Source: a virus | Virus record (IMG/VR): IMGVR_UViG_3300021962_000143 | Coordinates: 1 to 54,082 of that record | DNA length: 54,082 bases | Strand: one strand, 5' to 3' | Part shown: positions 1 through 54,082 of the stretch, piece by piece | Layout of the letters: every line of letters starts with the position of its first letter | Position numbering within the stretch: the stretch's first letter is position 1 | Translations under genes and position numbers: made by a program | The notes under the pieces: model-generated | What the model saw: the letters and a program-made list of their open reading frames with translations, nothing else | Told to the model about the DNA's origin: nothing | Databases searched by the model: none

Positions 1-1
1 G

Positions 2-316
2 GCTAATACCCACGCACATACAGCGCTTGATAAGAGCAGTCATGACACTGCAATGTATCTTTCTACACACCTTCGCAATGAAGCTAGCGCAGCTGGATGG
101 CCTGACCACATCGTAAAGCGTATGCGGGTTCACTATCATGATGGTGAGTTTAAAATTGCCGCTCACCCAAAGCACACCAAGCAAATTCACGACTTGGAAT
201 ATGGCACTACAGATACTCGCCCAACTGCAGCTATGCGCCGTTTTTCTAACAATCTTTCTGAAGCTGAAGAGTTCTTTGTTGGACGCATGATGCATCATTT
301 AGGGGGTGAGCTATGA
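2..316 (+). CDS. Probable neck or virion protein, 5' end outside window
   Basis: The frame is open from base 2 to the TGA at 314-316, so the gene starts left of the window. About 104 codons are visible, and the Met at 53 is probably internal. The visible part is basic and His-rich, then has a segment around ...LEYGT...RPTAAMRRF... and ends in LGGEL. Its stop overlaps the next ATG (ATGA), so the two are translationally coupled. The position just before the tail terminator-like and sheath genes suggests a head-tail joining or tail completion role. I do not recognise the family with certainty. Confidence 0.6.
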   Translation, partial: ANTHAHTALDKSSHDTAMYLSTHLRNEASAAGWPDHIVKRMRVHYHDGEFKIAAHPKHTKQIHDLEYGTTDTRPTAAMRRFSNNLSEAEEFFVGRMMHHLGGEL

Positions 317-1203
317 CCTTTCTTCTTTCTGAGGACGAGGCTTTACGCAACCTTCTTTTAGGTATGACCGTAGCTGACCAAAAAGCTACTGCTGATTCCC
401 TAAAGACAGTTACTAATAAGTCTTTAACCTCAAATGTAGCTACCTTAACTACCTCTGCAGCACATGGATTTGCAGTTGGTGACTCTATTACAGTAACGGG
501 TGTTGGAGCTCCATTCAATGGGTCTTTTATAGTGACTGCAGTTCCTACACCAACCACTGTGCGATACGCAAAAACAAACACGGATATTACAAGTACGGTT
601 GCTACAGGTACCGTTACAAACGGTGTGCTTCGTAAAGTCAGCGTTTACTTTGGTCAACCTGACCAAGAAATTCGTGAGCAGTCATACCCTTACATAACCA
701 TTGACATGATTGATATTTCAGAAGACCCAGCACGAGCACACCGTGGTTTAACAAAACCTTCCTATCTTCCAGACCCAGCAACTGATAAATCAGGCAACTC
801 GGTCTATGACGAACAAACCGATAGCTGGTATATACACTGGCCTATCCCAGTAAATATTGATTACCAAGTCACTACATACTCTCGTCAACCACGACATGAC
901 CGTCAAATACTAGGTCAAATGCTAAGCAATAAGATTCCAATGCGGTTTGCTGTATTGGAGCCAGATGACGGAACAGTTCGTCGTTTGGACCTTCTGGACG
1001 TTTCAAAGCGAGACGTTACAGAACAAGGAAAGCGTTTGTTTGTAAACGCTTTTACTGTGAGAGTCTCATCCGAGATTTCATCACAGACCTACACTCAAGT
1101 GTATAAAACGTTACAAGTTATCGGTACTGGCACGCCTGGAGAGTTTGTTCAAGGACAAACTTCTTATCCATTTACTGCCGTTGATTCGTGGACTAATCCG
1201 TAA
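313..1203 (+). CDS. Tail terminator/neck-like virion protein with inserted beta module
   Basis: This 296-residue protein precedes the sheath gene, the usual place of a tail terminator or neck protein. Residues 1-34 and 104-296 look like one domain, with a segment near 111-135 (VYFGQPDQEIR then YPYITIDMID) typical of such proteins. Residues about 35-103 form a separate Thr/Val-rich beta module (AHGFAVGDSITVTGVG, then FNGSFIVTAV, then a TVATGTVT tail) that interrupts it. Similar modules occur in the wedge protein at 10567 and the gpI-like protein at 13794. The start overlaps the previous stop (ATGA). The neck role is inferred from position. Confidence 0.6.
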   Translation: MTFLLSEDEALRNLLLGMTVADQKATADSLKTVTNKSLTSNVATLTTSAAHGFAVGDSITVTGVGAPFNGSFIVTAVPTPTTVRYAKTNTDITSTVATGTVTNGVLRKVSVYFGQPDQEIREQSYPYITIDMIDISEDPARAHRGLTKPSYLPDPATDKSGNSVYDEQTDSWYIHWPIPVNIDYQVTTYSRQPRHDRQILGQMLSNKIPMRFAVLEPDDGTVRRLDLLDVSKRDVTEQGKRLFVNAFTVRVSSEISSQTYTQVYKTLQVIGTGTPGEFVQGQTSYPFTAVDSWTNP

Positions 1204-1241
1204 TAATCAGGAACCCCTACCCAACTAGTTAGGAGAAAACA

Positions 1242-2804
1242 ATGGCTTATAGCCGTCCAGGTGTTTACATTACAGAACGCCTACTACCAGCACCTATTGG
1301 AGCTGGAGCTTCCGCTAACGCTGCAGGAGCAATTGCTGCACCGTTTGCTCAAGGTCCAGAGTCCGTAACTCTTGTCACTTCTTGGTATGAATTTACTAAG
1401 TATTTTGGTGGCTACAACTCAACATACCCATCTACTTTTGGAGTTGCTCAATTCTTCAACAACGGTGGTCGTGAACTTTACGTGAAGCGTATCCTTTCAT
1501 CAAACGCATCTTACGCAGCAGTAACAGTTTCAACTGCTGGTTCTGTAGCGGTGTTTACTGCTACAGCAAAAAACCGTGGAGCAGATGGAACTAACCTTCG
1601 TGTACAAGTTACTGCAGGAACAGTTGCAGATACTTACACTCTAACGTTGTACAAGGAAACTGTTTCAGGAACAGCTCAGAATATTGCAAACGACTATCTT
1701 CTTGAGCGTTATGAAAACATTGTCTTTGACCCAACCTTCTCTTCATCGTCAGATTACGCTAACACAGTAATTAACACGATGTCTTCTTACATCACAATCA
1801 GCAACAACGCTGCGGGTGTACCTGCTACAGGTATCTACCCACTTACAGTTAGCGGTTCACCAGTAAACGGTGGAGACGGTTCAACTGTTGTTGCAGCTGA
1901 CTACACCTCTTACCAGGGTACTTCAGGACTGTCTGTTTGGGATTCATTCCTATCCGTAAACCGTCCTTTGGTTTTATTTACACCAAACATCTACTCAGTA
2001 ATTCCTACCTCAACTGCAACCGTTACTGCTGGAGCTTCTGCTTGGGCTGAAGCAAACAACGGATTCTACGTTGCAGAAACAGCTGCTGGACTAACTGTTG
2101 ATGCAGCTATTGCTGTAGCACAAGCCCTTAGCGGTAAGAGCTCAACAGCAATGTACTACCCACACGGTTACATTTCAGACCCAGTTGGTCGTGGCAATGG
2201 TGCACTTCGCCTTGTTGGACCGTCAGGAGCTATGGCTGGAAAGTACCTTTCAGTTGACGCAACTCAGGGAGTGTTTAAAGCTCCTGCAGGTTTGCGTACT
2301 CCAGTTGCTGGTTTTGTTGCATTAGAGCGTAGCTTTACAACAACAGAGCTAGACAACATGAACAAAGGTTTGCCATCAACAGGAACAGGTTCAGTGGCTC
2401 CACTAAACCCTCTTCGTCAGATTCCTGGCGCAGGTATTGTTCCTATGGGTGCTCGCACTCTTCTACAAGATGGAACTGCAAATCGTTATGTAAACATGCG
2501 TCGTTCTTTGATTTACATCAAGGCACGTCTAAAGGCAATGACAGAGTTTGCTATCTTTGAAAACAACGATGAAAAGTTGTGGGGAAATATCAACTCTGTA
2601 ATTGATTCTTTCCTAAACGAGTATCGCAACCAGGGAGGACTTCGTGGAACAACTCCAGCAGAGTCCTACTTCATCAAGTGCGATGCTGAAAACAACCCTG
2701 CAAACTTAATTGCGCAGGGCGAAGTACACATCCAAGTTGGCGTGGCTTTGCAGTATCCTGCAGAGTTCATCGTCATTGACCTCAGCCAAAAGTCGCTGAA
2801 CTAA
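1242..2804 (+). CDS. Contractile tail sheath protein
   Basis: This 520-residue protein begins MAYSRPGVYITE, the classic start of phage tail sheath subunits. It has the early segment GPESVTLVTSWYEFTKYFGG and a C-terminal domain with ARTLLQDG, RYVNMRRSLIYIKA and the FIVIDLSQ ending. In the virion it polymerises around the tail tube and contracts at infection, so the phage is a myovirus type. A good Shine-Dalgarno (AGGAG) lies about eight bases before the ATG. The tail tube gene follows directly, the standard order. The length is ordinary for the family. Confidence 0.95.
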   Translation: MAYSRPGVYITERLLPAPIGAGASANAAGAIAAPFAQGPESVTLVTSWYEFTKYFGGYNSTYPSTFGVAQFFNNGGRELYVKRILSSNASYAAVTVSTAGSVAVFTATAKNRGADGTNLRVQVTAGTVADTYTLTLYKETVSGTAQNIANDYLLERYENIVFDPTFSSSSDYANTVINTMSSYITISNNAAGVPATGIYPLTVSGSPVNGGDGSTVVAADYTSYQGTSGLSVWDSFLSVNRPLVLFTPNIYSVIPTSTATVTAGASAWAEANNGFYVAETAAGLTVDAAIAVAQALSGKSSTAMYYPHGYISDPVGRGNGALRLVGPSGAMAGKYLSVDATQGVFKAPAGLRTPVAGFVALERSFTTTELDNMNKGLPSTGTGSVAPLNPLRQIPGAGIVPMGARTLLQDGTANRYVNMRRSLIYIKARLKAMTEFAIFENNDEKLWGNINSVIDSFLNEYRNQGGLRGTTPAESYFIKCDAENNPANLIAQGEVHIQVGVALQYPAEFIVIDLSQKSLN

Positions 2805-2823
2805 CCAAAGGAGATAACTAACT

Positions 2824-3462
2824 ATGGCTATAGTTAACAATCGCTCAAACCTGAAGACAGACCCATTACGTAACTTTAGGTTCTTGGTTACGTTCAAGTC
2901 TCTTTCAGGAACAGACATAACCTCTAGTACAGCAACAGCAAACCTTGCTTCTGCAACTATGGGCTTTACATCAGTGTCAGGAATGGCTGTTACAACAGAC
3001 TCTATTCCTTACCGTGAAGGTGGTTACAACACTACTGTTCACCAGATTCCAGGGCAAACAACATTTGCTCCTATTACACTACAACGTGGCGTAATGCTAG
3101 GCTCTAGCGAAAACTGGGCTTGGATGCGTAACTTGTTTGCTACTGTTCAAGGTGGAGGAACAAACCGCAGTGTTGCTGAAAACTTCCGTATGGATTTAGA
3201 ACTTAAGGTTCTTTCTCACCCAATTCCTGGCGTTGGAGGAGAATCTACAGGAGTTTCAACAACCACCAAAGACCACGTAGCTATGCGTTTTAACGTGTAC
3301 AACTGCTGGCCTACTTCGGTCGCATACTCTGACCTCAACGCAGGCGACAATGCTCTATTCGTAGAGCAAATGACGCTTGTTCACGAAGGGTTTGATGTCA
3401 ACTGGGCAGCAGACCTTTCAACAGATGCATCTGCAGTTTATGGCGTAGCAGCAACAAAGTAA
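2824..3462 (+). CDS. Tail tube protein
   Basis: This 212-residue protein has the gp19-like tail tube start (NLKTDPLRNFRFLVTF). A later segment, GFTSVSGMAVTTDSIPYREGG followed shortly by a conserved-looking ITLQRGV, is typical of tube proteins. It stacks as rings to form the inner tube through which DNA passes, inside the sheath made by the gene before it. A strong ribosome-binding site (AAAGGAGA) lies about ten bases upstream. The tail assembly chaperone and tape measure genes follow, as in other contractile phages. Confidence 0.92.
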   Translation: MAIVNNRSNLKTDPLRNFRFLVTFKSLSGTDITSSTATANLASATMGFTSVSGMAVTTDSIPYREGGYNTTVHQIPGQTTFAPITLQRGVMLGSSENWAWMRNLFATVQGGGTNRSVAENFRMDLELKVLSHPIPGVGGESTGVSTTTKDHVAMRFNVYNCWPTSVAYSDLNAGDNALFVEQMTLVHEGFDVNWAADLSTDASAVYGVAATK

Positions 3463-3479
3463 TCTAACAAAGGAAAAAA

Positions 3480-4292
3480 ATGACGAATACAATTAATGCA
3501 GCGGCTAATCCCGCAATGGCTAACAACATTCTAAATCAAGTCATGAACGAACGACCTGAAAACGATTTCAATCCTGAAATCAAATCTCCTTTGGAAAATA
3601 CGGTAGACCTTCCTGGCGGGTACATCACACCCGCTGGGGAGGTGCTCCGTTTAGCAGAGGTAAGAGAACTAAACGGAAGAGACGAAGAAGCAATCTCCAA
3701 AGCATCTAGTATTGGAAAAGCTCTTCTAACCATCCTTCAACGTGGAACAGTAAAGGTAGGAGAAATTCCAGCTAGCGAAGATGTCTTTAACGGACTTTTA
3801 GCAGGAGACTTGGATGCTCTTCTTCTAGGAATTATCAAAGCAACGTTTGGTAATGAAATTGATATTCCATCTTACTGCTTAAAGTGCGAAGACTACAAAA
3901 CTGTAACAGTAGACTTAACTGAAGATATTAAGTTTAAAGTTTTAGCAGACCCTATTAATGACCGTGTGTTTACAGTTAAAGGAAGAAAGAATGAATACAC
4001 AGTTCGGCTTCCCTCTGGTATAACACAGAAAGCTTTAATCAACAGCGTTGATAAGACTGAAGCAGAACAGACAACTGTACTTCTTGAAAACACCGTCATT
4101 AAGATTAACAACGACCCAGTCTACAGCGTTGTTCAAGTTCAAAACTTAGGCCTAGTAGACAGAAAAAAGATTGTAGAACAGATTAGCGCAAGAGTACCTG
4201 GACCTCAGTTTACTGACATTACAGTTACTTGCCCTGATTGCGAAGGCGAGGTAACGGTCTCCATTAATTTGGGAACCTTGTTTCGCTTGTAG
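3480..4292 (+). CDS. Tail assembly chaperone (zero-frame product)
   Basis: This 270-residue protein sits between tail tube and tape measure, the position of the tail assembly chaperone. Residues 45-130 are helical and resemble the T4 gp26/phage chaperone group. Two CxxC pairs (C133/C136 and C251/C254) suggest a bound zinc. The stop at 4290-4292 is followed in the +1 frame by a gene-like reading frame of 55 codons that has no start of its own, so a longer frameshifted form is likely (see next entry). The ATG is preceded by AAAGGA. The family assignment rests on position, the Cys pairs and the overlapping frame. Confidence 0.75.
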   Translation: MTNTINAAANPAMANNILNQVMNERPENDFNPEIKSPLENTVDLPGGYITPAGEVLRLAEVRELNGRDEEAISKASSIGKALLTILQRGTVKVGEIPASEDVFNGLLAGDLDALLLGIIKATFGNEIDIPSYCLKCEDYKTVTVDLTEDIKFKVLADPINDRVFTVKGRKNEYTVRLPSGITQKALINSVDKTEAEQTTVLLENTVIKINNDPVYSVVQVQNLGLVDRKKIVEQISARVPGPQFTDITVTCPDCEGEVTVSINLGTLFRL

Positions 4293-4452
4293 TTACACCA
4301 CTTACCTGGAACTTTTTTCAGAGTGGGCAGCTATATCTGATATGCATAAAGGATGGACACTATCTGACATAAAGGACATGTCAGTAAGAGAAAGACGCAA
4401 TTGGCTAGAACTAGCCAAAGCAAAGTTAGAAAGGATGAGTAATGGCGTTTAA
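4285..4452 (+). CDS. +1 frameshift extension of tail assembly chaperone
   Basis: The +1 frame is open from 4255 to the TAA at 4450-4452 and reads as protein-like sequence (YLELFSEWAAISDMHKGW, then SDIKDMSVRERRNWLELAK). It has no start codon near its beginning and no ribosome-binding site. The zero frame reads ...TTG TTT CGC TTG TAG. A Phe-tRNA on TTT (4281-4283) could slip one base to TTC (4282-4284) with full pairing, giving a 323-residue fusion. Many tail chaperone genes make such G/GT fusions, usually by -1 slips, with +1 and -2 cases known. The extension overlaps the tape measure start by 11 bases. The frameshift is inference. Confidence 0.65.
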   Translation, partial: ACSYTTYLELFSEWAAISDMHKGWTLSDIKDMSVRERRNWLELAKAKLERMSNGV

Positions 4453-7228
4453 CTTTATGGGAAACGTAAAAAGCCTTACCTCTAATGTTGCGTCCCTTAA
4501 AAAGGAACTCTCTGGTGTCTATGACATTTTAAAACAAATAAAGGGCATTGGACCAACCGCATTTGGTGATGTAAACGCAACAATTGCTAATGGCGGTCAA
4601 TTTGGGAATGGTGCTGGAACACCGCTATTTAGTAAAACACAAATTGCTAATCCAAAAGCTAATTTTGGAAATCAGCAAAACCGTGTTTCAGCATCTCTTC
4701 CTCAGTCTGCAGCTCAACAGACCAACTACTCCCGTACTTCATCAGCGATTGAGACGCAATACCTATCAATGGGAATGCGTTCAGCAAAGTTTGGGATTGC
4801 GCAAGGAGTTGCAGCAACGGCTGTAAACGCTATAGGCGGAGTAGCAAGTCTTCTACCTAACCTTGGAACAGTTTCTCAAAGAGCTGGAAGTTTCTATGGT
4901 TCTTCAGCTATGTTTGGCGGCACTAACCGAACACAGAACCAACTGAATACGATGGCTGCAATGAAGGGCGGCATCACAGGCCCTATGGGTACTGCTGAAG
5001 CTTTTGGAACTCTTGTTAATTACAGTTTTATGCCTGGCAGTGCAAATATGCAAATGGGTCTTGGGCAAGTTAGTGCTGCTGCAAAAGCTTTAAACATGGA
5101 TAACGCAACTGCAGCAAATGCTGTTGGAGCATTGTCTACTGGAAGTATGGGAGCTCAGCTCTTCCAGTACGGTATTCGTCAGTACGACGAAAACATGAAC
5201 TTGCGTACTCCTGGACAGATTTCAAAAGACATTTTGCAACGTGTGTTTTATCCAGGGCAAGATGTAACTAAAATTGGTGCCAAGCAATTTGCTAGCGACG
5301 CCATGGGAAAGAACCTTGACTATCAGCTATCCACAATGGGCATAACAGGTGAAACAGCAACCTTAGTTAAAGCTTCAATGGGAAGAGTTGTTACAGGTCA
5401 GAATCCTGACCTGACATCAGTAGACACCTCTAAGAACCCTATTAACTACGCATTAAAGATTGCTAGTTCTGAGGAAAGCTTAGCTCAAGCTTCTGAAAAA
5501 GGATTAATTGCTGGAGCAAACACTGCCGCTAGTGCAATTGAGAGTCTTAACAAAGCGCTGGAAGGTACACCTGAACTTATCCTTCAAATGAAGGGTGCGA
5601 TGCAAGGATTCAATGGCGGTAAGCCAGGTGTTGGCTCAGCTATTGGCGGAGTTGTAAGTAGCCTAGGTAACATTGCTCAAGGTGTTTTAACCTATAAAGC
5701 TTTATCTGCACTGGGTGGAGGTAAGGGACTTGCTGGAGCTACAAAACTTGGTGGTAAAGCTTTATCAACCGTAGCAAAAGGCGGTGTAGTTGGAACCGCT
5801 GCTGCGCTAGGTGGAGAAGCAATAAAGAGCGGAGCAGAAAAAGGAAGCTTTAGAAGCCGTGCAGGAAACGCTGCTAAGTGGGGTGGAGCTGCTTTTACTG
5901 CAACGGCTCTTTTTAACGCAATCCCTGTTGGCGGACAGATTGCATCTGGTACAACAACCGCAATTGCTGCAGGTTTAGGATTCTTACTTGGTGGACCAAA
6001 CGATGGATTTACATACTCTGTAGGAGGTCTATCACAAGGCGTTGTAAACCCATCGTCAATGAGCGGTGCAAGCTCTCAACCAATGACCATGCCAAACCCA
6101 GCACTTGCTATGTCAGCTACCTCAACTTCCGCCTTAACTGGAGCTGGTTATGGAGCAAAAGACACTGCAATGACAACCATGACTGGAGCAGTTAACTACC
6201 ACACAGGGCAAGACACCCCTATGGACCCTGGCACTCCAATACATGCTCGTTTTGCTGGAAAAGTTGTAGACAAGAATTTAAGTCGTGATTTAGGTATCGC
6301 AGTTGAAATTGACCATGGAGACGGTTACTCCTCTATCTACGGTCACTTAAACGAAAAGTCTGTTCGTACTGGTCAGACCGTAAAGGTAGGAGACCTTATT
6401 GGAAAGTCTGGCGCTACTGGACGAGTTCGTGGGCCTCACCTTCACTTTGAACTTCGTAAAGGTAAGGTACCAGTTGACCCTAAGACCTATAATCCTTATA
6501 GCAGTAAAAACAAAGATAAGTCTTCTAGCTCTTCTAACTCTTCGGATTCAATTACTCCAGCAAATGTAAACGCAGGAGTAAAGGCAAACGCTAAAGAGCT
6601 TCATGCTTGGTTAGTATCCCAAGGACTTAGTTCTAACGGTGCCACTGGAGTTATCGCTAACTTAATCGCTGAATCTGGACTTAAGACATACAATCCAGGA
6701 GATGGTGGAACCTCTAATGGGATTGCACAATGGCACGACACTTCACCAGGTAAAGGTAGACTTACAAACTTAAAGAAATTTGCAAAGTCTAAAAACTTAG
6801 ACCCTTTTAGCCTTGAAGCTCAAAAAATGTTTTTGCTTAAAGAAATGAAAACCTATGGGTCAATGATGAAGCAGCTTCAAGACCCTAAAATAAAGGTGTT
6901 AGATGCTACTGCTTTATTTATGCGCAAGTTTGAAAGGCCAAAAGACCAAAGCGATGCAGCAGCACAGCGTAGAGCTAGCTTAGGCCTTGGAGCTATAGAG
7001 GGAGGACCTACGGATGGATTCAACACAAACGTAAGTGTTGCAAATCCTAGTTCTCCAGTTTCCGCTCAATTGCCACAACAATCTGTTGCAGCTAACGGCG
7101 GAACAAACAATGTATATGTAACGTTGCAAATTCAACAAGCAAACCAACAAGAAGCAGAAGCTTTTGCTAAAACAATAAAGAAGTATCTTGAACAAGGTAA
7201 CGATGTCTATCAGATGGGGAGAAAGTAA
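4442..7228 (+). CDS. Tape measure protein with M23 peptidase and tail lysozyme domains
   Basis: This 928-residue protein sets tail length and carries two cell-wall enzymes. Residues 1-500 are Gly/Ala-rich and helical with hydrophobic stretches near 115-135 and 495-510. Residues about 580-690 are an M23 (LytM) metallopeptidase, with H587 and D591 (HTGQD), H635 (YGHL) and the HLH motif at 666-668 as zinc and catalytic residues. A Ser-rich linker follows. Residues about 715-855 match the phage tail lysozyme fold, with likely catalytic Glu at 744 (AESGL) and NGIAQWHD after it. The combination suggests both peptide and glycan cutting during DNA entry. Confidence 0.9.
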   Translation: MAFNFMGNVKSLTSNVASLKKELSGVYDILKQIKGIGPTAFGDVNATIANGGQFGNGAGTPLFSKTQIANPKANFGNQQNRVSASLPQSAAQQTNYSRTSSAIETQYLSMGMRSAKFGIAQGVAATAVNAIGGVASLLPNLGTVSQRAGSFYGSSAMFGGTNRTQNQLNTMAAMKGGITGPMGTAEAFGTLVNYSFMPGSANMQMGLGQVSAAAKALNMDNATAANAVGALSTGSMGAQLFQYGIRQYDENMNLRTPGQISKDILQRVFYPGQDVTKIGAKQFASDAMGKNLDYQLSTMGITGETATLVKASMGRVVTGQNPDLTSVDTSKNPINYALKIASSEESLAQASEKGLIAGANTAASAIESLNKALEGTPELILQMKGAMQGFNGGKPGVGSAIGGVVSSLGNIAQGVLTYKALSALGGGKGLAGATKLGGKALSTVAKGGVVGTAAALGGEAIKSGAEKGSFRSRAGNAAKWGGAAFTATALFNAIPVGGQIASGTTTAIAAGLGFLLGGPNDGFTYSVGGLSQGVVNPSSMSGASSQPMTMPNPALAMSATSTSALTGAGYGAKDTAMTTMTGAVNYHTGQDTPMDPGTPIHARFAGKVVDKNLSRDLGIAVEIDHGDGYSSIYGHLNEKSVRTGQTVKVGDLIGKSGATGRVRGPHLHFELRKGKVPVDPKTYNPYSSKNKDKSSSSSNSSDSITPANVNAGVKANAKELHAWLVSQGLSSNGATGVIANLIAESGLKTYNPGDGGTSNGIAQWHDTSPGKGRLTNLKKFAKSKNLDPFSLEAQKMFLLKEMKTYGSMMKQLQDPKIKVLDATALFMRKFERPKDQSDAAAQRRASLGLGAIEGGPTDGFNTNVSVANPSSPVSAQLPQQSVAANGGTNNVYVTLQIQQANQQEAEAFAKTIKKYLEQGNDVYQMGRK

Positions 7229-8634
7229 TGGTTTATAAGCCGCCCGTTAGCCCAGCAGCAAACACACGCCCAGATGACAAGTTTTTAGCAGCGCAACAAG
7301 AAAAGCTTAATCTTGCTGCAGCTAAAGAAAAGTTTAAAACAGAAACAAACAAAAAAATTGCATCCAACAAAGAAAAGATTACAGAGTACACAGATACAAT
7401 TTCAAGGTATACGAAATCTGGCCTGCAAAGAGAAGCCGAATACATGGCCTATTACCAAAAACTTATTAACGAAAATCCAAATGCGTCAACTAAGGATAAA
7501 GCTGGTTGGGTTGCTGCGTACAAAACAGCGTCTGATAATTGGAAGTCTTGGAAATCAAAAATTGATTCACTGGTAACAAAGAAGTCATCTCTTGTAAAAG
7601 AAAACGAAAAACTAAGAAATAGCTTGAAAGCTGGTTACAAACCTCCTTCTGCTCCTCCTGCTCCACCAGCACCTCCTCCTGCTCCACCAGCTGAAACGCT
7701 TGTGTATAAGTACAACATACCAATGTTGCGTAGTGCATACCACAGTCCATTCGGCATACAAGCAAACTCAACTAGTGACTCAAAATCTGTAGCTGCTCCT
7801 GAGTTTACAAATGCTAGGGAAGCTTGGAAAGGCGTAACGCCTTCTAAGGGCACGATTCAGATGAGCAAAGTGTTTGCTGCAAATGCAATGAAACCTAAAT
7901 CAACAAAAGGATTAATAAGGTCTGAACAACCTTATGGGTTTAGGTTTATGTACAACCCTACAGACGTATCTATGGCGTGGGGAATTGTTGATGCTTTCTC
8001 ACCTGAATACGTACAAAGCGGTATGGATGGAATGTCAGGAATTGCAGTAGGTCTTATGAAAGGAACTATTTCTTTTTCTTTACTACTCAATCGCATTGGT
8101 GAGTCCAACGTATTAGATTCCGAAGGTTACTACCAAGGTGTTTTTGCAGATATTGGTATAGACAACTTAAATGATTCAACCGCTTACATTGCTGGTCGTT
8201 ACGGGATTAACAGCGGGCTATCTGCGCCTCAAAATTATGGTCAGGTAAGTAGCCCTTGGGGTATGGCTGGTGAACCAGATAGAGAAGAACGCAAAATGAT
8301 TTATGACCGTGGAACTATGTATGATTTAGAGTACCTATTTAGAGCAATGGGCGGGTACTACGCTGACTACAAATCAGGATTAAATGGAACAACAGCAGAT
8401 AGAGGTTGGCTACAGCCAATTCCTATGGAACTTCATCTAGGAGCTGGTTTACGGTACTTGGTTCGTGTGTCTTCTTTAGACGTAAAGCACCTTATGTTTA
8501 ACGAACGAATGGTTCCAACTCTTTCAACTGTTAACTTAGTTTGCACTAGATACTATGATTCTCCAGATGCGTTTGACACTACTTTCTATGAACCAGAAAG
8601 TAAACCTACTACAACACCAACAGCTATAAAGTAA
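7228..8634 (+). CDS. Baseplate/tail-tube adaptor-like protein with coiled coil and proline linker
   Basis: The 468-residue protein starts at a TAATG overlap with the tape measure. Residues 20-135 are Lys/Glu-rich and predicted coiled coil. A proline-alanine linker (PPSAPPAPPAPPPAPP) at about 140-156 separates it from a C-terminal domain with a YGFRFMYNPTDVSMAWG segment near 236-252, seen in proteins that precede LysM baseplate genes in Gram-positive contractile phages and phage-like particles. The LysM-type gene follows by 10 bases. I infer a role in joining the tube to the baseplate hub. The N-terminal extension could belong to the tape measure assembly. Confidence 0.65.
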   Translation: MVYKPPVSPAANTRPDDKFLAAQQEKLNLAAAKEKFKTETNKKIASNKEKITEYTDTISRYTKSGLQREAEYMAYYQKLINENPNASTKDKAGWVAAYKTASDNWKSWKSKIDSLVTKKSSLVKENEKLRNSLKAGYKPPSAPPAPPAPPPAPPAETLVYKYNIPMLRSAYHSPFGIQANSTSDSKSVAAPEFTNAREAWKGVTPSKGTIQMSKVFAANAMKPKSTKGLIRSEQPYGFRFMYNPTDVSMAWGIVDAFSPEYVQSGMDGMSGIAVGLMKGTISFSLLLNRIGESNVLDSEGYYQGVFADIGIDNLNDSTAYIAGRYGINSGLSAPQNYGQVSSPWGMAGEPDREERKMIYDRGTMYDLEYLFRAMGGYYADYKSGLNGTTADRGWLQPIPMELHLGAGLRYLVRVSSLDVKHLMFNERMVPTLSTVNLVCTRYYDSPDAFDTTFYEPESKPTTTPTAIK

Positions 8635-8644
8635 GGGGTAATAG

Positions 8645-8920
8645 ATGATATTTTTAGATAGCCGTTATGCAGACGCAAATATTTACAAAGCTTGGGATGC
8701 TAGAAAAAATCAGTACAACTTAACTGCAACTAGAACTTGGCCTACGTACCGAACAAAATACTTTATGTACGAATGGGTTGAGAACGATAGGTTAGATAAC
8801 CTTGCAAATAAGTTTTTATATAACCCAAACTTGTGGTATAAAATCTTAGACATAAACCCAGAAATTATTGACCCAACAATCATTGCTCCTGGAACACAGA
8901 TACGGATACCAAATGCGTGA
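8645..8920 (+). CDS. LysM-type baseplate protein (gp53-like position)
   Basis: This is a 91-residue protein whose residues 43-91 (WVENDRLDNLANKFLYN, then NLWYKILDINPE, then IIAPGTQIRIP) form a LysM-like fold as found in baseplate proteins of the T4 gp53/XkdP type. LysM-like domains can bind peptidoglycan or serve in baseplate assembly. The gene has AGGGG before its ATG and overlaps the hub gene start at 8913 by eight bases. Order and domain both support a baseplate role. Confidence 0.8.
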   Translation: MIFLDSRYADANIYKAWDARKNQYNLTATRTWPTYRTKYFMYEWVENDRLDNLANKFLYNPNLWYKILDINPEIIDPTIIAPGTQIRIPNA

Positions 8921-10166
8921 CCCCGAAATCCAAAATAGGTATGGAAATACTTTTCAAGTAGTTTTTCCTGACTTTCCAGGGTTTGTACAGCCTCCATACT
9001 CTATAACACTTACACAGCATGTTGGGCATCACGACGTTGTTGAGTTGTTTTACAATATGTACAGCACTAACTATGTTAAAACTTTAGCTACAGGTGTTGC
9101 CGTACAAGTAAATTGGGCTAACGATAATGTGGCTGAAACTTTTATTGGGTATGTTTCAGACGTAAAGTACCCAACAACTTCTGCTATTCAAAAACATTTA
9201 AAAGTAGTGTTAATGGGTGCGTCATACCCGCTAAGAGAAAAAGTACACAAGATATGGAAAAACGTAACTGCAAGTGAGGCTGCAACTGAGATTGCTAAAG
9301 CCAATAACTTAAAGCCAGTAGTTACTCAATCAGACATCAGACTTCCACAAATTTCTTTTACAGGGCACTCTCAATGGCAAAAACTGCAAGAGCTTGCTAA
9401 ACGAGTTGGGTTTGCTTGTCAGGTACGAGGGGTAGAACTTCATTTTCACCCTATTGATGTAATGATAGACAAATCAATAACTGTTATGCCTGTCATGTCA
9501 TTCTTAGACCCTACTGTAAACCCAATGAACCAGTTTGCATCTCAGACCCTTGATGGGTTTGAAACAGTGCAGACTGACGCTGGAAGTTTTAATGGCAATG
9601 ATAGAGCTACAAAAGTAGTAGGTGGTGTTGACCCTATAACAGGAAAAATGTACAAGACAACCTCCTCACCAAAAACTGTAGGAAAAAACTTACGACAAAA
9701 AACAAAAGACCCTCTTTTCTTTGACATAGACACAAGCGTGGTGGTTACTGATGGATTAACTGCTCAAAGTTTGTCTAATGCAAAAGCAAACTTGTCAAGG
9801 CTATCTGTTCCTGGGTATGGGTTTGGACAAGGTGACCCAAGAATAGCTCCTTGGAGAACAGTTGAGATTCGTGGAACTGGTGAATCAAGTGATGGCTATT
9901 GGGTAGTCACTAAGGCAGTACACACAATGAATGCCGATGGCAAATACACCATGGAGTTTAACTGCGCAACGGACGGAAGTGGAGCCAATCTTACCTCAGC
10001 TGTGCGTCCCTCTAATGCTGGCTCAGTTCCTACAGTAGACTTAAACGATGCCATTACAACAGGTGCAAACCTAGTCACCCGTTATAAACTTAGTGACACA
10101 CAACCGATGATAAGCCAAAGTTCAACAGGATATAAAATTCTTCCAAGAAGGTGGGTAGCAGCATAA
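8913..10166 (+). CDS. Baseplate hub protein, gpD/gp27-like
   Basis: The chosen ATG at 8913 overlaps the LysM gene stop by eight bases, and the protein is then 417 residues. An in-frame ATG at 8868 exists but lies deep in the previous gene. The N-terminal half (YSITLTQHVGHHDVVELFYN, then VNWANDNVAETFIGYVSDVKY) and the segment HKIWKNVTASEAATEIAKANNL followed by WQKLQELAKRVGF match late control protein D/VgrG-type hub proteins. They form the trimeric centre of the baseplate. The order with LysM, gp25-like and J-like genes agrees. The ending is GWVAA-like, with the stop overlapping the next ATG. Confidence 0.85.
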   Translation: MRDPEIQNRYGNTFQVVFPDFPGFVQPPYSITLTQHVGHHDVVELFYNMYSTNYVKTLATGVAVQVNWANDNVAETFIGYVSDVKYPTTSAIQKHLKVVLMGASYPLREKVHKIWKNVTASEAATEIAKANNLKPVVTQSDIRLPQISFTGHSQWQKLQELAKRVGFACQVRGVELHFHPIDVMIDKSITVMPVMSFLDPTVNPMNQFASQTLDGFETVQTDAGSFNGNDRATKVVGGVDPITGKMYKTTSSPKTVGKNLRQKTKDPLFFDIDTSVVVTDGLTAQSLSNAKANLSRLSVPGYGFGQGDPRIAPWRTVEIRGTGESSDGYWVVTKAVHTMNADGKYTMEFNCATDGSGANLTSAVRPSNAGSVPTVDLNDAITTGANLVTRYKLSDTQPMISQSSTGYKILPRRWVAA

Positions 10167-10570
10167 TGGCTAAAGAAAAAGCTATCTCACTTCCTTTTAG
10201 CATAGACAGTTTTGGTGCTGTGGGAAGCACAACAGAACAACCTAAGATTTGGGCAGACAGAGTTCGCTCTGTGCTAGGAACTTCTCTACGAGAAAGAGTT
10301 ATGAAACCAACGTTTGGGACTCTAATACCCTTCTCGCTATTTAACTCTGTTGAGAACGCGGTGCATGAAATAAAAGACGAGGTTACAAAAGCTTTTAATA
10401 AGCAACTTCCGCTCTTAAAGTTGACTGCAGTTGATGTGTCTCAAGCACAGGTAACAAATGAACTTACAATATCGGTCACCTACGCTTTACCAAACCAAGA
10501 AGTAGCTAAAACAACAATTGGGTACGTATCTATCCAAGGCAATATCCCACTTTACGAGGAGTTATTATGA
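10166..10570 (+). CDS. Baseplate wedge protein, gp25/GPW-like
   Basis: The ATG at 10166 shares one base with the hub stop (TAATG), giving 134 residues; an in-frame ATG 15 bases earlier is less likely. The protein has the gp25-like features LPFSIDSFGAV near the start, then WADRVRSVLGTSLRERVMKPTFGT with the conserved R...P.FGT segment, and an amphipathic helix at about 65-85. In T4, gp25 joins sheath to wedge. The stop overlaps the next ATG (ATGA), as expected of a coupled baseplate operon. Confidence 0.88.
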   Translation: MAKEKAISLPFSIDSFGAVGSTTEQPKIWADRVRSVLGTSLRERVMKPTFGTLIPFSLFNSVENAVHEIKDEVTKAFNKQLPLLKLTAVDVSQAQVTNELTISVTYALPNQEVAKTTIGYVSIQGNIPLYEELL

Positions 10571-12585
10571 CAATTTCCCCAGTATCTAATATCCCAATAT
10601 CAGTTGATTACACTGGACGAGACTACTACTCTATTCGTGAGCAGTTGATTGCTCGTATCCAAGAACGAATTCCTGAGTGGAATGCTTCTGACCCATCAGA
10701 CTTTGGCGTTGCTTTGGTAGAAGCTTTTGCATACATGGGGGACTTGCTTGCCTACTACGTAGACCGAACAGCAAACGAGTTTTCGCTTGCTACTGCAACA
10801 CAGAGAAACAGCCTTTTAAATATCGCACAAACTTACGGCTACATTCCGTCTGGGTATAGAAGCGCTCTTGTTGATGTAACCTTTTTCAATAATAACAACA
10901 CCTCTTCTTCTGGGACGTTGACAGCAACTGGTAACGGAACAACAATCACATACGTTGGAAGTAACTCTTTTGTGTTAAACGGATTTGCTACTGTAACTGG
11001 ATTTACAACCTCAACATTTAATGTTACAAATGCTTTAATCACAGCTGCTTCATCAACTCAATTCACCGTATCAGTTACGGGCGTAAGTGGTACGGCAAGC
11101 GGTACAGGAACAGCGGTAATGGTTTACCCAGCCGTATCTCTTCCTGCTGGAACAGTTGTTTCTGGAGATGTTGTAACAGAAGACGTAGTCCAACCTGTTT
11201 ACTTTACAACTTTGAATGACGCTGAAATTGCTGCAAACAGTACGTATACAGTCACTGCAGAAGAAGGAAGAAGTATTGCTGTTGTTGACCCTTCTTCTGA
11301 TTATACCTATGGTCAACAAGTAGGTGTATCTACTCAAACTCCTAACATGTCTTTTGAACTATTAAACACACCAGTAGTTGATGACAGTATCTCCGTGTAC
11401 ATTCAATACGGAGACATCTATTCAAAGTGGTTACAGGTACAGCACTTGTTAGATTACGGCCCAACTGATTTGGTATACACAGTTAAATCAGATGAAAATG
11501 ATGTTGTAACAATTAACTTTGGAGACGGAGTTTCTGGTGCAATACCAGTAAACCAGTCTGTAATTAGAGCTATGTATCGTGTTGGTGGCGGTTCGTTTGG
11601 AAATATTTCTAGTGGAATTATTGACACGCTTTCTTACGTCCCAAATTTAACAAGCAATCAAGTTACTGCTTTGGCGTCAGCAATCACAGTCAACAATGGA
11701 ACTGCTGCTTTTGGTGGGTCTGACCCCGAAAGCAACGATGAAATACGAAGTAATGCTCCATTAGCTTTAAGAGCTTCAAACAGAGCAATCACCTTAGAGG
11801 ACTACAAAAACTTAGCACTTTCAGTTACAGGTGTGGGTAAAGCAAACGCTTATGGCTCTACTTGGACATCTGTGACTGTTTACATTGCTCCAACTAGAAA
11901 CTTAAATGACACTGATATAAACCCAGGACTAACAGACACTGGAGCTACTTCTTCTGAATACAACGAATTGGCAGTTGAAGTTGCGGACTATCTATCAGAC
12001 AAACTATTGATTGGTAGTTCAGTAACAATTCAACCACCTATTTACTCTGACCTAATTATTACAGTACAGTATGCAAAACTTCCACAGTACACACAAGCAG
12101 AAGTAGAAATAAGCATTAAAAAAGCATTGCTACTTGTGTACGGTTATATTGGAATGAACTTTCAAGACACAATTTACCCTCAAGACATTGAGTATATCCT
12201 TAACCAAACTGCAGGGGTTAAAACTGCAAAGCTAACAGGCCTCTATAAGAGTGGTTCAACAATCACTGGTAATGCAACAAACGTAAAGGTGGGGTACAAC
12301 TTAGACACCGTTGCTTCAGGTTACATTACCTACACCGTCAACCAAAAACATGCGTTCAAAGCTGGTGGAACAATAACTATCACTGGTTTATCTGCAGCTG
12401 GGTTTAACGTATCAAGTGCAGCAATTGTTGCTGTTGACGACACCAGAATTGTAGTTGCAAACGCAACTACTGGAACAGCTTCTGGAACTGGAATCATTAC
12501 AGGACTAACACCGTTAAACGGTGCTCCTAATGAGATATTTAGGTTTAAAGAAAGCAACATGAATATTGGAATTTACAGTGGATGA
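10567..12585 (+). CDS. Baseplate wedge protein, gp6/J-like, with two inserted beta modules
   Basis: This is a 672-residue Baseplate_J/T4 gp6-type protein. The N-terminus (DYTGRDYYSIREQLIARI, then FAYMGDLLAYYVDRTANE) and the region GSDPESNDEIRSNAPLALRASNRAIT are family hallmarks. It forms the wedge ring of the baseplate with gp25. Two Thr/Ser/Gly-rich modules interrupt it: residues about 110-186 and about 583-645, both with a TITG- or TVTGF-like strand, then FNV, then a strand, then SGTASGTG or TGTASGTG. They resemble modules in the genes at 313 and 13794. The gene starts in an ATGA overlap. Confidence 0.88.
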   Translation: MTISPVSNIPISVDYTGRDYYSIREQLIARIQERIPEWNASDPSDFGVALVEAFAYMGDLLAYYVDRTANEFSLATATQRNSLLNIAQTYGYIPSGYRSALVDVTFFNNNNTSSSGTLTATGNGTTITYVGSNSFVLNGFATVTGFTTSTFNVTNALITAASSTQFTVSVTGVSGTASGTGTAVMVYPAVSLPAGTVVSGDVVTEDVVQPVYFTTLNDAEIAANSTYTVTAEEGRSIAVVDPSSDYTYGQQVGVSTQTPNMSFELLNTPVVDDSISVYIQYGDIYSKWLQVQHLLDYGPTDLVYTVKSDENDVVTINFGDGVSGAIPVNQSVIRAMYRVGGGSFGNISSGIIDTLSYVPNLTSNQVTALASAITVNNGTAAFGGSDPESNDEIRSNAPLALRASNRAITLEDYKNLALSVTGVGKANAYGSTWTSVTVYIAPTRNLNDTDINPGLTDTGATSSEYNELAVEVADYLSDKLLIGSSVTIQPPIYSDLIITVQYAKLPQYTQAEVEISIKKALLLVYGYIGMNFQDTIYPQDIEYILNQTAGVKTAKLTGLYKSGSTITGNATNVKVGYNLDTVASGYITYTVNQKHAFKAGGTITITGLSAAGFNVSSAAIVAVDDTRIVVANATTGTASGTGIITGLTPLNGAPNEIFRFKESNMNIGIYSG

Positions 12586-13045
12586 TATCCGTAAGAATGT
12601 TGGGTTCTATAGAGGTGTGGTTCAAAACAACAGAGACCCATTAAACCAACGCAGACTACAAGTTTCTGTACCTCAAACAACTGGGGTTGAAGTAACTGAT
12701 TGGGTTTGGCCTATAGAACCACATGGGATACACACAGCTCCTCCAAAAATTGGACAAGGAGTTTGGATTTCTTACGTGTCTGGAGACTCTGAGTACCCAG
12801 TGTGGGCAGGAGCGTTTGGCAAACATCAGGGAGACAACAAGCCCTATTTAATAACTCCGTTGTCTAACTCTGTTTCTTTGTCAGGATTAACTCCATACCT
12901 TAAAGTTGCAACAGAACCTGATGGAACGCAAGTCGTGGACTTAACACAAACCCTTTTAGCTATGGCAGCTACCCTAAAAGACCACGAAACTCGTATTGCT
13001 GTTCTAGAAGCTCAAATGCCTATTGCTCTTCAAAATGGACTTTAG
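12566..13045 (+). CDS. Baseplate spike/assembly OB-fold protein, gp5/gpV-like
   Basis: This protein of up to 159 residues has an OB-fold of the gp5/VgrG/gpV type: FYRGVVQNNRDPLNQRRLQVSVP, then WVWPIEP, PKIGQGVWISYVSGDSEYPVWAGAFG. The C-terminal 35 residues are helical. The usual lysozyme and needle parts of T4 gp5 are missing. It overlaps the wedge gene end. There is no ATG: TTG at 12566 and GTG at 12578 are the two starts, both with weak ribosome-binding sites, so the exact start is unsure. Confidence 0.78.
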   Translation: MEFTVDDIRKNVGFYRGVVQNNRDPLNQRRLQVSVPQTTGVEVTDWVWPIEPHGIHTAPPKIGQGVWISYVSGDSEYPVWAGAFGKHQGDNKPYLITPLSNSVSLSGLTPYLKVATEPDGTQVVDLTQTLLAMAATLKDHETRIAVLEAQMPIALQNGL

Positions 13046-13101
13046 CAACTAAACCCACAGTAAACCAGAGAAAATACAACATTACGATGGAAAGGTAACC
13101 C

Positions 13102-13785
13102 ATGGCAGTCTATTACCCAGGGAATATTAAGAACGACTTTAGCTCTAAGGTTGACTTTACAGACACAGTTATTGCGTCTCACATCAACGACCTTCAGGGT
13201 GAAGTAACGGCTATTGAGACTACCCTTGGAACTTACCCACTGACAAGTTCTGGATGGGGAACAACAGGGTTTGACACAACAACTACAACTTGGTCAACAG
13301 TAAAAGACCGTATTAACAACATTGAAGTTGGAATAGCAAACACCCGTGCACAGGTTGCGGCTATTTCAGCGGAAACACTTGCAGGAACAACTTTAAAAAG
13401 CACAATTACAGGCTCTTCTTTAACCTCTTTTGGTACATCCCCAGTACTAAACGACCCAAAGATGTATATGAGCATTAACGGTAAGACTGCTTCTTATACT
13501 GCAGTACTGTCTGATGCGGACAAGCTTGTGACAATGACTGTTGCTGGAGCTAACGTGTTCTCAATACCTACTAATGCAACTGTTCCGTTCCCTATAGGTA
13601 CAAAAATTCATGTTGCTCAATTTGGAGCTGGAACAACAACAATTTCTGCAGTAACTCCAGCTACAACAACTTTAGTTTCTGCTGGAGCAACTCCTGCCGC
13701 ACCTTACACACGTGTGCAATACTCATCAGCAACATGTATAAAGACTGGAACCGATACCTGGTTTATCCTTGGCGATATCCGATAG
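13102..13785 (+). CDS. Tail fibre-like or receptor-binding virion protein
   Basis: The 227-residue protein begins with a fibre-type attachment segment (VIASHINDLQGEVTAIETTLG) and a coiled-coil stretch at about 65-95. The C-terminal 110 residues are Thr/Ala-rich beta strands (SYTAVLSDADKLVTMTV, then PFPIGTKIHVAQFGAGTTTIS) ending TDTWFILGDIR, a common ending of trimeric phage fibre tips. A ribosome-binding site (GGAAAGG) precedes the ATG. Its place between the spike and gpI-like genes suits a fibre or host-contact protein. Confidence 0.65.
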   Translation: MAVYYPGNIKNDFSSKVDFTDTVIASHINDLQGEVTAIETTLGTYPLTSSGWGTTGFDTTTTTWSTVKDRINNIEVGIANTRAQVAAISAETLAGTTLKSTITGSSLTSFGTSPVLNDPKMYMSINGKTASYTAVLSDADKLVTMTVAGANVFSIPTNATVPFPIGTKIHVAQFGAGTTTISAVTPATTTLVSAGATPAAPYTRVQYSSATCIKTGTDTWFILGDIR

Positions 13786-13793
13786 GACTTTAA

Positions 13794-16043
13794 ATGGCTA
13801 ACTACGGTAATGCGGTTTATGGTATATCCAAGTATGGGCTTAGCCCTCTTTTGGCGTACTCAGTTGAGCCAATGTCTGTGTTGGTTACTGACTTTCATGA
13901 GTCGTACGTTTACTGGCAAACACCTACTGGTACATACTCCCGTGTAAGAATTGTGCGTAACCAAAGCAGTTACCCAGAAACAGCAGAAGATGGAATCATT
14001 GTTTACGAAGAAGCAACCTCTACTTTTACAAAAACCGTGTTTAATGACGGAGGTGGAGTAGAAGACTACGCTACAACACCTGCTTTGGTTCCAGGAAAAC
14101 CAGTTTACTACAGAGTGTTTTTGTTTACTTCATCTTTATCTTGGGTTGTTGCTGGTTCAGTTGCAGCTATCGTACCAACTGACCATCAATCATCTGAAAA
14201 ATTACTTAACTTTTTACCACGAGTTTTTACAAGTGCAGCTCAAAGCCCACTGTCTCCTGTAGACCCTACATCTGCTCTAGCATCTTTCATTGATGCTTTT
14301 GGGTTTGATTTAGAAGAGGTAATCACTTATTTAGATTTACTAATACCTGACCATACAAGAGTCTCAACAGTTGCTTCTATGATTCCATTGGAAGTAGCAA
14401 ACTATGGGCTACTACATGAGTCTGGTTTACCTGTCAAAAATCAAAAGCATTTAATCCGTGAAGCAGTTTATATGTACAACAACAAGGGAACTTTAAACGG
14501 ATTAGGCACCTATATTGAATCATTGACTGGGTATGCTCCAACTTTAACTATATCTAAAAACCTAATGTTAACACCGCAAGACTCAACGTTCTATAAATCA
14601 ACTGGTAGTTGGTCTGCAACAAACGCAACTTTAACTTCTACGACAGAACAAGTTCCACCAACAAACTCAAACAACATTGATTTAACTTACACATGTAAAA
14701 TCGTTGCAAGTGGTGCAGGCTCAATGACTTTAGGTGTTACTGACCCAATTAGAACTGGAATCCCTGTTTCTCCTGCAACTTACTACACTTTTTCTGCTCA
14801 AGTAAAGTCACCAACAAGTGCTGGAACTATAACTCCTGCAATTACTTTCTATGACGGTAAAGGCACACAGATTAACAGCACAGTTTCTGGGACAGCAACT
14901 AGCGCAACAAACACTTGGGCACAAACATCCGTTAGCTCTAGAACAACAAAGAATGTTTACTCAGCTATTCTTTCGGCAACTGGTGCTTCTGGAACAATAA
15001 CTTTTACCACTTCAGGAGACCACAATCTTATTGCTGGAGAAACAATTACCACATCTGGATTTACTGGTTCTGATACGGGGTTTAATTTAACTGGAGTTAC
15101 AATTGTTTCTGCTCCTACAACAACTACATTTACAGTAACCTCTGCAGTAACAGGCACTACTACTACAACAGGGTATGTCACTAACTCAAACACAGACGCT
15201 GTTTACGCAAGTCTTAAGCTATCTTGGTCAGCTGCAGGAACATACTATGTTGACATGGCCTGCGTTCAAACAGGTCAAACAGTTGTTTACGATGAAGCAA
15301 GAGCTTTAGACATATTTTTAAACCCAGATAAAACAAACTATATTAAAAACCCTACATTTGAAACGAATGTCACAAACAGCTGGACAAAAGTTGGTGCTGG
15401 ACTAACGGTCACACAAGATGTTAGCTATCCAACTGAGTCTTATTCGGGAACTCACAGTGCAAAATTAGTAAACACAACTGGAGCATGGTCATACACCTCT
15501 AACACATTCCCCGTAACAGAAGGTCAGTACTACTCGCTTTCCTTCTACAAAAAAGCAACTGCAAACTTTACGGTTAGTTTAGTAGGTAGAGACTCTTCTG
15601 GAACAGTAGTAACAACAGGAGCAGCAACACCTTATACAGTTACATCATCTGCAACATGGGTTCAAGACCAGTATGTAGACACAGTTAGAAGTGCTTCTGG
15701 TTCTTTAGGAGCGGCTCTTGTAGGTATCGGAACTGGAGTTGCAACACTAGAGGTTGTTTTTTCAGGAACTGGTGCTAACACAATCTACTTAGACTCTATA
15801 CAAGCAGAGCAGTCACCGACTGTAACAGACTACTTTGACGGTAGCCTGTCATCCATTAGCGGTAACCCATTTGGAGCTGTTTGGCAAGGTACAGTTGGAA
15901 ACTCTTACTCCTCAGTATACAATAGCAAACCACTCAAGGTTCCACGCCTTGGGTATACGCTAAAGGATTGGGTACCTCAAAACCTATTCTGGAGAATTAG
16001 AACCTACGAAGCCTTGGAGTACACAAATCTAACGGCGGTGTAG
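13794..16043 (+). CDS. gpI-like baseplate/tail protein fused to carbohydrate-binding-type domains
   Basis: This 749-residue protein has an N-terminal Ig/Fn3-like part (1-120) and a P2 gpI-type domain at about 130-255 (LLNFLPRVF, then FIDAFGFDLEEVITYLDLL, then EAVYMYNNKGTLNGLGTYIESLTGY). Two jelly-roll-like segments follow, about 260-385 and 505-680, each resembling CBM-type domains (one with YSGTHSAKLVNTTGAWSYTS). Between them residues about 398-463 carry the same beta module found in the genes at 313 and 10567. The C-terminus (about 680-749) ends with PQNLFWRIRTYEALEY. It probably links baseplate to host surface sugars. Binding targets cannot be read from sequence. Confidence 0.75.
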   Translation: MANYGNAVYGISKYGLSPLLAYSVEPMSVLVTDFHESYVYWQTPTGTYSRVRIVRNQSSYPETAEDGIIVYEEATSTFTKTVFNDGGGVEDYATTPALVPGKPVYYRVFLFTSSLSWVVAGSVAAIVPTDHQSSEKLLNFLPRVFTSAAQSPLSPVDPTSALASFIDAFGFDLEEVITYLDLLIPDHTRVSTVASMIPLEVANYGLLHESGLPVKNQKHLIREAVYMYNNKGTLNGLGTYIESLTGYAPTLTISKNLMLTPQDSTFYKSTGSWSATNATLTSTTEQVPPTNSNNIDLTYTCKIVASGAGSMTLGVTDPIRTGIPVSPATYYTFSAQVKSPTSAGTITPAITFYDGKGTQINSTVSGTATSATNTWAQTSVSSRTTKNVYSAILSATGASGTITFTTSGDHNLIAGETITTSGFTGSDTGFNLTGVTIVSAPTTTTFTVTSAVTGTTTTTGYVTNSNTDAVYASLKLSWSAAGTYYVDMACVQTGQTVVYDEARALDIFLNPDKTNYIKNPTFETNVTNSWTKVGAGLTVTQDVSYPTESYSGTHSAKLVNTTGAWSYTSNTFPVTEGQYYSLSFYKKATANFTVSLVGRDSSGTVVTTGAATPYTVTSSATWVQDQYVDTVRSASGSLGAALVGIGTGVATLEVVFSGTGANTIYLDSIQAEQSPTVTDYFDGSLSSISGNPFGAVWQGTVGNSYSSVYNSKPLKVPRLGYTLKDWVPQNLFWRIRTYEALEYTNLTAV

Positions 16044-16052
16044 TATGCGCCC

Positions 16053-16328
16053 ATGGTTAATCTACTTATCTCAGTAATCCTTTCAGGTATAGCAGTAACT
16101 TTTGCCATTGAGTTTTTAGCTCTTGGTTTACAACTTATAATTGGCAAGGAAAAAATCTACTCAATTATGTCGTTGCCATTAAGTTTTGGCGCACTCACAT
16201 GCTTCTATGAAATCAATTTGCGATTCGTAGTTGCAGTACCAGCTATCTCTTTTATAGTGCTTTTCATAAACAAATACATAAATAAACCAATGGTTTTAAC
16301 TACACCACGCCGACTACCGCCACTATAG
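16053..16328 (+). CDS. Small multi-pass membrane protein, possible holin
   Basis: The 91-residue protein has three likely membrane segments, about 4-30, 36-52 and 56-74, and a basic C-terminal tail (TTPRRLPPL). It follows the tail genes and is followed by an unknown acidic protein. Size and topology fit a class I-type holin, but the endolysin lies far away on the minus strand, so the role stays open. The ATG at 16053 is chosen because the nearby ATG at 16045 opens only a short frame. Confidence 0.6.
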   Translation: MVNLLISVILSGIAVTFAIEFLALGLQLIIGKEKIYSIMSLPLSFGALTCFYEINLRFVVAVPAISFIVLFINKYINKPMVLTTPRRLPPL

Positions 16329-16335
16329 GAGCACA

Positions 16336-16929
16336 ATGAAAATCGCTGTTTTTTCAGAAGATGATTTAGATGTATCAGCAGGCATTGATGCACTTCTCAC
16401 GAAGTATTCTGAACAATCGCCCGAAGTACTTTTTCCAGTAAAGACAGATTACGAAGACTTCTCTCAAAGCATCATACGAAAGTGTTTAGAGAACCAGGTT
16501 AAAGTAACTGCTTTTTTAAGTGACGCCACAGATGTAGGTCACATTATCAAACAGGTTGATGGCTTTGTAGTTTGCGAAGACCCAGTTCAAGATGTGCTAA
16601 GACAACTCTTGCCAGGAGATGCCATAGGTATCGTTTGGACCGACAGCCTTACTGACCACCTCATCCTTCATACAGTTGAAGACTTGGCTTTAGACACGTG
16701 GGATATAACCGATGGAATGGACCCCATTGAAATGGATGATAACCCATTTGTAGGTATGGACCCAGAAGAACTGCACGACGGTATGCACAAGGCACTGGCA
16801 GTCTTTGTGGACATGATGAGCGCTTTCATAGCCAGCACGGTCATGGAGTCACTAGGCCAAGCAGTTGTTCAGCATCTAAACGAGCAGTTGGACAAAAAAG
16901 ACATATCACCATTTGAAGATGAGGAGTAG
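16336..16929 (+). CDS. Acidic protein of unknown function
   Basis: I do not recognise this 197-residue protein. The N-terminal 115 residues alternate strands and helices (MKIAVFSEDDLDV, VKVTAFLSDATDVGHIIKQVDGFVV, GDAIGIVWTD) like a small alpha/beta Rossmann-type fold. Residues 130-197 are acidic and helical, with several Met and Asp residues. The ribosome-binding site is ATAGGAGC. It lies at the switch from virion genes to replication genes, so it may be regulatory or structural; neither is shown. Confidence 0.65.
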   Translation: MKIAVFSEDDLDVSAGIDALLTKYSEQSPEVLFPVKTDYEDFSQSIIRKCLENQVKVTAFLSDATDVGHIIKQVDGFVVCEDPVQDVLRQLLPGDAIGIVWTDSLTDHLILHTVEDLALDTWDITDGMDPIEMDDNPFVGMDPEELHDGMHKALAVFVDMMSAFIASTVMESLGQAVVQHLNEQLDKKDISPFEDEE

Positions 16930-16938
16930 GCTCAGCCC

Positions 16939-17910
16939 GTGTACATCCCGTCAGAAGCCTATTCAGCCAAGATAACTGATTTTCAGTTCCGTCTCTTTGC
17001 CATACTGTGCCGTTTTGCGGGCCCTAGCGGGCTCGTAGAGACCACAGTAGCCCAGCTTTGTATAGAGACTGGCAAGACAAGCGACAAGACCATTCGTAGC
17101 GCCTTACAAGGACTTGAGACAGCAGGGCTTATTGAGACAGCCCAGACCAAGCGTGCTAACGGGTACCAGGGACGGAAAAAAATTACGGTAAAAAATTACC
17201 AACAAAATCCTGAGTTGGTAAAAAATTACCGCACCTCACATGACTATGTGGCTAGTAGTTATATTAACCATCCTAGCTATAAGCCATTAGTACCTAATAG
17301 CCAAGCTAGTTATAAATTAAAAGAATCTGAAACCGTAGGTTTCACAAAGGAGATTAAGGTTCCTATGAGAAAATGGGAAGATGATGGAGACAATCTGGCA
17401 GGCTTTGGACTCGTTGAGCCTAAAGACGCCCCACAGCCCAAGATACGAAAGAGCGACCCCAAAACCAGAGGTAGACGACCAGAGCACGAATGGACAGCGA
17501 TGGACGTGGCTGCTGAATTTAGTTACCAGGTTGGCAGAAAATACCCGCTACTTCCAGGAACTGTATCCGTCAAACAACTATCGGGCGCACTCCGCAAGTT
17601 CCGTTCACAGTACGGAACCACACCGCTCATAGAGCTAGAGTTGCTTCGCTTGTTCATGCAAGATGAGCGAAACTTCAAAGATATTGGGGATGAGGCTCCT
17701 CACCTTTACAAGAAGTACCTTGCCTCCTTCGGCACGAAGATGAACCAAGCAAGAGAGAACCTAGGACTTAACAAGGTTACTGCTAAGATTGAGACTACCC
17801 CAGCATCTGGTACTCTCATCTCCAGTGACGGTCGTGTGTTCCAGAACTCTTTGAGTGGACGTGCACAACTAGAGCGACATGAGAAACGATTGAAAGGCAA
17901 GGAGAACTAA
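16939..17910 (+). CDS. Winged-helix replication initiator-like protein
   Basis: The 323-residue protein starts with GTG. Residues 1-75 form a winged-helix DNA-binding domain of the replication initiator type (ITDFQFRLFAILCRFAGPSG, then TVAQLCIETGKTSDKTIRSALQGLETAGLIETA). The middle (75-185) is low-complexity, charged and coded by AT-rich repeated DNA. The C-terminal half (190-310) is helical and resembles the DnaD-like or helicase-loading part of such proteins. The loader and helicase genes lie downstream. Internal repeats at 17174-17230 may be the replication origin, as in phages whose origin lies inside the initiator gene. Confidence 0.65.
   Translation: MYIPSEAYSAKITDFQFRLFAILCRFAGPSGLVETTVAQLCIETGKTSDKTIRSALQGLETAGLIETAQTKRANGYQGRKKITVKNYQQNPELVKNYRTSHDYVASSYINHPSYKPLVPNSQASYKLKESETVGFTKEIKVPMRKWEDDGDNLAGFGLVEPKDAPQPKIRKSDPKTRGRRPEHEWTAMDVAAEFSYQVGRKYPLLPGTVSVKQLSGALRKFRSQYGTTPLIELELLRLFMQDERNFKDIGDEAPHLYKKYLASFGTKMNQARENLGLNKVTAKIETTPASGTLISSDGRVFQNSLSGRAQLERHEKRLKGKEN
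17174..17230. repeat. Two 14-base palindromic repeats plus a partial copy, candidate origin iterons
   Basis: GGTAAAAAATTACC occurs at 17187-17200 and 17217-17230, exactly 30 bases apart, and a degenerate copy (GGAAAAAAATTAC) lies at 17174-17186. Each is an inverted repeat with arms GGTAA/TTACC. They sit in the coding sequence of the initiator-like protein, where they encode repeated VKNY. An AT-rich stretch with CTAGTTATA-type repeats follows to about 17325. Phage origins often lie inside the initiator gene, so this is a candidate origin; binding is not shown. Confidence 0.45.
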
Positions 17911-17912
17911 AC

Positions 17913-18221
17913 GTGGCAAAAAAGATTACAAAAACTTTTACTGCAACACTTACACTAAACACCGAACAAGGTGGCGCATGGTTGGCTAACGTCAGCCTTC
18001 TTACTCCAGCAGTTGACGCAGGTAATCCAAACTCAATGCAACCAGCAGATGCTGTAAGTGCAGAAGCAGCTTGGAAAAATGCATCAGCAGGAAAGCGTTG
18101 GATTAAATCACAGGTTCTAGCAATGACACCTCGCAAGAGTGTTAAAATGGAACCAACAAAGTTTGATAAGACAACCGAAAAAGCAACTGCTTTTGTAGGG
18201 AAGTTGGAGTTTAAAGCCTAA
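17913..18221 (+). CDS. Hypothetical basic protein
   Basis: The 102-residue protein starts with GTG three bases after the previous stop and has an excellent ribosome-binding site (AAGGAGAA). It is Lys/Thr/Ala-rich, with beta strands at the start (ITKTFTATLTLNTEQGGAWLANVSLL) and a helical middle (DAVSAEAAWKNASAGKRWIKSQVLAM). No known motif is visible. The position between initiator and loader genes suggests a part in replication, which is only a guess. Confidence 0.7.
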   Translation: MAKKITKTFTATLTLNTEQGGAWLANVSLLTPAVDAGNPNSMQPADAVSAEAAWKNASAGKRWIKSQVLAMTPRKSVKMEPTKFDKTTEKATAFVGKLEFKA

Positions 18222-18262
18222 TGTATGCATTTAACGAGGCTTTACTAGGAAAGGAAACACCA

Positions 18263-18379
18263 ATGCCTAATTTGACACAGGACCCAGACTTCTTGGAATA
18301 CCTAGAAGAACATTCAGTTCCTGAAAATGAACGCCCTATTGCGTTCGCTGCTTGGCTTAAGGAAAACGAAGACAAGTAA
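18263..18379 (+). CDS. Small acidic hypothetical protein
   Basis: From the ATG at 18263 this is 38 residues (MPNLTQDPDFLEYLEEHSV...), preceded by a good AAGGAAA site. An in-frame ATG at 18221 overlaps the previous stop (TAATG) and would give 52 residues. The peptide is strongly acidic and helical. It sits in a run of closely packed small genes, which supports its being real. No function is evident. Confidence 0.6.
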   Translation: MPNLTQDPDFLEYLEEHSVPENERPIAFAAWLKENEDK

Positions 18380-18538
18380 TTGGACGAAGAACAACTAGAG
18401 CAAGCCCTAATGCATTTATTTGAATTGGGGCTTGTTTCAGTTGACTACGATGAAGATTTAAATCCTCGGTTTGCAATAACGGATGAAGGCCGAGCAAAAG
18501 TAGAAGAAGAATTGGGGGGTAACACAAACGATGTATGA
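18380..18538 (+). CDS. Small winged-helix-like protein, TTG start
   Basis: This 52-residue frame starts with TTG directly after the previous stop and overlaps the loader start by eight bases. The sequence (EQALMHLFELGLVSVDYDEDL, then PRFAITDEGRAKVEEELG) resembles the last helix and wing of a winged-helix domain, with the common TDEGR turn. The gene fills the gap between two genes in the same direction. The start has only a weak ribosome-binding site. Confidence 0.55.
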   Translation: MDEEQLEQALMHLFELGLVSVDYDEDLNPRFAITDEGRAKVEEELGGNTNDV

Positions 18539-19253
18539 CATCAACACTTTGTCGCCATTGAAAAAACATTGGCTACTACGGACTTCAAACATCCCACGTA
18601 GATTTATAGGTTTAGAGCCAAGTGACATTACTGAGAAGGTAGGTTCATTCCCAGGAGAAGTATCCTCTTGGGTTGACGACGTTATCTCAGGTCAGGTTAT
18701 TAAAAGCATTGGGAACATTGGGGTAAACGGTGTTGGTCTTGTCTTTGACGGCGGTCCAGGTCTTGGTAAAACAACTCATGCAGTTGTTGCTGCTATGGAG
18801 ATTGTTCGTCACTTACCAGATGACGATGCTTTAGCCAGTAAACTACTAGGACTTAATTCAACTGAGTACGGGTTAAAGTTTCGCCCTGTTTATTACATGA
18901 CATACCCAGAGTTTCTATCTCGTAAGAAGTCAACCTTTGACATGGATGGCGAAGACAAGCGAGAGATGAGTTATGAGTTAGATGGCTTTCATGGTCGTTG
19001 CCGTTTTGACTGGCTAAACGTAAGGGTATTAATTCTTGACGATTTAGGTAAAGAATACGGCTCTAAGTATGACGACACTTCATTTGATGAGATTCTAAGA
19101 CTGCGCTACGACAAGGGATTGCCTACAATTGTTACTACAAATGTGCGTTTAGAAAACTGGGAAGCACAGTACAGTGAAGCAATGGCAAGCTTTGCTAACG
19201 AAGCGTTCATAAGAGTCCCTATACTAGGTTCAGACTTACGAGGCGCTCAATGA
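18531..19253 (+). CDS. DnaC/IstB-like helicase loader ATPase
   Basis: The 240-residue protein is an AAA+ ATPase of the DnaC type. It has a Walker A GGPGLGKTT (74-82), Walker B VLILDDLG (166-173), and a sensor 1-like TIVTTN (199-204). Such proteins load the replicative helicase onto DNA at the origin. It lies between the initiator-like and DnaB-like genes. A GGGGGT site precedes the ATG, and the stop overlaps the next gene (ATGA). Residues 1-60 likely contact helicase or DNA. Confidence 0.85.
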   Translation: MYDINTLSPLKKHWLLRTSNIPRRFIGLEPSDITEKVGSFPGEVSSWVDDVISGQVIKSIGNIGVNGVGLVFDGGPGLGKTTHAVVAAMEIVRHLPDDDALASKLLGLNSTEYGLKFRPVYYMTYPEFLSRKKSTFDMDGEDKREMSYELDGFHGRCRFDWLNVRVLILDDLGKEYGSKYDDTSFDEILRLRYDKGLPTIVTTNVRLENWEAQYSEAMASFANEAFIRVPILGSDLRGAQ

Positions 19254-19555
19254 AAGGACCTAGCATGAGTACAGAGTGGATGACTGTTCAGCAGTTCATC
19301 TCTGCTCAAGGTGTTGGTGTTTTTGAGGTTGAGCTAGAGACAAAGACAAAGCAGACTCGTTGCAACTGTCCAGTGTGGATTAAGAAGCAGTCTTGTAAAC
19401 ACACCTCTTTTGTGAACACTAAGATTAAAAACACAGGGCATTACTCAATCAATGTCCCAAACTCCGTCCCAGAAGAATGGGCATACGAAGCAAGCGAAGA
19501 CCCTAAGAAGTTTCGTGAGTTCGTAGTCAACTACGCAACGATAGAAGTTATATGA
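19250..19555 (+). CDS. SWIM-type zinc-finger protein
   Basis: The protein is 101 residues from ATG 19250 or 96 from ATG 19265; both have a usable ribosome-binding site. In the long form C38, C40, C49 and H51 give the CxC(x8)CxH pattern of a SWIM zinc finger (RCNCPVWIKKQSCKH). SWIM fingers bind DNA or proteins and occur in recombination and transposase proteins. It is coupled to the loader gene before and to the next gene after (ATGA). The rest shows no domain that I recognise. Confidence 0.7.
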   Translation: MKGPSMSTEWMTVQQFISAQGVGVFEVELETKTKQTRCNCPVWIKKQSCKHTSFVNTKIKNTGHYSINVPNSVPEEWAYEASEDPKKFREFVVNYATIEVI

Positions 19556-19968
19556 AAAACGGAGACATATCAAACGTCTCCTCTCCGCAAGTTGTTTGTG
19601 TTACGGACGTAACCGTTAATCTAAAAGAAAATGTTTCCAAACGTCTTTTGATAAAACAAACTTCTTTAGCGGTAGGAGACATTGACTTACTAGCTGCTAA
19701 CAAGCTGTGGAAGCTTGCTAACACTTACGCAGTTTCTTTAGAGCTTGCTGGCTTTGAGAGCGAAGGCTGGACAGAAGAGCTTCTTGACAAAGCTTTTGAG
19801 AAGCTAGAGCGACGAGTGGTTAACCCGTTTAACTACTGGCAGCTTTATGAGGACCCACATGAGCTGGTAGGACTTCTTCCATACCGTGCTAATCTTAAGG
19901 CAGTGATAGATGTGCCAGGCCGAGTTGCGATGTACGGCTCAGCAGGAGTACAACTAGACAATATTTAG
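19552..19968 (+). CDS. Hypothetical protein in replication operon
   Basis: I do not recognise this 138-residue protein. Residues 15-45 are strand-rich. Residues 47-90 are helical (DIDLLAANKLWKLANTYAVSLELAGFES, then EELLDKAFEKLERR). The tail has YRANLKAVIDVPGRVAMYGSAG. It starts in an ATGA overlap with the SWIM-finger gene and is followed by a zinc microprotein and the helicase gene. A replication accessory role is likely from context only. Confidence 0.7.
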   Translation: MKNGDISNVSSPQVVCVTDVTVNLKENVSKRLLIKQTSLAVGDIDLLAANKLWKLANTYAVSLELAGFESEGWTEELLDKAFEKLERRVVNPFNYWQLYEDPHELVGLLPYRANLKAVIDVPGRVAMYGSAGVQLDNI

Positions 19969-19986
19969 TCCTTGAGGGAGGGCGCT

Positions 19987-20103
19987 ATGTTCAGTGTTGC
20001 AAATGTTATTTGCCCAATGTGTCATGCAAATAAAGTTTCTAGAGTTTATGTAAATAGCAATTCTTATTTACAGTGCCAAGAGTGCGGGGAGCGGTGGAAG
20101 TAG
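19987..20103 (+). CDS. Zinc-ribbon microprotein, 38 residues
   Basis: This 38-residue frame has a very good ribosome-binding site (GAGGGAGG, seven bases before ATG). It contains CPMC (9-12) and CQEC (30-33), the four ligands of a zinc ribbon, and ends in GERWK. The TAG stop abuts the ATG of the helicase gene. It may bind nucleic acid or the helicase; this is not shown. It is one of at least eight small CxxC proteins in the window. Confidence 0.75.
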   Translation: MFSVANVICPMCHANKVSRVYVNSNSYLQCQECGERWK

Positions 20104-21357
20104 ATGGCAGCAGATAACGAGCACAGACTCGTCAGTAAGGTAATCAAAGAACGAGAGATTACCCCCGTACTTCAACGTGGCATAACAGACGTTTGGTTTT
20201 TAGACGACGACAATCGCAAGGTATGGTCGTTTGTTCGTAAGCACTACAGTGAGTACAGCGAAGTTCCTACCGCAACAACTGTTCTTGACCACTACCCAAA
20301 TTACAAAGTCCTTAATGTTGAAGACAGCATGGATTACTTGCTTGACACGATGGTGGATTTCCGCCGTCGTTTGCTAACACGTCAAGGTTTAGAGAAGGCT
20401 GTTGAACAGCTACAGGACAATAACCACGATGCTGCAATCCTTGCTATGGAACAAACCGTTTCCAAAGTCAATGAGCAAGGTGTTCTTGGAACGCATGAGA
20501 TTGACTTAACTAAAAATACTGAAGAGCGGTACAAGGAGTACCAATCAATTCAAAATCAAGAGTTCCTAGGTATACCTACGGGATTCAAAGACATTGACGA
20601 AGCAACTGCAGGTTTACAAGGTGGTCAGTTGGTAACGATTATTGCGCCACCTAAGACTGGTAAGTCTCAAGTTGCATTGCAGGTTGCGATTAACGTTCAC
20701 AAACTTGGCAAGACTCCTATGTTCCAATCCTTTGAGATGAACAACCACGAACAGCAGCAACGCCACGATGCTATGCGTTCGCACATTGACCATGGACGTC
20801 TACGTCGTGGAAAGCTTTTACCGAAAGAAGAAAGCCGTTACATTGACATGCTTAATGCTATGGAGAACGAGCATCCGTTTCACTTAGTAGATGCAGTAAA
20901 CGGAATCACAGTTTCTGCTTTGTCTGCAAAAATTGAGCAGTTAAAGCCAGACATTGTTTTTGTAGACGGTGTGTATCTTATGCTTGACGACTTAACTGGT
21001 GAGATGAATACGCCACAAGCAATTACAAACATCACTCGTGCACTTAAGCGTCTAGCACAAAAGATTGATAAGCCAATTGTTATTACTACACAGACCTTGC
21101 TTTGGAAGATGCGTGCTGGAAAAGTTACAGCAGACTCTATTGGATATTCATCTTCTTTCTTCCAGGACTCTGACGTTATCTTGGGTCTAGAACCTGTAGA
21201 AGAAGACGATTCAATTCGTTTATTGAAGGTTGTTGCTTCCCGTAACTGCCCACCAAAAGAGACTTCTCTTACTTGGAAGTGGGAGACAGGTTGTTTCCAC
21301 GATGAGTCCAAGATGATGGACTGTGAGTTCTGTTCTAACTGGGACAGTAATGGTTGA
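20104..21357 (+). CDS. DnaB-like replicative helicase
   Basis: The 417-residue protein is an SF4 (DnaB/RecA-fold) helicase. The N-terminal part (1-125) is helical like the DnaB N domain. The core begins at FLGIPTGFKDIDEATAGLQGG and has Walker A APPKTGKS (181-188), a conserved FEMNNHEQQQR motif near 210-220 and Walker B IVFVD (284-288). It unwinds DNA at the fork with the DnaG-like primase encoded next. Two Cys pairs in DCEFCSNW at the C-terminus are unusual. The ATG touches the previous stop. Confidence 0.9.
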   Translation: MAADNEHRLVSKVIKEREITPVLQRGITDVWFLDDDNRKVWSFVRKHYSEYSEVPTATTVLDHYPNYKVLNVEDSMDYLLDTMVDFRRRLLTRQGLEKAVEQLQDNNHDAAILAMEQTVSKVNEQGVLGTHEIDLTKNTEERYKEYQSIQNQEFLGIPTGFKDIDEATAGLQGGQLVTIIAPPKTGKSQVALQVAINVHKLGKTPMFQSFEMNNHEQQQRHDAMRSHIDHGRLRRGKLLPKEESRYIDMLNAMENEHPFHLVDAVNGITVSALSAKIEQLKPDIVFVDGVYLMLDDLTGEMNTPQAITNITRALKRLAQKIDKPIVITTQTLLWKMRAGKVTADSIGYSSSFFQDSDVILGLEPVEEDDSIRLLKVVASRNCPPKETSLTWKWETGCFHDESKMMDCEFCSNWDSNG

Positions 21358-22288
21358 TGTAGAAAAAGTTTTACTTTCATTGGACATACCTCTGATTGCT
21401 CAGAGAGGTGATGAAGTTCAGGGCTTATGTCCAATGCACAAAGCTCGCACTGGCAAAGAGGACCACAATCCGTCGTGGTGGATTAACTCCATAACTGGAG
21501 CACACATCTGCTTCTCCTGTGGTTACAAAGGCAACGTATATACGTTAGTTGCAGACATTAAAGGCATTGATTATTTTGACGCCAAAGATTATGTAACTTC
21601 CAGTGCAGAGCTTGATGTGGATGTACTGTTAAAGCGTATCCGTGAATTGCCACAGTATGTCACCATTGAAGAACCGATAGCGATGTCAGAGGCTCGTCTT
21701 GCTGTCTACACAGAGCCACCAGAGAAAGAACTACGGAAGAGGTTCATAAGTGCAGAAGCAGCAAGACATCACGGCGTCCTATGGGATGTTAATAACGAAG
21801 CCTGGATTGTTCCAATACGTGACCCTAACGATTACTCTTTGTGGGGATGGCAAGAAAAAGGTGCACGTGGTCGTTTCTTCCGTAACCAGCCACAGGGTGT
21901 TAAGAAATCAAGAACCGTCTTTGGTGTAGAAGTTATGTCTACAGAGACTCTTGTGGTTGTTGAGTCTCCTCTAGATGTTGCACGTCTTGCTTCCGCAGGC
22001 GTTGAAGGCGCGATATCAACTTATGGAGCAATGATTAGCGAAGAACAAGCAAAGATTATGCGAAGAGCCAAGAGGGTTATTGCAGCGTTTGATAAAGATG
22101 ATGCAGGCATACACGCAAACGAACTTATGCGTGGTTTTGCTCGCAAGTATGGTATTGAATTGTCCTACTTCAACTACACAGGTATTGATGTAAAGGACCC
22201 AGGCGACATGAGCGAACAAGAAATTCGTAAAGGGATTGATACTGCTCGTGACATGATTTATGGCAAGGCAGCTTACGTATGGCATTAG
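21350..22288 (+). CDS. DnaG-like DNA primase
   Basis: From ATG 21350, overlapping the helicase stop by eight bases, the protein has 312 residues; a GTG at 21323 is less likely. Residues C27, H30, C54 and C57 form a CHC2-type zinc-binding site (CPMH...CFSC). A TOPRIM domain follows, with the Glu motif VVVESPLDVARL at about 202-213 and the AFDKDDAG acidic motif at about 245-252. It makes RNA primers for the polymerase. It is shorter than bacterial DnaG because the helicase-interaction domain is absent. Confidence 0.88.
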   Translation: MVDVEKVLLSLDIPLIAQRGDEVQGLCPMHKARTGKEDHNPSWWINSITGAHICFSCGYKGNVYTLVADIKGIDYFDAKDYVTSSAELDVDVLLKRIRELPQYVTIEEPIAMSEARLAVYTEPPEKELRKRFISAEAARHHGVLWDVNNEAWIVPIRDPNDYSLWGWQEKGARGRFFRNQPQGVKKSRTVFGVEVMSTETLVVVESPLDVARLASAGVEGAISTYGAMISEEQAKIMRRAKRVIAAFDKDDAGIHANELMRGFARKYGIELSYFNYTGIDVKDPGDMSEQEIRKGIDTARDMIYGKAAYVWH

Positions 22289-22464
22289 ATGCTCGTGGGT
22301 TACCTACACACGCCTGCCCTAATTGTGGTCATTTAGTTTTTAAAATTAAAGCAATGTTTGAGGACTACGATATTGTTATGTGGTTTGTTGATGGAGAATG
22401 TGATGATTGCGGAACTTTGCTAACAGTTCCCTGCCCAGTGGATGACCCAGATGTTCAAAGGTGA
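22279..22464 (+). CDS. Zinc-ribbon protein, 61 residues
   Basis: This 61-residue protein overlaps the primase end and the SNF2 helicase start. CPNC (13-16) and CDDC (41-44) form a zinc ribbon, with a strand-rich link between. It ends with an acidic PVDDPDVQR tail. The strong overlaps on both sides suggest translational coupling. It may recruit or adapt one of the two enzymes, but no partner can be read from sequence. Confidence 0.7.
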   Translation: MALDARGLPTHACPNCGHLVFKIKAMFEDYDIVMWFVDGECDDCGTLLTVPCPVDDPDVQR

Positions 22465-24070
22465 ATTAAAACCATATCAAGTAGAAGCTGTTGACAGGAT
22501 GGCTTCTCGTCAAAAGATGTTGGTCGCTTATGAGATGGGTCTAGGAAAAACTTGCATGACTATTGCAGCACTAGAACAGCTCAAAGCAAACAATCAGCTA
22601 ACTAAACCAACGCTTGTAATTGCTTTGTCTAGCTTAAAGTACCAATGGCAAAAAGAAATTAATAAGTTCTCTGATGACTACGCATCCGTCATTGATGGTT
22701 CAAAAGGAACTCGTTACATTCGTTGGGAAAGGGATATGACGTGGGAAGAACACACTGGTTACATTATTGCTAACTATGAAACCATCGTTGCTGATTGGGA
22801 CATCATTAAAGACTATGAGTGGGGCGCAGTCGTGTGCGATGAAGCTACTGCTATAAAGGGTTTCCGTTCTCAACGGTCAAAAAGAGTAAAGGAACTTGCA
22901 CGTAAAGTCCCTATTCGGTTTGCCTTAACAGGTACACCAATTGAGAACGGTCGCCCAGAGGAACTCTACAGCATCATGCAGTTTGTTGACCCCACTGTTT
23001 TGGGACGGTTTGATTTATTTGACCAAACTTTCATTGTACGAAATCATTTTGGTGGAGTTCAGCGTTACCGAAACCTCCCTATTTTCCATGAGAAAATGAA
23101 ACAAGTATCTGTTCGCAAAACACAGAAGGACCCAGATGTTTCTCCTTATCTTCCAGAAACAATCCACTTAGAACCGTTCTTAATACCGTTAGACAAAGCT
23201 GGAGCAGAGTTATACCAAAAGATTTCTTCAGACTTAATACAGGAACTTATGGACGCCCAAGAGTTATTAGGTGGGTCTTTTTCTCTAGACGCTCATTATG
23301 GTCAAGGACACAAACCAGGCGGTCCTGCTGATAAACTACGTGGTTCCATAATGTCTAAGATAACTTCTTTAAGAATGTTATGTGATTCCCCACAGCTTTT
23401 AGTTGAAAGTTCAAACAAGTTTCATGATGGATGGCAGGAGATTGATGGTGAAAAAGTTAACCTTGAAGGCTCTAAGGGCGGCAGTGTTTACGTGGCTGGT
23501 CTTGAAGCTTCTGGAGCTTTGGCAAAGGCAACGAAATCTCCGAAGCTAGATGCTGTTATAAATTATGTGCAAGAACACATAGAGGCAAACGAAGACCACA
23601 AAGTTGTTATCTTTACTTGCTACCTGGGTATGCTTCCCCTTATCCAGGAAGCACTTGCTTCTAAAAAGATTGTTAGCACTCTCTACTCAGGACTGCTAAA
23701 CGCAAAAGAAAAAGAAGAATCTAAAACTTCTTTTCAAACCTCTAAAGAAGTTAGGGTACTGGTCTCCTCTGATGCAGGCGGGTACGGAGTAGACCTTCCA
23801 CAAGCAAACCTGCTAGTTAACTTTGACTTACCTTGGTCTTCTGGAACGGCAGTCCAACGCAACTCCCGTATACGCCGTGCGTCTAGTACTTGGTCCCATG
23901 TTGTTATCCAAGACTTTCTCGTGCTAGACTCTATTGAAGAACGGCAACACCAAATGTTGATGCAGAAAAACGCTGTAGCAGACGCTGTTATGGACGGAAC
24001 TGGCATTAACGTTAAGGGCGGTGTAGACTTAACCGTAGGAAGTCTCTTGAGTTTCTTAAAGGGGGAATAA
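22442..24070 (+). CDS. SNF2-type superfamily 2 helicase/ATPase
   Basis: The 542-residue protein has SF2 motifs: an N-terminal KPYQVEAVDRMASRQ (Q-like motif), Walker A YEMGLGKT (30-37), DEAT box (133-136), LTGTPIENG at about 161-169, and C-terminal VDLPQANLLVNFDLPWSS then QRNSRIRRA (motif VI) near 470. SNF2/UvsW-type enzymes translocate on double-stranded DNA and remodel forks and recombination intermediates. It sits among replication genes. The ATG at 22442 overlaps the zinc-ribbon gene by 23 bases; ATG 22451 is possible. Confidence 0.85.
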   Translation: MTQMFKGELKPYQVEAVDRMASRQKMLVAYEMGLGKTCMTIAALEQLKANNQLTKPTLVIALSSLKYQWQKEINKFSDDYASVIDGSKGTRYIRWERDMTWEEHTGYIIANYETIVADWDIIKDYEWGAVVCDEATAIKGFRSQRSKRVKELARKVPIRFALTGTPIENGRPEELYSIMQFVDPTVLGRFDLFDQTFIVRNHFGGVQRYRNLPIFHEKMKQVSVRKTQKDPDVSPYLPETIHLEPFLIPLDKAGAELYQKISSDLIQELMDAQELLGGSFSLDAHYGQGHKPGGPADKLRGSIMSKITSLRMLCDSPQLLVESSNKFHDGWQEIDGEKVNLEGSKGGSVYVAGLEASGALAKATKSPKLDAVINYVQEHIEANEDHKVVIFTCYLGMLPLIQEALASKKIVSTLYSGLLNAKEKEESKTSFQTSKEVRVLVSSDAGGYGVDLPQANLLVNFDLPWSSGTAVQRNSRIRRASSTWSHVVIQDFLVLDSIEERQHQMLMQKNAVADAVMDGTGINVKGGVDLTVGSLLSFLKGE

Positions 24071-24507
24071 TGGCAAGAGTAAAAAATGAAGAACCGCGTT
24101 TCTCAGATGAGAATGATTTAATCTCTCGTACTAAAAAGTACGCTTTCTTAAAATCACAACTAGAATTTCTTGAAAAAGAACAGAAAGCACTTCGTGCATT
24201 GTTGTTTGAGAACCTTGATGAAGTCGGTGAAGAAGATGATAAAGGAAACATCATCATTGAACTTCCAGAAGAGGTAGAAGGTTACTCCTCAGTAGTTAAA
24301 CAGCGTCGTGTATCTCGCAAGATTGATGAAGCAAGAGCAGAAGAAATCATTACTGAACATGGTCTTGAAGAAGAACTTTACAAAACAATTCGTGTAGTAG
24401 ATGAAGATGCACTCATGGCTGCTCTTTACGAAGATGTTCTTACAGAAGAAGAAGTAGATGAAATGTATCCACAGTCAATTACTTGGGCATTGGTGCTGAA
24501 GAAGTAA
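24070..24507 (+). CDS. Acidic coiled-coil hypothetical protein
   Basis: This 145-residue protein starts in a TAATG overlap with the helicase. Residues 15-50 are a helical coiled coil (TKKYAFLKSQLEFLEKEQKALRALLFENLDE, shown in part here). The rest is very acidic with repeated Glu/Asp. This layout resembles small Gam-like or nucleic-acid-mimic accessory proteins, but no family is certain. It is the first of three genes between the helicase and SSB-like genes. Confidence 0.65.
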   Translation: MARVKNEEPRFSDENDLISRTKKYAFLKSQLEFLEKEQKALRALLFENLDEVGEEDDKGNIIIELPEEVEGYSSVVKQRRVSRKIDEARAEEIITEHGLEEELYKTIRVVDEDALMAALYEDVLTEEEVDEMYPQSITWALVLKK

Positions 24508-24508
24508 G

Positions 24509-24985
24509 ATGGCTGGTTTACGAGGTCAGGATGAGATTGAAAAGGCATTTGCCGATTTAGAATACATCCCTGGCTCAAAGAAGAAACGCCGTGAGGCAGA
24601 CCCAAAGGTTTCTCGTCGTAAGGCGGGAGAAACAAATGGTTGGGATGCAAACCCAATCATTAAACGATTAGGCGGAGTAGACACAGAAGTTTTTACAATC
24701 GGTGCATTAGCACAAGCATTGGAAAAGCAGATTGTGACCATCCGTTTATGGGAGCGCAAAGGTTATATACCAAGAGCGCCATACAGACTTCGTTCTAAAA
24801 CCCTTAAGGGGCAGAAGACTGGTGGCAATCGGGTGTATACTAGAGCGCTGATTGAAGCCACTGTTGACGAGTTCGCCAAGAGAGGCTTGATAGGCACTGC
24901 TCGTGTAGAGTGGGGCCAGCACGAAGACCTTACAGAGGCACTAATTAGCCGCTGGAAGGACATCACATCCACCGAGAGCCGTTAG
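24509..24985 (+). CDS. MerR-like helix-turn-helix DNA-binding protein
   Basis: The 158-residue protein has a basic N-terminus (SKKKRREADPKVSRRK) and a MerR/excisionase-like winged helix at about 62-112: VFTIGALAQALEKQIVTIRLWERKGYIPRAPYR, with the typical turn and WERKG wing. A second helix follows. It may bind the origin, act as regulator, or act as an excisionase partner of the distant integrase. The gene begins two bases after the previous stop. The function is inferred from fold only. Confidence 0.7.
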   Translation: MAGLRGQDEIEKAFADLEYIPGSKKKRREADPKVSRRKAGETNGWDANPIIKRLGGVDTEVFTIGALAQALEKQIVTIRLWERKGYIPRAPYRLRSKTLKGQKTGGNRVYTRALIEATVDEFAKRGLIGTARVEWGQHEDLTEALISRWKDITSTESR

Positions 24986-25008
24986 GCCTCATTACCGAAA
25001 GAACCCAA

Positions 25009-25659
25009 ATGCCGATTGCAAAACCGTCAGTTGATGCTGACACATACCTCGCTGAAGACAGCGAAACAATCCAGCCAAAGGTTGGAACAACCGTACAAGA
25101 AGGTTGGGGAGCAGCAGAAGCGCTCCTTAACGTTGAGACAACTGAATTCCCAACAGACTTCCGTTTCTCAGATGAGCCACAGCTCATCAAGTTCCTCCAA
25201 GACCGTCCATTTGCTACTTACGAGCAGCACTGGATTGAACGTCCAAAGGGCAAGAAGTCCTTTGTATGTATCGGAGATACATGCCCACTCTGCGACGTTC
25301 TTGGCGACAAGCCTCGTGGCAAGTTTGCTTTTAATGTTCTCGTCCTAGTTGGAGAGACAACAGGAGTGCAGGTTCTTACTGCACCACCATCACTAGCTCG
25401 TCAGATTAAGAAAGCTCATGACGATGAGCGTAAAGGACCACTTGACCGTGAGTTCTGGGAAATTTCTCGCATGGGAACAGGCCCAACGACACAGTACACC
25501 CTCAACTATGTCCGTGGTCGTGACCTTGCTGAGGAGTGGAAGTTAGACCTTGAAACCGTTAATGAACAGATTGCATCTGCAGAACTATTTACTGCAGACG
25601 AAGTAGTCCGAGAGACCCCTCGCTCTGAACTTCTTGAAATCGCACGTTCAATAGCGTAA
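25009..25659 (+). CDS. Probable single-stranded DNA-binding protein
   Basis: The 216-residue protein resembles phage ssDNA-binding proteins that have a short zinc motif (CIGDTCPLCDVLG, C87-C96 region) inside an OB-like core, with basic and aromatic strand segments (FATYEQHWIERPKGKKSFV) before it. The C-terminus is acidic and helical. It precedes the polymerase gene, the common place for an SSB. The match is by pattern, so I am only moderately sure. The ATG at 25009 has a weak GAAAG site. Confidence 0.6.
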   Translation: MPIAKPSVDADTYLAEDSETIQPKVGTTVQEGWGAAEALLNVETTEFPTDFRFSDEPQLIKFLQDRPFATYEQHWIERPKGKKSFVCIGDTCPLCDVLGDKPRGKFAFNVLVLVGETTGVQVLTAPPSLARQIKKAHDDERKGPLDREFWEISRMGTGPTTQYTLNYVRGRDLAEEWKLDLETVNEQIASAELFTADEVVRETPRSELLEIARSIA

Positions 25660-25670
25660 AACTTCCACAC

Positions 25671-25709
25671 GTAGGGGGGGCTTGTCTTCCGTTTCCAAGC
25701 CTCCCCTAC
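25671..25709. terminator. 14-bp stem-loop between SSB-like and polymerase genes
   Basis: GTAGGGGGGGCTTG (25671-25684) pairs with CAAGCCTCCCCTAC (25696-25709) with one G-U pair and an 11-base loop. There is no T-run behind it, so it could end transcripts weakly, protect an RNA 3' end, or act in cis before the polymerase gene, whose ATG is 24 bases on. Confidence 0.65.
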
Positions 25710-25732
25710 ACTTAAACATTGAGGGGCATTAA

Positions 25733-27733
25733 ATGAATATCATTACAACTAAAAAACAACTTGAAGAACTTGTTGAGTATTACTCCAAGGTAGATGGTTT
25801 TGCTTTTGACGTAGAAACCATTGGCGAAAATAGAATTCAACCAGTAGTAAACGATGTGTTATGGCTATCGCTTGCTACTGATGGTCGCACAGATGTAATC
25901 CCTATGGGTCATCCAAACGGTGACTTTTTGCATTGGGATAAAGAACTTTTACTAAGTGGTCAAAAGAAACTTGCTGCAGGTAAAGAGCTAAAAGAAACTG
26001 ACTACTCAAAGAACCAAGCCAAATGGAAACCAGTATTTGATTCACCTCCAGAGCAGTTACTTCCAGGAGACGTCTTTAAAGCACTAAAGCCTCTCTTCTT
26101 TAGTGACCAGTTAAAGGTTGGTCATAACGTTAAGTTTGACCTTAAATCAATTGCTAAGTACTACAGGGGCGTTGTTCCAAAGAAACCTTTCTTTGACACA
26201 CTTATGGCAGCGTTCATCATTGACAACCGCAATCGTGGAAAACTAGGCCTGAAAGATTGTGCTGAAAAGTATTTAAAGATTAAAGTTGAAAAAGGAATTG
26301 GAGCAGAGGTTGAGGTTCATTCCTTCTCTGACGTTGCTCACTATTCAGGCTTTGACTCTGAGGTTACATGGAAGCTGTATAAAGAACTACAGCCAAAGTT
26401 AACTGGGAGTCTTGCACGTGTATGGGGTTTAGAGATGGATGTTGTCGGTGCACTCTGTGACATGGAGTTGGCTGGAGCAACTGTAGATGTTGAGGAATTA
26501 ACGAGTTTAAAAAAACGACTTGAGTTAGATATTGACGAGGCAGTAGCCCGTGCTTACCGACTTGCAGGTAAACCATTTCCTATGAACTCAGTCCAAGAAA
26601 AGCAGAAGCTATTGTTCTCTTCAAAAGAAGAGGGTGGTCGTGGGATTAAGCCAAACACCAAAGTTAAGATTGCTTTAACTACTAAAGGTCAAGACATGCT
26701 TGCTGCAGGGTTACCTTTAACAATTAACCAGTACTCAGTGTCTTCTGATGCTTTAGAGTTCTATCGTTCTAAAGACGAATTAGTAGATGCAATCCTTGAG
26801 TACCAAGACTTAAACAAGCTGATGACTACTTATGTGATGCCTTATTTGGGTGGAGACATTGTTCGTACTAACGCAGGTAAATCGCGCATTGTGGAAAAGA
26901 AGTCACTGTTAATTAACGGCAAAGTACATACAAGTTTTAAATCACACGGAGCAGAGACGGGTCGTTTCTCCAGCAGTGACCCAAACCTACAGAACATCCC
27001 TTCATCAGGTAAGTACGGTAAGTTAATTCGTAATCTGTTTATTGCACCACCAGGGCACAAGTTGGTAGTTGCTGACTACTCTCAGATTGAACCAAGAATT
27101 ATTGCTGCATTCTCAGGTGACCCAGTTATGGTTGATAACTATTTAACAGGCGGAGATATCTACACAGCAATTGGAAATGTAATGGGAGTAGACCGTAAGG
27201 CAGGAAAAGTTTTGGTTCTCGCAATCGCATACGGTGTAGGACCAGACAAGATTGCTCAACAAGTAGGTTGCACTGTTGATGAAGCACGTAAGTTGTTAAA
27301 CGACTTTGGCGATAAGTTCAACGATGTTTCTAAATACAAAGCAAAAGTAATTCGTCTGTCAGCACAGCGCGGTCCAGTACCTTATGTTGAAACAATCTTT
27401 GGTCGTCGTCGTTATATACCTGACCTAAAGTCAACAGATAAAGGGCTTCGTAGTAGGGCAGACCGACAAGCATTTAACACTGTTATCCAAGGTTCGGCTG
27501 CAGATTTGATGAAACTCGCCATTGTAAGAGCACATTCCTGCTTTGTTGATGAACCAGATGTTAATGTGGTGTTGACTGTGCACGATGAACTCGTTACAGT
27601 TGCTCGTGAAGATTTAGCAGAAGAAACAGCGGAGGCAATCAGAGTGTCAATGGAAGGTATTAAACTGCCAGAGATTACAGTTCCTTTAATTGCTGAAGTT
27701 AAGATTGTAGATAAATGGGGAGAGGCAAAATGA
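25733..27733 (+). CDS. polA: DNA polymerase I (family A) with 3'-5' exonuclease domain
   Basis: The 666-residue protein has an N-terminal DEDD exonuclease (FAFDVET, D26/E28; later VGHNVKFDLKS and HYSGFDSEV) and a family A polymerase. Motif A is VADYSQIEPRII near 445-456, motif C is VHDE near 616-619, and the RQAFNTVIQGSAADL segment lies near 578. The O-helix reads R488-K-A-G-K492-V-L-V-L496-A-I-A-Y500-G, so Leu takes the place of E. coli Phe762. It lacks a 5' nuclease domain. The ribosome-binding site is GAGGGG. It is the replicative polymerase. Confidence 0.93.
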   Translation: MNIITTKKQLEELVEYYSKVDGFAFDVETIGENRIQPVVNDVLWLSLATDGRTDVIPMGHPNGDFLHWDKELLLSGQKKLAAGKELKETDYSKNQAKWKPVFDSPPEQLLPGDVFKALKPLFFSDQLKVGHNVKFDLKSIAKYYRGVVPKKPFFDTLMAAFIIDNRNRGKLGLKDCAEKYLKIKVEKGIGAEVEVHSFSDVAHYSGFDSEVTWKLYKELQPKLTGSLARVWGLEMDVVGALCDMELAGATVDVEELTSLKKRLELDIDEAVARAYRLAGKPFPMNSVQEKQKLLFSSKEEGGRGIKPNTKVKIALTTKGQDMLAAGLPLTINQYSVSSDALEFYRSKDELVDAILEYQDLNKLMTTYVMPYLGGDIVRTNAGKSRIVEKKSLLINGKVHTSFKSHGAETGRFSSSDPNLQNIPSSGKYGKLIRNLFIAPPGHKLVVADYSQIEPRIIAAFSGDPVMVDNYLTGGDIYTAIGNVMGVDRKAGKVLVLAIAYGVGPDKIAQQVGCTVDEARKLLNDFGDKFNDVSKYKAKVIRLSAQRGPVPYVETIFGRRRYIPDLKSTDKGLRSRADRQAFNTVIQGSAADLMKLAIVRAHSCFVDEPDVNVVLTVHDELVTVAREDLAEETAEAIRVSMEGIKLPEITVPLIAEVKIVDKWGEAK

Positions 27734-28104
27734 GTAATGCAGACTGGTGGGCTAAACAACTAGGTGCACAACCACCCGCAACACAGGCACGCCCAGTTAA
27801 TAACCCAATGCCACCTTCGCAACAGCCAATGGCACCTATGCCACAGCCCGTTTACACTCAACCTCTTTCTAAAGCACAAAGCGCAAGTCAAACCCAGTCA
27901 TGTCCTGAATGCGGTGGTAATAATTACATGGCAGTACAGAACGCAGCACCAAGATGCTACGACTGTGGGTACCCAATTACTCAAGCAGGTAGTCGTTATG
28001 GAGCTCTTACTGGAGCGCAAGTAGAGGGAAGCGCAAAGCAAGCGCAAGGAAATGATTTTCAAAGTAACTGGAATCCACAAGGAATTATCGGGAGAATAAA
28101 TTGA
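27730..28104 (+). CDS. Pro/Gln-rich zinc-ribbon protein
   Basis: From ATG 27730 (ATGA overlap with the polymerase stop, GGGGAGAGG site) the protein has 124 residues; ATG 27715 is possible but worse. Residues 10-55 are Pro/Gln-rich and disordered. CPEC and CYDC, separated by about 15 residues, form a zinc ribbon near 60-80. The tail is Gln/Gly-rich. It lies between polymerase and RecA genes and may bind RNA or DNA. No partner is known. Confidence 0.7.
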   Translation: MSNADWWAKQLGAQPPATQARPVNNPMPPSQQPMAPMPQPVYTQPLSKAQSASQTQSCPECGGNNYMAVQNAAPRCYDCGYPITQAGSRYGALTGAQVEGSAKQAQGNDFQSNWNPQGIIGRIN

Positions 28105-29147
28105 TAAATGCAGAGGCCAGAAAAATTGTTGCACAACTTAACAAGAAGTTTAAAAGCGATGTGGTCGTTCTTGCATCTGATATTCGGAGCGACATTATTC
28201 CTCGTATTACTAGTGGTTCTACTACCTTGGACTTTGTTTTGGGCGGTGGTTTCCCTGGCAACCAATGGAACGAACTTATTGGGGAACCGTCGCACGGCAA
28301 GACAGCTCTCGCTCTTAAAACTATTGCAGCGAATCAAGCATTAAATCCTGACTACACCACTGTGTGGGTTGCTGCAGAGCAGTGGGTTCCAGAATACGCA
28401 GAGATGTGTGGCGTAGATACTGACCGTGTAATTGTTATTGAGACTTCCATCATGGAAGAGGCATACCAAGCAGTAATTGAATTTGCAGAATCAAAGTCTG
28501 TAGATGCAATTGTCATTGACTCACTACCAGCTTTATCGCCTATGCCAGAAATGGAAAAGGATATGAGTGAAGCAACGGTTGGTCGTGGAGCACTGCTCAC
28601 AAACAAATTTTTCCGTGTAGTTGGTACAGCGATGAAGCGTTCTTTAACAGAGGATGAGCGTCCTGTACTTGGGTTAATTATCAATCAGTACCGTATGAAG
28701 ATTGGCGTAATGCATGGTGACCCAAGAACCACACCAGGAGGCGAAGGAAAGAACTATGCGTTCTTTACTCGTTGTGAAGTACGTCGCAAGGAATGGATTG
28801 AAATTGGTTCAGGAACAAACAAAGTAAGAGTTGGTCAGCAGATTGTTGTCCGTACTCTAAAGAACAAAACTGCACCACCACAGCGTGTTGCATACTTTGA
28901 TTTCTACTTTGCAGACGGTGGAGCCTGTGCACCAGGAGAGTTTGATTTCGCTAAAGAAATTGCATCTCTTGGGGTAATTATGGGTGTCATTGAACGCAAG
29001 GGTGGTTGGTTCTATCACGGTGAGCGAAAGTGGCAGGGTATTGACTCTGTTATTGCAAGTATTCGTGAAGAAGTTGACCTTAAAGAAGAGATACAAAAAG
29101 CAGTACTCTCATCAGATGCAGCACCATTGGCAATTGATGAAGACTGA
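28101..29147 (+). CDS. recA: RecA-type recombinase, TTG start
   Basis: The 348-residue protein starts with TTG at 28101, overlapping the previous stop by four bases, with GGGAGAA upstream and no in-frame ATG nearby. RecA fold features are TLDFVLGGGFP, Walker A GEPSHGKTA (61-69), and the Walker B-like VDAIVIDSLPAL near 132-143, followed by MSEATVGRGALLTNKFFRVV. It makes filaments on ssDNA for repair and recombination-dependent replication. The DNA-binding loop region EGKNYAFFTRCEVRRKEW is present. The length equals cellular RecA, not UvsX with its extra N-terminal part. Confidence 0.9.
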   Translation: MINAEARKIVAQLNKKFKSDVVVLASDIRSDIIPRITSGSTTLDFVLGGGFPGNQWNELIGEPSHGKTALALKTIAANQALNPDYTTVWVAAEQWVPEYAEMCGVDTDRVIVIETSIMEEAYQAVIEFAESKSVDAIVIDSLPALSPMPEMEKDMSEATVGRGALLTNKFFRVVGTAMKRSLTEDERPVLGLIINQYRMKIGVMHGDPRTTPGGEGKNYAFFTRCEVRRKEWIEIGSGTNKVRVGQQIVVRTLKNKTAPPQRVAYFDFYFADGGACAPGEFDFAKEIASLGVIMGVIERKGGWFYHGERKWQGIDSVIASIREEVDLKEEIQKAVLSSDAAPLAIDED

Positions 29148-29454
29148 AGGCCAAAAGCAATCACAGAAGCATGAAAAGAGACTAGCCAAGAAAATTGGCG
29201 GTAAAACTATGGCTGCATCTGGAGCATTTTGGTCTCACAAGGGAGATGTTCGGTCAAGCGACCTCTTGATTGAGCACAAATTTACAGGAAAGAAATCTTT
29301 TTCTGTAAAGGCGGAGGTATTAAAGAAGATAACACGAGAGGCAATCCTTGATGGACGTATGCCAGTACTGGGCGTTCATCTAGATGGGGAGAATTATGTA
29401 ATTCTTCTTGAAGACGACTTTCTAGAGATGAGGGACCGTCTAAAGGATGCTTAA
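29137..29454 (+). CDS. Hjc-like PD-(D/E)XK nuclease, possible Holliday junction resolvase
   Basis: From ATG 29137 this is 105 residues, overlapping the RecA end by 11 bases; longer in-frame starts lie inside recA. The core reads KHEKRLAKKIGGKTMAASGAF, then GDVRSSDLLIEHKFT, the D...(E)xK arrangement of PD-(D/E)XK nucleases, then a helix and a VLGVHLDGENYVILLEDDF ending. Similar small proteins in phages are Hjc-like nucleases. A RuvC-like gene also exists at 31656, so one may process other branched DNA. Confidence 0.65.
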   Translation: MKTEGQKQSQKHEKRLAKKIGGKTMAASGAFWSHKGDVRSSDLLIEHKFTGKKSFSVKAEVLKKITREAILDGRMPVLGVHLDGENYVILLEDDFLEMRDRLKDA

Positions 29455-29457
29455 TAC

Positions 29458-29790
29458 ATGTATGAAAATGAAAGCCCATGGTGGTCTAAAGCACGTTGCT
29501 TTGGAGCTGCCCCTAAGAACCAAGAGGAAGAAGACATCTTTTATCCTCCACGAGATAAGGAACGATATAAATTAATTGCCGATAAAGCCAAGGTCTATTG
29601 CCTTGGTGAAAACGGTAAAAGTCCATGCCCCGTATTAAAAGATTGTTTGTGGGACGCCATCAGTCGTGACGAGCCACACGGAATCTGGGGAGGATTGAGT
29701 CACAGAGAAAGAAATGCTTTAATACGTAAGTGGAAAAAATCATTCGCTAAGAAGATGACCTTGAAAGAGTTTATTTTCAGTAAGGACTAA
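29458..29790 (+). CDS. WhiB-family iron-sulfur transcription regulator
   Basis: The 110-residue protein has WhiB features: WW...ARC at the start, DIFYPP (26-31), a Cys cluster and GIWGGLS (75-81) followed by a basic tail. The four Cys that bind the 4Fe-4S cluster are C14, C48, C57 and C63. The usual CxxCx5C is here C48-x8-C57-x5-C63, a six-residue insertion. WhiB proteins are limited to Actinobacteria and their phages and bind the sigma factor to modulate host transcription. The gene lies amid recombination genes with tight spacing. Confidence 0.9.
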   Translation: MYENESPWWSKARCFGAAPKNQEEEDIFYPPRDKERYKLIADKAKVYCLGENGKSPCPVLKDCLWDAISRDEPHGIWGGLSHRERNALIRKWKKSFAKKMTLKEFIFSKD

Positions 29791-29791
29791 C

Positions 29792-30649
29792 ATGGCTACA
29801 GAACTTAAGAAGTTCTTAGATGCAAAGAAAACGACAACACGCTTATTGGGTGATGTTGAACGGCACCTTATGCGCCGTCCGTTAGACGACCGTCGTCAAG
29901 ACGTACTCCACCCGTCAGAGATAATCAAACCTGACTGGTGTCACCGTTATGCCTATCATTTGTTAACGGGTGGAGAAGCGAAAAGAGATAAGCCAAACCT
30001 TAGATTGCAAAACATCTTTGATGAAGGCCATTACATCCATGCTAAATGGCAAAAGAGATTTCAAGAAATGAACGTTCTTTACGGAAAGTTTGAGTGTTTA
30101 GCTTGTCAGGTAACGACCATAGGTATCTCACCTGCTTGTTCAGAGTGTGGTCGCAAAGATGTTATGGAGTACCGAGAAGTAACGCTGATTGATGATGCCC
30201 TTCGTATTGCTGGACATACCGATGGTTGGATTAAAGACATAGGTCCAGATTGTTTAATTGAAATTAAGTCTATTGGTGCTGGAACCCTACGGTTTGAGGC
30301 ACCAGAACTTCTAGCTGATGCAGACGGAGATATAGGAAAAGCGTTTAACAACATCCGTCGTCCTTTCCGCAGCCACTTACTTCAGGGTCAGATGTATCTA
30401 GAGTTAGCTCACCGTATGTACGGAGAAAAAGCTCCAAAAGAAATTGTGTTTCTTTACGAGAACAAAGCAGACCAAGCAACAAAAGAATTCACTGTAAAAG
30501 CAGACTATGAGATTGTAGAGCGCATTTTCTTTTCTGCAGAAAAGTTAATGAAAGCTGTTGCTGCAGGTAAGATGCCTGACTGTAATGTCAATCCTGATGG
30601 TTGCAAATCTTGCAACTCACTAGTTGATTTGGAGGCTTGGGGTGCTTAA
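29792..30649 (+). CDS. Cas4/RecB-like PD-(D/E)XK exonuclease with Fe-S-type cysteines
   Basis: The 285-residue protein has the RecB-type nuclease motifs GHTDGW (141-146; D144), IEIKS (156-160; E157, K159) and a later QGQMYLEL (near 197-204). C50 (DWCHRY) with C264, C271 and C274 matches the Cas4/AddB iron-sulfur arrangement. A separate zinc knuckle CLAC...CSEC occupies about 102-122. Such phage nucleases process DNA ends in recombination. Nothing around it suggests a CRISPR locus. Confidence 0.82.
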   Translation: MATELKKFLDAKKTTTRLLGDVERHLMRRPLDDRRQDVLHPSEIIKPDWCHRYAYHLLTGGEAKRDKPNLRLQNIFDEGHYIHAKWQKRFQEMNVLYGKFECLACQVTTIGISPACSECGRKDVMEYREVTLIDDALRIAGHTDGWIKDIGPDCLIEIKSIGAGTLRFEAPELLADADGDIGKAFNNIRRPFRSHLLQGQMYLELAHRMYGEKAPKEIVFLYENKADQATKEFTVKADYEIVERIFFSAEKLMKAVAAGKMPDCNVNPDGCKSCNSLVDLEAWGA

Positions 30650-31130
30650 TCTAGGACCGATGTCTGGACTCGCAGTAAAGAAGATGTCAGAGCAAAACAT
30701 AAATATGTGGCCTGACCAAATTGACCAGCCAAAAATGCCACGAGATATCTCTGTGTTAGATAGCGATGAGTTGAGCGCATTGTTTACCCAGCTTACAGCT
30801 TGGTCTAATTTTGTTGCAGGTCAGTTAGCTGCAGCTCAAGTTGATGAGCATGTACTGAACAAAAAGAAAGATTCTTTAGAGGCTCAGTTGTTTTTAGCTA
30901 AAGATAATTCAAAGGTTAAAGGTGAGAGAGTAACTCTTATCAAAGCACAAGTTGCTGCTGACCCAAAGATTATGGATTTAGAAAATCAACTTACTCACGC
31001 CTATGCATACCGCAAAATGGTTGAGGTTGTAGCAAACAACTTTGAACGAGATGTAGCGTTGGTATCTCGTGAAATTACTCGTCGTACAAATGACTTTCGT
31101 GCAACACGAAAGGATAAGTTCTCCGCATGA
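30642..31130 (+). CDS. Coiled-coil hypothetical protein
   Basis: The chosen GTG at 30642 lies seven bases after an ideal GGAGG and overlaps the previous stop by eight bases, giving 162 residues. The protein is mostly helical: residues 35-150 form long heptad-like helices (LFTQLTAWSNFVAGQLAAAQ, then KKKDSLEAQLFLAKD, then MVEVVANNFERDVALVSREI). The tail is basic. It may be an accessory to the nuclease or to recombination; no family is clear. Confidence 0.65.
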   Translation: MLNLGPMSGLAVKKMSEQNINMWPDQIDQPKMPRDISVLDSDELSALFTQLTAWSNFVAGQLAAAQVDEHVLNKKKDSLEAQLFLAKDNSKVKGERVTLIKAQVAADPKIMDLENQLTHAYAYRKMVEVVANNFERDVALVSREITRRTNDFRATRKDKFSA

Positions 31131-31666
31131 TTATTGGCCTAACAGGTTATGCACAGTCAGGTAAAGACAGCGTTGCAAAAACTCTTGTAGAGCATTATGG
31201 GTTTACCCGTCTTGCGTTTGCCGACAAAATACGAGACATGTTGTACGACTTAAACCCAATGGTAAAAGATGGATTTAGATTACAAGGAGTAGTTGATGCT
31301 TATGGTTGGGACCAAGCAAAGGTTTTGTTTCCAGAGGTAAGAAAAGATTTACAAGCATTAGGAGTTAGTGCAAGAACACATTTAGACCCAAGCGTTTGGG
31401 TAAATGCTGTATTACGACAGATGCGAGATGAAGATAACTATGTAATAACTGATGTTAGGTTTGAGAATGAAGCAATTGTTATTAAACAAGCACAAGGAGA
31501 ACTGTGGCGTGTAAAACGCCCAGGAGTAGGGGCAGTAAACTCTCACGTATCTGAGTCAGATTTAGATGGTTATCAAGTAGATAAGATTTTAAGCAACGGA
31601 GGAACGCTTGAGGAACTAGAGTTGCTAGTCCACACAAGAATGGACTCCTACAAACATGGCAACTAA
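31127..31666 (+). CDS. Deoxynucleoside monophosphate kinase
   Basis: The 179-residue protein begins MIIGLTGYAQSGKDSVAK with a P-loop (GYAQSGKDS) and has the dNMP kinase features FADKIRDML, then DPSVWVNAVLRQMRDEDNYVITDVRF and EGELWRVKRPG-like segments. It phosphorylates dNMPs to dNDPs, here probably to feed dNTP synthesis with the ribonucleotide reductase encoded at 41772. The start overlaps the previous stop (ATGA). Confidence 0.85.
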   Translation: MIIGLTGYAQSGKDSVAKTLVEHYGFTRLAFADKIRDMLYDLNPMVKDGFRLQGVVDAYGWDQAKVLFPEVRKDLQALGVSARTHLDPSVWVNAVLRQMRDEDNYVITDVRFENEAIVIKQAQGELWRVKRPGVGAVNSHVSESDLDGYQVDKILSNGGTLEELELLVHTRMDSYKHGN

Positions 31667-32243
31667 AGTAATTGATGGCGGATTAAACAGCGCAGGAAAT
31701 GTAACGGTTGGTATTGACCAATCACTAACAGGTTTTGCACTAACAGCTTTGTCATTAGACGACCCAAAGAAACACATTACTTGGGTATATAAATCTCCTT
31801 ACTTTGGTATTGAAAGACTCGTAGATATTCGCCAGTGGTTGACAGACCACTTAATGTACCTAGAAGAACATGACTTAGATGTAGTTGATTTAGCTATGGA
31901 AGGAACCGTGCTTGCCAGCCAAGCAGCGTTAGTTCTTGGAGAACTTTCAGCAACAGTACGTTTAGCTATTTACGATATGTATGGCGATGATGACCCACGC
32001 AGATTCCCTTTAAAAGTCCCACCAATGACGCTTAAGAAGTACGCCTCTGGCAAAGGTAATGCCAAGAAGCAAGAGATGTTGTTGCAAATCTATAAGAGAT
32101 GGGGCGTTGAGTTCAGTGACGACAATGCAGCAGATTCTTACGCATTAGCACGCCTTGTTGGAAAATTTTCAATTAATGATGTGGAAAAGGCAGTAGCTGA
32201 GCAAATGTCAGACCCTAAATACCGAGACCAAGCTAGGTTTTAG
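31656..32243 (+). CDS. RuvC-like Holliday junction resolvase
   Basis: The 195-residue protein has a RuvC/RNase H fold: VGIDQSLTGFAL (first Asp), DLAMEGTVL (Glu) and DDNAADSYALARL (last acidic residues), with PPMTLKKYASGKGNAKKQEML between. RuvC-type enzymes cut four-way junctions. Phage versions resolve concatemers before packaging. It overlaps the kinase gene by 11 bases. Together with the Hjc-like gene at 29137 it makes two candidate resolvases. Confidence 0.85.
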   Translation: MATKVIDGGLNSAGNVTVGIDQSLTGFALTALSLDDPKKHITWVYKSPYFGIERLVDIRQWLTDHLMYLEEHDLDVVDLAMEGTVLASQAALVLGELSATVRLAIYDMYGDDDPRRFPLKVPPMTLKKYASGKGNAKKQEMLLQIYKRWGVEFSDDNAADSYALARLVGKFSINDVEKAVAEQMSDPKYRDQARF

Positions 32244-32249
32244 GCTTAT

Positions 32250-32288
32250 CCTTTGATTTGGGAGTGGCACACCAAACCGAACCAAAGG
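32250..32288 (+). promoter_or_regulatory. Hairpin covering the SpoVS ribosome-binding site
   Basis: CCTTTG (32250-32255) pairs with CAAAGG (32283-32288), and inside it TTTGG (32257-32261) pairs with CCAAA (32272-32276). The right outer arm contains the AAAGGA ribosome-binding site of the SpoVS-like gene whose TTG is at 32297. Folding would lower translation. This is a structural reading only. Confidence 0.4.
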
Positions 32289-32296
32289 ACTAACAA

Positions 32297-32587
32297 TTGA
32301 GTAACACACCAGAAGTATCAACAGAAGAGCCGTTTTTGCGAGTGAGCGCAAGCTCAAACCCTCAAAGCGTAGCCTCAGCCATTGCCCATGCTATTTACGA
32401 CAAGCGTGAAGTAAAACTTCGTGCTGTTGGCGCAGGAGCAGTAAACCAAGCAGTTAAAGCCATTGCCATTGCTCGTGGGTATGTAGCCCCTCGTGGCATG
32501 GATTTAACAGACAAGCCAGGGTTTACAACCATTGAGTCACGAGACGGTGAAATTTCTGCAATCGTTTTTCACATTACAGCGAGCTAA
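32297..32587 (+). CDS. spoVS: SpoVS-like protein
   Basis: The 96-residue protein matches the Alba/SpoVS family: FLRVSASSNPQSVASAIAHAIYDKREVKLRAVGAGAVNQAVKAIAIARGYVAPRGMDL (shown in part), ending in a strand with VFHITAS. SpoVS is a small nucleic-acid-binding-type protein first known in Bacillus spore development. In a phage it may bind RNA or DNA. The start is TTG with AAAGGA upstream. That site is part of a hairpin (32250-32288). Confidence 0.8.
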   Translation: MSNTPEVSTEEPFLRVSASSNPQSVASAIAHAIYDKREVKLRAVGAGAVNQAVKAIAIARGYVAPRGMDLTDKPGFTTIESRDGEISAIVFHITAS

Positions 32588-32623
32588 AACCGCCGTATCC
32601 TTATACCAAAGCAAGGAGTCATA

Positions 32624-33076
32624 ATGGCACTATGGTCATCAATGGGTCACGCAATGCGTCGTCGCATGGGCGCCCCTTCATCACATCTAGAGGCAGCAGG
32701 TAAAAGCATGAGCAAAGATATTCCAACAACAGAAGAAATTTTAGCTTCTGCAGCACACGCAAGTTCTCCACGTCGTTATATGGGAATGGATGCTGCAAAG
32801 CTTGCACCATCTGCACCATCACGTGGTACAGCAGTTGCAAAGAAGAACACACAAGCTGGAGACCCAACATCTGGTGGAAAAGCAAATCGCTCAAATGTTT
32901 CTGCAGGTAATGCAGCACAGTCAGAGCGTATGGGTGCTCGCCACCGTATCTCAGTAAAGTTTCCTGTAGGACACGACCCAGCAGCATCAGCAACTATGGC
33001 AAACGGACGAGTAGTTTCTTCAGTTGCAGGTCGTCAAGCACCTAACTTCAACGACGGAAACAGTTCTTCATACTAA
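32624..33076 (+). CDS. Basic disordered hypothetical protein
   Basis: This is a 150-residue protein rich in Ala, Ser and Arg (MALWSSMGHAMRRRMGAPSS at the start). Residues 55-110 are Lys/Gly/Ser-rich and likely disordered. It has an AAGGAG site and starts a run of small similar proteins. No domain is visible. It could be an internal virion or DNA-bound protein; that is only a guess from composition. Confidence 0.7.
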   Translation: MALWSSMGHAMRRRMGAPSSHLEAAGKSMSKDIPTTEEILASAAHASSPRRYMGMDAAKLAPSAPSRGTAVAKKNTQAGDPTSGGKANRSNVSAGNAAQSERMGARHRISVKFPVGHDPAASATMANGRVVSSVAGRQAPNFNDGNSSSY

Positions 33077-33077
33077 G

Positions 33078-33335
33078 ATGTCAATTTTATCTTCTTCAGA
33101 ATTTGGTTCTGACAACTTAACAGGAAGACCTGTTCAGCACCACATTGAAACAGAAGCCCCATTGTCATACAGCAAAGGAACTAGCACCTCAGTCGGAAGA
33201 CACACAGCGTGGCGTAGTCCTTCAGGTTCTTCATTGTCTCGTCAAACAGCAGGAAGTACTTTGAACTTTGATAATGACAGTTCTTCTACACCAATGCCAA
33301 AGTCTGATTCTGGAGCAAACTTTTTAAAGGGTTAA
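33078..33335 (+). CDS. Ser/Thr-rich hypothetical protein
   Basis: From ATG 33078 this is an 85-residue protein. It is Ser/Thr/Gly-rich and probably disordered (TAWRSPSGSSLSRQTAGS). A longer frame reaches back to 33024 but would overlap the previous gene heavily. There is no strong ribosome-binding site. The function is unknown. It overlaps the antisense gene at 33332 by four bases. Confidence 0.6.
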   Translation: MSILSSSEFGSDNLTGRPVQHHIETEAPLSYSKGTSTSVGRHTAWRSPSGSSLSRQTAGSTLNFDNDSSSTPMPKSDSGANFLKG

Positions 33336-33493
33336 TTCTCAGGAACAAGCCCATGGAGGGCGCAATGTTCTTCGTACATTCGGTCAACTAATTCATCGTT
33401 TTGAGTTGGTTCACCGATGTACGAAGTACATAGTTCACAAAAGACAGCCCAAATTGTTGGATTGAAATCTATGGCAACAACGTCTACTGACAT
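33332..33493 (-). CDS. Antisense zinc-finger microprotein, 53 residues
   Basis: In this otherwise gene-free gap the minus strand has a 53-residue frame (MSVDVVAIDFNPTIWAVFCE...) with an excellent AAGGAGA site five bases before the ATG at 33493. CELC (19-22) and CALH (44-47) resemble a zinc-binding pair. The stop overlaps the plus-strand gene before it by four bases. It is the only minus-strand gene left of 44000 that I can support, so it may be a moron-type single gene. Confidence 0.65.
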   Translation of the reverse strand: MSVDVVAIDFNPTIWAVFCELCTSYIGEPTQNDELVDRMYEEHCALHGLVPEN

Positions 33494-33543
33494 TTGGTCT
33501 CCTTTATACAGACATTTAGCGCTCTAAGAAGGAAAATAGTAAC

Positions 33544-34113
33544 ATGACTACTAGACCTGGTGACATGCCTGACCACCTAAAAGACATTGCTAAAAAGCCT
33601 TTTGAGTACACAAAAGAAGAAACACGCTTATTAGCTAGTAACCCAAAGGGCGCTCAAGATTTTATTGACTCCACAAACAATTACGGTGGAGCGTCAATTA
33701 ACCTAACCAGCGGTAATGTAATCCAGCCTGGTGAAAAAGTTTATCTAGTAGGAAAAGAACCATCTAAGCTCAGTGGTCATTCAGTTCCAACAGAGTTTGA
33801 AAGTACTGGAACACAAACCCCAAAGTTAAACGCAAAACAATTTGCATCTCATTTTTTACGCTTACAGTCTCATGCAGCTGACTCTAAAGCAGTTATGGGT
33901 AGCTGGGTAGACACAAAGAATAAGAAAACCAAAGAAAAAGGCGTTCAGATTGATTTGTCTACAGGTCATAAATATAAAAAAGCTGCTGAACGTAAGATGA
34001 TTATGCGTAACGAAGATGCCGTATGGAACATGCACAATATGCGCAATATCCGCAACGAAGCAGCACGTAAGCGTCACGGAATTACTGAGCCACGTCCACC
34101 AAAGGTTAACTAA
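33544..34113 (+). CDS. Hypothetical basic protein
   Basis: The 189-residue protein has an AAGGAAA site. The middle contains a strand-rich part (NLTSGNVIQPGEKVYLVGKEPSKL). The C-terminal third is basic and helical (DTKNKKTKEKGV, then HKYKKAAERKMIMRNEDAVWNMHNM). No known family. The stop shares a base with the next ATG (TAATG). It belongs to the cassette of small late-type genes. Confidence 0.65.
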   Translation: MTTRPGDMPDHLKDIAKKPFEYTKEETRLLASNPKGAQDFIDSTNNYGGASINLTSGNVIQPGEKVYLVGKEPSKLSGHSVPTEFESTGTQTPKLNAKQFASHFLRLQSHAADSKAVMGSWVDTKNKKTKEKGVQIDLSTGHKYKKAAERKMIMRNEDAVWNMHNMRNIRNEAARKRHGITEPRPPKVN

Positions 34114-34646
34114 TGCCAGGCGGAGTAAATAACTATTCACCATCACAGAACTGGCAGTCTCTTGGGGCTGGCGGCATGTATGGTTATAACAATCAAGGTG
34201 GTGCAGGAACTCCTGTAGCTCGTGATGCGATGGATGCGTCCCGCATTGGAGTAGGACGTGTACCATCTGCCGAGTATCCTGATGGATACCTTGGCACTAT
34301 CCGCTCACGTCGTGATGACCGTTTGTTGGATAGTATCAAGTCTCGTGTAAACCAAAAAGCCTATCAACGTGGTGTACATAAGGGTGAGCGTATTGAGCCA
34401 TCTATGTACTTCTGGCCTGACAGTCTAAACGATATGTCTGGAATTGAACGCCAGATGAAAGCTGCTTACACAAACGTAAATGGTGCAAACGTGTACCAAG
34501 TTATGCGTAACGCACCTCAAGTAAGTTTAGTTCCTGCTCCTCACCTAGTAAACGATGGAAAAGCAAACACCATTGCTACAACACCTGGTGAAATTAATGA
34601 ACGTCGTCAAGCAATGCTTGCATATTTGAAACCAGCGTGGCGATAA
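34113..34646 (+). CDS. Hypothetical protein
   Basis: This 177-residue protein is Gly/Asn/Tyr-rich at the start (GGVNNYSPSQNWQSLGAGGM) and then basic (DGYLGTIRSRRDDRLLDSIKSRVNQKAYQRGVHKGERIEP). Both junctions are TAATG overlaps. I do not recognise a domain. Its mixed charge and aromatic residues would suit a virion-associated protein, but there is no direct evidence. Confidence 0.65.
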   Translation: MPGGVNNYSPSQNWQSLGAGGMYGYNNQGGAGTPVARDAMDASRIGVGRVPSAEYPDGYLGTIRSRRDDRLLDSIKSRVNQKAYQRGVHKGERIEPSMYFWPDSLNDMSGIERQMKAAYTNVNGANVYQVMRNAPQVSLVPAPHLVNDGKANTIATTPGEINERRQAMLAYLKPAWR

Positions 34647-35008
34647 TGACGCAAAAATTTGACGGAAATTACGACTACACAAAACCATGGCGTGCACCAG
34701 TACAGCCTGACCAAGTGGCAAAGCGTTGGCAGTACAACGGACCATGGTCAACAAACATGGAACGCCTAACATCACAAGCGCTAATGGTTATGAATATTCC
34801 TGGAAAAGACATTCAAGCAATGGTTCGTCCACCACTTCCACAGATTCGTTTGTTTCCAGACCGTTACGGCTATGGTGACCGTCGTTCACCTGGCATTGAA
34901 GATGTCGTCACTATAGACAGAGTTTATTCAGAGCCACGTGTATCCTGGTTTTCAGGCGGGGTATCAGGTTTCCAAGCTTCTTCTCGCAATGATTTAGGTG
35001 GTATCTAA
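34646..35008 (+). CDS. Hypothetical protein
   Basis: From ATG 34646 (TAATG with the previous stop) this is 120 residues; a GTG nine bases earlier is possible. It is rich in Pro, Arg, Tyr and Trp (YTKPWRAPVQPDQVAKRWQYNGPWSTN) with no membrane segment. The stop overlaps the next start. Function unknown. Confidence 0.65.
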   Translation: MTQKFDGNYDYTKPWRAPVQPDQVAKRWQYNGPWSTNMERLTSQALMVMNIPGKDIQAMVRPPLPQIRLFPDRYGYGDRRSPGIEDVVTIDRVYSEPRVSWFSGGVSGFQASSRNDLGGI

Positions 35009-35202
35009 TGGGTAATAGCAACGCATCAAACTGGGCAAAGCGCTGGGCAAAAGGTCCTGCAGACCGTAGTGGTCGTGGTCCTTCAAGCGAGCCTTTGTAC
35101 ACAGCGTTTTCAACTGGACATGGAATTAGCCGCAGTACCCCTAAAGGTAAATTAGATTATCCACATGGTATGACATCTTGGCATAAGCCAGAGGAGAAGT
35201 AA
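35008..35202 (+). CDS. Small basic hypothetical protein
   Basis: This is a 64-residue protein, Lys/Arg/Ser/Gly-rich, starting MGNSNASNWAKRWAKGPADR. It is in a TAATG overlap with the gene before. It carries the GGAGAAG that serves as ribosome-binding site of the next gene. No function is evident. Confidence 0.6.
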   Translation: MGNSNASNWAKRWAKGPADRSGRGPSSEPLYTAFSTGHGISRSTPKGKLDYPHGMTSWHKPEEK

Positions 35203-35205
35203 CCA

Positions 35206-35403
35206 ATGGATGATGGCGGCGGCTTCACTCTTGAGATTCAAGCAAGAGAAATAGCAGAAAATGCAACCCGTTATAAGGGTTCACACCCATGCCCAGCTTG
35301 CGGGATTATTATGAACCCAGTTGAAGTTTTGTACAGTAAAGGCATGTGCCCTTCTTGTTACTCACAGGCTAGAGCTGACCGTGTAAAACGGAAGATGGTG
35401 TAA
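35206..35403 (+). CDS. Zinc-ribbon protein, 65 residues
   Basis: The 65-residue protein has CPAC (29-32) and CPSC (48-51), a zinc ribbon with 15 residues between the pairs, and a basic end (ADRVKRKMV). A GGAGAAG site precedes the ATG. The likely role is binding nucleic acid or a protein partner. It is another of the small zinc proteins of this genome. Confidence 0.7.
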   Translation: MDDGGGFTLEIQAREIAENATRYKGSHPCPACGIIMNPVEVLYSKGMCPSCYSQARADRVKRKMV

Positions 35404-35405
35404 CC

Positions 35406-36314
35406 ATGCCTAGAGATGAAAAAGGCAAAGCAAGACCATTAAGTGAAGAAGAATCAAAACGCCTAAAAGGTTCCGCTGCTGAACTTGCAGCAGCTGAAAA
35501 AGCAAAAGCTAAAAAAGCTGAAGAAGACAAGTTAAAAAGTGGCGAAGATGTTAAAGCTAAAAAAGTACTTGCACGTGATAAAAAGAGCGGTCGTATAGGA
35601 CTAGGTGTAGACACGACTCGTGTTTCAGGTGAAGAAGACCAAGGACCATCTGCTGCTCCTAAAGTTCAATTACCAGGACCTGTAGTTAGTACTGGTAAAA
35701 AGTTAGCAAAAACTGGTGCACGAGCACCAAAGCGTGGAGAACTTGCTCGTGGAATAACTATTGTTGACCCAGGTCCAAAAAGAAAAAAGAAATCACGTGG
35801 AAAAACAGTTGTACGTGATACAACAACAGGTCGTGCAAGAGCTCGTACCCGTGAAGACTACAAGGTTACTGAACTAGATGCTGCACCAGCACCAGCACCT
35901 GAAAAACCACGCACACTTGCTCCAGGAGCAGGACCACTTCGTGAACAGGTCTATATTGATGAGTCAAGACCTGCTGGAGAAAAAGCAGTTCGTAAACTAA
36001 AAGGACTTGCTGTACCGCATAAGGTAATTGCTCCAGCAGTAAATCAAGCAATTCAGCATATTGATAACATGGCAGCCACAAAAGGTACTTCTGAGTACCA
36101 CGGTCACGTACAAGCGTTTAACACGCTTCACCCTACTATTTTGGACATGGATAAGACCATTCACCACGCATTGGGGGTTATGGCGCACCACACGATTTAC
36201 CCTAAGCCAAATTCTGCTAGCGTTATAACCCAACTTAAGGTAGGAATTGCCGATAGACTATCTGAGGGCAAAAAGATGGAAACCCAACGAGCTCAGAGAC
36301 AAGGAAGAAAGTAA
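35406..36314 (+). CDS. Lys/Ala-rich protein with disordered basic N-terminal half
   Basis: The 302-residue protein has a histone-tail-like N-terminal half: residues 1-60 form a Lys/Glu/Ala helix (KAKKAEEDKLK, then KKVLARDKKSGRIG) and residues 95-145 are a basic patch (PKRKKKSRGKTVV, then TGRARARTRED). Residues 160-190 are Pro-rich (APAPAPEKP). The C-terminal 100 residues are helical with His residues (YHGHVQAFNTLH, then TIHHALGVMAHHTIY). It may bind DNA or act in the virion. No family is recognised. Confidence 0.65.
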   Translation: MPRDEKGKARPLSEEESKRLKGSAAELAAAEKAKAKKAEEDKLKSGEDVKAKKVLARDKKSGRIGLGVDTTRVSGEEDQGPSAAPKVQLPGPVVSTGKKLAKTGARAPKRGELARGITIVDPGPKRKKKSRGKTVVRDTTTGRARARTREDYKVTELDAAPAPAPEKPRTLAPGAGPLREQVYIDESRPAGEKAVRKLKGLAVPHKVIAPAVNQAIQHIDNMAATKGTSEYHGHVQAFNTLHPTILDMDKTIHHALGVMAHHTIYPKPNSASVITQLKVGIADRLSEGKKMETQRAQRQGRK

Positions 36315-36613
36315 TGGCGAAGAGCATTAAAAATCCTGCAGTTGCAGCAGCAGCAAAAGCTGGCTCAATTAAAGCAATGCCAAAAAAGGAACCAAAAAAG
36401 TTAGTTCCAGTAGAAAACATTTCAAAGCCTGCAACTAGATTTTTTGGTGTTGCAACTTTGAAGGGACGAGGAAAACCAAAGATGGTTGAACCTGGCTCTA
36501 AAAAAGAGGCAAAACTTAAAGCTAAAGTTCAATGGGCTGAAGGTTACGAAAAAAAATCTTCCGCAAAGTCTCAAGCTAAAACTGCAGCATTGAAAGCAAA
36601 AGGTAAAATCTAA
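36314..36613 (+). CDS. Small Lys/Ala-rich basic protein
   Basis: This is a 99-residue protein of Lys/Ala-rich, histone H1-like composition (KNPAVAAAAKAGSIKAMPKK at the start and SSAKSQAKTAALKAKGKI at the end). It overlaps both neighbours by one base (TAATG). DNA condensation is a possible role from composition only. Confidence 0.65.
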   Translation: MAKSIKNPAVAAAAKAGSIKAMPKKEPKKLVPVENISKPATRFFGVATLKGRGKPKMVEPGSKKEAKLKAKVQWAEGYEKKSSAKSQAKTAALKAKGKI

Positions 36614-36822
36614 TGCAGTGGAACGACCGCCGTAAGGCTAGAAAAGCTGCTAAAGCAGGTGCTAAATTAGTTGAGCAATACAAGCAAAATAAAGGTAGAG
36701 CACTCCATGAGACTGGCGCTTTTAGTGGCAGAACAAATGGACAAGATGGTGGAGCTCAATGGAACCGTCCTAAAGCGTCATCAAAAGCAGAAAGCCAAGC
36801 AGCAAACGAATTGAATTGGTAA
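36613..36822 (+). CDS. Small basic hypothetical protein
   Basis: The 69-residue protein is basic in the first half (RRKARKAAKAGAKLVEQYKQNK) and Gly/Asn/Ser-rich after. It starts in a TAATG overlap. No domain is visible, and the cassette context is the only support beyond the frame itself. Confidence 0.6.
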   Translation: MQWNDRRKARKAAKAGAKLVEQYKQNKGRALHETGAFSGRTNGQDGGAQWNRPKASSKAESQAANELNW

Positions 36823-36832
36823 AGGAATTCAC

Positions 36833-37039
36833 ATGACAGTTAACTCATCACGTTCAATGAACGCATCATTAAACAACGGTGCTACAGATGGTAAGTATCG
36901 TAAGGCTCGTCCAGATACAGAAGTAATTCCTGGTCTTGGTGACGAAGCAACACTTGATAACCGTCAATCACTTCATCCTTTCTACGGTTATGGTTTTATT
37001 ACATCTGAGTTTCCAAACAAAGTAAACCCAGGCAAGTAA
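36833..37039 (+). CDS. Small hypothetical protein
   Basis: The 68-residue protein begins MTVNSSRSMNASLNNG and has a YRKARPDTEVIPGLGDEATLD middle, ending in an aromatic HPFYGYGFITSEFP segment. It has a GGAATTC-type weak ribosome-binding site. The protein may be structural. Nothing more can be said. Confidence 0.6.
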   Translation: MTVNSSRSMNASLNNGATDGKYRKARPDTEVIPGLGDEATLDNRQSLHPFYGYGFITSEFPNKVNPGK

Positions 37040-37041
37040 TT

Positions 37042-37419
37042 ATGGCTAAAAAAACTTCAAATCGTAATGCTGGCCCTCTAATTGCAGGTCGTGTACCATT
37101 TCAGGGTTCATCAATGCGTGGAGAAGAAGGTGGACCTCGTTCACTAGGTTGGTTGCATGGGACCCAGTTTGGCGAGCAAATTAAAGCATTGAAGAATCCT
37201 GATTACACAGTGATGTCTTATGGAACACCAATCGCTGTTCACCACGAAGAAGGTTGGCATTACCCAGATGTTTCTCACAGCCCAACAACTGGAAAGCATC
37301 AGTCAATTGTTCGTGGAGCATTAAACATTAAGAACGCACGTGAACAAAAGATGGAAGCACGTGCAGCAAAGCGCAAGGCAAAGCAGGAAGAAGCAGACCA
37401 GAAGTTGTGGAATCAATAG
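37042..37419 (+). CDS. Hypothetical protein with basic C-terminal helix
   Basis: The 125-residue protein has a Gly/Arg-rich start (SNRNAGPLIAGRVPFQGSS), a strand part with SYGTPIAVHHEEGWHYP, and a strongly basic and acidic helical tail (REQKMEARAAKRKAKQEEAD). I recognise no family. The gene directly follows its neighbour. Confidence 0.6.
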   Translation: MAKKTSNRNAGPLIAGRVPFQGSSMRGEEGGPRSLGWLHGTQFGEQIKALKNPDYTVMSYGTPIAVHHEEGWHYPDVSHSPTTGKHQSIVRGALNIKNAREQKMEARAAKRKAKQEEADQKLWNQ

Positions 37420-37429
37420 GTTATTTAAA

Positions 37430-37864
37430 ATGCCTATTTCTAATAGTCAGTTTGGAATGGTTAGGAACACTAAGACTAAAGTTACTGTTCCTTCTAATCC
37501 TGGTGGTTTTGGTGGTGCTCCTAAACCAAACATAAGTATGCCAACCCCTAGAGTTACGGCTATACCAACTCCCAGAATGACACCAACATCAACATCAACC
37601 CCTAGAGTTACGGCTACACCAACTCCACAAGTTACCTCTACCCCAAGTATCCCAAACAATCCTGAGTTTCGTGGAAGTTATCCACCAGCAACTAAACTCA
37701 ATACACCTTCAACATCAAGAGTTTCTACTCCAACTCCAGCGTCTACTCCAACTCCAATGAATACTCCAATGACTGTTCCGACTCCAATGTCTACTCCAAC
37801 AGCTAGCCCTACACCAAGTTCTGTAAAAACTCCTACAATCGCTATGTTTGGTGCAGGTAGATAG
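37430..37864 (+). CDS. Pro/Thr/Ser-repeat protein
   Basis: From ATG 37430 this is 144 residues. Residues 35-140 are built of imperfect PTPRVTA / TPTPxxT repeats with almost only Pro, Thr, Ser and Met. It looks like a stalk or linker, or a target for glycosylation. The DNA repeats (CCTAGAGTTACGGCTA at 37549 and 37601) are near-identical, so length changes are likely. It ends the small-gene cassette. Confidence 0.65.
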   Translation: MPISNSQFGMVRNTKTKVTVPSNPGGFGGAPKPNISMPTPRVTAIPTPRMTPTSTSTPRVTATPTPQVTSTPSIPNNPEFRGSYPPATKLNTPSTSRVSTPTPASTPTPMNTPMTVPTPMSTPTASPTPSSVKTPTIAMFGAGR

Positions 37865-37908
37865 CACTAATCATCTGCTAAGATAATCGGACTACTACAA
37901 GGAGCACA

Positions 37909-38457
37909 ATGAGTAACGTACCTATTCTGGGCGAAAAAAAGATGGACAATGAACCGATGTTTCGGTTGTTGTACTGTCTTGTCTGTCAGTCTTTAGACGA
38001 ACTACCTCCTTACGACGGTGAACCAGAGCAAGACCATTTGTTGGCTATTGCTTGTGAAGCACACGTTTTTCCATCAGGTGAGCCACACAAAGGCAAACTA
38101 TTTGTATTGCCATTACGTGCTTGGGCAAAGTCTGAGTCTAAAAAAGAAATCATTCGCCAGATTAAAGGCGGAGGTTCTAAAGGACTTGCAGAAGTTGATG
38201 ACACTTTTTATGACTCTCGCTCTATGTTCCTAGAAGATGCAATGAAGTGCTACCAACAGCACAACAAGCCAAAAGACGGTTGCAGCGACTGGCAGAACAA
38301 AGAGAAGTTACTTATTCCTAATACCGCAAAAGAACGTAAAGCAGAGGGCATGGGTCGTTACCAGGATGAAGCAGGTCCAAAAACATACCTATGTAACTTC
38401 TGTCCTGTATCCATCGCTGTAAACCAGCGCAAACAAAAATTGTTAGGACTAAACTGA
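37909..38457 (+). CDS. Hypothetical protein with zinc-type cysteines
   Basis: The 182-residue protein has an AAGGAGC site. It holds CLVC (23-26) near the start and CNFCP (162-166) near the end, with other Cys and His between. This spread could bind one zinc. The middle is Lys/Glu-rich with helices. The start of a new subcluster and the ribosome-binding site suggest regulated late expression. No family is recognised. Confidence 0.65.
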   Translation: MSNVPILGEKKMDNEPMFRLLYCLVCQSLDELPPYDGEPEQDHLLAIACEAHVFPSGEPHKGKLFVLPLRAWAKSESKKEIIRQIKGGGSKGLAEVDDTFYDSRSMFLEDAMKCYQQHNKPKDGCSDWQNKEKLLIPNTAKERKAEGMGRYQDEAGPKTYLCNFCPVSIAVNQRKQKLLGLN

Positions 38458-38744
38458 TGAGCGAAGAGACCCCAAAGATTCAAGCAGCATACTCTGTAGT
38501 CATTAAAGCCGATGGCACACTTGAGACAATTCCCGTAACAGAGGGCGTAATGCGTACTGCTACTACCTACGACATTTACCAAACCAGTAAGCAATTAGTC
38601 TCTGAGATTGATGACTTCCTGCTAGCTGACCGTGTTGCTAAAGCCGTAGTTGATGCATTGCAGCCTGTAAGCCCAAGTGAACATCAACGTGCCAAAATTG
38701 CAGAAGCATTATCCGAACGTGGGATAGACCCAACAAAGGCTTAA
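38457..38744 (+). CDS. Hypothetical protein
   Basis: The 95-residue protein overlaps the previous stop (TGATG). It has strands near the start (IQAAYSVVIKADGTLETIPV) and helices after (TTYDIYQTSKQLVSEIDDFLLADRVAKAVVDAL). Its ending SEHQRAKIAEALSERGIDP is a helix-turn. No domain is known to me. Confidence 0.65.
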   Translation: MSEETPKIQAAYSVVIKADGTLETIPVTEGVMRTATTYDIYQTSKQLVSEIDDFLLADRVAKAVVDALQPVSPSEHQRAKIAEALSERGIDPTKA

Positions 38745-38747
38745 TAC

Positions 38748-38762
38748 GCCCTAAACTAGGGC
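38748..38762 (+). promoter_or_regulatory. Short hairpin over the ribosome-binding site of the nucleotidyltransferase-like gene
   Basis: GCCCTA (38748-38753) pairs with TAGGGC (38757-38762) around a three-base loop. The right arm contains the AGGG ribosome-binding site two bases before the ATG at 38764. Folding would hide both. This could set a low translation rate or respond to coupling with the gene before. Confidence 0.45.
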
Positions 38763-38763
38763 T

Positions 38764-39696
38764 ATGTTTAGAAACTTAGGAAGTAACTCAAACCCTGTAC
38801 ACATCCAGGGCAGTGCTACTTCCTATTTTTCTGCACCTGAATCAGAGTTAGACCCTAAGTTATTTTCAGGAACAACTTTAAAAGGATGGGTTCGTAATGG
38901 AATCCTTCACCTTCTTTTTGGGTTCTTAAATGAGCAGTACCGTCACCCAAACTTATGGGCACACGTATGGATTGCAGGCTCAGGAGTCTCATACCAATGG
39001 TCAGCAGCACGTCAGCCTGGGGACTTAGATGTTCTTATTGGAGTTAACTACATCCAATTCCGTAAAGCACACCCAGAGTTTGCAGGACTTGGCGATGTAG
39101 AAATCAGCCGTATGTTAAACGAGGATTTTCGTAATCACCTGCAGCCAGAGACTGAAAACTGGAATGGGTACGAAGTTACCTTCTATGTAAACCCAGGAGC
39201 TACAGACATTCGTTCTATTAACCCGTATGCAGCTTACGACCTAACTCACAATGAATGGACAGTTCATCCAGCACAAACAACTGCACCAGAGAATCGTGTG
39301 TGGGATGAAGTTGCAAAGCGAGACCTGTCTGTAGCCACAGAGATTGTAACTCGCTATACAAAGGCGCTTACCGATGTACAGGGCGCACAAAACGACCCAG
39401 CACGTCGCAATGCTGAGGCAAGACTACACGCAGCCCTAATGCAAGGTTCAGCCATGTATGAGGACATTCACGGAGCAAGAAAGTTTGCGTTCCGTAAAGA
39501 AGGTCAGGGTTATGCAGATTTTTATAACTATAGATGGCAGGCTGGGAAGAAGTACGGAACAGTGCCTGCCCTACGAAAGATGTCTGAGTACTGGTCAGCA
39601 TACAAAGCACAACAGGCAGAAGAGACTTACGGTGTTGAACTGCCAGATACTCAGACCCTAATTAGAAGAGCGGCAACGTACAGAGCAAAGGGATAA
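38764..39696 (+). CDS. Nucleotidyltransferase-like protein
   Basis: The 310-residue protein has VWIAGSGVSYQWSAARQPGDLDVLIGV at about 69-95, which resembles the nucleotidyltransferase pattern with GS, then D-L-D as metal-binding residues, and a later YEVTFYVN strand that could carry the third acidic or equivalent residue. Such enzymes add nucleotides to RNA, protein or antibiotics. The C-terminal half is helical. The next two genes are HAD-like and TIM-barrel-like, which together suggest a modification cassette. Confidence in the enzyme class is moderate. Confidence 0.55.
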   Translation: MFRNLGSNSNPVHIQGSATSYFSAPESELDPKLFSGTTLKGWVRNGILHLLFGFLNEQYRHPNLWAHVWIAGSGVSYQWSAARQPGDLDVLIGVNYIQFRKAHPEFAGLGDVEISRMLNEDFRNHLQPETENWNGYEVTFYVNPGATDIRSINPYAAYDLTHNEWTVHPAQTTAPENRVWDEVAKRDLSVATEIVTRYTKALTDVQGAQNDPARRNAEARLHAALMQGSAMYEDIHGARKFAFRKEGQGYADFYNYRWQAGKKYGTVPALRKMSEYWSAYKAQQAEETYGVELPDTQTLIRRAATYRAKG

Positions 39697-40185
39697 ATGA
39701 ACATACTCGTATCACTAGACGGCGTACTAAGTTCGGAATCAGGGGAACCAATCCGTGCAGGAGTGGCGCTTTACTACGCCCTAAATATCAATAACCGTGT
39801 TGCCATCATGACCAGTCGTGACGAAGCAGATGCAAAGCATTGGTTACAGTCGCACGGCATTATTAACTATGACGACCTAATTGATTCTTCTTTTGCACTT
39901 GAGGGTGAGGACCTAAAGAAGAGACAGTTCACTCTTTCACGTTCCAGGGCCCCGATTGAGATGTATGTAGATGCTGACCCAAGTATGTGTGCCTGGGTTT
40001 TTGAAGAGCAAAGAGTTCCAACAATCCTCTTTAGCCATCCAGGGTTTGCTTTAGTTGAGAACCGCCCAGATGCACCTAAAAAGGTACGACGCTGGTCTGA
40101 CATTGAGGAATCTATAAATAGAGTTAACATAGCTCGCTCAGAGCAAGCTCAAAAGCCAAAAGAAGCTGAACTCTGGTCTGATTGA
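39697..40185 (+). CDS. HAD-like phosphatase/hydrolase
   Basis: This 162-residue protein starts right after the previous stop. It has HAD-type motifs: VSLDGVL (D8, where DxDG is usual), MTSRDE (motif II position) and MYVDADPSM (later acidic motif). The first motif is short of the second Asp and may change the chemistry. It is coupled with the next gene (TGATG). Substrate unknown; a role with the nucleotidyltransferase-like neighbour is inferred from context. Confidence 0.6.
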   Translation: MNILVSLDGVLSSESGEPIRAGVALYYALNINNRVAIMTSRDEADAKHWLQSHGIINYDDLIDSSFALEGEDLKKRQFTLSRSRAPIEMYVDADPSMCAWVFEEQRVPTILFSHPGFALVENRPDAPKKVRRWSDIEESINRVNIARSEQAQKPKEAELWSD

Positions 40186-41690
40186 TGCGTATCATCTTTA
40201 GCGGGGCTGAAGTAGGCTCAAACCGCAATCTTCTTTTTGACTCAAAAGTTGAGTCAATGGGACTCAACTTTTGGACTCTACGCAAGCGTGGATTGCCCAC
40301 AACCAAGCTCTGGTTAATTAGCGAGCACTTTGACCCAGAAATAAACGTCTTTATTGAATCAGGTGCAGCTCAAGCTGACAAAGCAGGATTGTCAAAAGAA
40401 GAATTACTTTCTTTAGCCGCTGACTACCAGGAGTTCCTGGTAAACAACAGCGAAAGAGCAACAGCCTTTATGGAGTTTGACTCTATGGTTCTGGGTAAAG
40501 AGTGGGTGGAAGCCCAGCGACCTTTCTATGAGCATGACCCAAAATTATGGGTAGTTTGGCATGAGGAATACGGTCTTCCATCCCTCAAACTTATGTCCCA
40601 GAAGTACAAGAACGTGGTCATACCCAGCGCTGAGATTGAGTCTGTAACAAGCCTTGCAGGGCTTGCCAGAGGCTACCAAAGGCAGTTTGGGACTTCCTAC
40701 CACGCCTTAGCCTGTGCCAAGCCAGACAACCTACGGCAGATACCATTTAGCACTGCAAGCACATTGTCGTGGTTATCCCCAATGCGTAGAGGCGAAACTA
40801 TCGTGTGGGACGGGTCGCAAATCAAGCGGTATCCAAAGCGCATGAAAGACCAAGCAAGACCCCGTTACAAGAGCATCGTACAGAAGGCAGGGCTAGACTA
40901 TTTGGGGTTTAGCCAAGATAACACCCTTGAAGCGACTAGAGTTGCAGTCTGGTCATATCTACAGTTGGAGTCATCCATGGACAAGAAAACACCTAATTTC
41001 CACATCATTGATGGGGGTAAAGAAGGTCAAGTATCTGATAACAGTGATACCCCACTCATGAGTGGTTTGATGGAATTAGGGGGGGTACTTTCTGATAACA
41101 GTGCCTCTGAGATGCGGAAAGTTGAGCGTCAAGAAGTAGTCCAAAGAGACCCTTCAGAGGTTCAAAACCTACCTGTTTTCGGGTACAAGATGAAGACTGT
41201 TGTTGAAACAGACGACAACGGCAAAGACATTTTGATGGACATCCCAGTCGTACAAACCCAGCAAACGTCTTTAAGGCAATGCGACACTTGCTTCGTTGCT
41301 GCCAACTGCCCAGCCTTCAAACCCCAGAACACCTGTGCTTTTAACCTGCCAATTGAGGTGAAGACTAAAGACCAACTGAAGGCATTGATGACCTCAATGA
41401 TTGAAATGCAGGGTCAAAGAGTCGCTTTTATGCGTTTTGCTGAGGAAATGAACGGTGGTTACGCAGACCCAAACGTTTCTCAAGAAGTTGACCGCCTAAT
41501 CAAAATGGTTAAAGAAGTTAATGACATGGCATCGGACAAAGAGTTCATCCAGATTACAGCTCAGCGTCAAGGCTCTGGTGGAGTCCTCTCAGCCATCTTT
41601 GGAGACAAAGCTCAAGCTCTGAGAGAGTTGCCTGAGACTCTAAAAGAAGATACCGTAACTAAAATTATCCAGTCTTCAATAGAAGACTAA
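40185..41690 (+). CDS. Possible TGT/DpdA-like TIM-barrel protein with C-terminal zinc motif
   Basis: From ATG 40185 (TGATG overlap) this is 501 residues; a TTG three bases earlier is less likely. Residues 1-230 repeat strand-helix units (RIIFSGAEVGSNRNLL, ADYQEFLVNN, FMEFDSMVLG, KLWVVWHEEYG, NVVIPSAEIES), which fits a TIM barrel of the tRNA-guanine transglycosylase/DpdA type. I cannot confirm catalytic residues. The C-terminal 170 residues hold QCDTC...CPAF...TC, a likely zinc site, then helices. No queuosine or 7-deazaguanine synthesis genes are visible here. Identity is uncertain. Confidence 0.4.
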   Translation: MRIIFSGAEVGSNRNLLFDSKVESMGLNFWTLRKRGLPTTKLWLISEHFDPEINVFIESGAAQADKAGLSKEELLSLAADYQEFLVNNSERATAFMEFDSMVLGKEWVEAQRPFYEHDPKLWVVWHEEYGLPSLKLMSQKYKNVVIPSAEIESVTSLAGLARGYQRQFGTSYHALACAKPDNLRQIPFSTASTLSWLSPMRRGETIVWDGSQIKRYPKRMKDQARPRYKSIVQKAGLDYLGFSQDNTLEATRVAVWSYLQLESSMDKKTPNFHIIDGGKEGQVSDNSDTPLMSGLMELGGVLSDNSASEMRKVERQEVVQRDPSEVQNLPVFGYKMKTVVETDDNGKDILMDIPVVQTQQTSLRQCDTCFVAANCPAFKPQNTCAFNLPIEVKTKDQLKALMTSMIEMQGQRVAFMRFAEEMNGGYADPNVSQEVDRLIKMVKEVNDMASDKEFIQITAQRQGSGGVLSAIFGDKAQALRELPETLKEDTVTKIIQSSIED

Positions 41691-41722
41691 CTATCTGATA
41701 ACAGTACTTTCTGTAACTTGAA

Positions 41723-41738
41723 ACAGGGTTCACCCTGT
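41723..41738 (+). promoter_or_regulatory. Hairpin in leader of the ribonucleotide reductase gene
   Basis: ACAGGG pairs with CCCTGT around a TTCA loop. A second fold, GTGCGTGG (41772-41779) with CCACGGCAC (41789-41797), lies just downstream and would include the GTG start. The leader between the previous stop and the reductase gene is 81 bases. Whether these form a riboswitch is not shown. Confidence 0.4.
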
Positions 41739-41771
41739 GCAGATGTATTTTGAAGTAAACAAAGTTAACAA

Positions 41772-43889
41772 GTGCGTGGTAGGTTTCGCCACGGCACAAT
41801 AGGTCTCCCTGTTGAGGGGTATTTACATAAACACAGAAATGGTGGTAAGGAATTGGGTCTGTTCTCTTTTGAATTAACAAATGATTTCGTCGCTTCGTAC
41901 AAGGACAAGAAGGCTCCTTTTGGGTACAGGGATGCCGCTGGAAACTCAGTTGGAGAGATTACTTTTCTCCGTACCTATTCACGCCTAAAGGCAGATGGTA
42001 CTAAGGAGACTTGGGTAGACGTGTGTGAGCGAGTCATCAACGGCATGTACTCCTTGCAGAAAGACCATGCCAAAAGTCAGAGACTACCTTGGTCTGATGC
42101 CAAGGCAGCAGCCTCTGCTAAAGAAGCATTTGACCGTCTCTTCAACTTGAAGTGGACTCCACCTGGACGTGGACTATGGGTAATGGGTACCCCCCTCGTT
42201 AATGAGCAACGCAACTCTGCTGCCTTGCAGAACTGCGCTTTCGTATCAACAGGGTCAATGGTCAAGACTGACCCAGCAAAACCATTTGCTTTTCTAATGG
42301 AAGCATCAATGCTTGGTGTTGGTGTGGGCTTTGACGACAAGGGTGCAGATAAGGACTTCACAATTTATGAACCAAAAGAAACTTACGAGTATAAAATCCC
42401 TGACACCAGAGAAGGATGGGTTGAATCAACAGCCGCCCTCATCAATGCCTACCTCAAGCCAGATACGAAGGCTCCAGTATTTGATTACGAAGAAATCCGC
42501 CCAGCAGGTGCGCCAATCAAAACCTTTGGTGGAACTGCAGCAGGACACGAACCTCTCTTAAGATTACATAACCACATCAATAAGATGTTTGCTGGTCGTG
42601 CAGGTCAGAAGTTAACTAAGACCGACATTGCAGACATCGGAAACATGATTGGTGTCTGTGTTGTATCAGGCAACGTTCGTCGCTCTGCAGAACTTCTTAT
42701 TGGTCAGATTGATGACGAGAACTTCTTAAACCTCAAGAACCCAGAGGTCTATCCAGAGCGCAACTCTTACGACCCTGCTAACCCAGGTTGGGCTTGGATG
42801 TCTAACAACTCTGTAGAAGCAAAGGTTGGCTCAGACTTCTCAAAGATTATTGACGGAATCGTTCGTAATGGTGAGCCTGGCGTTGTATGGATGGATGTAT
42901 CACGCAAGTATGGTCGTCTTATTGACCCACCTAACAACAAAGACTGGCGCATCGCTGGATACAACCCTTGCGCTGAACAATCTCTTGAGTCATACGAGTG
43001 TTGCACACTTGTAGAAACATATTTAAACCGCCATACAGACCTTGAAGACTTTAAGCGCACATTGAAGTTTGCTTATCTGTACGCAAAGACTGTGACGCTT
43101 CTCCCAACGCACTGGGAAGAGACAAACGCAATTATGCAACGCAACCGCCGTATTGGAACTTCTATTTCAGGAATCGCAAACTTTGCCGACAACAACGGAT
43201 GGACTGTATTGCGTGACTGGTTGAACAACGGATACGAAGTCATTAAGAAGTATGATGAATCTTATTCTGAGTGGCTTGGAATCCGTCAGTCAATCAAGAT
43301 GACTACAGTAAAGCCATCAGGAACTGTATCTATCCTTGCTGGTGAATCTCCTGGAGTGCACTGGGCATCAGGAGGAAAGTTCTTTAACAGAGCAATTCGT
43401 TTTGCTAATACTGACCCAATGCTTCCTTTGTTTAAGATGGCTAACTATAGAGTTGAACCTGCATCTGAATCTCCTGACACAACTAGCGTTGTCTTCTTCC
43501 CAATTGAAACTAACGCAAAGCGTGCAGAGAAAGAAGTTTCAGTTCACGAAAAGGTTGCACTTGCAGTTGTAGTTCAACGATACTGGTCAGATAACTCTGT
43601 CTCTGTAACTGTTACCTTTGACCCTGAGAAAGAAGCAGACTCTATTGCTTCCATCTTGCACATGCACGATGGTCAGCTAAAGACGATTAGTTTCTTGCCT
43701 ATGGGTAATGCAGTTTATCCTCAGATGCCTTACACACAGATTACTTCTGAAGAGTATGAAGAAGGTTGCATGAGTCTAATGCCTATTGACTTATCAGGTG
43801 TTTACGCAGGTATGGCAGCCGATGCTATCGGAGAGGCTTACTGCACAACAGATGCTTGTGAGGTTAAGTTAATCAAGGACAGTCAATGA
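41772..43889 (+). CDS. nrdJ: Class II (adenosylcobalamin-dependent) ribonucleotide reductase
   Basis: The 705-residue protein reduces ribonucleotides using a B12-derived radical. Key residues are in place: NPC (398-400) with the thiyl-radical Cys C400 and E402, the redox pair C155 and C411 (spacing 400-411 like the Lactobacillus enzyme, 408-419), and the C-terminal shuttle pair C691 and C696. A GNVRRSAEL segment marks the substrate region. No NrdB-like subunit is visible. The GTG at 41772 has no clear ribosome-binding site, and a TTG near 41853 lies after AAGGA, so the true start is uncertain. Confidence 0.92.
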   Translation: MRGRFRHGTIGLPVEGYLHKHRNGGKELGLFSFELTNDFVASYKDKKAPFGYRDAAGNSVGEITFLRTYSRLKADGTKETWVDVCERVINGMYSLQKDHAKSQRLPWSDAKAAASAKEAFDRLFNLKWTPPGRGLWVMGTPLVNEQRNSAALQNCAFVSTGSMVKTDPAKPFAFLMEASMLGVGVGFDDKGADKDFTIYEPKETYEYKIPDTREGWVESTAALINAYLKPDTKAPVFDYEEIRPAGAPIKTFGGTAAGHEPLLRLHNHINKMFAGRAGQKLTKTDIADIGNMIGVCVVSGNVRRSAELLIGQIDDENFLNLKNPEVYPERNSYDPANPGWAWMSNNSVEAKVGSDFSKIIDGIVRNGEPGVVWMDVSRKYGRLIDPPNNKDWRIAGYNPCAEQSLESYECCTLVETYLNRHTDLEDFKRTLKFAYLYAKTVTLLPTHWEETNAIMQRNRRIGTSISGIANFADNNGWTVLRDWLNNGYEVIKKYDESYSEWLGIRQSIKMTTVKPSGTVSILAGESPGVHWASGGKFFNRAIRFANTDPMLPLFKMANYRVEPASESPDTTSVVFFPIETNAKRAEKEVSVHEKVALAVVVQRYWSDNSVSVTVTFDPEKEADSIASILHMHDGQLKTISFLPMGNAVYPQMPYTQITSEEYEEGCMSLMPIDLSGVYAGMAADAIGEAYCTTDACEVKLIKDSQ

Positions 43890-43975
43890 AAGTTAGATGT
43901 TTGAAGTGCTTTGAGGAGTTTGAAGAACTCCCAAAAGAATCTTCTGATGGCATCTGCTACTCGTGTAGAGATTAG
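43886..43975 (+). CDS. Zinc microprotein, 29 residues
   Basis: This 29-residue frame overlaps the reductase stop (ATGA) and reads MKVRCLKCFEEFEELPKESS..., with CLKC (5-8) and CYSC (24-27) giving a zinc knuckle. It ends six bases before the terminator. The overlap and Cys pairs support a real gene. It may serve the reductase, but that is only positional. Confidence 0.65.
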   Translation: MKVRCLKCFEEFEELPKESSDGICYSCRD

Positions 43976-43979
43976 AAAA

Positions 43980-44016
43980 AGCCCCTATAGTAAATAAACT
44001 ATAGGGGCTTTTTTTA
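43980..44016. terminator. Bidirectional transcription terminator between convergent arms
   Basis: AGCCCCTATAGT (43980-43991) pairs perfectly with ACTATAGGGGCT (43998-44009) across the six-base loop AAATAA. It has an A-run on the left and a T-run on the right, so it works from both sides. It lies where the plus-strand and minus-strand gene blocks meet. Confidence 0.9.
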
Positions 44017-44409
44017 CTTCTTGTTTTTAGGTGGGTTTCTTTTATGCTTTTTCTCTAGTTGTGCTTTTCTGTTGCGAGCACTTCTTTGCTTAGACTCAAC
44101 CTGTGCTTGTGCTGCTGCTGCCTGTTGTTGTTGGCGTAGTTCAACATCTTTCATTGGACGGCTTGTGTCTCTGATTACTGTAATAATCTTTGTTGCTGGT
44201 CGGTCTGTAACAATCTTAATGTGATGGTCTAGATTGTTTGGGTCACGATGCTCGGTAATCATTACATTAGGGTCAGTCTTTGACGGCATACTCGTTCCAT
44301 GTTTAGCCACGTGCTTTACTGTTTCCCAATCTACATCTCTTTCCCAAGAACGGTCTCCTGCATGAAGACTTGCTTGTGGGTTTAAGATTAGGTGTTGGAT
44401 TGCTGACAT
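44014..44409 (-). CDS. DUF4258-like protein with Lys/Gln-rich tail
   Basis: The 131-residue protein starts MSAIQHLILNPQASLHAGDR and continues WERDVDWETVKHVAKHGTS, then ...ITEHRDPNNLDHHIKIVTDRP and TKIITVIRD. This resembles the small DUF4258/toxin-like fold in which a conserved His, a helix and two closing strands occur. The C-terminal 45 residues are Gln/Ala and Lys/Arg-rich. It is the last gene of the minus arm, running into the shared terminator. Toxicity is not shown. Confidence 0.6.
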   Translation of the reverse strand: MSAIQHLILNPQASLHAGDRSWERDVDWETVKHVAKHGTSMPSKTDPNVMITEHRDPNNLDHHIKIVTDRPATKIITVIRDTSRPMKDVELRQQQQAAAAQAQVESKQRSARNRKAQLEKKHKRNPPKNKK

Positions 44410-44416
44410 AGATACA

Positions 44417-44456
44417 AGGATAAAGAAAAAGCCCTGATTTCTCAGGGCTTATCCTT
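44417..44456 (-). terminator. Hairpin between two minus-strand genes
   Basis: AAGCCCTGA (44429-44437) pairs with TCAGGGCTT (44442-44450), and outside it AAGGATAA (44417-44424) pairs with TTATCCTT (44449-44456). In the minus direction a T-rich stretch follows the inner stem. It lies between the 52-residue gene and the DUF4258-like gene. Confidence 0.7.
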
Positions 44457-44613
44457 ACTTACTTAAAATCCGTTTGGCTTCATTAGCCTTAATGCTCATG
44501 TATCCAGTCTTTCTTGGATTCATGCTTCCAGGCTTTTTGTAACCTGTGCCTTTCGGCATGTTTGCAATGCGAGTTTGAAGTGCCGCCGCAACTTTGTCAT
44601 GGTGCTTTGCCAT
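44455..44613 (-). CDS. Small basic hypothetical protein, 52 residues
   Basis: This 52-residue frame has an ideal GGGGGAG site five to six bases before its ATG at 44613. The sequence is basic (MAKHHDKVAAALQTRIANMP at the start, then TGYKKPGSMNPRKTGYMSIK). The size and composition match small DNA-binding or scaffold-like phage proteins. It is bounded by two terminators, so it may be made as its own transcript. No family is recognised. Confidence 0.65.
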   Translation of the reverse strand: MAKHHDKVAAALQTRIANMPKGTGYKKPGSMNPRKTGYMSIKANEAKRILSK

Positions 44614-44655
44614 TGACTCCCCCTTTCCTTATCTAAGTGTAACACAAAAAGAAAA

Positions 44656-44675
44656 CCCCCTCATTTCTGAGGGGG
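44656..44675 (-). terminator. Terminator after the endolysin-type gene
   Basis: CCCCCTCA (44656-44663) pairs with TGAGGGGG (44668-44675) around TTTC. Read on the minus strand, the stem is followed by TTTTCTTTTTGTG, a good T-run. It lies 42 bases beyond the endolysin stop. Confidence 0.8.
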
Positions 44676-44716
44676 CTTCCGTTATGCGCCTGCTTTTGCT
44701 ATGGCTTTTGCTTTGG

Positions 44717-45256
44717 CTACGACTTTTGCACCTTTGGAAACTTCTTTAACCAACGCTTTACAACGCTAGTCTCAGTTCCTTTCCATGCGCTCCAATCTTT
44801 ACCACCATTGCTCATGTGATAAGCAATTTTGGCATTAACCACAGGGTTGAACAGTTCAGCATTAGAAGCCAAATTGAACTTATCACGCCTTTCATCACCT
44901 AATGAACCAAGCATGTTTACTTGGAATAGACCATAGGAGTTGTCTCCTGTCTTACGATTACCGTTGTGTGATAGCGGATTACCATGTGATTCTTTCTTTG
45001 CAATAGCCCATGCTTCTTTTAGGTCTTGACCTTTGAAGCCTACGGCACTGAGAAGTTCTACTAACTGGTGGTCAGTAAGACTATCTGCATTGACATACTT
45101 GACTAATGCATCTACTTGCTTTTCTTGCTGGCTTGTTAGTGCTTCGGCTTTTGTTGGCGTAAAGGCTGGCGGTAACCCGACAACCATTTGAGCAAACATA
45201 AACATCGCTGTAAACAGCGACCCGAACACCATCTTGCCTCTTTTTGTTAGTTTCAT
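44717..45256 (-). CDS. Exported SLT-type lytic transglycosylase, probable endolysin
   Basis: From ATG 45256 (GGAG site) the protein has 179 residues; a GTG six bases earlier overlaps the integrase stop. Residues 1-38 are a signal peptide: a basic start, a hydrophobic stretch (FGSLFTAMFMFAQMVVGL), then AEA as likely cleavage site. The enzyme part has the transglycosylase pattern KKESHGNPLSHN (E89 catalytic) and DNSYGLFQVNMLG (106-118). It degrades the cell wall at lysis, exported by the host Sec route. It adjoins the integrase. A basic frame overlaps its end (see findings). Confidence 0.82.
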   Translation of the reverse strand: MKLTKRGKMVFGSLFTAMFMFAQMVVGLPPAFTPTKAEALTSQQEKQVDALVKYVNADSLTDHQLVELLSAVGFKGQDLKEAWAIAKKESHGNPLSHNGNRKTGDNSYGLFQVNMLGSLGDERRDKFNLASNAELFNPVVNAKIAYHMSNGGKDWSAWKGTETSVVKRWLKKFPKVQKS

Positions 45257-45258
45257 AA

Positions 45259-46614
45259 TCACTCCAAATAGTCATTCACAACCTCGGCTGCGTTTGACTG
45301 CTGGTGGCGGATACGATGCAGGTATCTCTCCGTAGTTACGATTGACTGGTGACCTAACCGCTCTTTGACCTCATGCACATCTACCCCGTTCTTTAACAAC
45401 TGGGTAGCGTTAGCGTGCCGTAGGTCGTGAGTAGTGGGATACCAACCAATCCCTGACTTGTTGATGGCTTCGTTCCAAATGGCTCGCCACTTGTCACGAG
45501 GTAGGTGTCTTTCGCTAAGGCTTTTGCTATGGCTTTTGCTAGGGCTTTCGCTTTTGCTAAGGCTTTTGCTAGTGCTTTTGCTAAGGCTTTCTACCTTGCC
45601 CTTTCCCTTGTCCTTTCTATAGTGATTGCGGTACTCCCTAACCGCTTCTTTACACGCCTCACACCTACAACCGCCGACATTGTATGAATACGCCGTTGCG
45701 TGTTGGAATCTCCTGCTTCCAATGGTGTAAGGCTTCCCAACCACGCTTGTGGTAGGGCTTTCTATTTTACCCTTCTTCTCAACCAGGTGCTTTGAGAAGA
45801 TAAGGTCTTCTTTTGCTAGGGCTTTTGCCTTTACAAACTTCTTTATCTCTGCTATTAGAGCTGAGCTCAGCACAACAGTTCTTTTATTTCCGTTCTTTGT
45901 AGCTGGCACAACGAGAAATCTTGTCCCCTCGGACTTTGTCCCTGCGGGCTGGTATGCGTAGCCAACATCTGAGACTGTGCGCCTGACATAGACCTCTTTA
46001 GATTGGAAGTTAAAGTCTTTGACTCTGAGTTCTGTGGCTTCTCCGTATCGGCAACCAGAGGCTATGAGAAACTGTGCTAAAAGACGGCTTCCGTCTGTGG
46101 GTAAGTTCTTTAAGATAGCCTGAAAGTCTTTAGGCTCTAGGGTGTAGGTAGGGTCAGGCTTGGGCGTGCTTAGTCTTATGCGGTGGGTGGGGTTTGTGGC
46201 TATCGCTTCGTCATCTACGGCGAGCCTGAACAGAGAACCTAAAGAAGTCTTTAGGTGTGAGATTGTGCTTGGGCTAATCCCTTGATTTGCGAGATTATCA
46301 AACAGGGTCTTTATGTCTTTCTTGGTGATTGCGGAGATGCGCTTAGACCCAAAAGAAGGTTGGGCATACTTCTTTAGCAGGGTAATGTAGTTCTTGCGGG
46401 TTATGACTCGTATGTCATTCGCCGCCGTAAGTTTGGCTAAGTAATCGTTGAATGTCTTTTGGTTTTCGGGCATTAGATTAAACTCGCCTTCTTCGGCAAG
46501 TAATCCAGCGTTAAGTGCTTTAGCCCTAGATGAGAAAGTGCCTACGGATTTGACTTTTCCGTCTTGGCGGTAATAGGCGGTAAATCGCCCTTTGCGTTTA
46601 ACTGCGTAAGCCAT
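45259..46614 (-). CDS. int: Tyrosine integrase with a zinc module and Ser-Lys repeat insertion
   Basis: The 451-residue protein has an arm-binding N-terminus (MAYAVKRKGRFTAYYRQDGK), core-binding helices at about 55-135 and a catalytic domain with R189 (SGCRYGE), H396 and R399 (THDLRHANA), H422 (LGHQS) and Y431 (TERYLHR). Between about 300 and 370 is an insertion: a GCRCEACKEAVREYRNHYRK zinc motif (315-334) and then Ser-Lys repeats (344-366). The catalytic set is complete. It would integrate the phage at a host site, so the phage is probably temperate. No attP is visible. Confidence 0.93.
   Translation of the reverse strand: MAYAVKRKGRFTAYYRQDGKVKSVGTFSSRAKALNAGLLAEEGEFNLMPENQKTFNDYLAKLTAANDIRVITRKNYITLLKKYAQPSFGSKRISAITKKDIKTLFDNLANQGISPSTISHLKTSLGSLFRLAVDDEAIATNPTHRIRLSTPKPDPTYTLEPKDFQAILKNLPTDGSRLLAQFLIASGCRYGEATELRVKDFNFQSKEVYVRRTVSDVGYAYQPAGTKSEGTRFLVVPATKNGNKRTVVLSSALIAEIKKFVKAKALAKEDLIFSKHLVEKKGKIESPTTSVVGKPYTIGSRRFQHATAYSYNVGGCRCEACKEAVREYRNHYRKDKGKGKVESLSKSTSKSLSKSESPSKSHSKSLSERHLPRDKWRAIWNEAINKSGIGWYPTTHDLRHANATQLLKNGVDVHEVKERLGHQSIVTTERYLHRIRHQQSNAAEVVNDYLE
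45505..45595 (-). repeat. Low-complexity 12-base repeat coding Ser-Lys in the integrase
   Basis: About six imperfect copies of a GCTTTTGCTA(T/A)G-like unit, each 12 bases, lie in tandem. On the coding strand they give the SKSHSKSLSE tract. The same unit recurs at 44692-44714 and 45811-45830. Confidence 0.75.
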
Positions 46615-46655
46615 AAAGCCACCCTACCAGCGAGTAACTTAGAAGGCAAAACAAA

Positions 46656-46692
46656 AAAGGGGGTAGATTGCACTTGGCAACCTACCCCCTTT
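46656..46692 (-). terminator. Terminator between HNH and integrase genes
   Basis: AAAGGGGGTAG (46656-46666) pairs with CTACCCCCTTT (46682-46692) around a 15-base loop. In the minus direction CCCCCTTTTTTG follows the stem, so it ends transcription after the HNH gene (stop at 46701). Confidence 0.85.
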
Positions 46693-46700
46693 AATGTAGT

Positions 46701-47222
46701 TTATTTAACCTTCTTTAAGGCTTTGTATTGCTTGGTGCTTTTAACCTTGCGCCTAGTGTCTTTATCTTCTAAAGACATTTGGAAACGCCAAGAGTTAATT
46801 TCTAAGTGTGTTTTTATTCTATGACAACTAGAACAACGAACAACACACTTCTTTATCTCTTTCTTTAGCGCGTCAATAGTCGCATTGTTATTTAATGCAG
46901 TACCTATGTCAAACTTCTTGCTATGAACATGGTCAAACTCTAGTGCTAAGACATTTGCTTCACCACAATCTATGCAAGGGTTCTTCTTTAGGTACTCAAA
47001 CACCAACTTTCTTGCAGATAGATTTCTAACTGCATGATTGTTCTTTTGGCGTTTAGATACACATGGCTTGCACTTACCTTCCCAACCTTCTTTACCATTG
47101 GCTTGCACCTTTGGTTGAAAAGCAGATAGGGGCTTGGCTTTACCGCAACCATTACAAGGTCTTTTGCCTTGTGTTAGTAACGCTTTGCGCTTTGCCGTTC
47201 GTGCAACAGACCCTTTACGCAA
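46701..47222 (-). CDS. HNH endonuclease with zinc ribbons; N-terminus extends to about 47342
   Basis: Read from TTG 47222 this is 173 residues. It carries a CNGCGKAKPLSAFQP...CKPC ribbon at about 23-56 and an HNH nuclease with CIDCGEANVLALEFDHVH (H as metal ligand) and VVRCSSCHRIKTHLE. The frame stays open 40 codons further upstream and encodes a second ribbon (TCIGCFYDLPLSQFNKH, then RCKKCQ) just like the first, so the protein really begins there. No ATG, GTG or TTG is found in that part; only ATA at 47342, behind AAGGGA. HNH proteins cut DNA and may be homing enzymes. Confidence 0.8.
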   Translation of the reverse strand: MRKGSVARTAKRKALLTQGKRPCNGCGKAKPLSAFQPKVQANGKEGWEGKCKPCVSKRQKNNHAVRNLSARKLVFEYLKKNPCIDCGEANVLALEFDHVHSKKFDIGTALNNNATIDALKKEIKKCVVRCSSCHRIKTHLEINSWRFQMSLEDKDTRRKVKSTKQYKALKKVK

Positions 47223-47325
47223 GATTGCTTGGCACTTCTTACACCTTGCTCTCTTGCCGTATTGACCCTGTGTGTGCTTGTTAAACTGCGATAGCGGTAG
47301 GTCGTAGAAACAACCGATACAGGTT

Positions 47326-47517
47326 TTACTTCGTTGTGCTATTTGTTTTGTCCCTTCGGGCTTGACTTGTTAAGTGCCACTTACCGCAGATTTCGCATTT
47401 GTAAGTAGCACAAGGTTTCTTTCTATTGTTATTTAGCCAATGATTTTTCCAAATTAAACTCATGGCTTTTTCTGCTTTGTACCTAGTTGGGTACGCAGTT
47501 TTTTCTTCGCACCTCAT
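47326..47517 (-). CDS. Zinc-knuckle protein, 63 residues
   Basis: From ATG 47517 (overlapping the stop of the gene before, TGATG) the protein has 63 residues. It has a basic helix (TRYKAEKAMSLIWKNHW) then KCEICGKWHLTS with CEIC and His, like small phage zinc knuckles. The end runs into the open frame of the HNH gene. A longer GTG start at 47556 is unlikely. Function unknown. Confidence 0.65.
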   Translation of the reverse strand: MRCEEKTAYPTRYKAEKAMSLIWKNHWLNNNRKKPCATYKCEICGKWHLTSQARRDKTNSTTK

Positions 47518-47678
47518 CAGCCTATTTCTCTCTGCACACAGTTGTAACAGAACCACATTACAACTTCTTTATTACTTGTAATGTCTTTGCCATTTGCTCG
47601 GACACCTTGTTGATTGCAACTATCGCAGACCCATAGTTCATCTGCGCTAGTTAGTCGGCGTACTTCTACATACCCCAT
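47514..47678 (-). CDS. Zinc-ribbon microprotein, 54 residues
   Basis: This 54-residue frame starts in a TAATG overlap with the gene before. CDSC (18-21) and CYNC (44-47) form a zinc ribbon with 22 residues between the pairs. The TGA overlaps the ATG of the next gene. Both overlaps support a real gene in this compact minus-strand operon. Confidence 0.65.
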
Positions 47679-47863
47679 TAGTAACCCCCTAAACATTCTT
47701 CGCTTCGTGTGTGATACAACCTAATCTTTGCCATGAGGTCTAGCGTAGGAGAATTGAGTATGGTCTTACACGCACCACACTCTGTTACATACTCCTGCGC
47801 TTCTTCGTGCCATTGAATAGGACTTCTTTCAGGCTTCTTAAATCTTTTGACTTCTTTAGCCAT
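47678..47863 (-). CDS. Small zinc-type protein, 61 residues
   Basis: From ATG 47863, behind GGAGAAAG, this is 61 residues; a longer start at 47881 is less likely. The sequence is basic at the start (MAKEVKRFKKPERSPIQW) and has CGAC near 35-38 and a later Cys with His (YHTRSEEC). This is a possible zinc site. It overlaps the membrane protein gene upstream. The function is unknown. Confidence 0.65.
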   Translation of the reverse strand: MAKEVKRFKKPERSPIQWHEEAQEYVTECGACKTILNSPTLDLMAKIRLYHTRSEECLGGY

Positions 47864-48014
47864 TCTTCTTTCTCCGTTCATCTCTTAGTGCTACTTGCAA
47901 GATACGGATTTTCTTTTGGAGATGAATGTTCTCTCTCCAAAATAATCCCATTACTGCAAGAGAACCTGCTAGTGCTATTACTATTCCAATTAGTGTTCCT
48001 GTGTCTAAATACAT
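47856..48014 (-). CDS. Single-pass membrane protein
   Basis: From ATG 48014, behind AAAGGGAA, this is 52 residues. One membrane helix spans about 7-26 (TLIGIVIALAGSLAVMGLFW), then a basic, helical tail (ENIHLQKKIRILQVALRDERRKK). A GTG-type or earlier start at 48047 is less likely. The topology fits an N-out helix with a cytoplasmic coil. It could be a lysis or superinfection protein; no proof. Confidence 0.6.
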   Translation of the reverse strand: MYLDTGTLIGIVIALAGSLAVMGLFWRENIHLQKKIRILQVALRDERRKKNG

Positions 48015-48018
48015 TTCT

Positions 48019-48207
48019 TTATTCCCTTTCTGTAACTTCGGATACAACCTTTAACACATAGTTCTTGTCGTTAAGGTCTAGGTCATTTATTTGGTCTTGC
48101 GCTTTACCAACAATGACTTCCCATAAGTTGTTAGCCGTATGTTCATCATTGTTAAGTGTTACTGCAATAGCAGTTGTTAGTTCTACTTTGTACGATTTAA
48201 TTGCCAT
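48019..48207 (-). CDS. Small hypothetical protein, 62 residues
   Basis: The 62-residue protein is strand-helix-strand (KSYKVELTTAIAVTLNND, then ANNLWEVIVGKAQDQI, then NYVLKVVSEVTE), like a small ferredoxin-like or MTH1187-like fold. Its ribosome-binding site is the GGGAGGGG at the end of the previous gene. No family is certain. Confidence 0.6.
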   Translation of the reverse strand: MAIKSYKVELTTAIAVTLNNDEHTANNLWEVIVGKAQDQINDLDLNDKNYVLKVVSEVTERE

Positions 48208-48213
48208 TCTTCT

Positions 48214-48456
48214 TTACCCCTCCCATAGTTCATCATCATCATAAAGAAAACCACTTTCAACTTCAATGCACCTTTCGCACCAAGCCTTAGTTTTGTATTT
48301 TCTTTTGTCTTTTGCTATCCAAGCAGAGCCACTTCGTATGAACCAACTCCATTCGTTCTTGTCTATCTTCTTTATCTGAAATAAATCATCTTTAGTTTGA
48401 TAGACACCGCTAGATACTTGATACATCTTCAAGGGTTTTGTTGGTTTCACTTGCAT
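48214..48456 (-). CDS. Hypothetical protein ending in ELWEG
   Basis: From ATG 48456, with AAGGAG seven bases before, this is 80 residues; a start at 48498 is less likely. It is aromatic-rich with strands (KMYQVSSGVYQTKDDLFQIKK, then WFIRSGSAWIAKDKRKYKTK) and a CERC pair (61-64). The end is DDDELWEG. The codons of this end contain the ribosome-binding site of the next gene. It overlaps the Api92-like gene by 47 bases. Confidence 0.6.
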   Translation of the reverse strand: MQVKPTKPLKMYQVSSGVYQTKDDLFQIKKIDKNEWSWFIRSGSAWIAKDKRKYKTKAWCERCIEVESGFLYDDDELWEG

Positions 48457-49048
48457 TTGTTTCTCCTTCCCATAAAGAAAGTTCTTCTTCATCATCATTT
48501 GCTAGACATTCTTCGCAAAGGTTTGGTGTGTTATCTCCGTAGCACTCTAATAGGTCGTAACAATTACCGCAGTAATGGTGACCACCCATTAAGTATTCAA
48601 GTCTTTCACAACCTGCACTACTTACATCTCCACCCTCCTCGCTTGTTACTTCTCCCTTTCTGTATTCAATCTCGCCCCAGTAATCACTACCAGTTTCGTA
48701 AAAGGTATAAGTAAAAGAAAGTTTCTCAAACTCTTTTGCAAGAGCCTCAACAACAGGAACGATAGGTGACCAAGCACTCTCAAAGTAATAAGAAACTTCT
48801 TTAGCCTCTACATCACCTACAAAGCGCACATCATTTAAGTCCCACTTGCTACCCCAGTTTTCAACATTCCAGTTGTACCAATCATCTTCTTTATCAAGTG
48901 GTCTTGGTATAACTCTGTGACAAGAAAACAAAGACTCATAGTGAGTATCTGTTGCTTCTGATTTAGTAATCTGAACCTTTTTAATAAGTTTAGTAAGTTC
49001 TTTTGGATTACCTTTTATTGTTAGTTCATTACTGCACCAATTCGGCAT
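48410..49048 (-). CDS. Api92/DUF1281-like protein
   Basis: The 212-residue protein starts MPNWCSNELTIKG, the signature of the Api92/DUF1281 family of phage proteins with a ferredoxin-like fold. WNVENWGSKWDLNDV near 59-73 is the other family motif. Residues 150-180 hold CGNC and CEEC, a likely zinc ribbon. The tail is acidic. The family occurs on plasmids and phages as accessory genes; its function is not settled. It has a good GGAG site. Confidence 0.8.
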   Translation of the reverse strand: MPNWCSNELTIKGNPKELTKLIKKVQITKSEATDTHYESLFSCHRVIPRPLDKEDDWYNWNVENWGSKWDLNDVRFVGDVEAKEVSYYFESAWSPIVPVVEALAKEFEKLSFTYTFYETGSDYWGEIEYRKGEVTSEEGGDVSSAGCERLEYLMGGHHYCGNCYDLLECYGDNTPNLCEECLANDDEEELSLWEGETNASETNKTLEDVSSI

Positions 49049-49703
49049 TTCCCTCTCCTGTCTTTCGGTGTGTTAGTTTTCTGTATGACCTTGATTTTCC
49101 ATTTGTTGTTGTGTATCCGTAACGCACTAGACGAAACGCCAGCGCACTATGAGTAACACCAAGTTCTTTTGCTATGCGATAACCCGATACGCCACTCTCC
49201 ATTAGTTCATAGATAAGTCGTGTATAAAGTTCTGCTTCTTCACGATTTTTCTTTGTCTTGCCACGAATACCCATAGCCTTTGGTTGAAGTTCTTTTAGTT
49301 GCGCCAAGATTTGTGGGTCAGGTACAACACGCTTGACTCTTTCAACAAAAACTTCTACAACAGGCACTTCAACAATAGGTAAGTGACTAATCTTTGCTAA
49401 CACTTCTCCGCTATGTTCAGCAAGTGTATAAAGACGAATGGACTCTCTTGTTATGTTTAGCGGTGTTGCTAGTGATTGAAGTGTCCAACCAGCATTACGC
49501 AACTGCGTTGCATACGCCTTGCGTTCGGCTAGTGGCAAGCCAATAAGAATGTCTGAAACTTCTTTTGGCAAAGTTAAATCTGATTTAGGTCGTCTAGTAC
49601 CCACCAAGATTTTTTCTTTATCTTGCTTTACTCCTTTAGTGCGCTTCACAGGTTTTGTCCCCTCGGCATTAAAGTTTGATTGGTGTGAATTGTTTGTTTC
49701 CAA
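49029..49703 (-). CDS. Helix-turn-helix DNA-binding regulator, TTG start
   Basis: The 224-residue protein starts with TTG at 49703, behind AAGGAG. It has two helix-turn-helix segments: residues about 64-95 (ATQLRNAGWTLQSLATPLNITRESIRLYTL) and about 165-195 (LMESGVSGYRIAKELGVTHSALAFRLVRY). The tail is basic. It is likely a transcriptional regulator of the minus arm. The start overlaps the gene before by 35 bases. One copy of the TTTGTCCCCTCGG repeat lies in its first codons (49654-49666). Confidence 0.7.
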   Translation of the reverse strand: METNNSHQSNFNAEGTKPVKRTKGVKQDKEKILVGTRRPKSDLTLPKEVSDILIGLPLAERKAYATQLRNAGWTLQSLATPLNITRESIRLYTLAEHSGEVLAKISHLPIVEVPVVEVFVERVKRVVPDPQILAQLKELQPKAMGIRGKTKKNREEAELYTRLIYELMESGVSGYRIAKELGVTHSALAFRLVRYGYTTTNGKSRSYRKLTHRKTGEGNAELVQ

Positions 49704-50118
49704 TTTTTACTCCTTCGTTAATCATAGTTGTTAGTTCTTGTTGTAGTTCTACTACTTCTTTTGCAAACGCTTCTCTTGCGTAGTTGTGATAGTGGTCAGG
49801 GATTTGGTCAATTACTTTTTGGTCTAAGTTATAGACCATTTCTGTTCTGTATCGCAAACCTTTATCTTTTCTGAACCCACGCACCTCTAGTGAGTTAAGA
49901 CTTACTGTTGGTTCATTTGTGCGGTGAGATTGGTAAGTAAGTTCTTCTAGTCTTACTTTCTTAAATACACCTGTGCCTTGATAACTTCCATTTGTCCATT
50001 CGCGTTCTTCAATGTCAATAAGTATCTGCTCACTATCTTTGAGAGTTACTCTGCAATAGAAAGAAAGATTGCCATTTGCATTTACTTTTGTTTCTGTCTG
50101 TGTTGTTACTGTTGCCAC
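49669..50118 (-). CDS. Hypothetical protein, GTG start
   Basis: This 149-residue protein has GTG at 50118, behind AAGGAG that is part of the LWDKE codons of the previous gene. The first half is strand-rich (NLSFYCRVTLKDSEQILIDIEERE) and the second half helical (YHNYAREAFAKEVVELQQELTTMINEG). No family is recognised. Confidence 0.65.
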   Translation of the reverse strand: MATVTTQTETKVNANGNLSFYCRVTLKDSEQILIDIEEREWTNGSYQGTGVFKKVRLEELTYQSHRTNEPTVSLNSLEVRGFRKDKGLRYRTEMVYNLDQKVIDQIPDHYHNYAREAFAKEVVELQQELTTMINEGVKIGNKQFTPIKL

Positions 50119-50123
50119 TTGTA

Positions 50124-50450
50124 TTACTCCTTATCCCATAGTTCTGTATCTTCTTTTGCTTCTTCTATCTTGTGGTGTAGTGCTTCCCACTTACTTCTTG
50201 TTTCATCTCGTAGTTCATCTGCGAACCTGTCCCATACATAGTCTGAGTTATCTACGCTTTTCATTACATCTTCAAGAAAGTCGTTGCTAATTTCTTTTGG
50301 CTTAATTTCAATTAGGTTTCCGTCTTCATCTTCGTACTCTGAGTCTGTAAGTATCTGTGCTAATTCTTCTTTATCAACCCAGATTGCCCAGATTTTATCG
50401 TCTTGATTAAGTGCAGAAAGAATGTCTATAACTTCTTTAACTGTTCTCAT
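50124..50450 (-). CDS. LWDKE-tailed acidic protein 1 (third in order)
   Basis: The 108-residue protein is a member of a tandem set of three. The N-terminus has VKEVIDILSALNQDDKIWAIWVDKEELA, shared in pattern with its neighbours (helix, D-x-x strand, WxDKE-like turn). The middle is acidic. The end is EDTELWDKE. A good AAGGAG site comes from the previous gene's LWDKE codons. Acidic, small and repeated proteins like these can bind host proteins, but no role is known. Confidence 0.7.
   Translation of the reverse strand: MRTVKEVIDILSALNQDDKIWAIWVDKEELAQILTDSEYEDEDGNLIEIKPKEISNDFLEDVMKSVDNSDYVWDRFADELRDETRSKWEALHHKIEEAKEDTELWDKE
50127..50144 (-). repeat. CTATGGGATAAGGAG element, junction 3
   Basis: On the minus strand this is GAACTATGGGATAAGGAG. 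It encodes ELWDKE at the end of one gene and holds the AAGGAG ribosome-binding site of the next (GTG at 50118). Confidence 0.8.
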
Positions 50451-50453
50451 TTG

Positions 50454-50765
50454 TTACTCCTTATCCCATAGTTGATTGTCTGTGATACCTGCTTCGTAAT
50501 CTGCCATGAAGTCTGCAATAAACTTTTCTGTTTTTACATCTTCACTTTGCATTTTGTTTTCTAATACGCCACGAATACTTGCACCTAACATTTGGTCGTG
50601 CATTTGCACACTAAAGTTTTCGGCAACATAGTCCCATTCGCTTTGTGTTAGTAATCGTGCTTCTGTATCCAACGCCTTGAAACATTCTTTATCCCATAGC
50701 GCAACGATTACTTGGTCTGTATCTGAATACTTCTTTAGCATTTCTTTTAACTCTGATACTTTCAT
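50454..50765 (-). CDS. LWDKE-tailed acidic protein 2
   Basis: The 103-residue protein has the same N-terminal pattern as its neighbours (VSELKEMLKKYSDTDQVIVALWDKECF) and ends in TDNQLWDKE. It thus has LWDKE twice, internally and at the end. The middle is acidic and helical. Start and stop are coupled with the flanking genes. Confidence 0.7.
   Translation of the reverse strand: MKVSELKEMLKKYSDTDQVIVALWDKECFKALDTEARLLTQSEWDYVAENFSVQMHDQMLGASIRGVLENKMQSEDVKTEKFIADFMADYEAGITDNQLWDKE
50457..50474 (-). repeat. CTATGGGATAAGGAG element, junction 2
   Basis: The minus-strand reading is CAACTATGGGATAAGGAG. It encodes QLWDKE and the ribosome-binding site of the gene that starts at 50450. Confidence 0.8.
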
Positions 50766-51094
50766 TTTGTTATCTCCTTATCCCATAGTTCTGTTTCATC
50801 ATTAAGTTCTTCTAAAGATAAGTCTTGTGAGTATGCCAACAAACTTTCCTTTAGTGAAGTGATTATTGCTTCACCAACATCAGGGGTTTCGTAAGTATCA
50901 TCAGTTACATACTCCCAAGCGTTATCAAACATCTTTTGAGTTTCTTCATCAGTTAAGTTGTGTAACTCTTGAAAGCCATTGAGTTCGTCTATGACCCACT
51001 CCTTGCATAGTTCTTTAGACCAATAGATAACCAGTAAGTGTTCTTTAAGGTCATACCCTGATAACTCTTTGATTATCTTTTCTACTGTTGCCAT
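50762..51094 (-). CDS. LWDKE-tailed acidic protein 3 (first in order)
   Basis: The 110-residue protein begins MATVEKIIKELSGYDLKEHL with the strand LLVIYWSKELCK, similar in layout to the other two paralogues. It ends ETELWDKEITK, so four residues follow the shared motif, and its stop overlaps the next gene (ATGA). The GGAAT site is weaker than those of the other two. Confidence 0.7.
   Translation of the reverse strand: MATVEKIIKELSGYDLKEHLLVIYWSKELCKEWVIDELNGFQELHNLTDEETQKMFDNAWEYVTDDTYETPDVGEAIITSLKESLLAYSQDLSLEELNDETELWDKEITK
50774..50791 (-). repeat. CTATGGGATAAGGAG element, junction 1
   Basis: The minus-strand reading is GAACTATGGGATAAGGAG, encoding ELWDKE and the ribosome-binding site of the gene that starts at 50765. 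Confidence 0.8.
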
Positions 51095-51108
51095 TTGTTA
51101 TTCCTTTC

Positions 51109-51816
51109 TTAGTGATACTTCTTGGCACAGATAGCACCCATGCCACCTGCAACACTCTTTAGAAGTGTTAGCGTGCGACCACAATGCACACAGATACCAA
51201 CTTGTGCAGAATACTTAATTGCTAGTTCTAGTGTTAAGCGATTTGTTGTATCTAACTTATAGATAACATCAAACTCTTTATCGTTGCGTACATACTTCTT
51301 AGCAACATCTGAATAAGTCCAAACACTCCAACGCTTTGTTTCAGAGTTCTGTCGGATTGAATAGATAACTCCGTCTAAAAGATACGCACCAACTTCTGTA
51401 ATCTTGATTGGCGGTGTAATTTCTTTTGCAACCTTTAGTGTGTTGATAATTGCAGACACATCTTTGCGGTCTAGTTCTTCTAAAGAAGATACTTTGCGAT
51501 TGTGCAGATAGTGATTGAGAGTATCTAATCCACCCTCTTTCTTTTTGATTAGTGCATTAGCAAAAGAGATTTGCTTTTCGCTAGGTGCGATAACAACACC
51601 TGCTTTGTTAGGTAGTGCAAGTAACTTTGTGATTAGTTCTCCAGCACCTTGAACATTTAAGGTAGCGACATCAACATCAGTAAAAGAATGTTCTTTTGTT
51701 TCTAGTAATGTCTTTATGAATAGTTGTTGCTTGTCACTTGCATAGCGCACTTGGTACTCACCATAACCATTTGCACCTCTTGAACCACCTGTGCGGTGTG
51801 CAGATAGTGTTGTCAT
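51109..51816 (-). CDS. DUF6011-like protein with tandem helical repeats
   Basis: The 235-residue protein has two similar helical units: residues about 25-65 (YASDKQQLFIKTLLETKEHS) and about 78-108 (APSEKQISFANALIKKKEGG). The C-terminus has GICVHCGRTLTLLKSVAGGMGAICAKKYH, the CxxCGR...S...G.G..C pattern of the DUF6011 zinc motif. Such proteins occur often in actinobacterial phages with unknown function. The ATG follows GGAG. Confidence 0.7.
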   Translation of the reverse strand: MTTLSAHRTGGSRGANGYGEYQVRYASDKQQLFIKTLLETKEHSFTDVDVATLNVQGAGELITKLLALPNKAGVVIAPSEKQISFANALIKKKEGGLDTLNHYLHNRKVSSLEELDRKDVSAIINTLKVAKEITPPIKITEVGAYLLDGVIYSIRQNSETKRWSVWTYSDVAKKYVRNDKEFDVIYKLDTTNRLTLELAIKYSAQVGICVHCGRTLTLLKSVAGGMGAICAKKYH

Positions 51817-52188
51817 TTAGTTGTTCTCCGTTTCTGTATTTGTCCCCTCGGACACTTGTTGTGCTTGTAACCAAGCGAGTTGTATTTGTTTCTTAATTAG
51901 TCTTGCTTCTTTAGCCGTTACTTGCTCACACTTAACTACTTCGTACAGTTCTCCGTTTCTATTCCATGTCTTGCAATACTTCTTCGCATTGTGTTCTGTT
52001 GCAGACCATGAGGAATAGATACTTCCCCATTGAGAATAATCTTTTGCAATTACACAATAAGAATAATCTTTATCTGCACTACCTCTTACTGCTTTGTATC
52101 CCTTGCTATTGGTAGCAACAAAATACTTTCGTGGATTTCGTGTGTAACCTTTTACACTTAATAGTTCTTGTCCCATGTCATTCTCCAT
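51817..52188 (-). CDS. Hypothetical protein
   Basis: The 123-residue protein begins MENDMGQELLSVKGYTRNPR; the second Met is a possible start. It is rich in Lys, Tyr and Trp (YFVATNSKGYKAVRGSADKDYSYCVIAKDYSQWGSIYSSWS). It ends SEGTNTETENN, and that SEGT region holds one TTTGTCCCCTCGG repeat. It overlaps a 47-residue gene by 11 bases. No family is known. Confidence 0.6.
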   Translation of the reverse strand: MENDMGQELLSVKGYTRNPRKYFVATNSKGYKAVRGSADKDYSYCVIAKDYSQWGSIYSSWSATEHNAKKYCKTWNRNGELYEVVKCEQVTAKEARLIKKQIQLAWLQAQQVSEGTNTETENN

Positions 52189-52321
52189 TCTTTATTCGTG
52201 ATTGTAATTTGCTTACTTCATGTGCAGACTCTCGGTTACCTTTAGCGTTTAGATACTCTTTCTCCTTACCTAACGCTTCAAGTATTACTGCAACCTCTGT
52301 GTTAGTTAGTTCCAGTTTCAT
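52178..52321 (-). CDS. Small helical protein, 47 residues
   Basis: This 47-residue frame starts at 52321, sharing a base with the stop of the previous gene. It is helical and Glu/Lys-rich (TNTEVAVILEALGKEKEYLN). It fills a gap in a compact operon and overlaps both neighbours, which is why I accept it. Its role is unknown. Confidence 0.6.
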   Translation of the reverse strand: MKLELTNTEVAVILEALGKEKEYLNAKGNRESAHEVSKLQSRIKNGE

Positions 52322-52905
52322 TAGTAGTTATCCTTTCCAGCAAACGCCATTTCAACTAGCAACTCAAACTCTCTGAGAGATAGATTGACACTTGCTTTGT
52401 AATCTAATCCGTAACCATTAGAAGTTACTTCAACAGTTGTTTGTTCGCCTAATAGTTCTTTAGAAGTAGCAATAACAGAATTGCGTGAGCGTTCTACTTC
52501 TTCTTCAACTTTCTTGCGTAGTTCTCGTTCTTTGCGTTGCGCTTCTTCTCTCGCTAGTCGCTCTGCTTCTTCTTTAGACTTCAATGAGTTCCACTTAGGT
52601 TCAAGAACAGACCACTCTGCAACAACATCTGCAAGTCGTGAAGTCCAGTAAAACTCTGCGCCACTATTGTCTATTGCTTTAACCAAGATACCGACAGAAC
52701 GATTACCTGCTTCTGCTTTTCTAAAAGAAGTTGGATTGTCTTTACGATTGCTTGGCTCGTATTCATACTTTTCAAGAGAGATAACTGTTGCTTTAACAAC
52801 ATCATTCTCACGCACCTTGTCAATTTCACGACTTGATTTTGAGTTGTATGTCCATGACGGAACGATTGCGTACTCACCATTTAATTTGATTTCAGATAGT
52901 TTCAT
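52321..52905 (-). CDS. Hypothetical protein with charged coiled coil
   Basis: The 194-residue protein starts MKLSEIKLNGEYAIVPSWTY with a strand-rich first half (RENDVVKATVISLEKYEYE, GNRSVGILVKAIDNSGAEFYW). The middle is a charged coiled coil (KSKEEAERLAREEAQRKERELRKKVEEEVER). The end is strand-helix. A GGAG site precedes the ATG. I recognise no family. Confidence 0.6.
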   Translation of the reverse strand: MKLSEIKLNGEYAIVPSWTYNSKSSREIDKVRENDVVKATVISLEKYEYEPSNRKDNPTSFRKAEAGNRSVGILVKAIDNSGAEFYWTSRLADVVAEWSVLEPKWNSLKSKEEAERLAREEAQRKERELRKKVEEEVERSRNSVIATSKELLGEQTTVEVTSNGYGLDYKASVNLSLREFELLVEMAFAGKDNY

Positions 52906-52936
52906 TTATGTATTACTCCGTTTCGTGTTTTGTTAT

Positions 52937-52963
52937 TGGGGGCAACCGATTTGATTGCCCCCA
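52937..52963 (-). terminator. Hairpin between the VWA gene and the next minus-strand gene
   Basis: TGGGGGCAA (52937-52945) pairs with TTGCCCCCA (52955-52963) around nine bases. A modest T-rich stretch follows in the minus direction. It may end or attenuate transcription from the VWA gene. Confidence 0.65.
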
Positions 52964-52968
52964 TGTCA

Positions 52969-54082
52969 TTACGCATTAACTAGATTGCGTGTGATTGCAA
53001 GTCGCACTAAGTCTTTTCCTAGTGTGAGAATGTCTTTTGCAGATTGCATTGAAGTCATTAACTCAAACCCATGTCGGTAATTGTTAAGTTCTTCTTCGGT
53101 GTGTGAATAGCCTGTGATAAGTGCTTGGCAAGTAAGAACACCTGCGTTCTTCATTTCAACAACTGCTTTTTCTCCGTCAGTTGTATTCCATGCGCCGTCA
53201 GTAATCATAAACAGAACCTTGATTGCTTTATCACTCTCTGCAAGAACACGCTTTGCATAAAGTAATCCGCTTTCAGGATTAGTTCCGCCGTCTGCACCTG
53301 AGTCACGAATTGTTGTACCTGCTTTTTCATCTGCACCATAAAGAAGATTGGTGCGAGTATCAAAAGTAACAACAGTTGTTCGCGCTTCTACACGCTCTAG
53401 TGCTTTTTTGATTGCCCACATTGACTTGTATGCGTTGTCTGCATTACGACCACTCATTGACCCACTTCGGTCTAAAAGAATAACCGCTTCAATACTTACA
53501 ACATCATCACGACCCTCAGACCATTCATCAAACACAGTATCTAATTCGTCACCGCGTAAGTAACGACCTGCATTTAATTTTCCTGAACGCTCACCAACTA
53601 ACCAAGCAGGGTCAAACTCTGCTTGTAAGCGTTCTAGTTCAAGTCCAAACTTCTTTGCAAGTAAAGAAAGTTCTTCGGGGATACGCACTTCGTTGTAGTT
53701 AGCCTTGATAGGTGTTTCTGCATTTCCGCCGTCAAGGTATGACTCAATACCTAGTTGCTTTGCTATGTCGTTAATGTCTTTGCTAACTTCTTTAACAACA
53801 TCAGAAAGAATGTCATGCAATAAATCAGTTACCTGTTGATTGTTACCAGTTGTACCTGCTTGATTACCTGCACTCTTACTTTGTGACGGATTGCTTGGTG
53901 ACTCAACATCATCATTGAAATCGTAATCATCAAACTCAAAATCAAAATCATCTTCATCAAAAGAATTATCTTTTGCATTTGATTGTGATTGTGATTGTGA
54001 TTGTGATTGTGATTGTGATTGTGATTGTGATTGTGATTGTGATTGTGATTGTGATTGTGAGTTGCTATCAGAGTTTGTCCCC
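52969..54082 (-). CDS. CobT-like von Willebrand A (MIDAS) protein, N-terminus outside window
   Basis: The minus-strand frame is open to the right window edge, so about 370 residues are visible and the start is missing. It opens with GTNSDSNS, then Ser-Gln repeated 13 times, an acidic patch (DEDDFDFEFDDYDFNDD) and a linker. The C-terminal 280 residues have a VWA domain: the MIDAS LLDRSGSMSG, then the GGTNP Thr and the MITDGAWN Asp. The segment before it, LVGERSGKLNAGRYLRGDEL, resembles the C-terminal part of the cobaltochelatase subunit CobT. CobT works with an AAA+ partner (CobS); none is in this window. Confidence 0.8.
   Translation of the reverse strand, partial: GTNSDSNSQSQSQSQSQSQSQSQSQSQSQSQSQSNAKDNSFDEDDFDFEFDDYDFNDDVESPSNPSQSKSAGNQAGTTGNNQQVTDLLHDILSDVVKEVSKDINDIAKQLGIESYLDGGNAETPIKANYNEVRIPEELSLLAKKFGLELERLQAEFDPAWLVGERSGKLNAGRYLRGDELDTVFDEWSEGRDDVVSIEAVILLDRSGSMSGRNADNAYKSMWAIKKALERVEARTTVVTFDTRTNLLYGADEKAGTTIRDSGADGGTNPESGLLYAKRVLAESDKAIKVLFMITDGAWNTTDGEKAVVEMKNAGVLTCQALITGYSHTEEELNNYRHGFELMTSMQSAKDILTLGKDLVRLAITRNLVNA
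53981..54060 (-). repeat. Hexanucleotide repeat, 13 copies of GATTGT (plus strand)
   Basis: Thirteen exact copies of GATTGT lie in tandem, followed by GA, and encode Ser-Gln repeats in the VWA protein. The copy number may vary between phages or be an assembly limit at the edge. Confidence 0.9.

Follow-up and report, generated by a model that had tools for sequence, protein, structure and literature searches.

A putative hairpin-assisted +1 ribosomal frameshift in the T4-type tail assembly chaperones of contractile-tailed phages, mostly of actinobacteria

Results

The tail assembly chaperone locus

The window analysed here is the whole 54,082-nucleotide stretch of IMG/VR virus record IMGVR_UViG_3300021962_000143 (positions 1 to 54,082). 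Genes for the tail sheath (1242-2804) and tail tube (2824-3462) are followed by a 270-aa ORF and by the tape measure gene (Table 1). The product of the 270-aa ORF is a T4-type tail assembly chaperone/baseplate-hub protein, in line with the original prediction of a tail assembly chaperone: it matches PF12322 (T4_baseplate), the family of T4 gp26 and gp51, with an E-value of 3.8e-10 and 40.2 bits against a Pfam cut-off of 24.5, as well as phrog_150 (baseplate hub, E 4e-9), and its gene lies between the major tail protein gene and, directly downstream, the tape measure gene, the position characteristic of the lambda G/GT type. The start of the next long ORF overlaps the end of the +1 ORF, or lies within 50 nt of it, in 82 of 86 homologue clusters (see below). 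Elsewhere in the window, a tyrosine-recombinase-like integrase is encoded on the minus strand at 45259-46614; it carries an unusual insert, repetitive and rich in Ser and Lys (SLSKSTSKSLSKSESPSKSHSKSLSE), and suggests a temperate phage. Neither the Rfam scan nor the tRNA scan gave a hit in the window.

The 3' end of the zero frame reads ACC TTG TTT CGC TTG TAG, with the stop codon TAG at 4290-4292, and the +1 frame, preceded by a stop at about 4254, stays open through to 4449. When TTTC is read as a single Phe, the translation runs to exactly 323 residues with F268 as the sole altered step. Both the codons ending the zero frame and the 323-residue fusion had been given in the original prediction and were recovered as such.

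Table 1. Features of the chaperone locus in the window.
Feature	Coordinates	Strand	Basis
Zero-frame tail assembly chaperone, short form, 270 aa, T4 gp26-like, PF12322, two CxxC pairs	3480..4292	+	ORF, profile matches, gene position
GAGGT element, Shine-Dalgarno-like, 29-33 nt upstream of the slip codon	4248..4252	+	Codon bias
5' stem-loop, up to 8 bp, arms 4256-4263 and 4270-4277, 6-nt loop	4256..4277	+	Folding stability, covariation, RNAalifold
Putative slip site TTT_C, P-site TTT re-pairing as TTC, A-site codon CGC	4281..4284	+	TTTC invariance among homologues
+1-frame extension, 56 aa including the shared Phe	4282..4449 (stop codon 4450-4452)	+	Conservation, dN/dS, weak profile matches
Predicted long form by +1 shift, 323 aa	3480..4449	+	Read-through with TTTC as Phe; colinear with single-frame injection-system proteins
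Tape measure gene, ORF of 928 aa, start overlapping the end of the +1 ORF	4442..7228	+	ORF

Conservation of the slip site

From IMG/VR, the survey took in 80 close relatives and, out of 571 matching loci, 80 that are more distant; it also covered the Streptomyces phages BRock, GiJojo, LuckySocke, Alone3 and pSt2308, and six bacterial-genome loci including Saccharothrix, Actinomadura, Streptomyces and Nonomuraea. The clade sampled consists of freshwater phages, Streptomyces phages and actinobacterial prophages, contractile-tailed and mostly of actinobacteria, and was grouped into 86, 58 and 41 clusters at 90%, 70% and 60% identity, respectively. TTTC was found in frame within the last eight codons, with the +1 frame running into the same domain, in 168 of 169 testable loci, and was present in 86/86 clusters at 90% identity and 41/41 at 60% identity; the clusters share kinship, and significance figures based on them overstate their independence. 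Among control ORFs of the same loci, 1/265 had an in-frame TTTC in the last eight codons and none of the 265 had TTTC plus a long open +1 frame.

The A-site codon was CGN in 61 of the 86 clusters, CAR in 15 and CTN in 10, and the E-site codon encoded Leu in 80, so that in-frame UUU_C is combined here with restricted A- and E-site codons, as in the class of +1 sites predicted by Firth et al. 2012 (PMC3498833). The conserved slip site lies near the 3' end and is overlapped by the extension frame, which continues for 44-76 codons beyond the stop. The stop followed TTT after 1, 2, 3, 5 or 6 sense codons and is therefore not the fixed element. Regarding the context that the original prediction had proposed to look for in relatives, TTTC proved invariant, whereas TTGTAG did not hold up and the A-site codon was not always CGC. 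A prfB-like arrangement, with the stop codon as the A-site stall, was rejected on the same variation in distance, and transcriptional slippage was rejected with only three T's at the window site.

Other C-followed Phe codons within these chaperone genes were TTC rather than TTT in a ratio of 20:9. In the first set of homologues, TTT occupied the slip site in 34/34 clusters, three of them from Streptomyces phages that prefer TTC elsewhere (20:11). The TTT bias alone is not decisive: in AT-rich members it gives weak support, as TTT also predominates (91-97%) at their other conserved Phe positions; the Streptomyces phages, with their preference for TTC elsewhere, are the more telling case. In the records of these five phages (L083-L087), the chaperone join is unannotated, and the second frame is entered as a separate hypothetical gene with differing start codons or, in pSt2308, is missing altogether.

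An upstream hairpin and a GAGGT element

In the alignment, complementary changes on both sides of a stem were evident just before the slip site, and the stem was predicted by RNAalifold; it had been missed by the original prediction. In the window, the stem-loop runs right up to the E-site codon TTG (4278-4280), and this copy has one or two mismatches (z -2.7 for the window alone). For the 27 nt preceding TTT, the mean folding energy over the 58 clusters sharing less than 70% identity was -7.6 kcal/mol, as against -3.8 kcal/mol for shuffled controls in which the amino acids were kept and synonymous codons permuted, giving a mean z of -1.7 to -1.8 (standard error 0.17-0.19). Segments elsewhere in the gene had z values of about 0 to -0.5, the signal peaking at -30 to 0 and being gone one to two codons further upstream.

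This was accompanied by covariation. Aligned without gaps, 40 loci (38 of them distinct) showed 87% pairing over the eight-pair stem, with a covariation score of 0.354 compared with 0.169 ± 0.018 for shuffled alignments (0/500) and at most 0.117 for slid ones. Specifically, the central pair (-19/-10), which joins the wobble base of a Pro/Ser codon to the wobble base of a Leu-type codon, was UA in 15, CG in 8, GC in 8 and AU in 4 of the 38 sequences. Folding and covariation both indicate that the hairpin is under selection. The 3' arm most often ended four bases before TTT, i.e. directly before the E-site codon, so that the stem occupies the place described for upstream stimulators of +1 shifting. 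The stem register was shifted by one base in distant lineages, and some distant members (L111, L112, L130, L152 and L161) folded poorly at this position. The region downstream was slightly more structured than expected (z about -0.5 to -0.8), an excess too weak for a downstream stimulatory structure, which was rejected.

A further element, GAGGT, precedes the hairpin. Its Glu codon was GAG rather than GAA in 38:3 among the 58 clusters, while Glu-Val pairs in the flanking genes used GAA 103 times and GAG 37 times. Pairing of GAGGT with the slip site, as proposed by RNAalifold, fails to explain the choice of GAG because GAA would pair better. A second Shine-Dalgarno-like GAGGT is found in the chaperone gene at 3636-3643, with its Glu codon as GAG in 21:1 among the 58 clusters.

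The +1-frame extension

The +1 frame, which had been described as protein-like, encodes a conserved domain in the homologues, whose core across the 56 members aligned reads W-[ST]-L-x-x-I-x-x-L-[ST]-x-RER-x-x-W, and is under purifying selection (median dN/dS 0.146). Profile matches to known families were weak but recurrent. The window extension scored 15 bits against a threshold of 27 for DUF6760 (PF20546) and 15 bits against 23 for Phage P2 GpE (PF06528), with weak matches to these families in 18/56 (best E 8e-4) and 13/56 members (best E 1.7e-3), respectively; 17/56 members weakly matched PHROG 6416 (tail protein) and 2/56 phrog_634 (baseplate hub assembly catalyst). The related domain of an injection-system locus (L173) passed DUF6760 with 27.6 bits. 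Searches against solved structures with both parts of the chaperone returned nothing convincing.

Single-frame fusions and frame breaks in the wider family

Relatives in which the PF12322 protein and the extension domain are encoded in one frame were found only as distant bacterial injection systems, outside this phage clade. In injection-system-like loci of the Streptomyces order (Streptomycetales), the single-frame proteins aligned with the phage-fusion profile over residues 98-312, across the junction (hhalign probability 99.1, E 8e-19); the predicted fusion therefore exists elsewhere without a frameshift. The chaperone and C-terminal domain are uninterrupted in the injection-system-like loci L186-L214 (not L208) and L216, and only the long form would therefore be made there.

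More distant PF12322 genes showed other arrangements. SP-15 (L176) and its relative L179 have TTT TTT C with the domain in +1, Thornevirus LIS04 (L175) has TTT TTT A with the domain in +1, and Atu_ph07 (L177) has T_TTT_TTC with the domain in -1, all unannotated; in BpSp, the break looks to be -1. In an Acidobacteriales injection-system locus (L173/L180, about 3660-3850 in L173 coordinates), nine T's end the PF12322 gene and the DUF6760 domain follows in the -1 frame, where an ATGA overlap could start the domain separately. Because distant genes break frame at the same place as either +1 or -1, the direction of the shift appears to have changed within the PF12322 family.

Discussion

A probable +1 shift and a possible role for the hairpin

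The T4-type chaperone gene described here very probably undergoes a programmed +1 ribosomal frameshift, which the hairpin would assist and which would yield a short and a long form. Invariant TTTC, a selected +1 domain, no conserved start, the gene position and the single-frame fusion all agree with slippage of tRNA-Phe from TTT to TTC, as originally predicted, and the +1 reading is supported more strongly than had been stated. Sequence comparison reveals the conserved slip site, the selection on the +1 frame and on the hairpin, and the natural single-frame fusion, and from these we infer that the shift occurs, along with its efficiency, the pulling mechanism and the role in assembly.

Most ribosomes would stop at TAG (4290) and release the 270-aa short form, while a minority would slip by +1 with peptidyl-tRNA-Phe on TTT, the anticodon 3'-AAG-5' moving from UUU to the better-pairing UUC, and then translate the 55-aa C-terminal domain. 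The hairpin, 5' of the E-site codon, would be unwound in decoding and may refold behind the ribosome, pulling the mRNA towards the exit and favouring the slip. By analogy with lambda gpG/gpGT, the two forms may coat the tape measure protein in a fixed ratio and recruit tube subunits, the short form likely binding the tape measure protein and the long form recruiting the tube subunits.

With less confidence than for the shift itself, we consider it reasonably probable that this natural, maintained 5' hairpin drives the +1 shift at UUU_C by forming in the wake of the ribosome and pulling the mRNA forward, possibly together with the GAGGT element being brought near the anti-Shine-Dalgarno sequence. 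It is possible, but rather unlikely, that the +1 shift is real and the hairpin serves instead in mRNA stability, ribosome slowing or initiation on the tape measure gene. The function of the hairpin is deduced rather than observed and the downstream region is also slightly structured, which leaves room for such a role; against it, the position of the hairpin is locked to the slip site, even where the stem register differs by lineage, and its spacing equals that at which engineered hairpins act.

Far less probable is translation of the second frame as a separate gene from its own start, either ATG 4342 or by reinitiation after TAG. The +1 frame had originally been said to have no start codon. 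This is not strictly so, as ATG codons do occur, beginning with one at 4342, 20 codons into the extension; yet this ATG is not conserved among homologues, and no ATG, GTG or TTG precedes the conserved Trp in 38/86 clusters and no ATG in 63/86. The records of BRock, GiJojo, LuckySocke and Alone3 do annotate separate downstream ORFs, but with starts that vary among these phages, and the ATGA overlap of the Acidobacteriales locus could start the homologous domain. A separate gene would, however, leave the invariant TTTC and the hairpin unexplained, the +1 frame is conserved right up to TTTC, where no start is needed, and colinear single-frame fusions exist.

A -2 shift is, if anything, still more improbable. 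It would reach the same frame with one extra residue, and phage Mu gpGT uses -2 (cited in PMC3498833), but with the E-site codons seen (TTG, CTG, TTA, CTA, TTC and ACC) tRNA-Phe would move onto TGT, TAT, TCT or CCT at nearly all sites, with a mismatch at the middle base. It is rejected because of this mismatched re-pairing, and the base after TTT is invariantly C, which is relevant only to +1. Sequencing or assembly errors or decayed genes can be dismissed, as the same break at the same base recurs across 168 loci that come from many different samples, isolates and methods, the extension is under purifying selection, and nothing in the comparative data favoured such a reading.

Relation to known frameshifting systems

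Chaperone frameshifting is already known, as is +1 shifting in phage structural genes. In the lambda gpG/gpGT tail chaperone (Levin 1993; Xu 2004; described in PMC5009743), the shift is -1 at a heptamer, whereas it would be +1 at TTTC here and in the T4-type PF12322 family. T4-like chaperones were identified by Vladimirov, Gautam and Davidson 2022 (Virology 566:9), who, as cited in PMC10885494 and PMC12846349, argued for a non-frameshift route to both forms; some T4-like phages have separate short and long chaperone genes (PMC10885494). The family PF12322 and the existence of short and long forms are thus shared, but one gene would give both by a +1 shift in the phages studied here. The Pakpunavirus/Vandenendeviridae chaperone likewise has a conserved T-rich shift site at the end of a myovirus chaperone gene, but with a -1 shift at GTTTTT and in another host group, and the available text of PMC12846349 mentions no upstream hairpin.

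In influenza PA-X, P-site slippage on UUU_C is established, a single tRNA-Phe reading both codons and UUC better (PMC3498833), and plant amalgaviruses use UUU_CGN (PMC5052127). The phage sites share with these the putative P-site Phe slip from UUU to UUC and a C-starting A-site codon, mostly CGN. They differ in that PA-X and the amalgaviruses belong to eukaryotic RNA viruses, with no 5' hairpin mentioned in the available portions of these sources, and in that the phage sites also have CAR and CTN A-site codons.

In yeast, +1 shifting is stimulated by hairpins placed immediately ahead of the shift site (PMC3639245); upstream hairpins have the same effect in vitro with 70S ribosomes, to an extent that depends on how stable the stem is (PMC6321510). 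The phage element, reading hairpin, one E-site codon, UUU and C, has the same anatomy as these engineered constructs, in which refolding favours +1, but the phage hairpin is natural, coding and evolutionarily maintained.

Other +1 cases described in phages and archaeal viruses also differ. The chaperone of the haloarchaeal myovirus HSTV-2 has a joined CDS in NC_020159 and is called very likely +1 in PMC5009743. Its frame overlap (L217, 6983-7814) contains TCC TTT CGC, identical to the influenza PA-X core; the chaperone is unrelated, from a virus of an archaeal host and without a PF12322 match. In the Listeria phages PSA, A118 and A500, natural +1 shifts occur in structural genes (PMC5009743), but at Pro CCC sites adjacent to a stop codon or pseudoknot, and in capsid and major tail genes rather than the chaperone. 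The literature searched, which covered few subscription journals, contained no report of T4-type chaperones in actinobacterial phages that combine a conserved +1 site of the UUU_C kind and a 5' hairpin that covaries. What appears to be new is the combination, in a chaperone frameshift, of the +1 direction, the UUU_C site and the 5' hairpin.

Significance

For cultured Streptomyces phages, the analysis puts right an annotation that overlooks the long form of the chaperone. T4-type chaperones, some of which have been reported with separate short and long genes, would elsewhere use frameshifting, and phages would employ, apparently by convergence, a UUU_CGN site resembling the one in influenza PA-X. 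The sites form a large and deeply diverged natural family of putative bacterial +1 sites, in which a single slip tetramer is invariant and the 5' hairpin covaries, and the forward-pulling role of upstream hairpins therefore becomes testable by compensatory mutation. If the proposed mechanism is true, the 5' hairpin would mirror the structures that drive -1 shifts from the downstream side, and nature would be using a mechanism known to date only from designed constructs.
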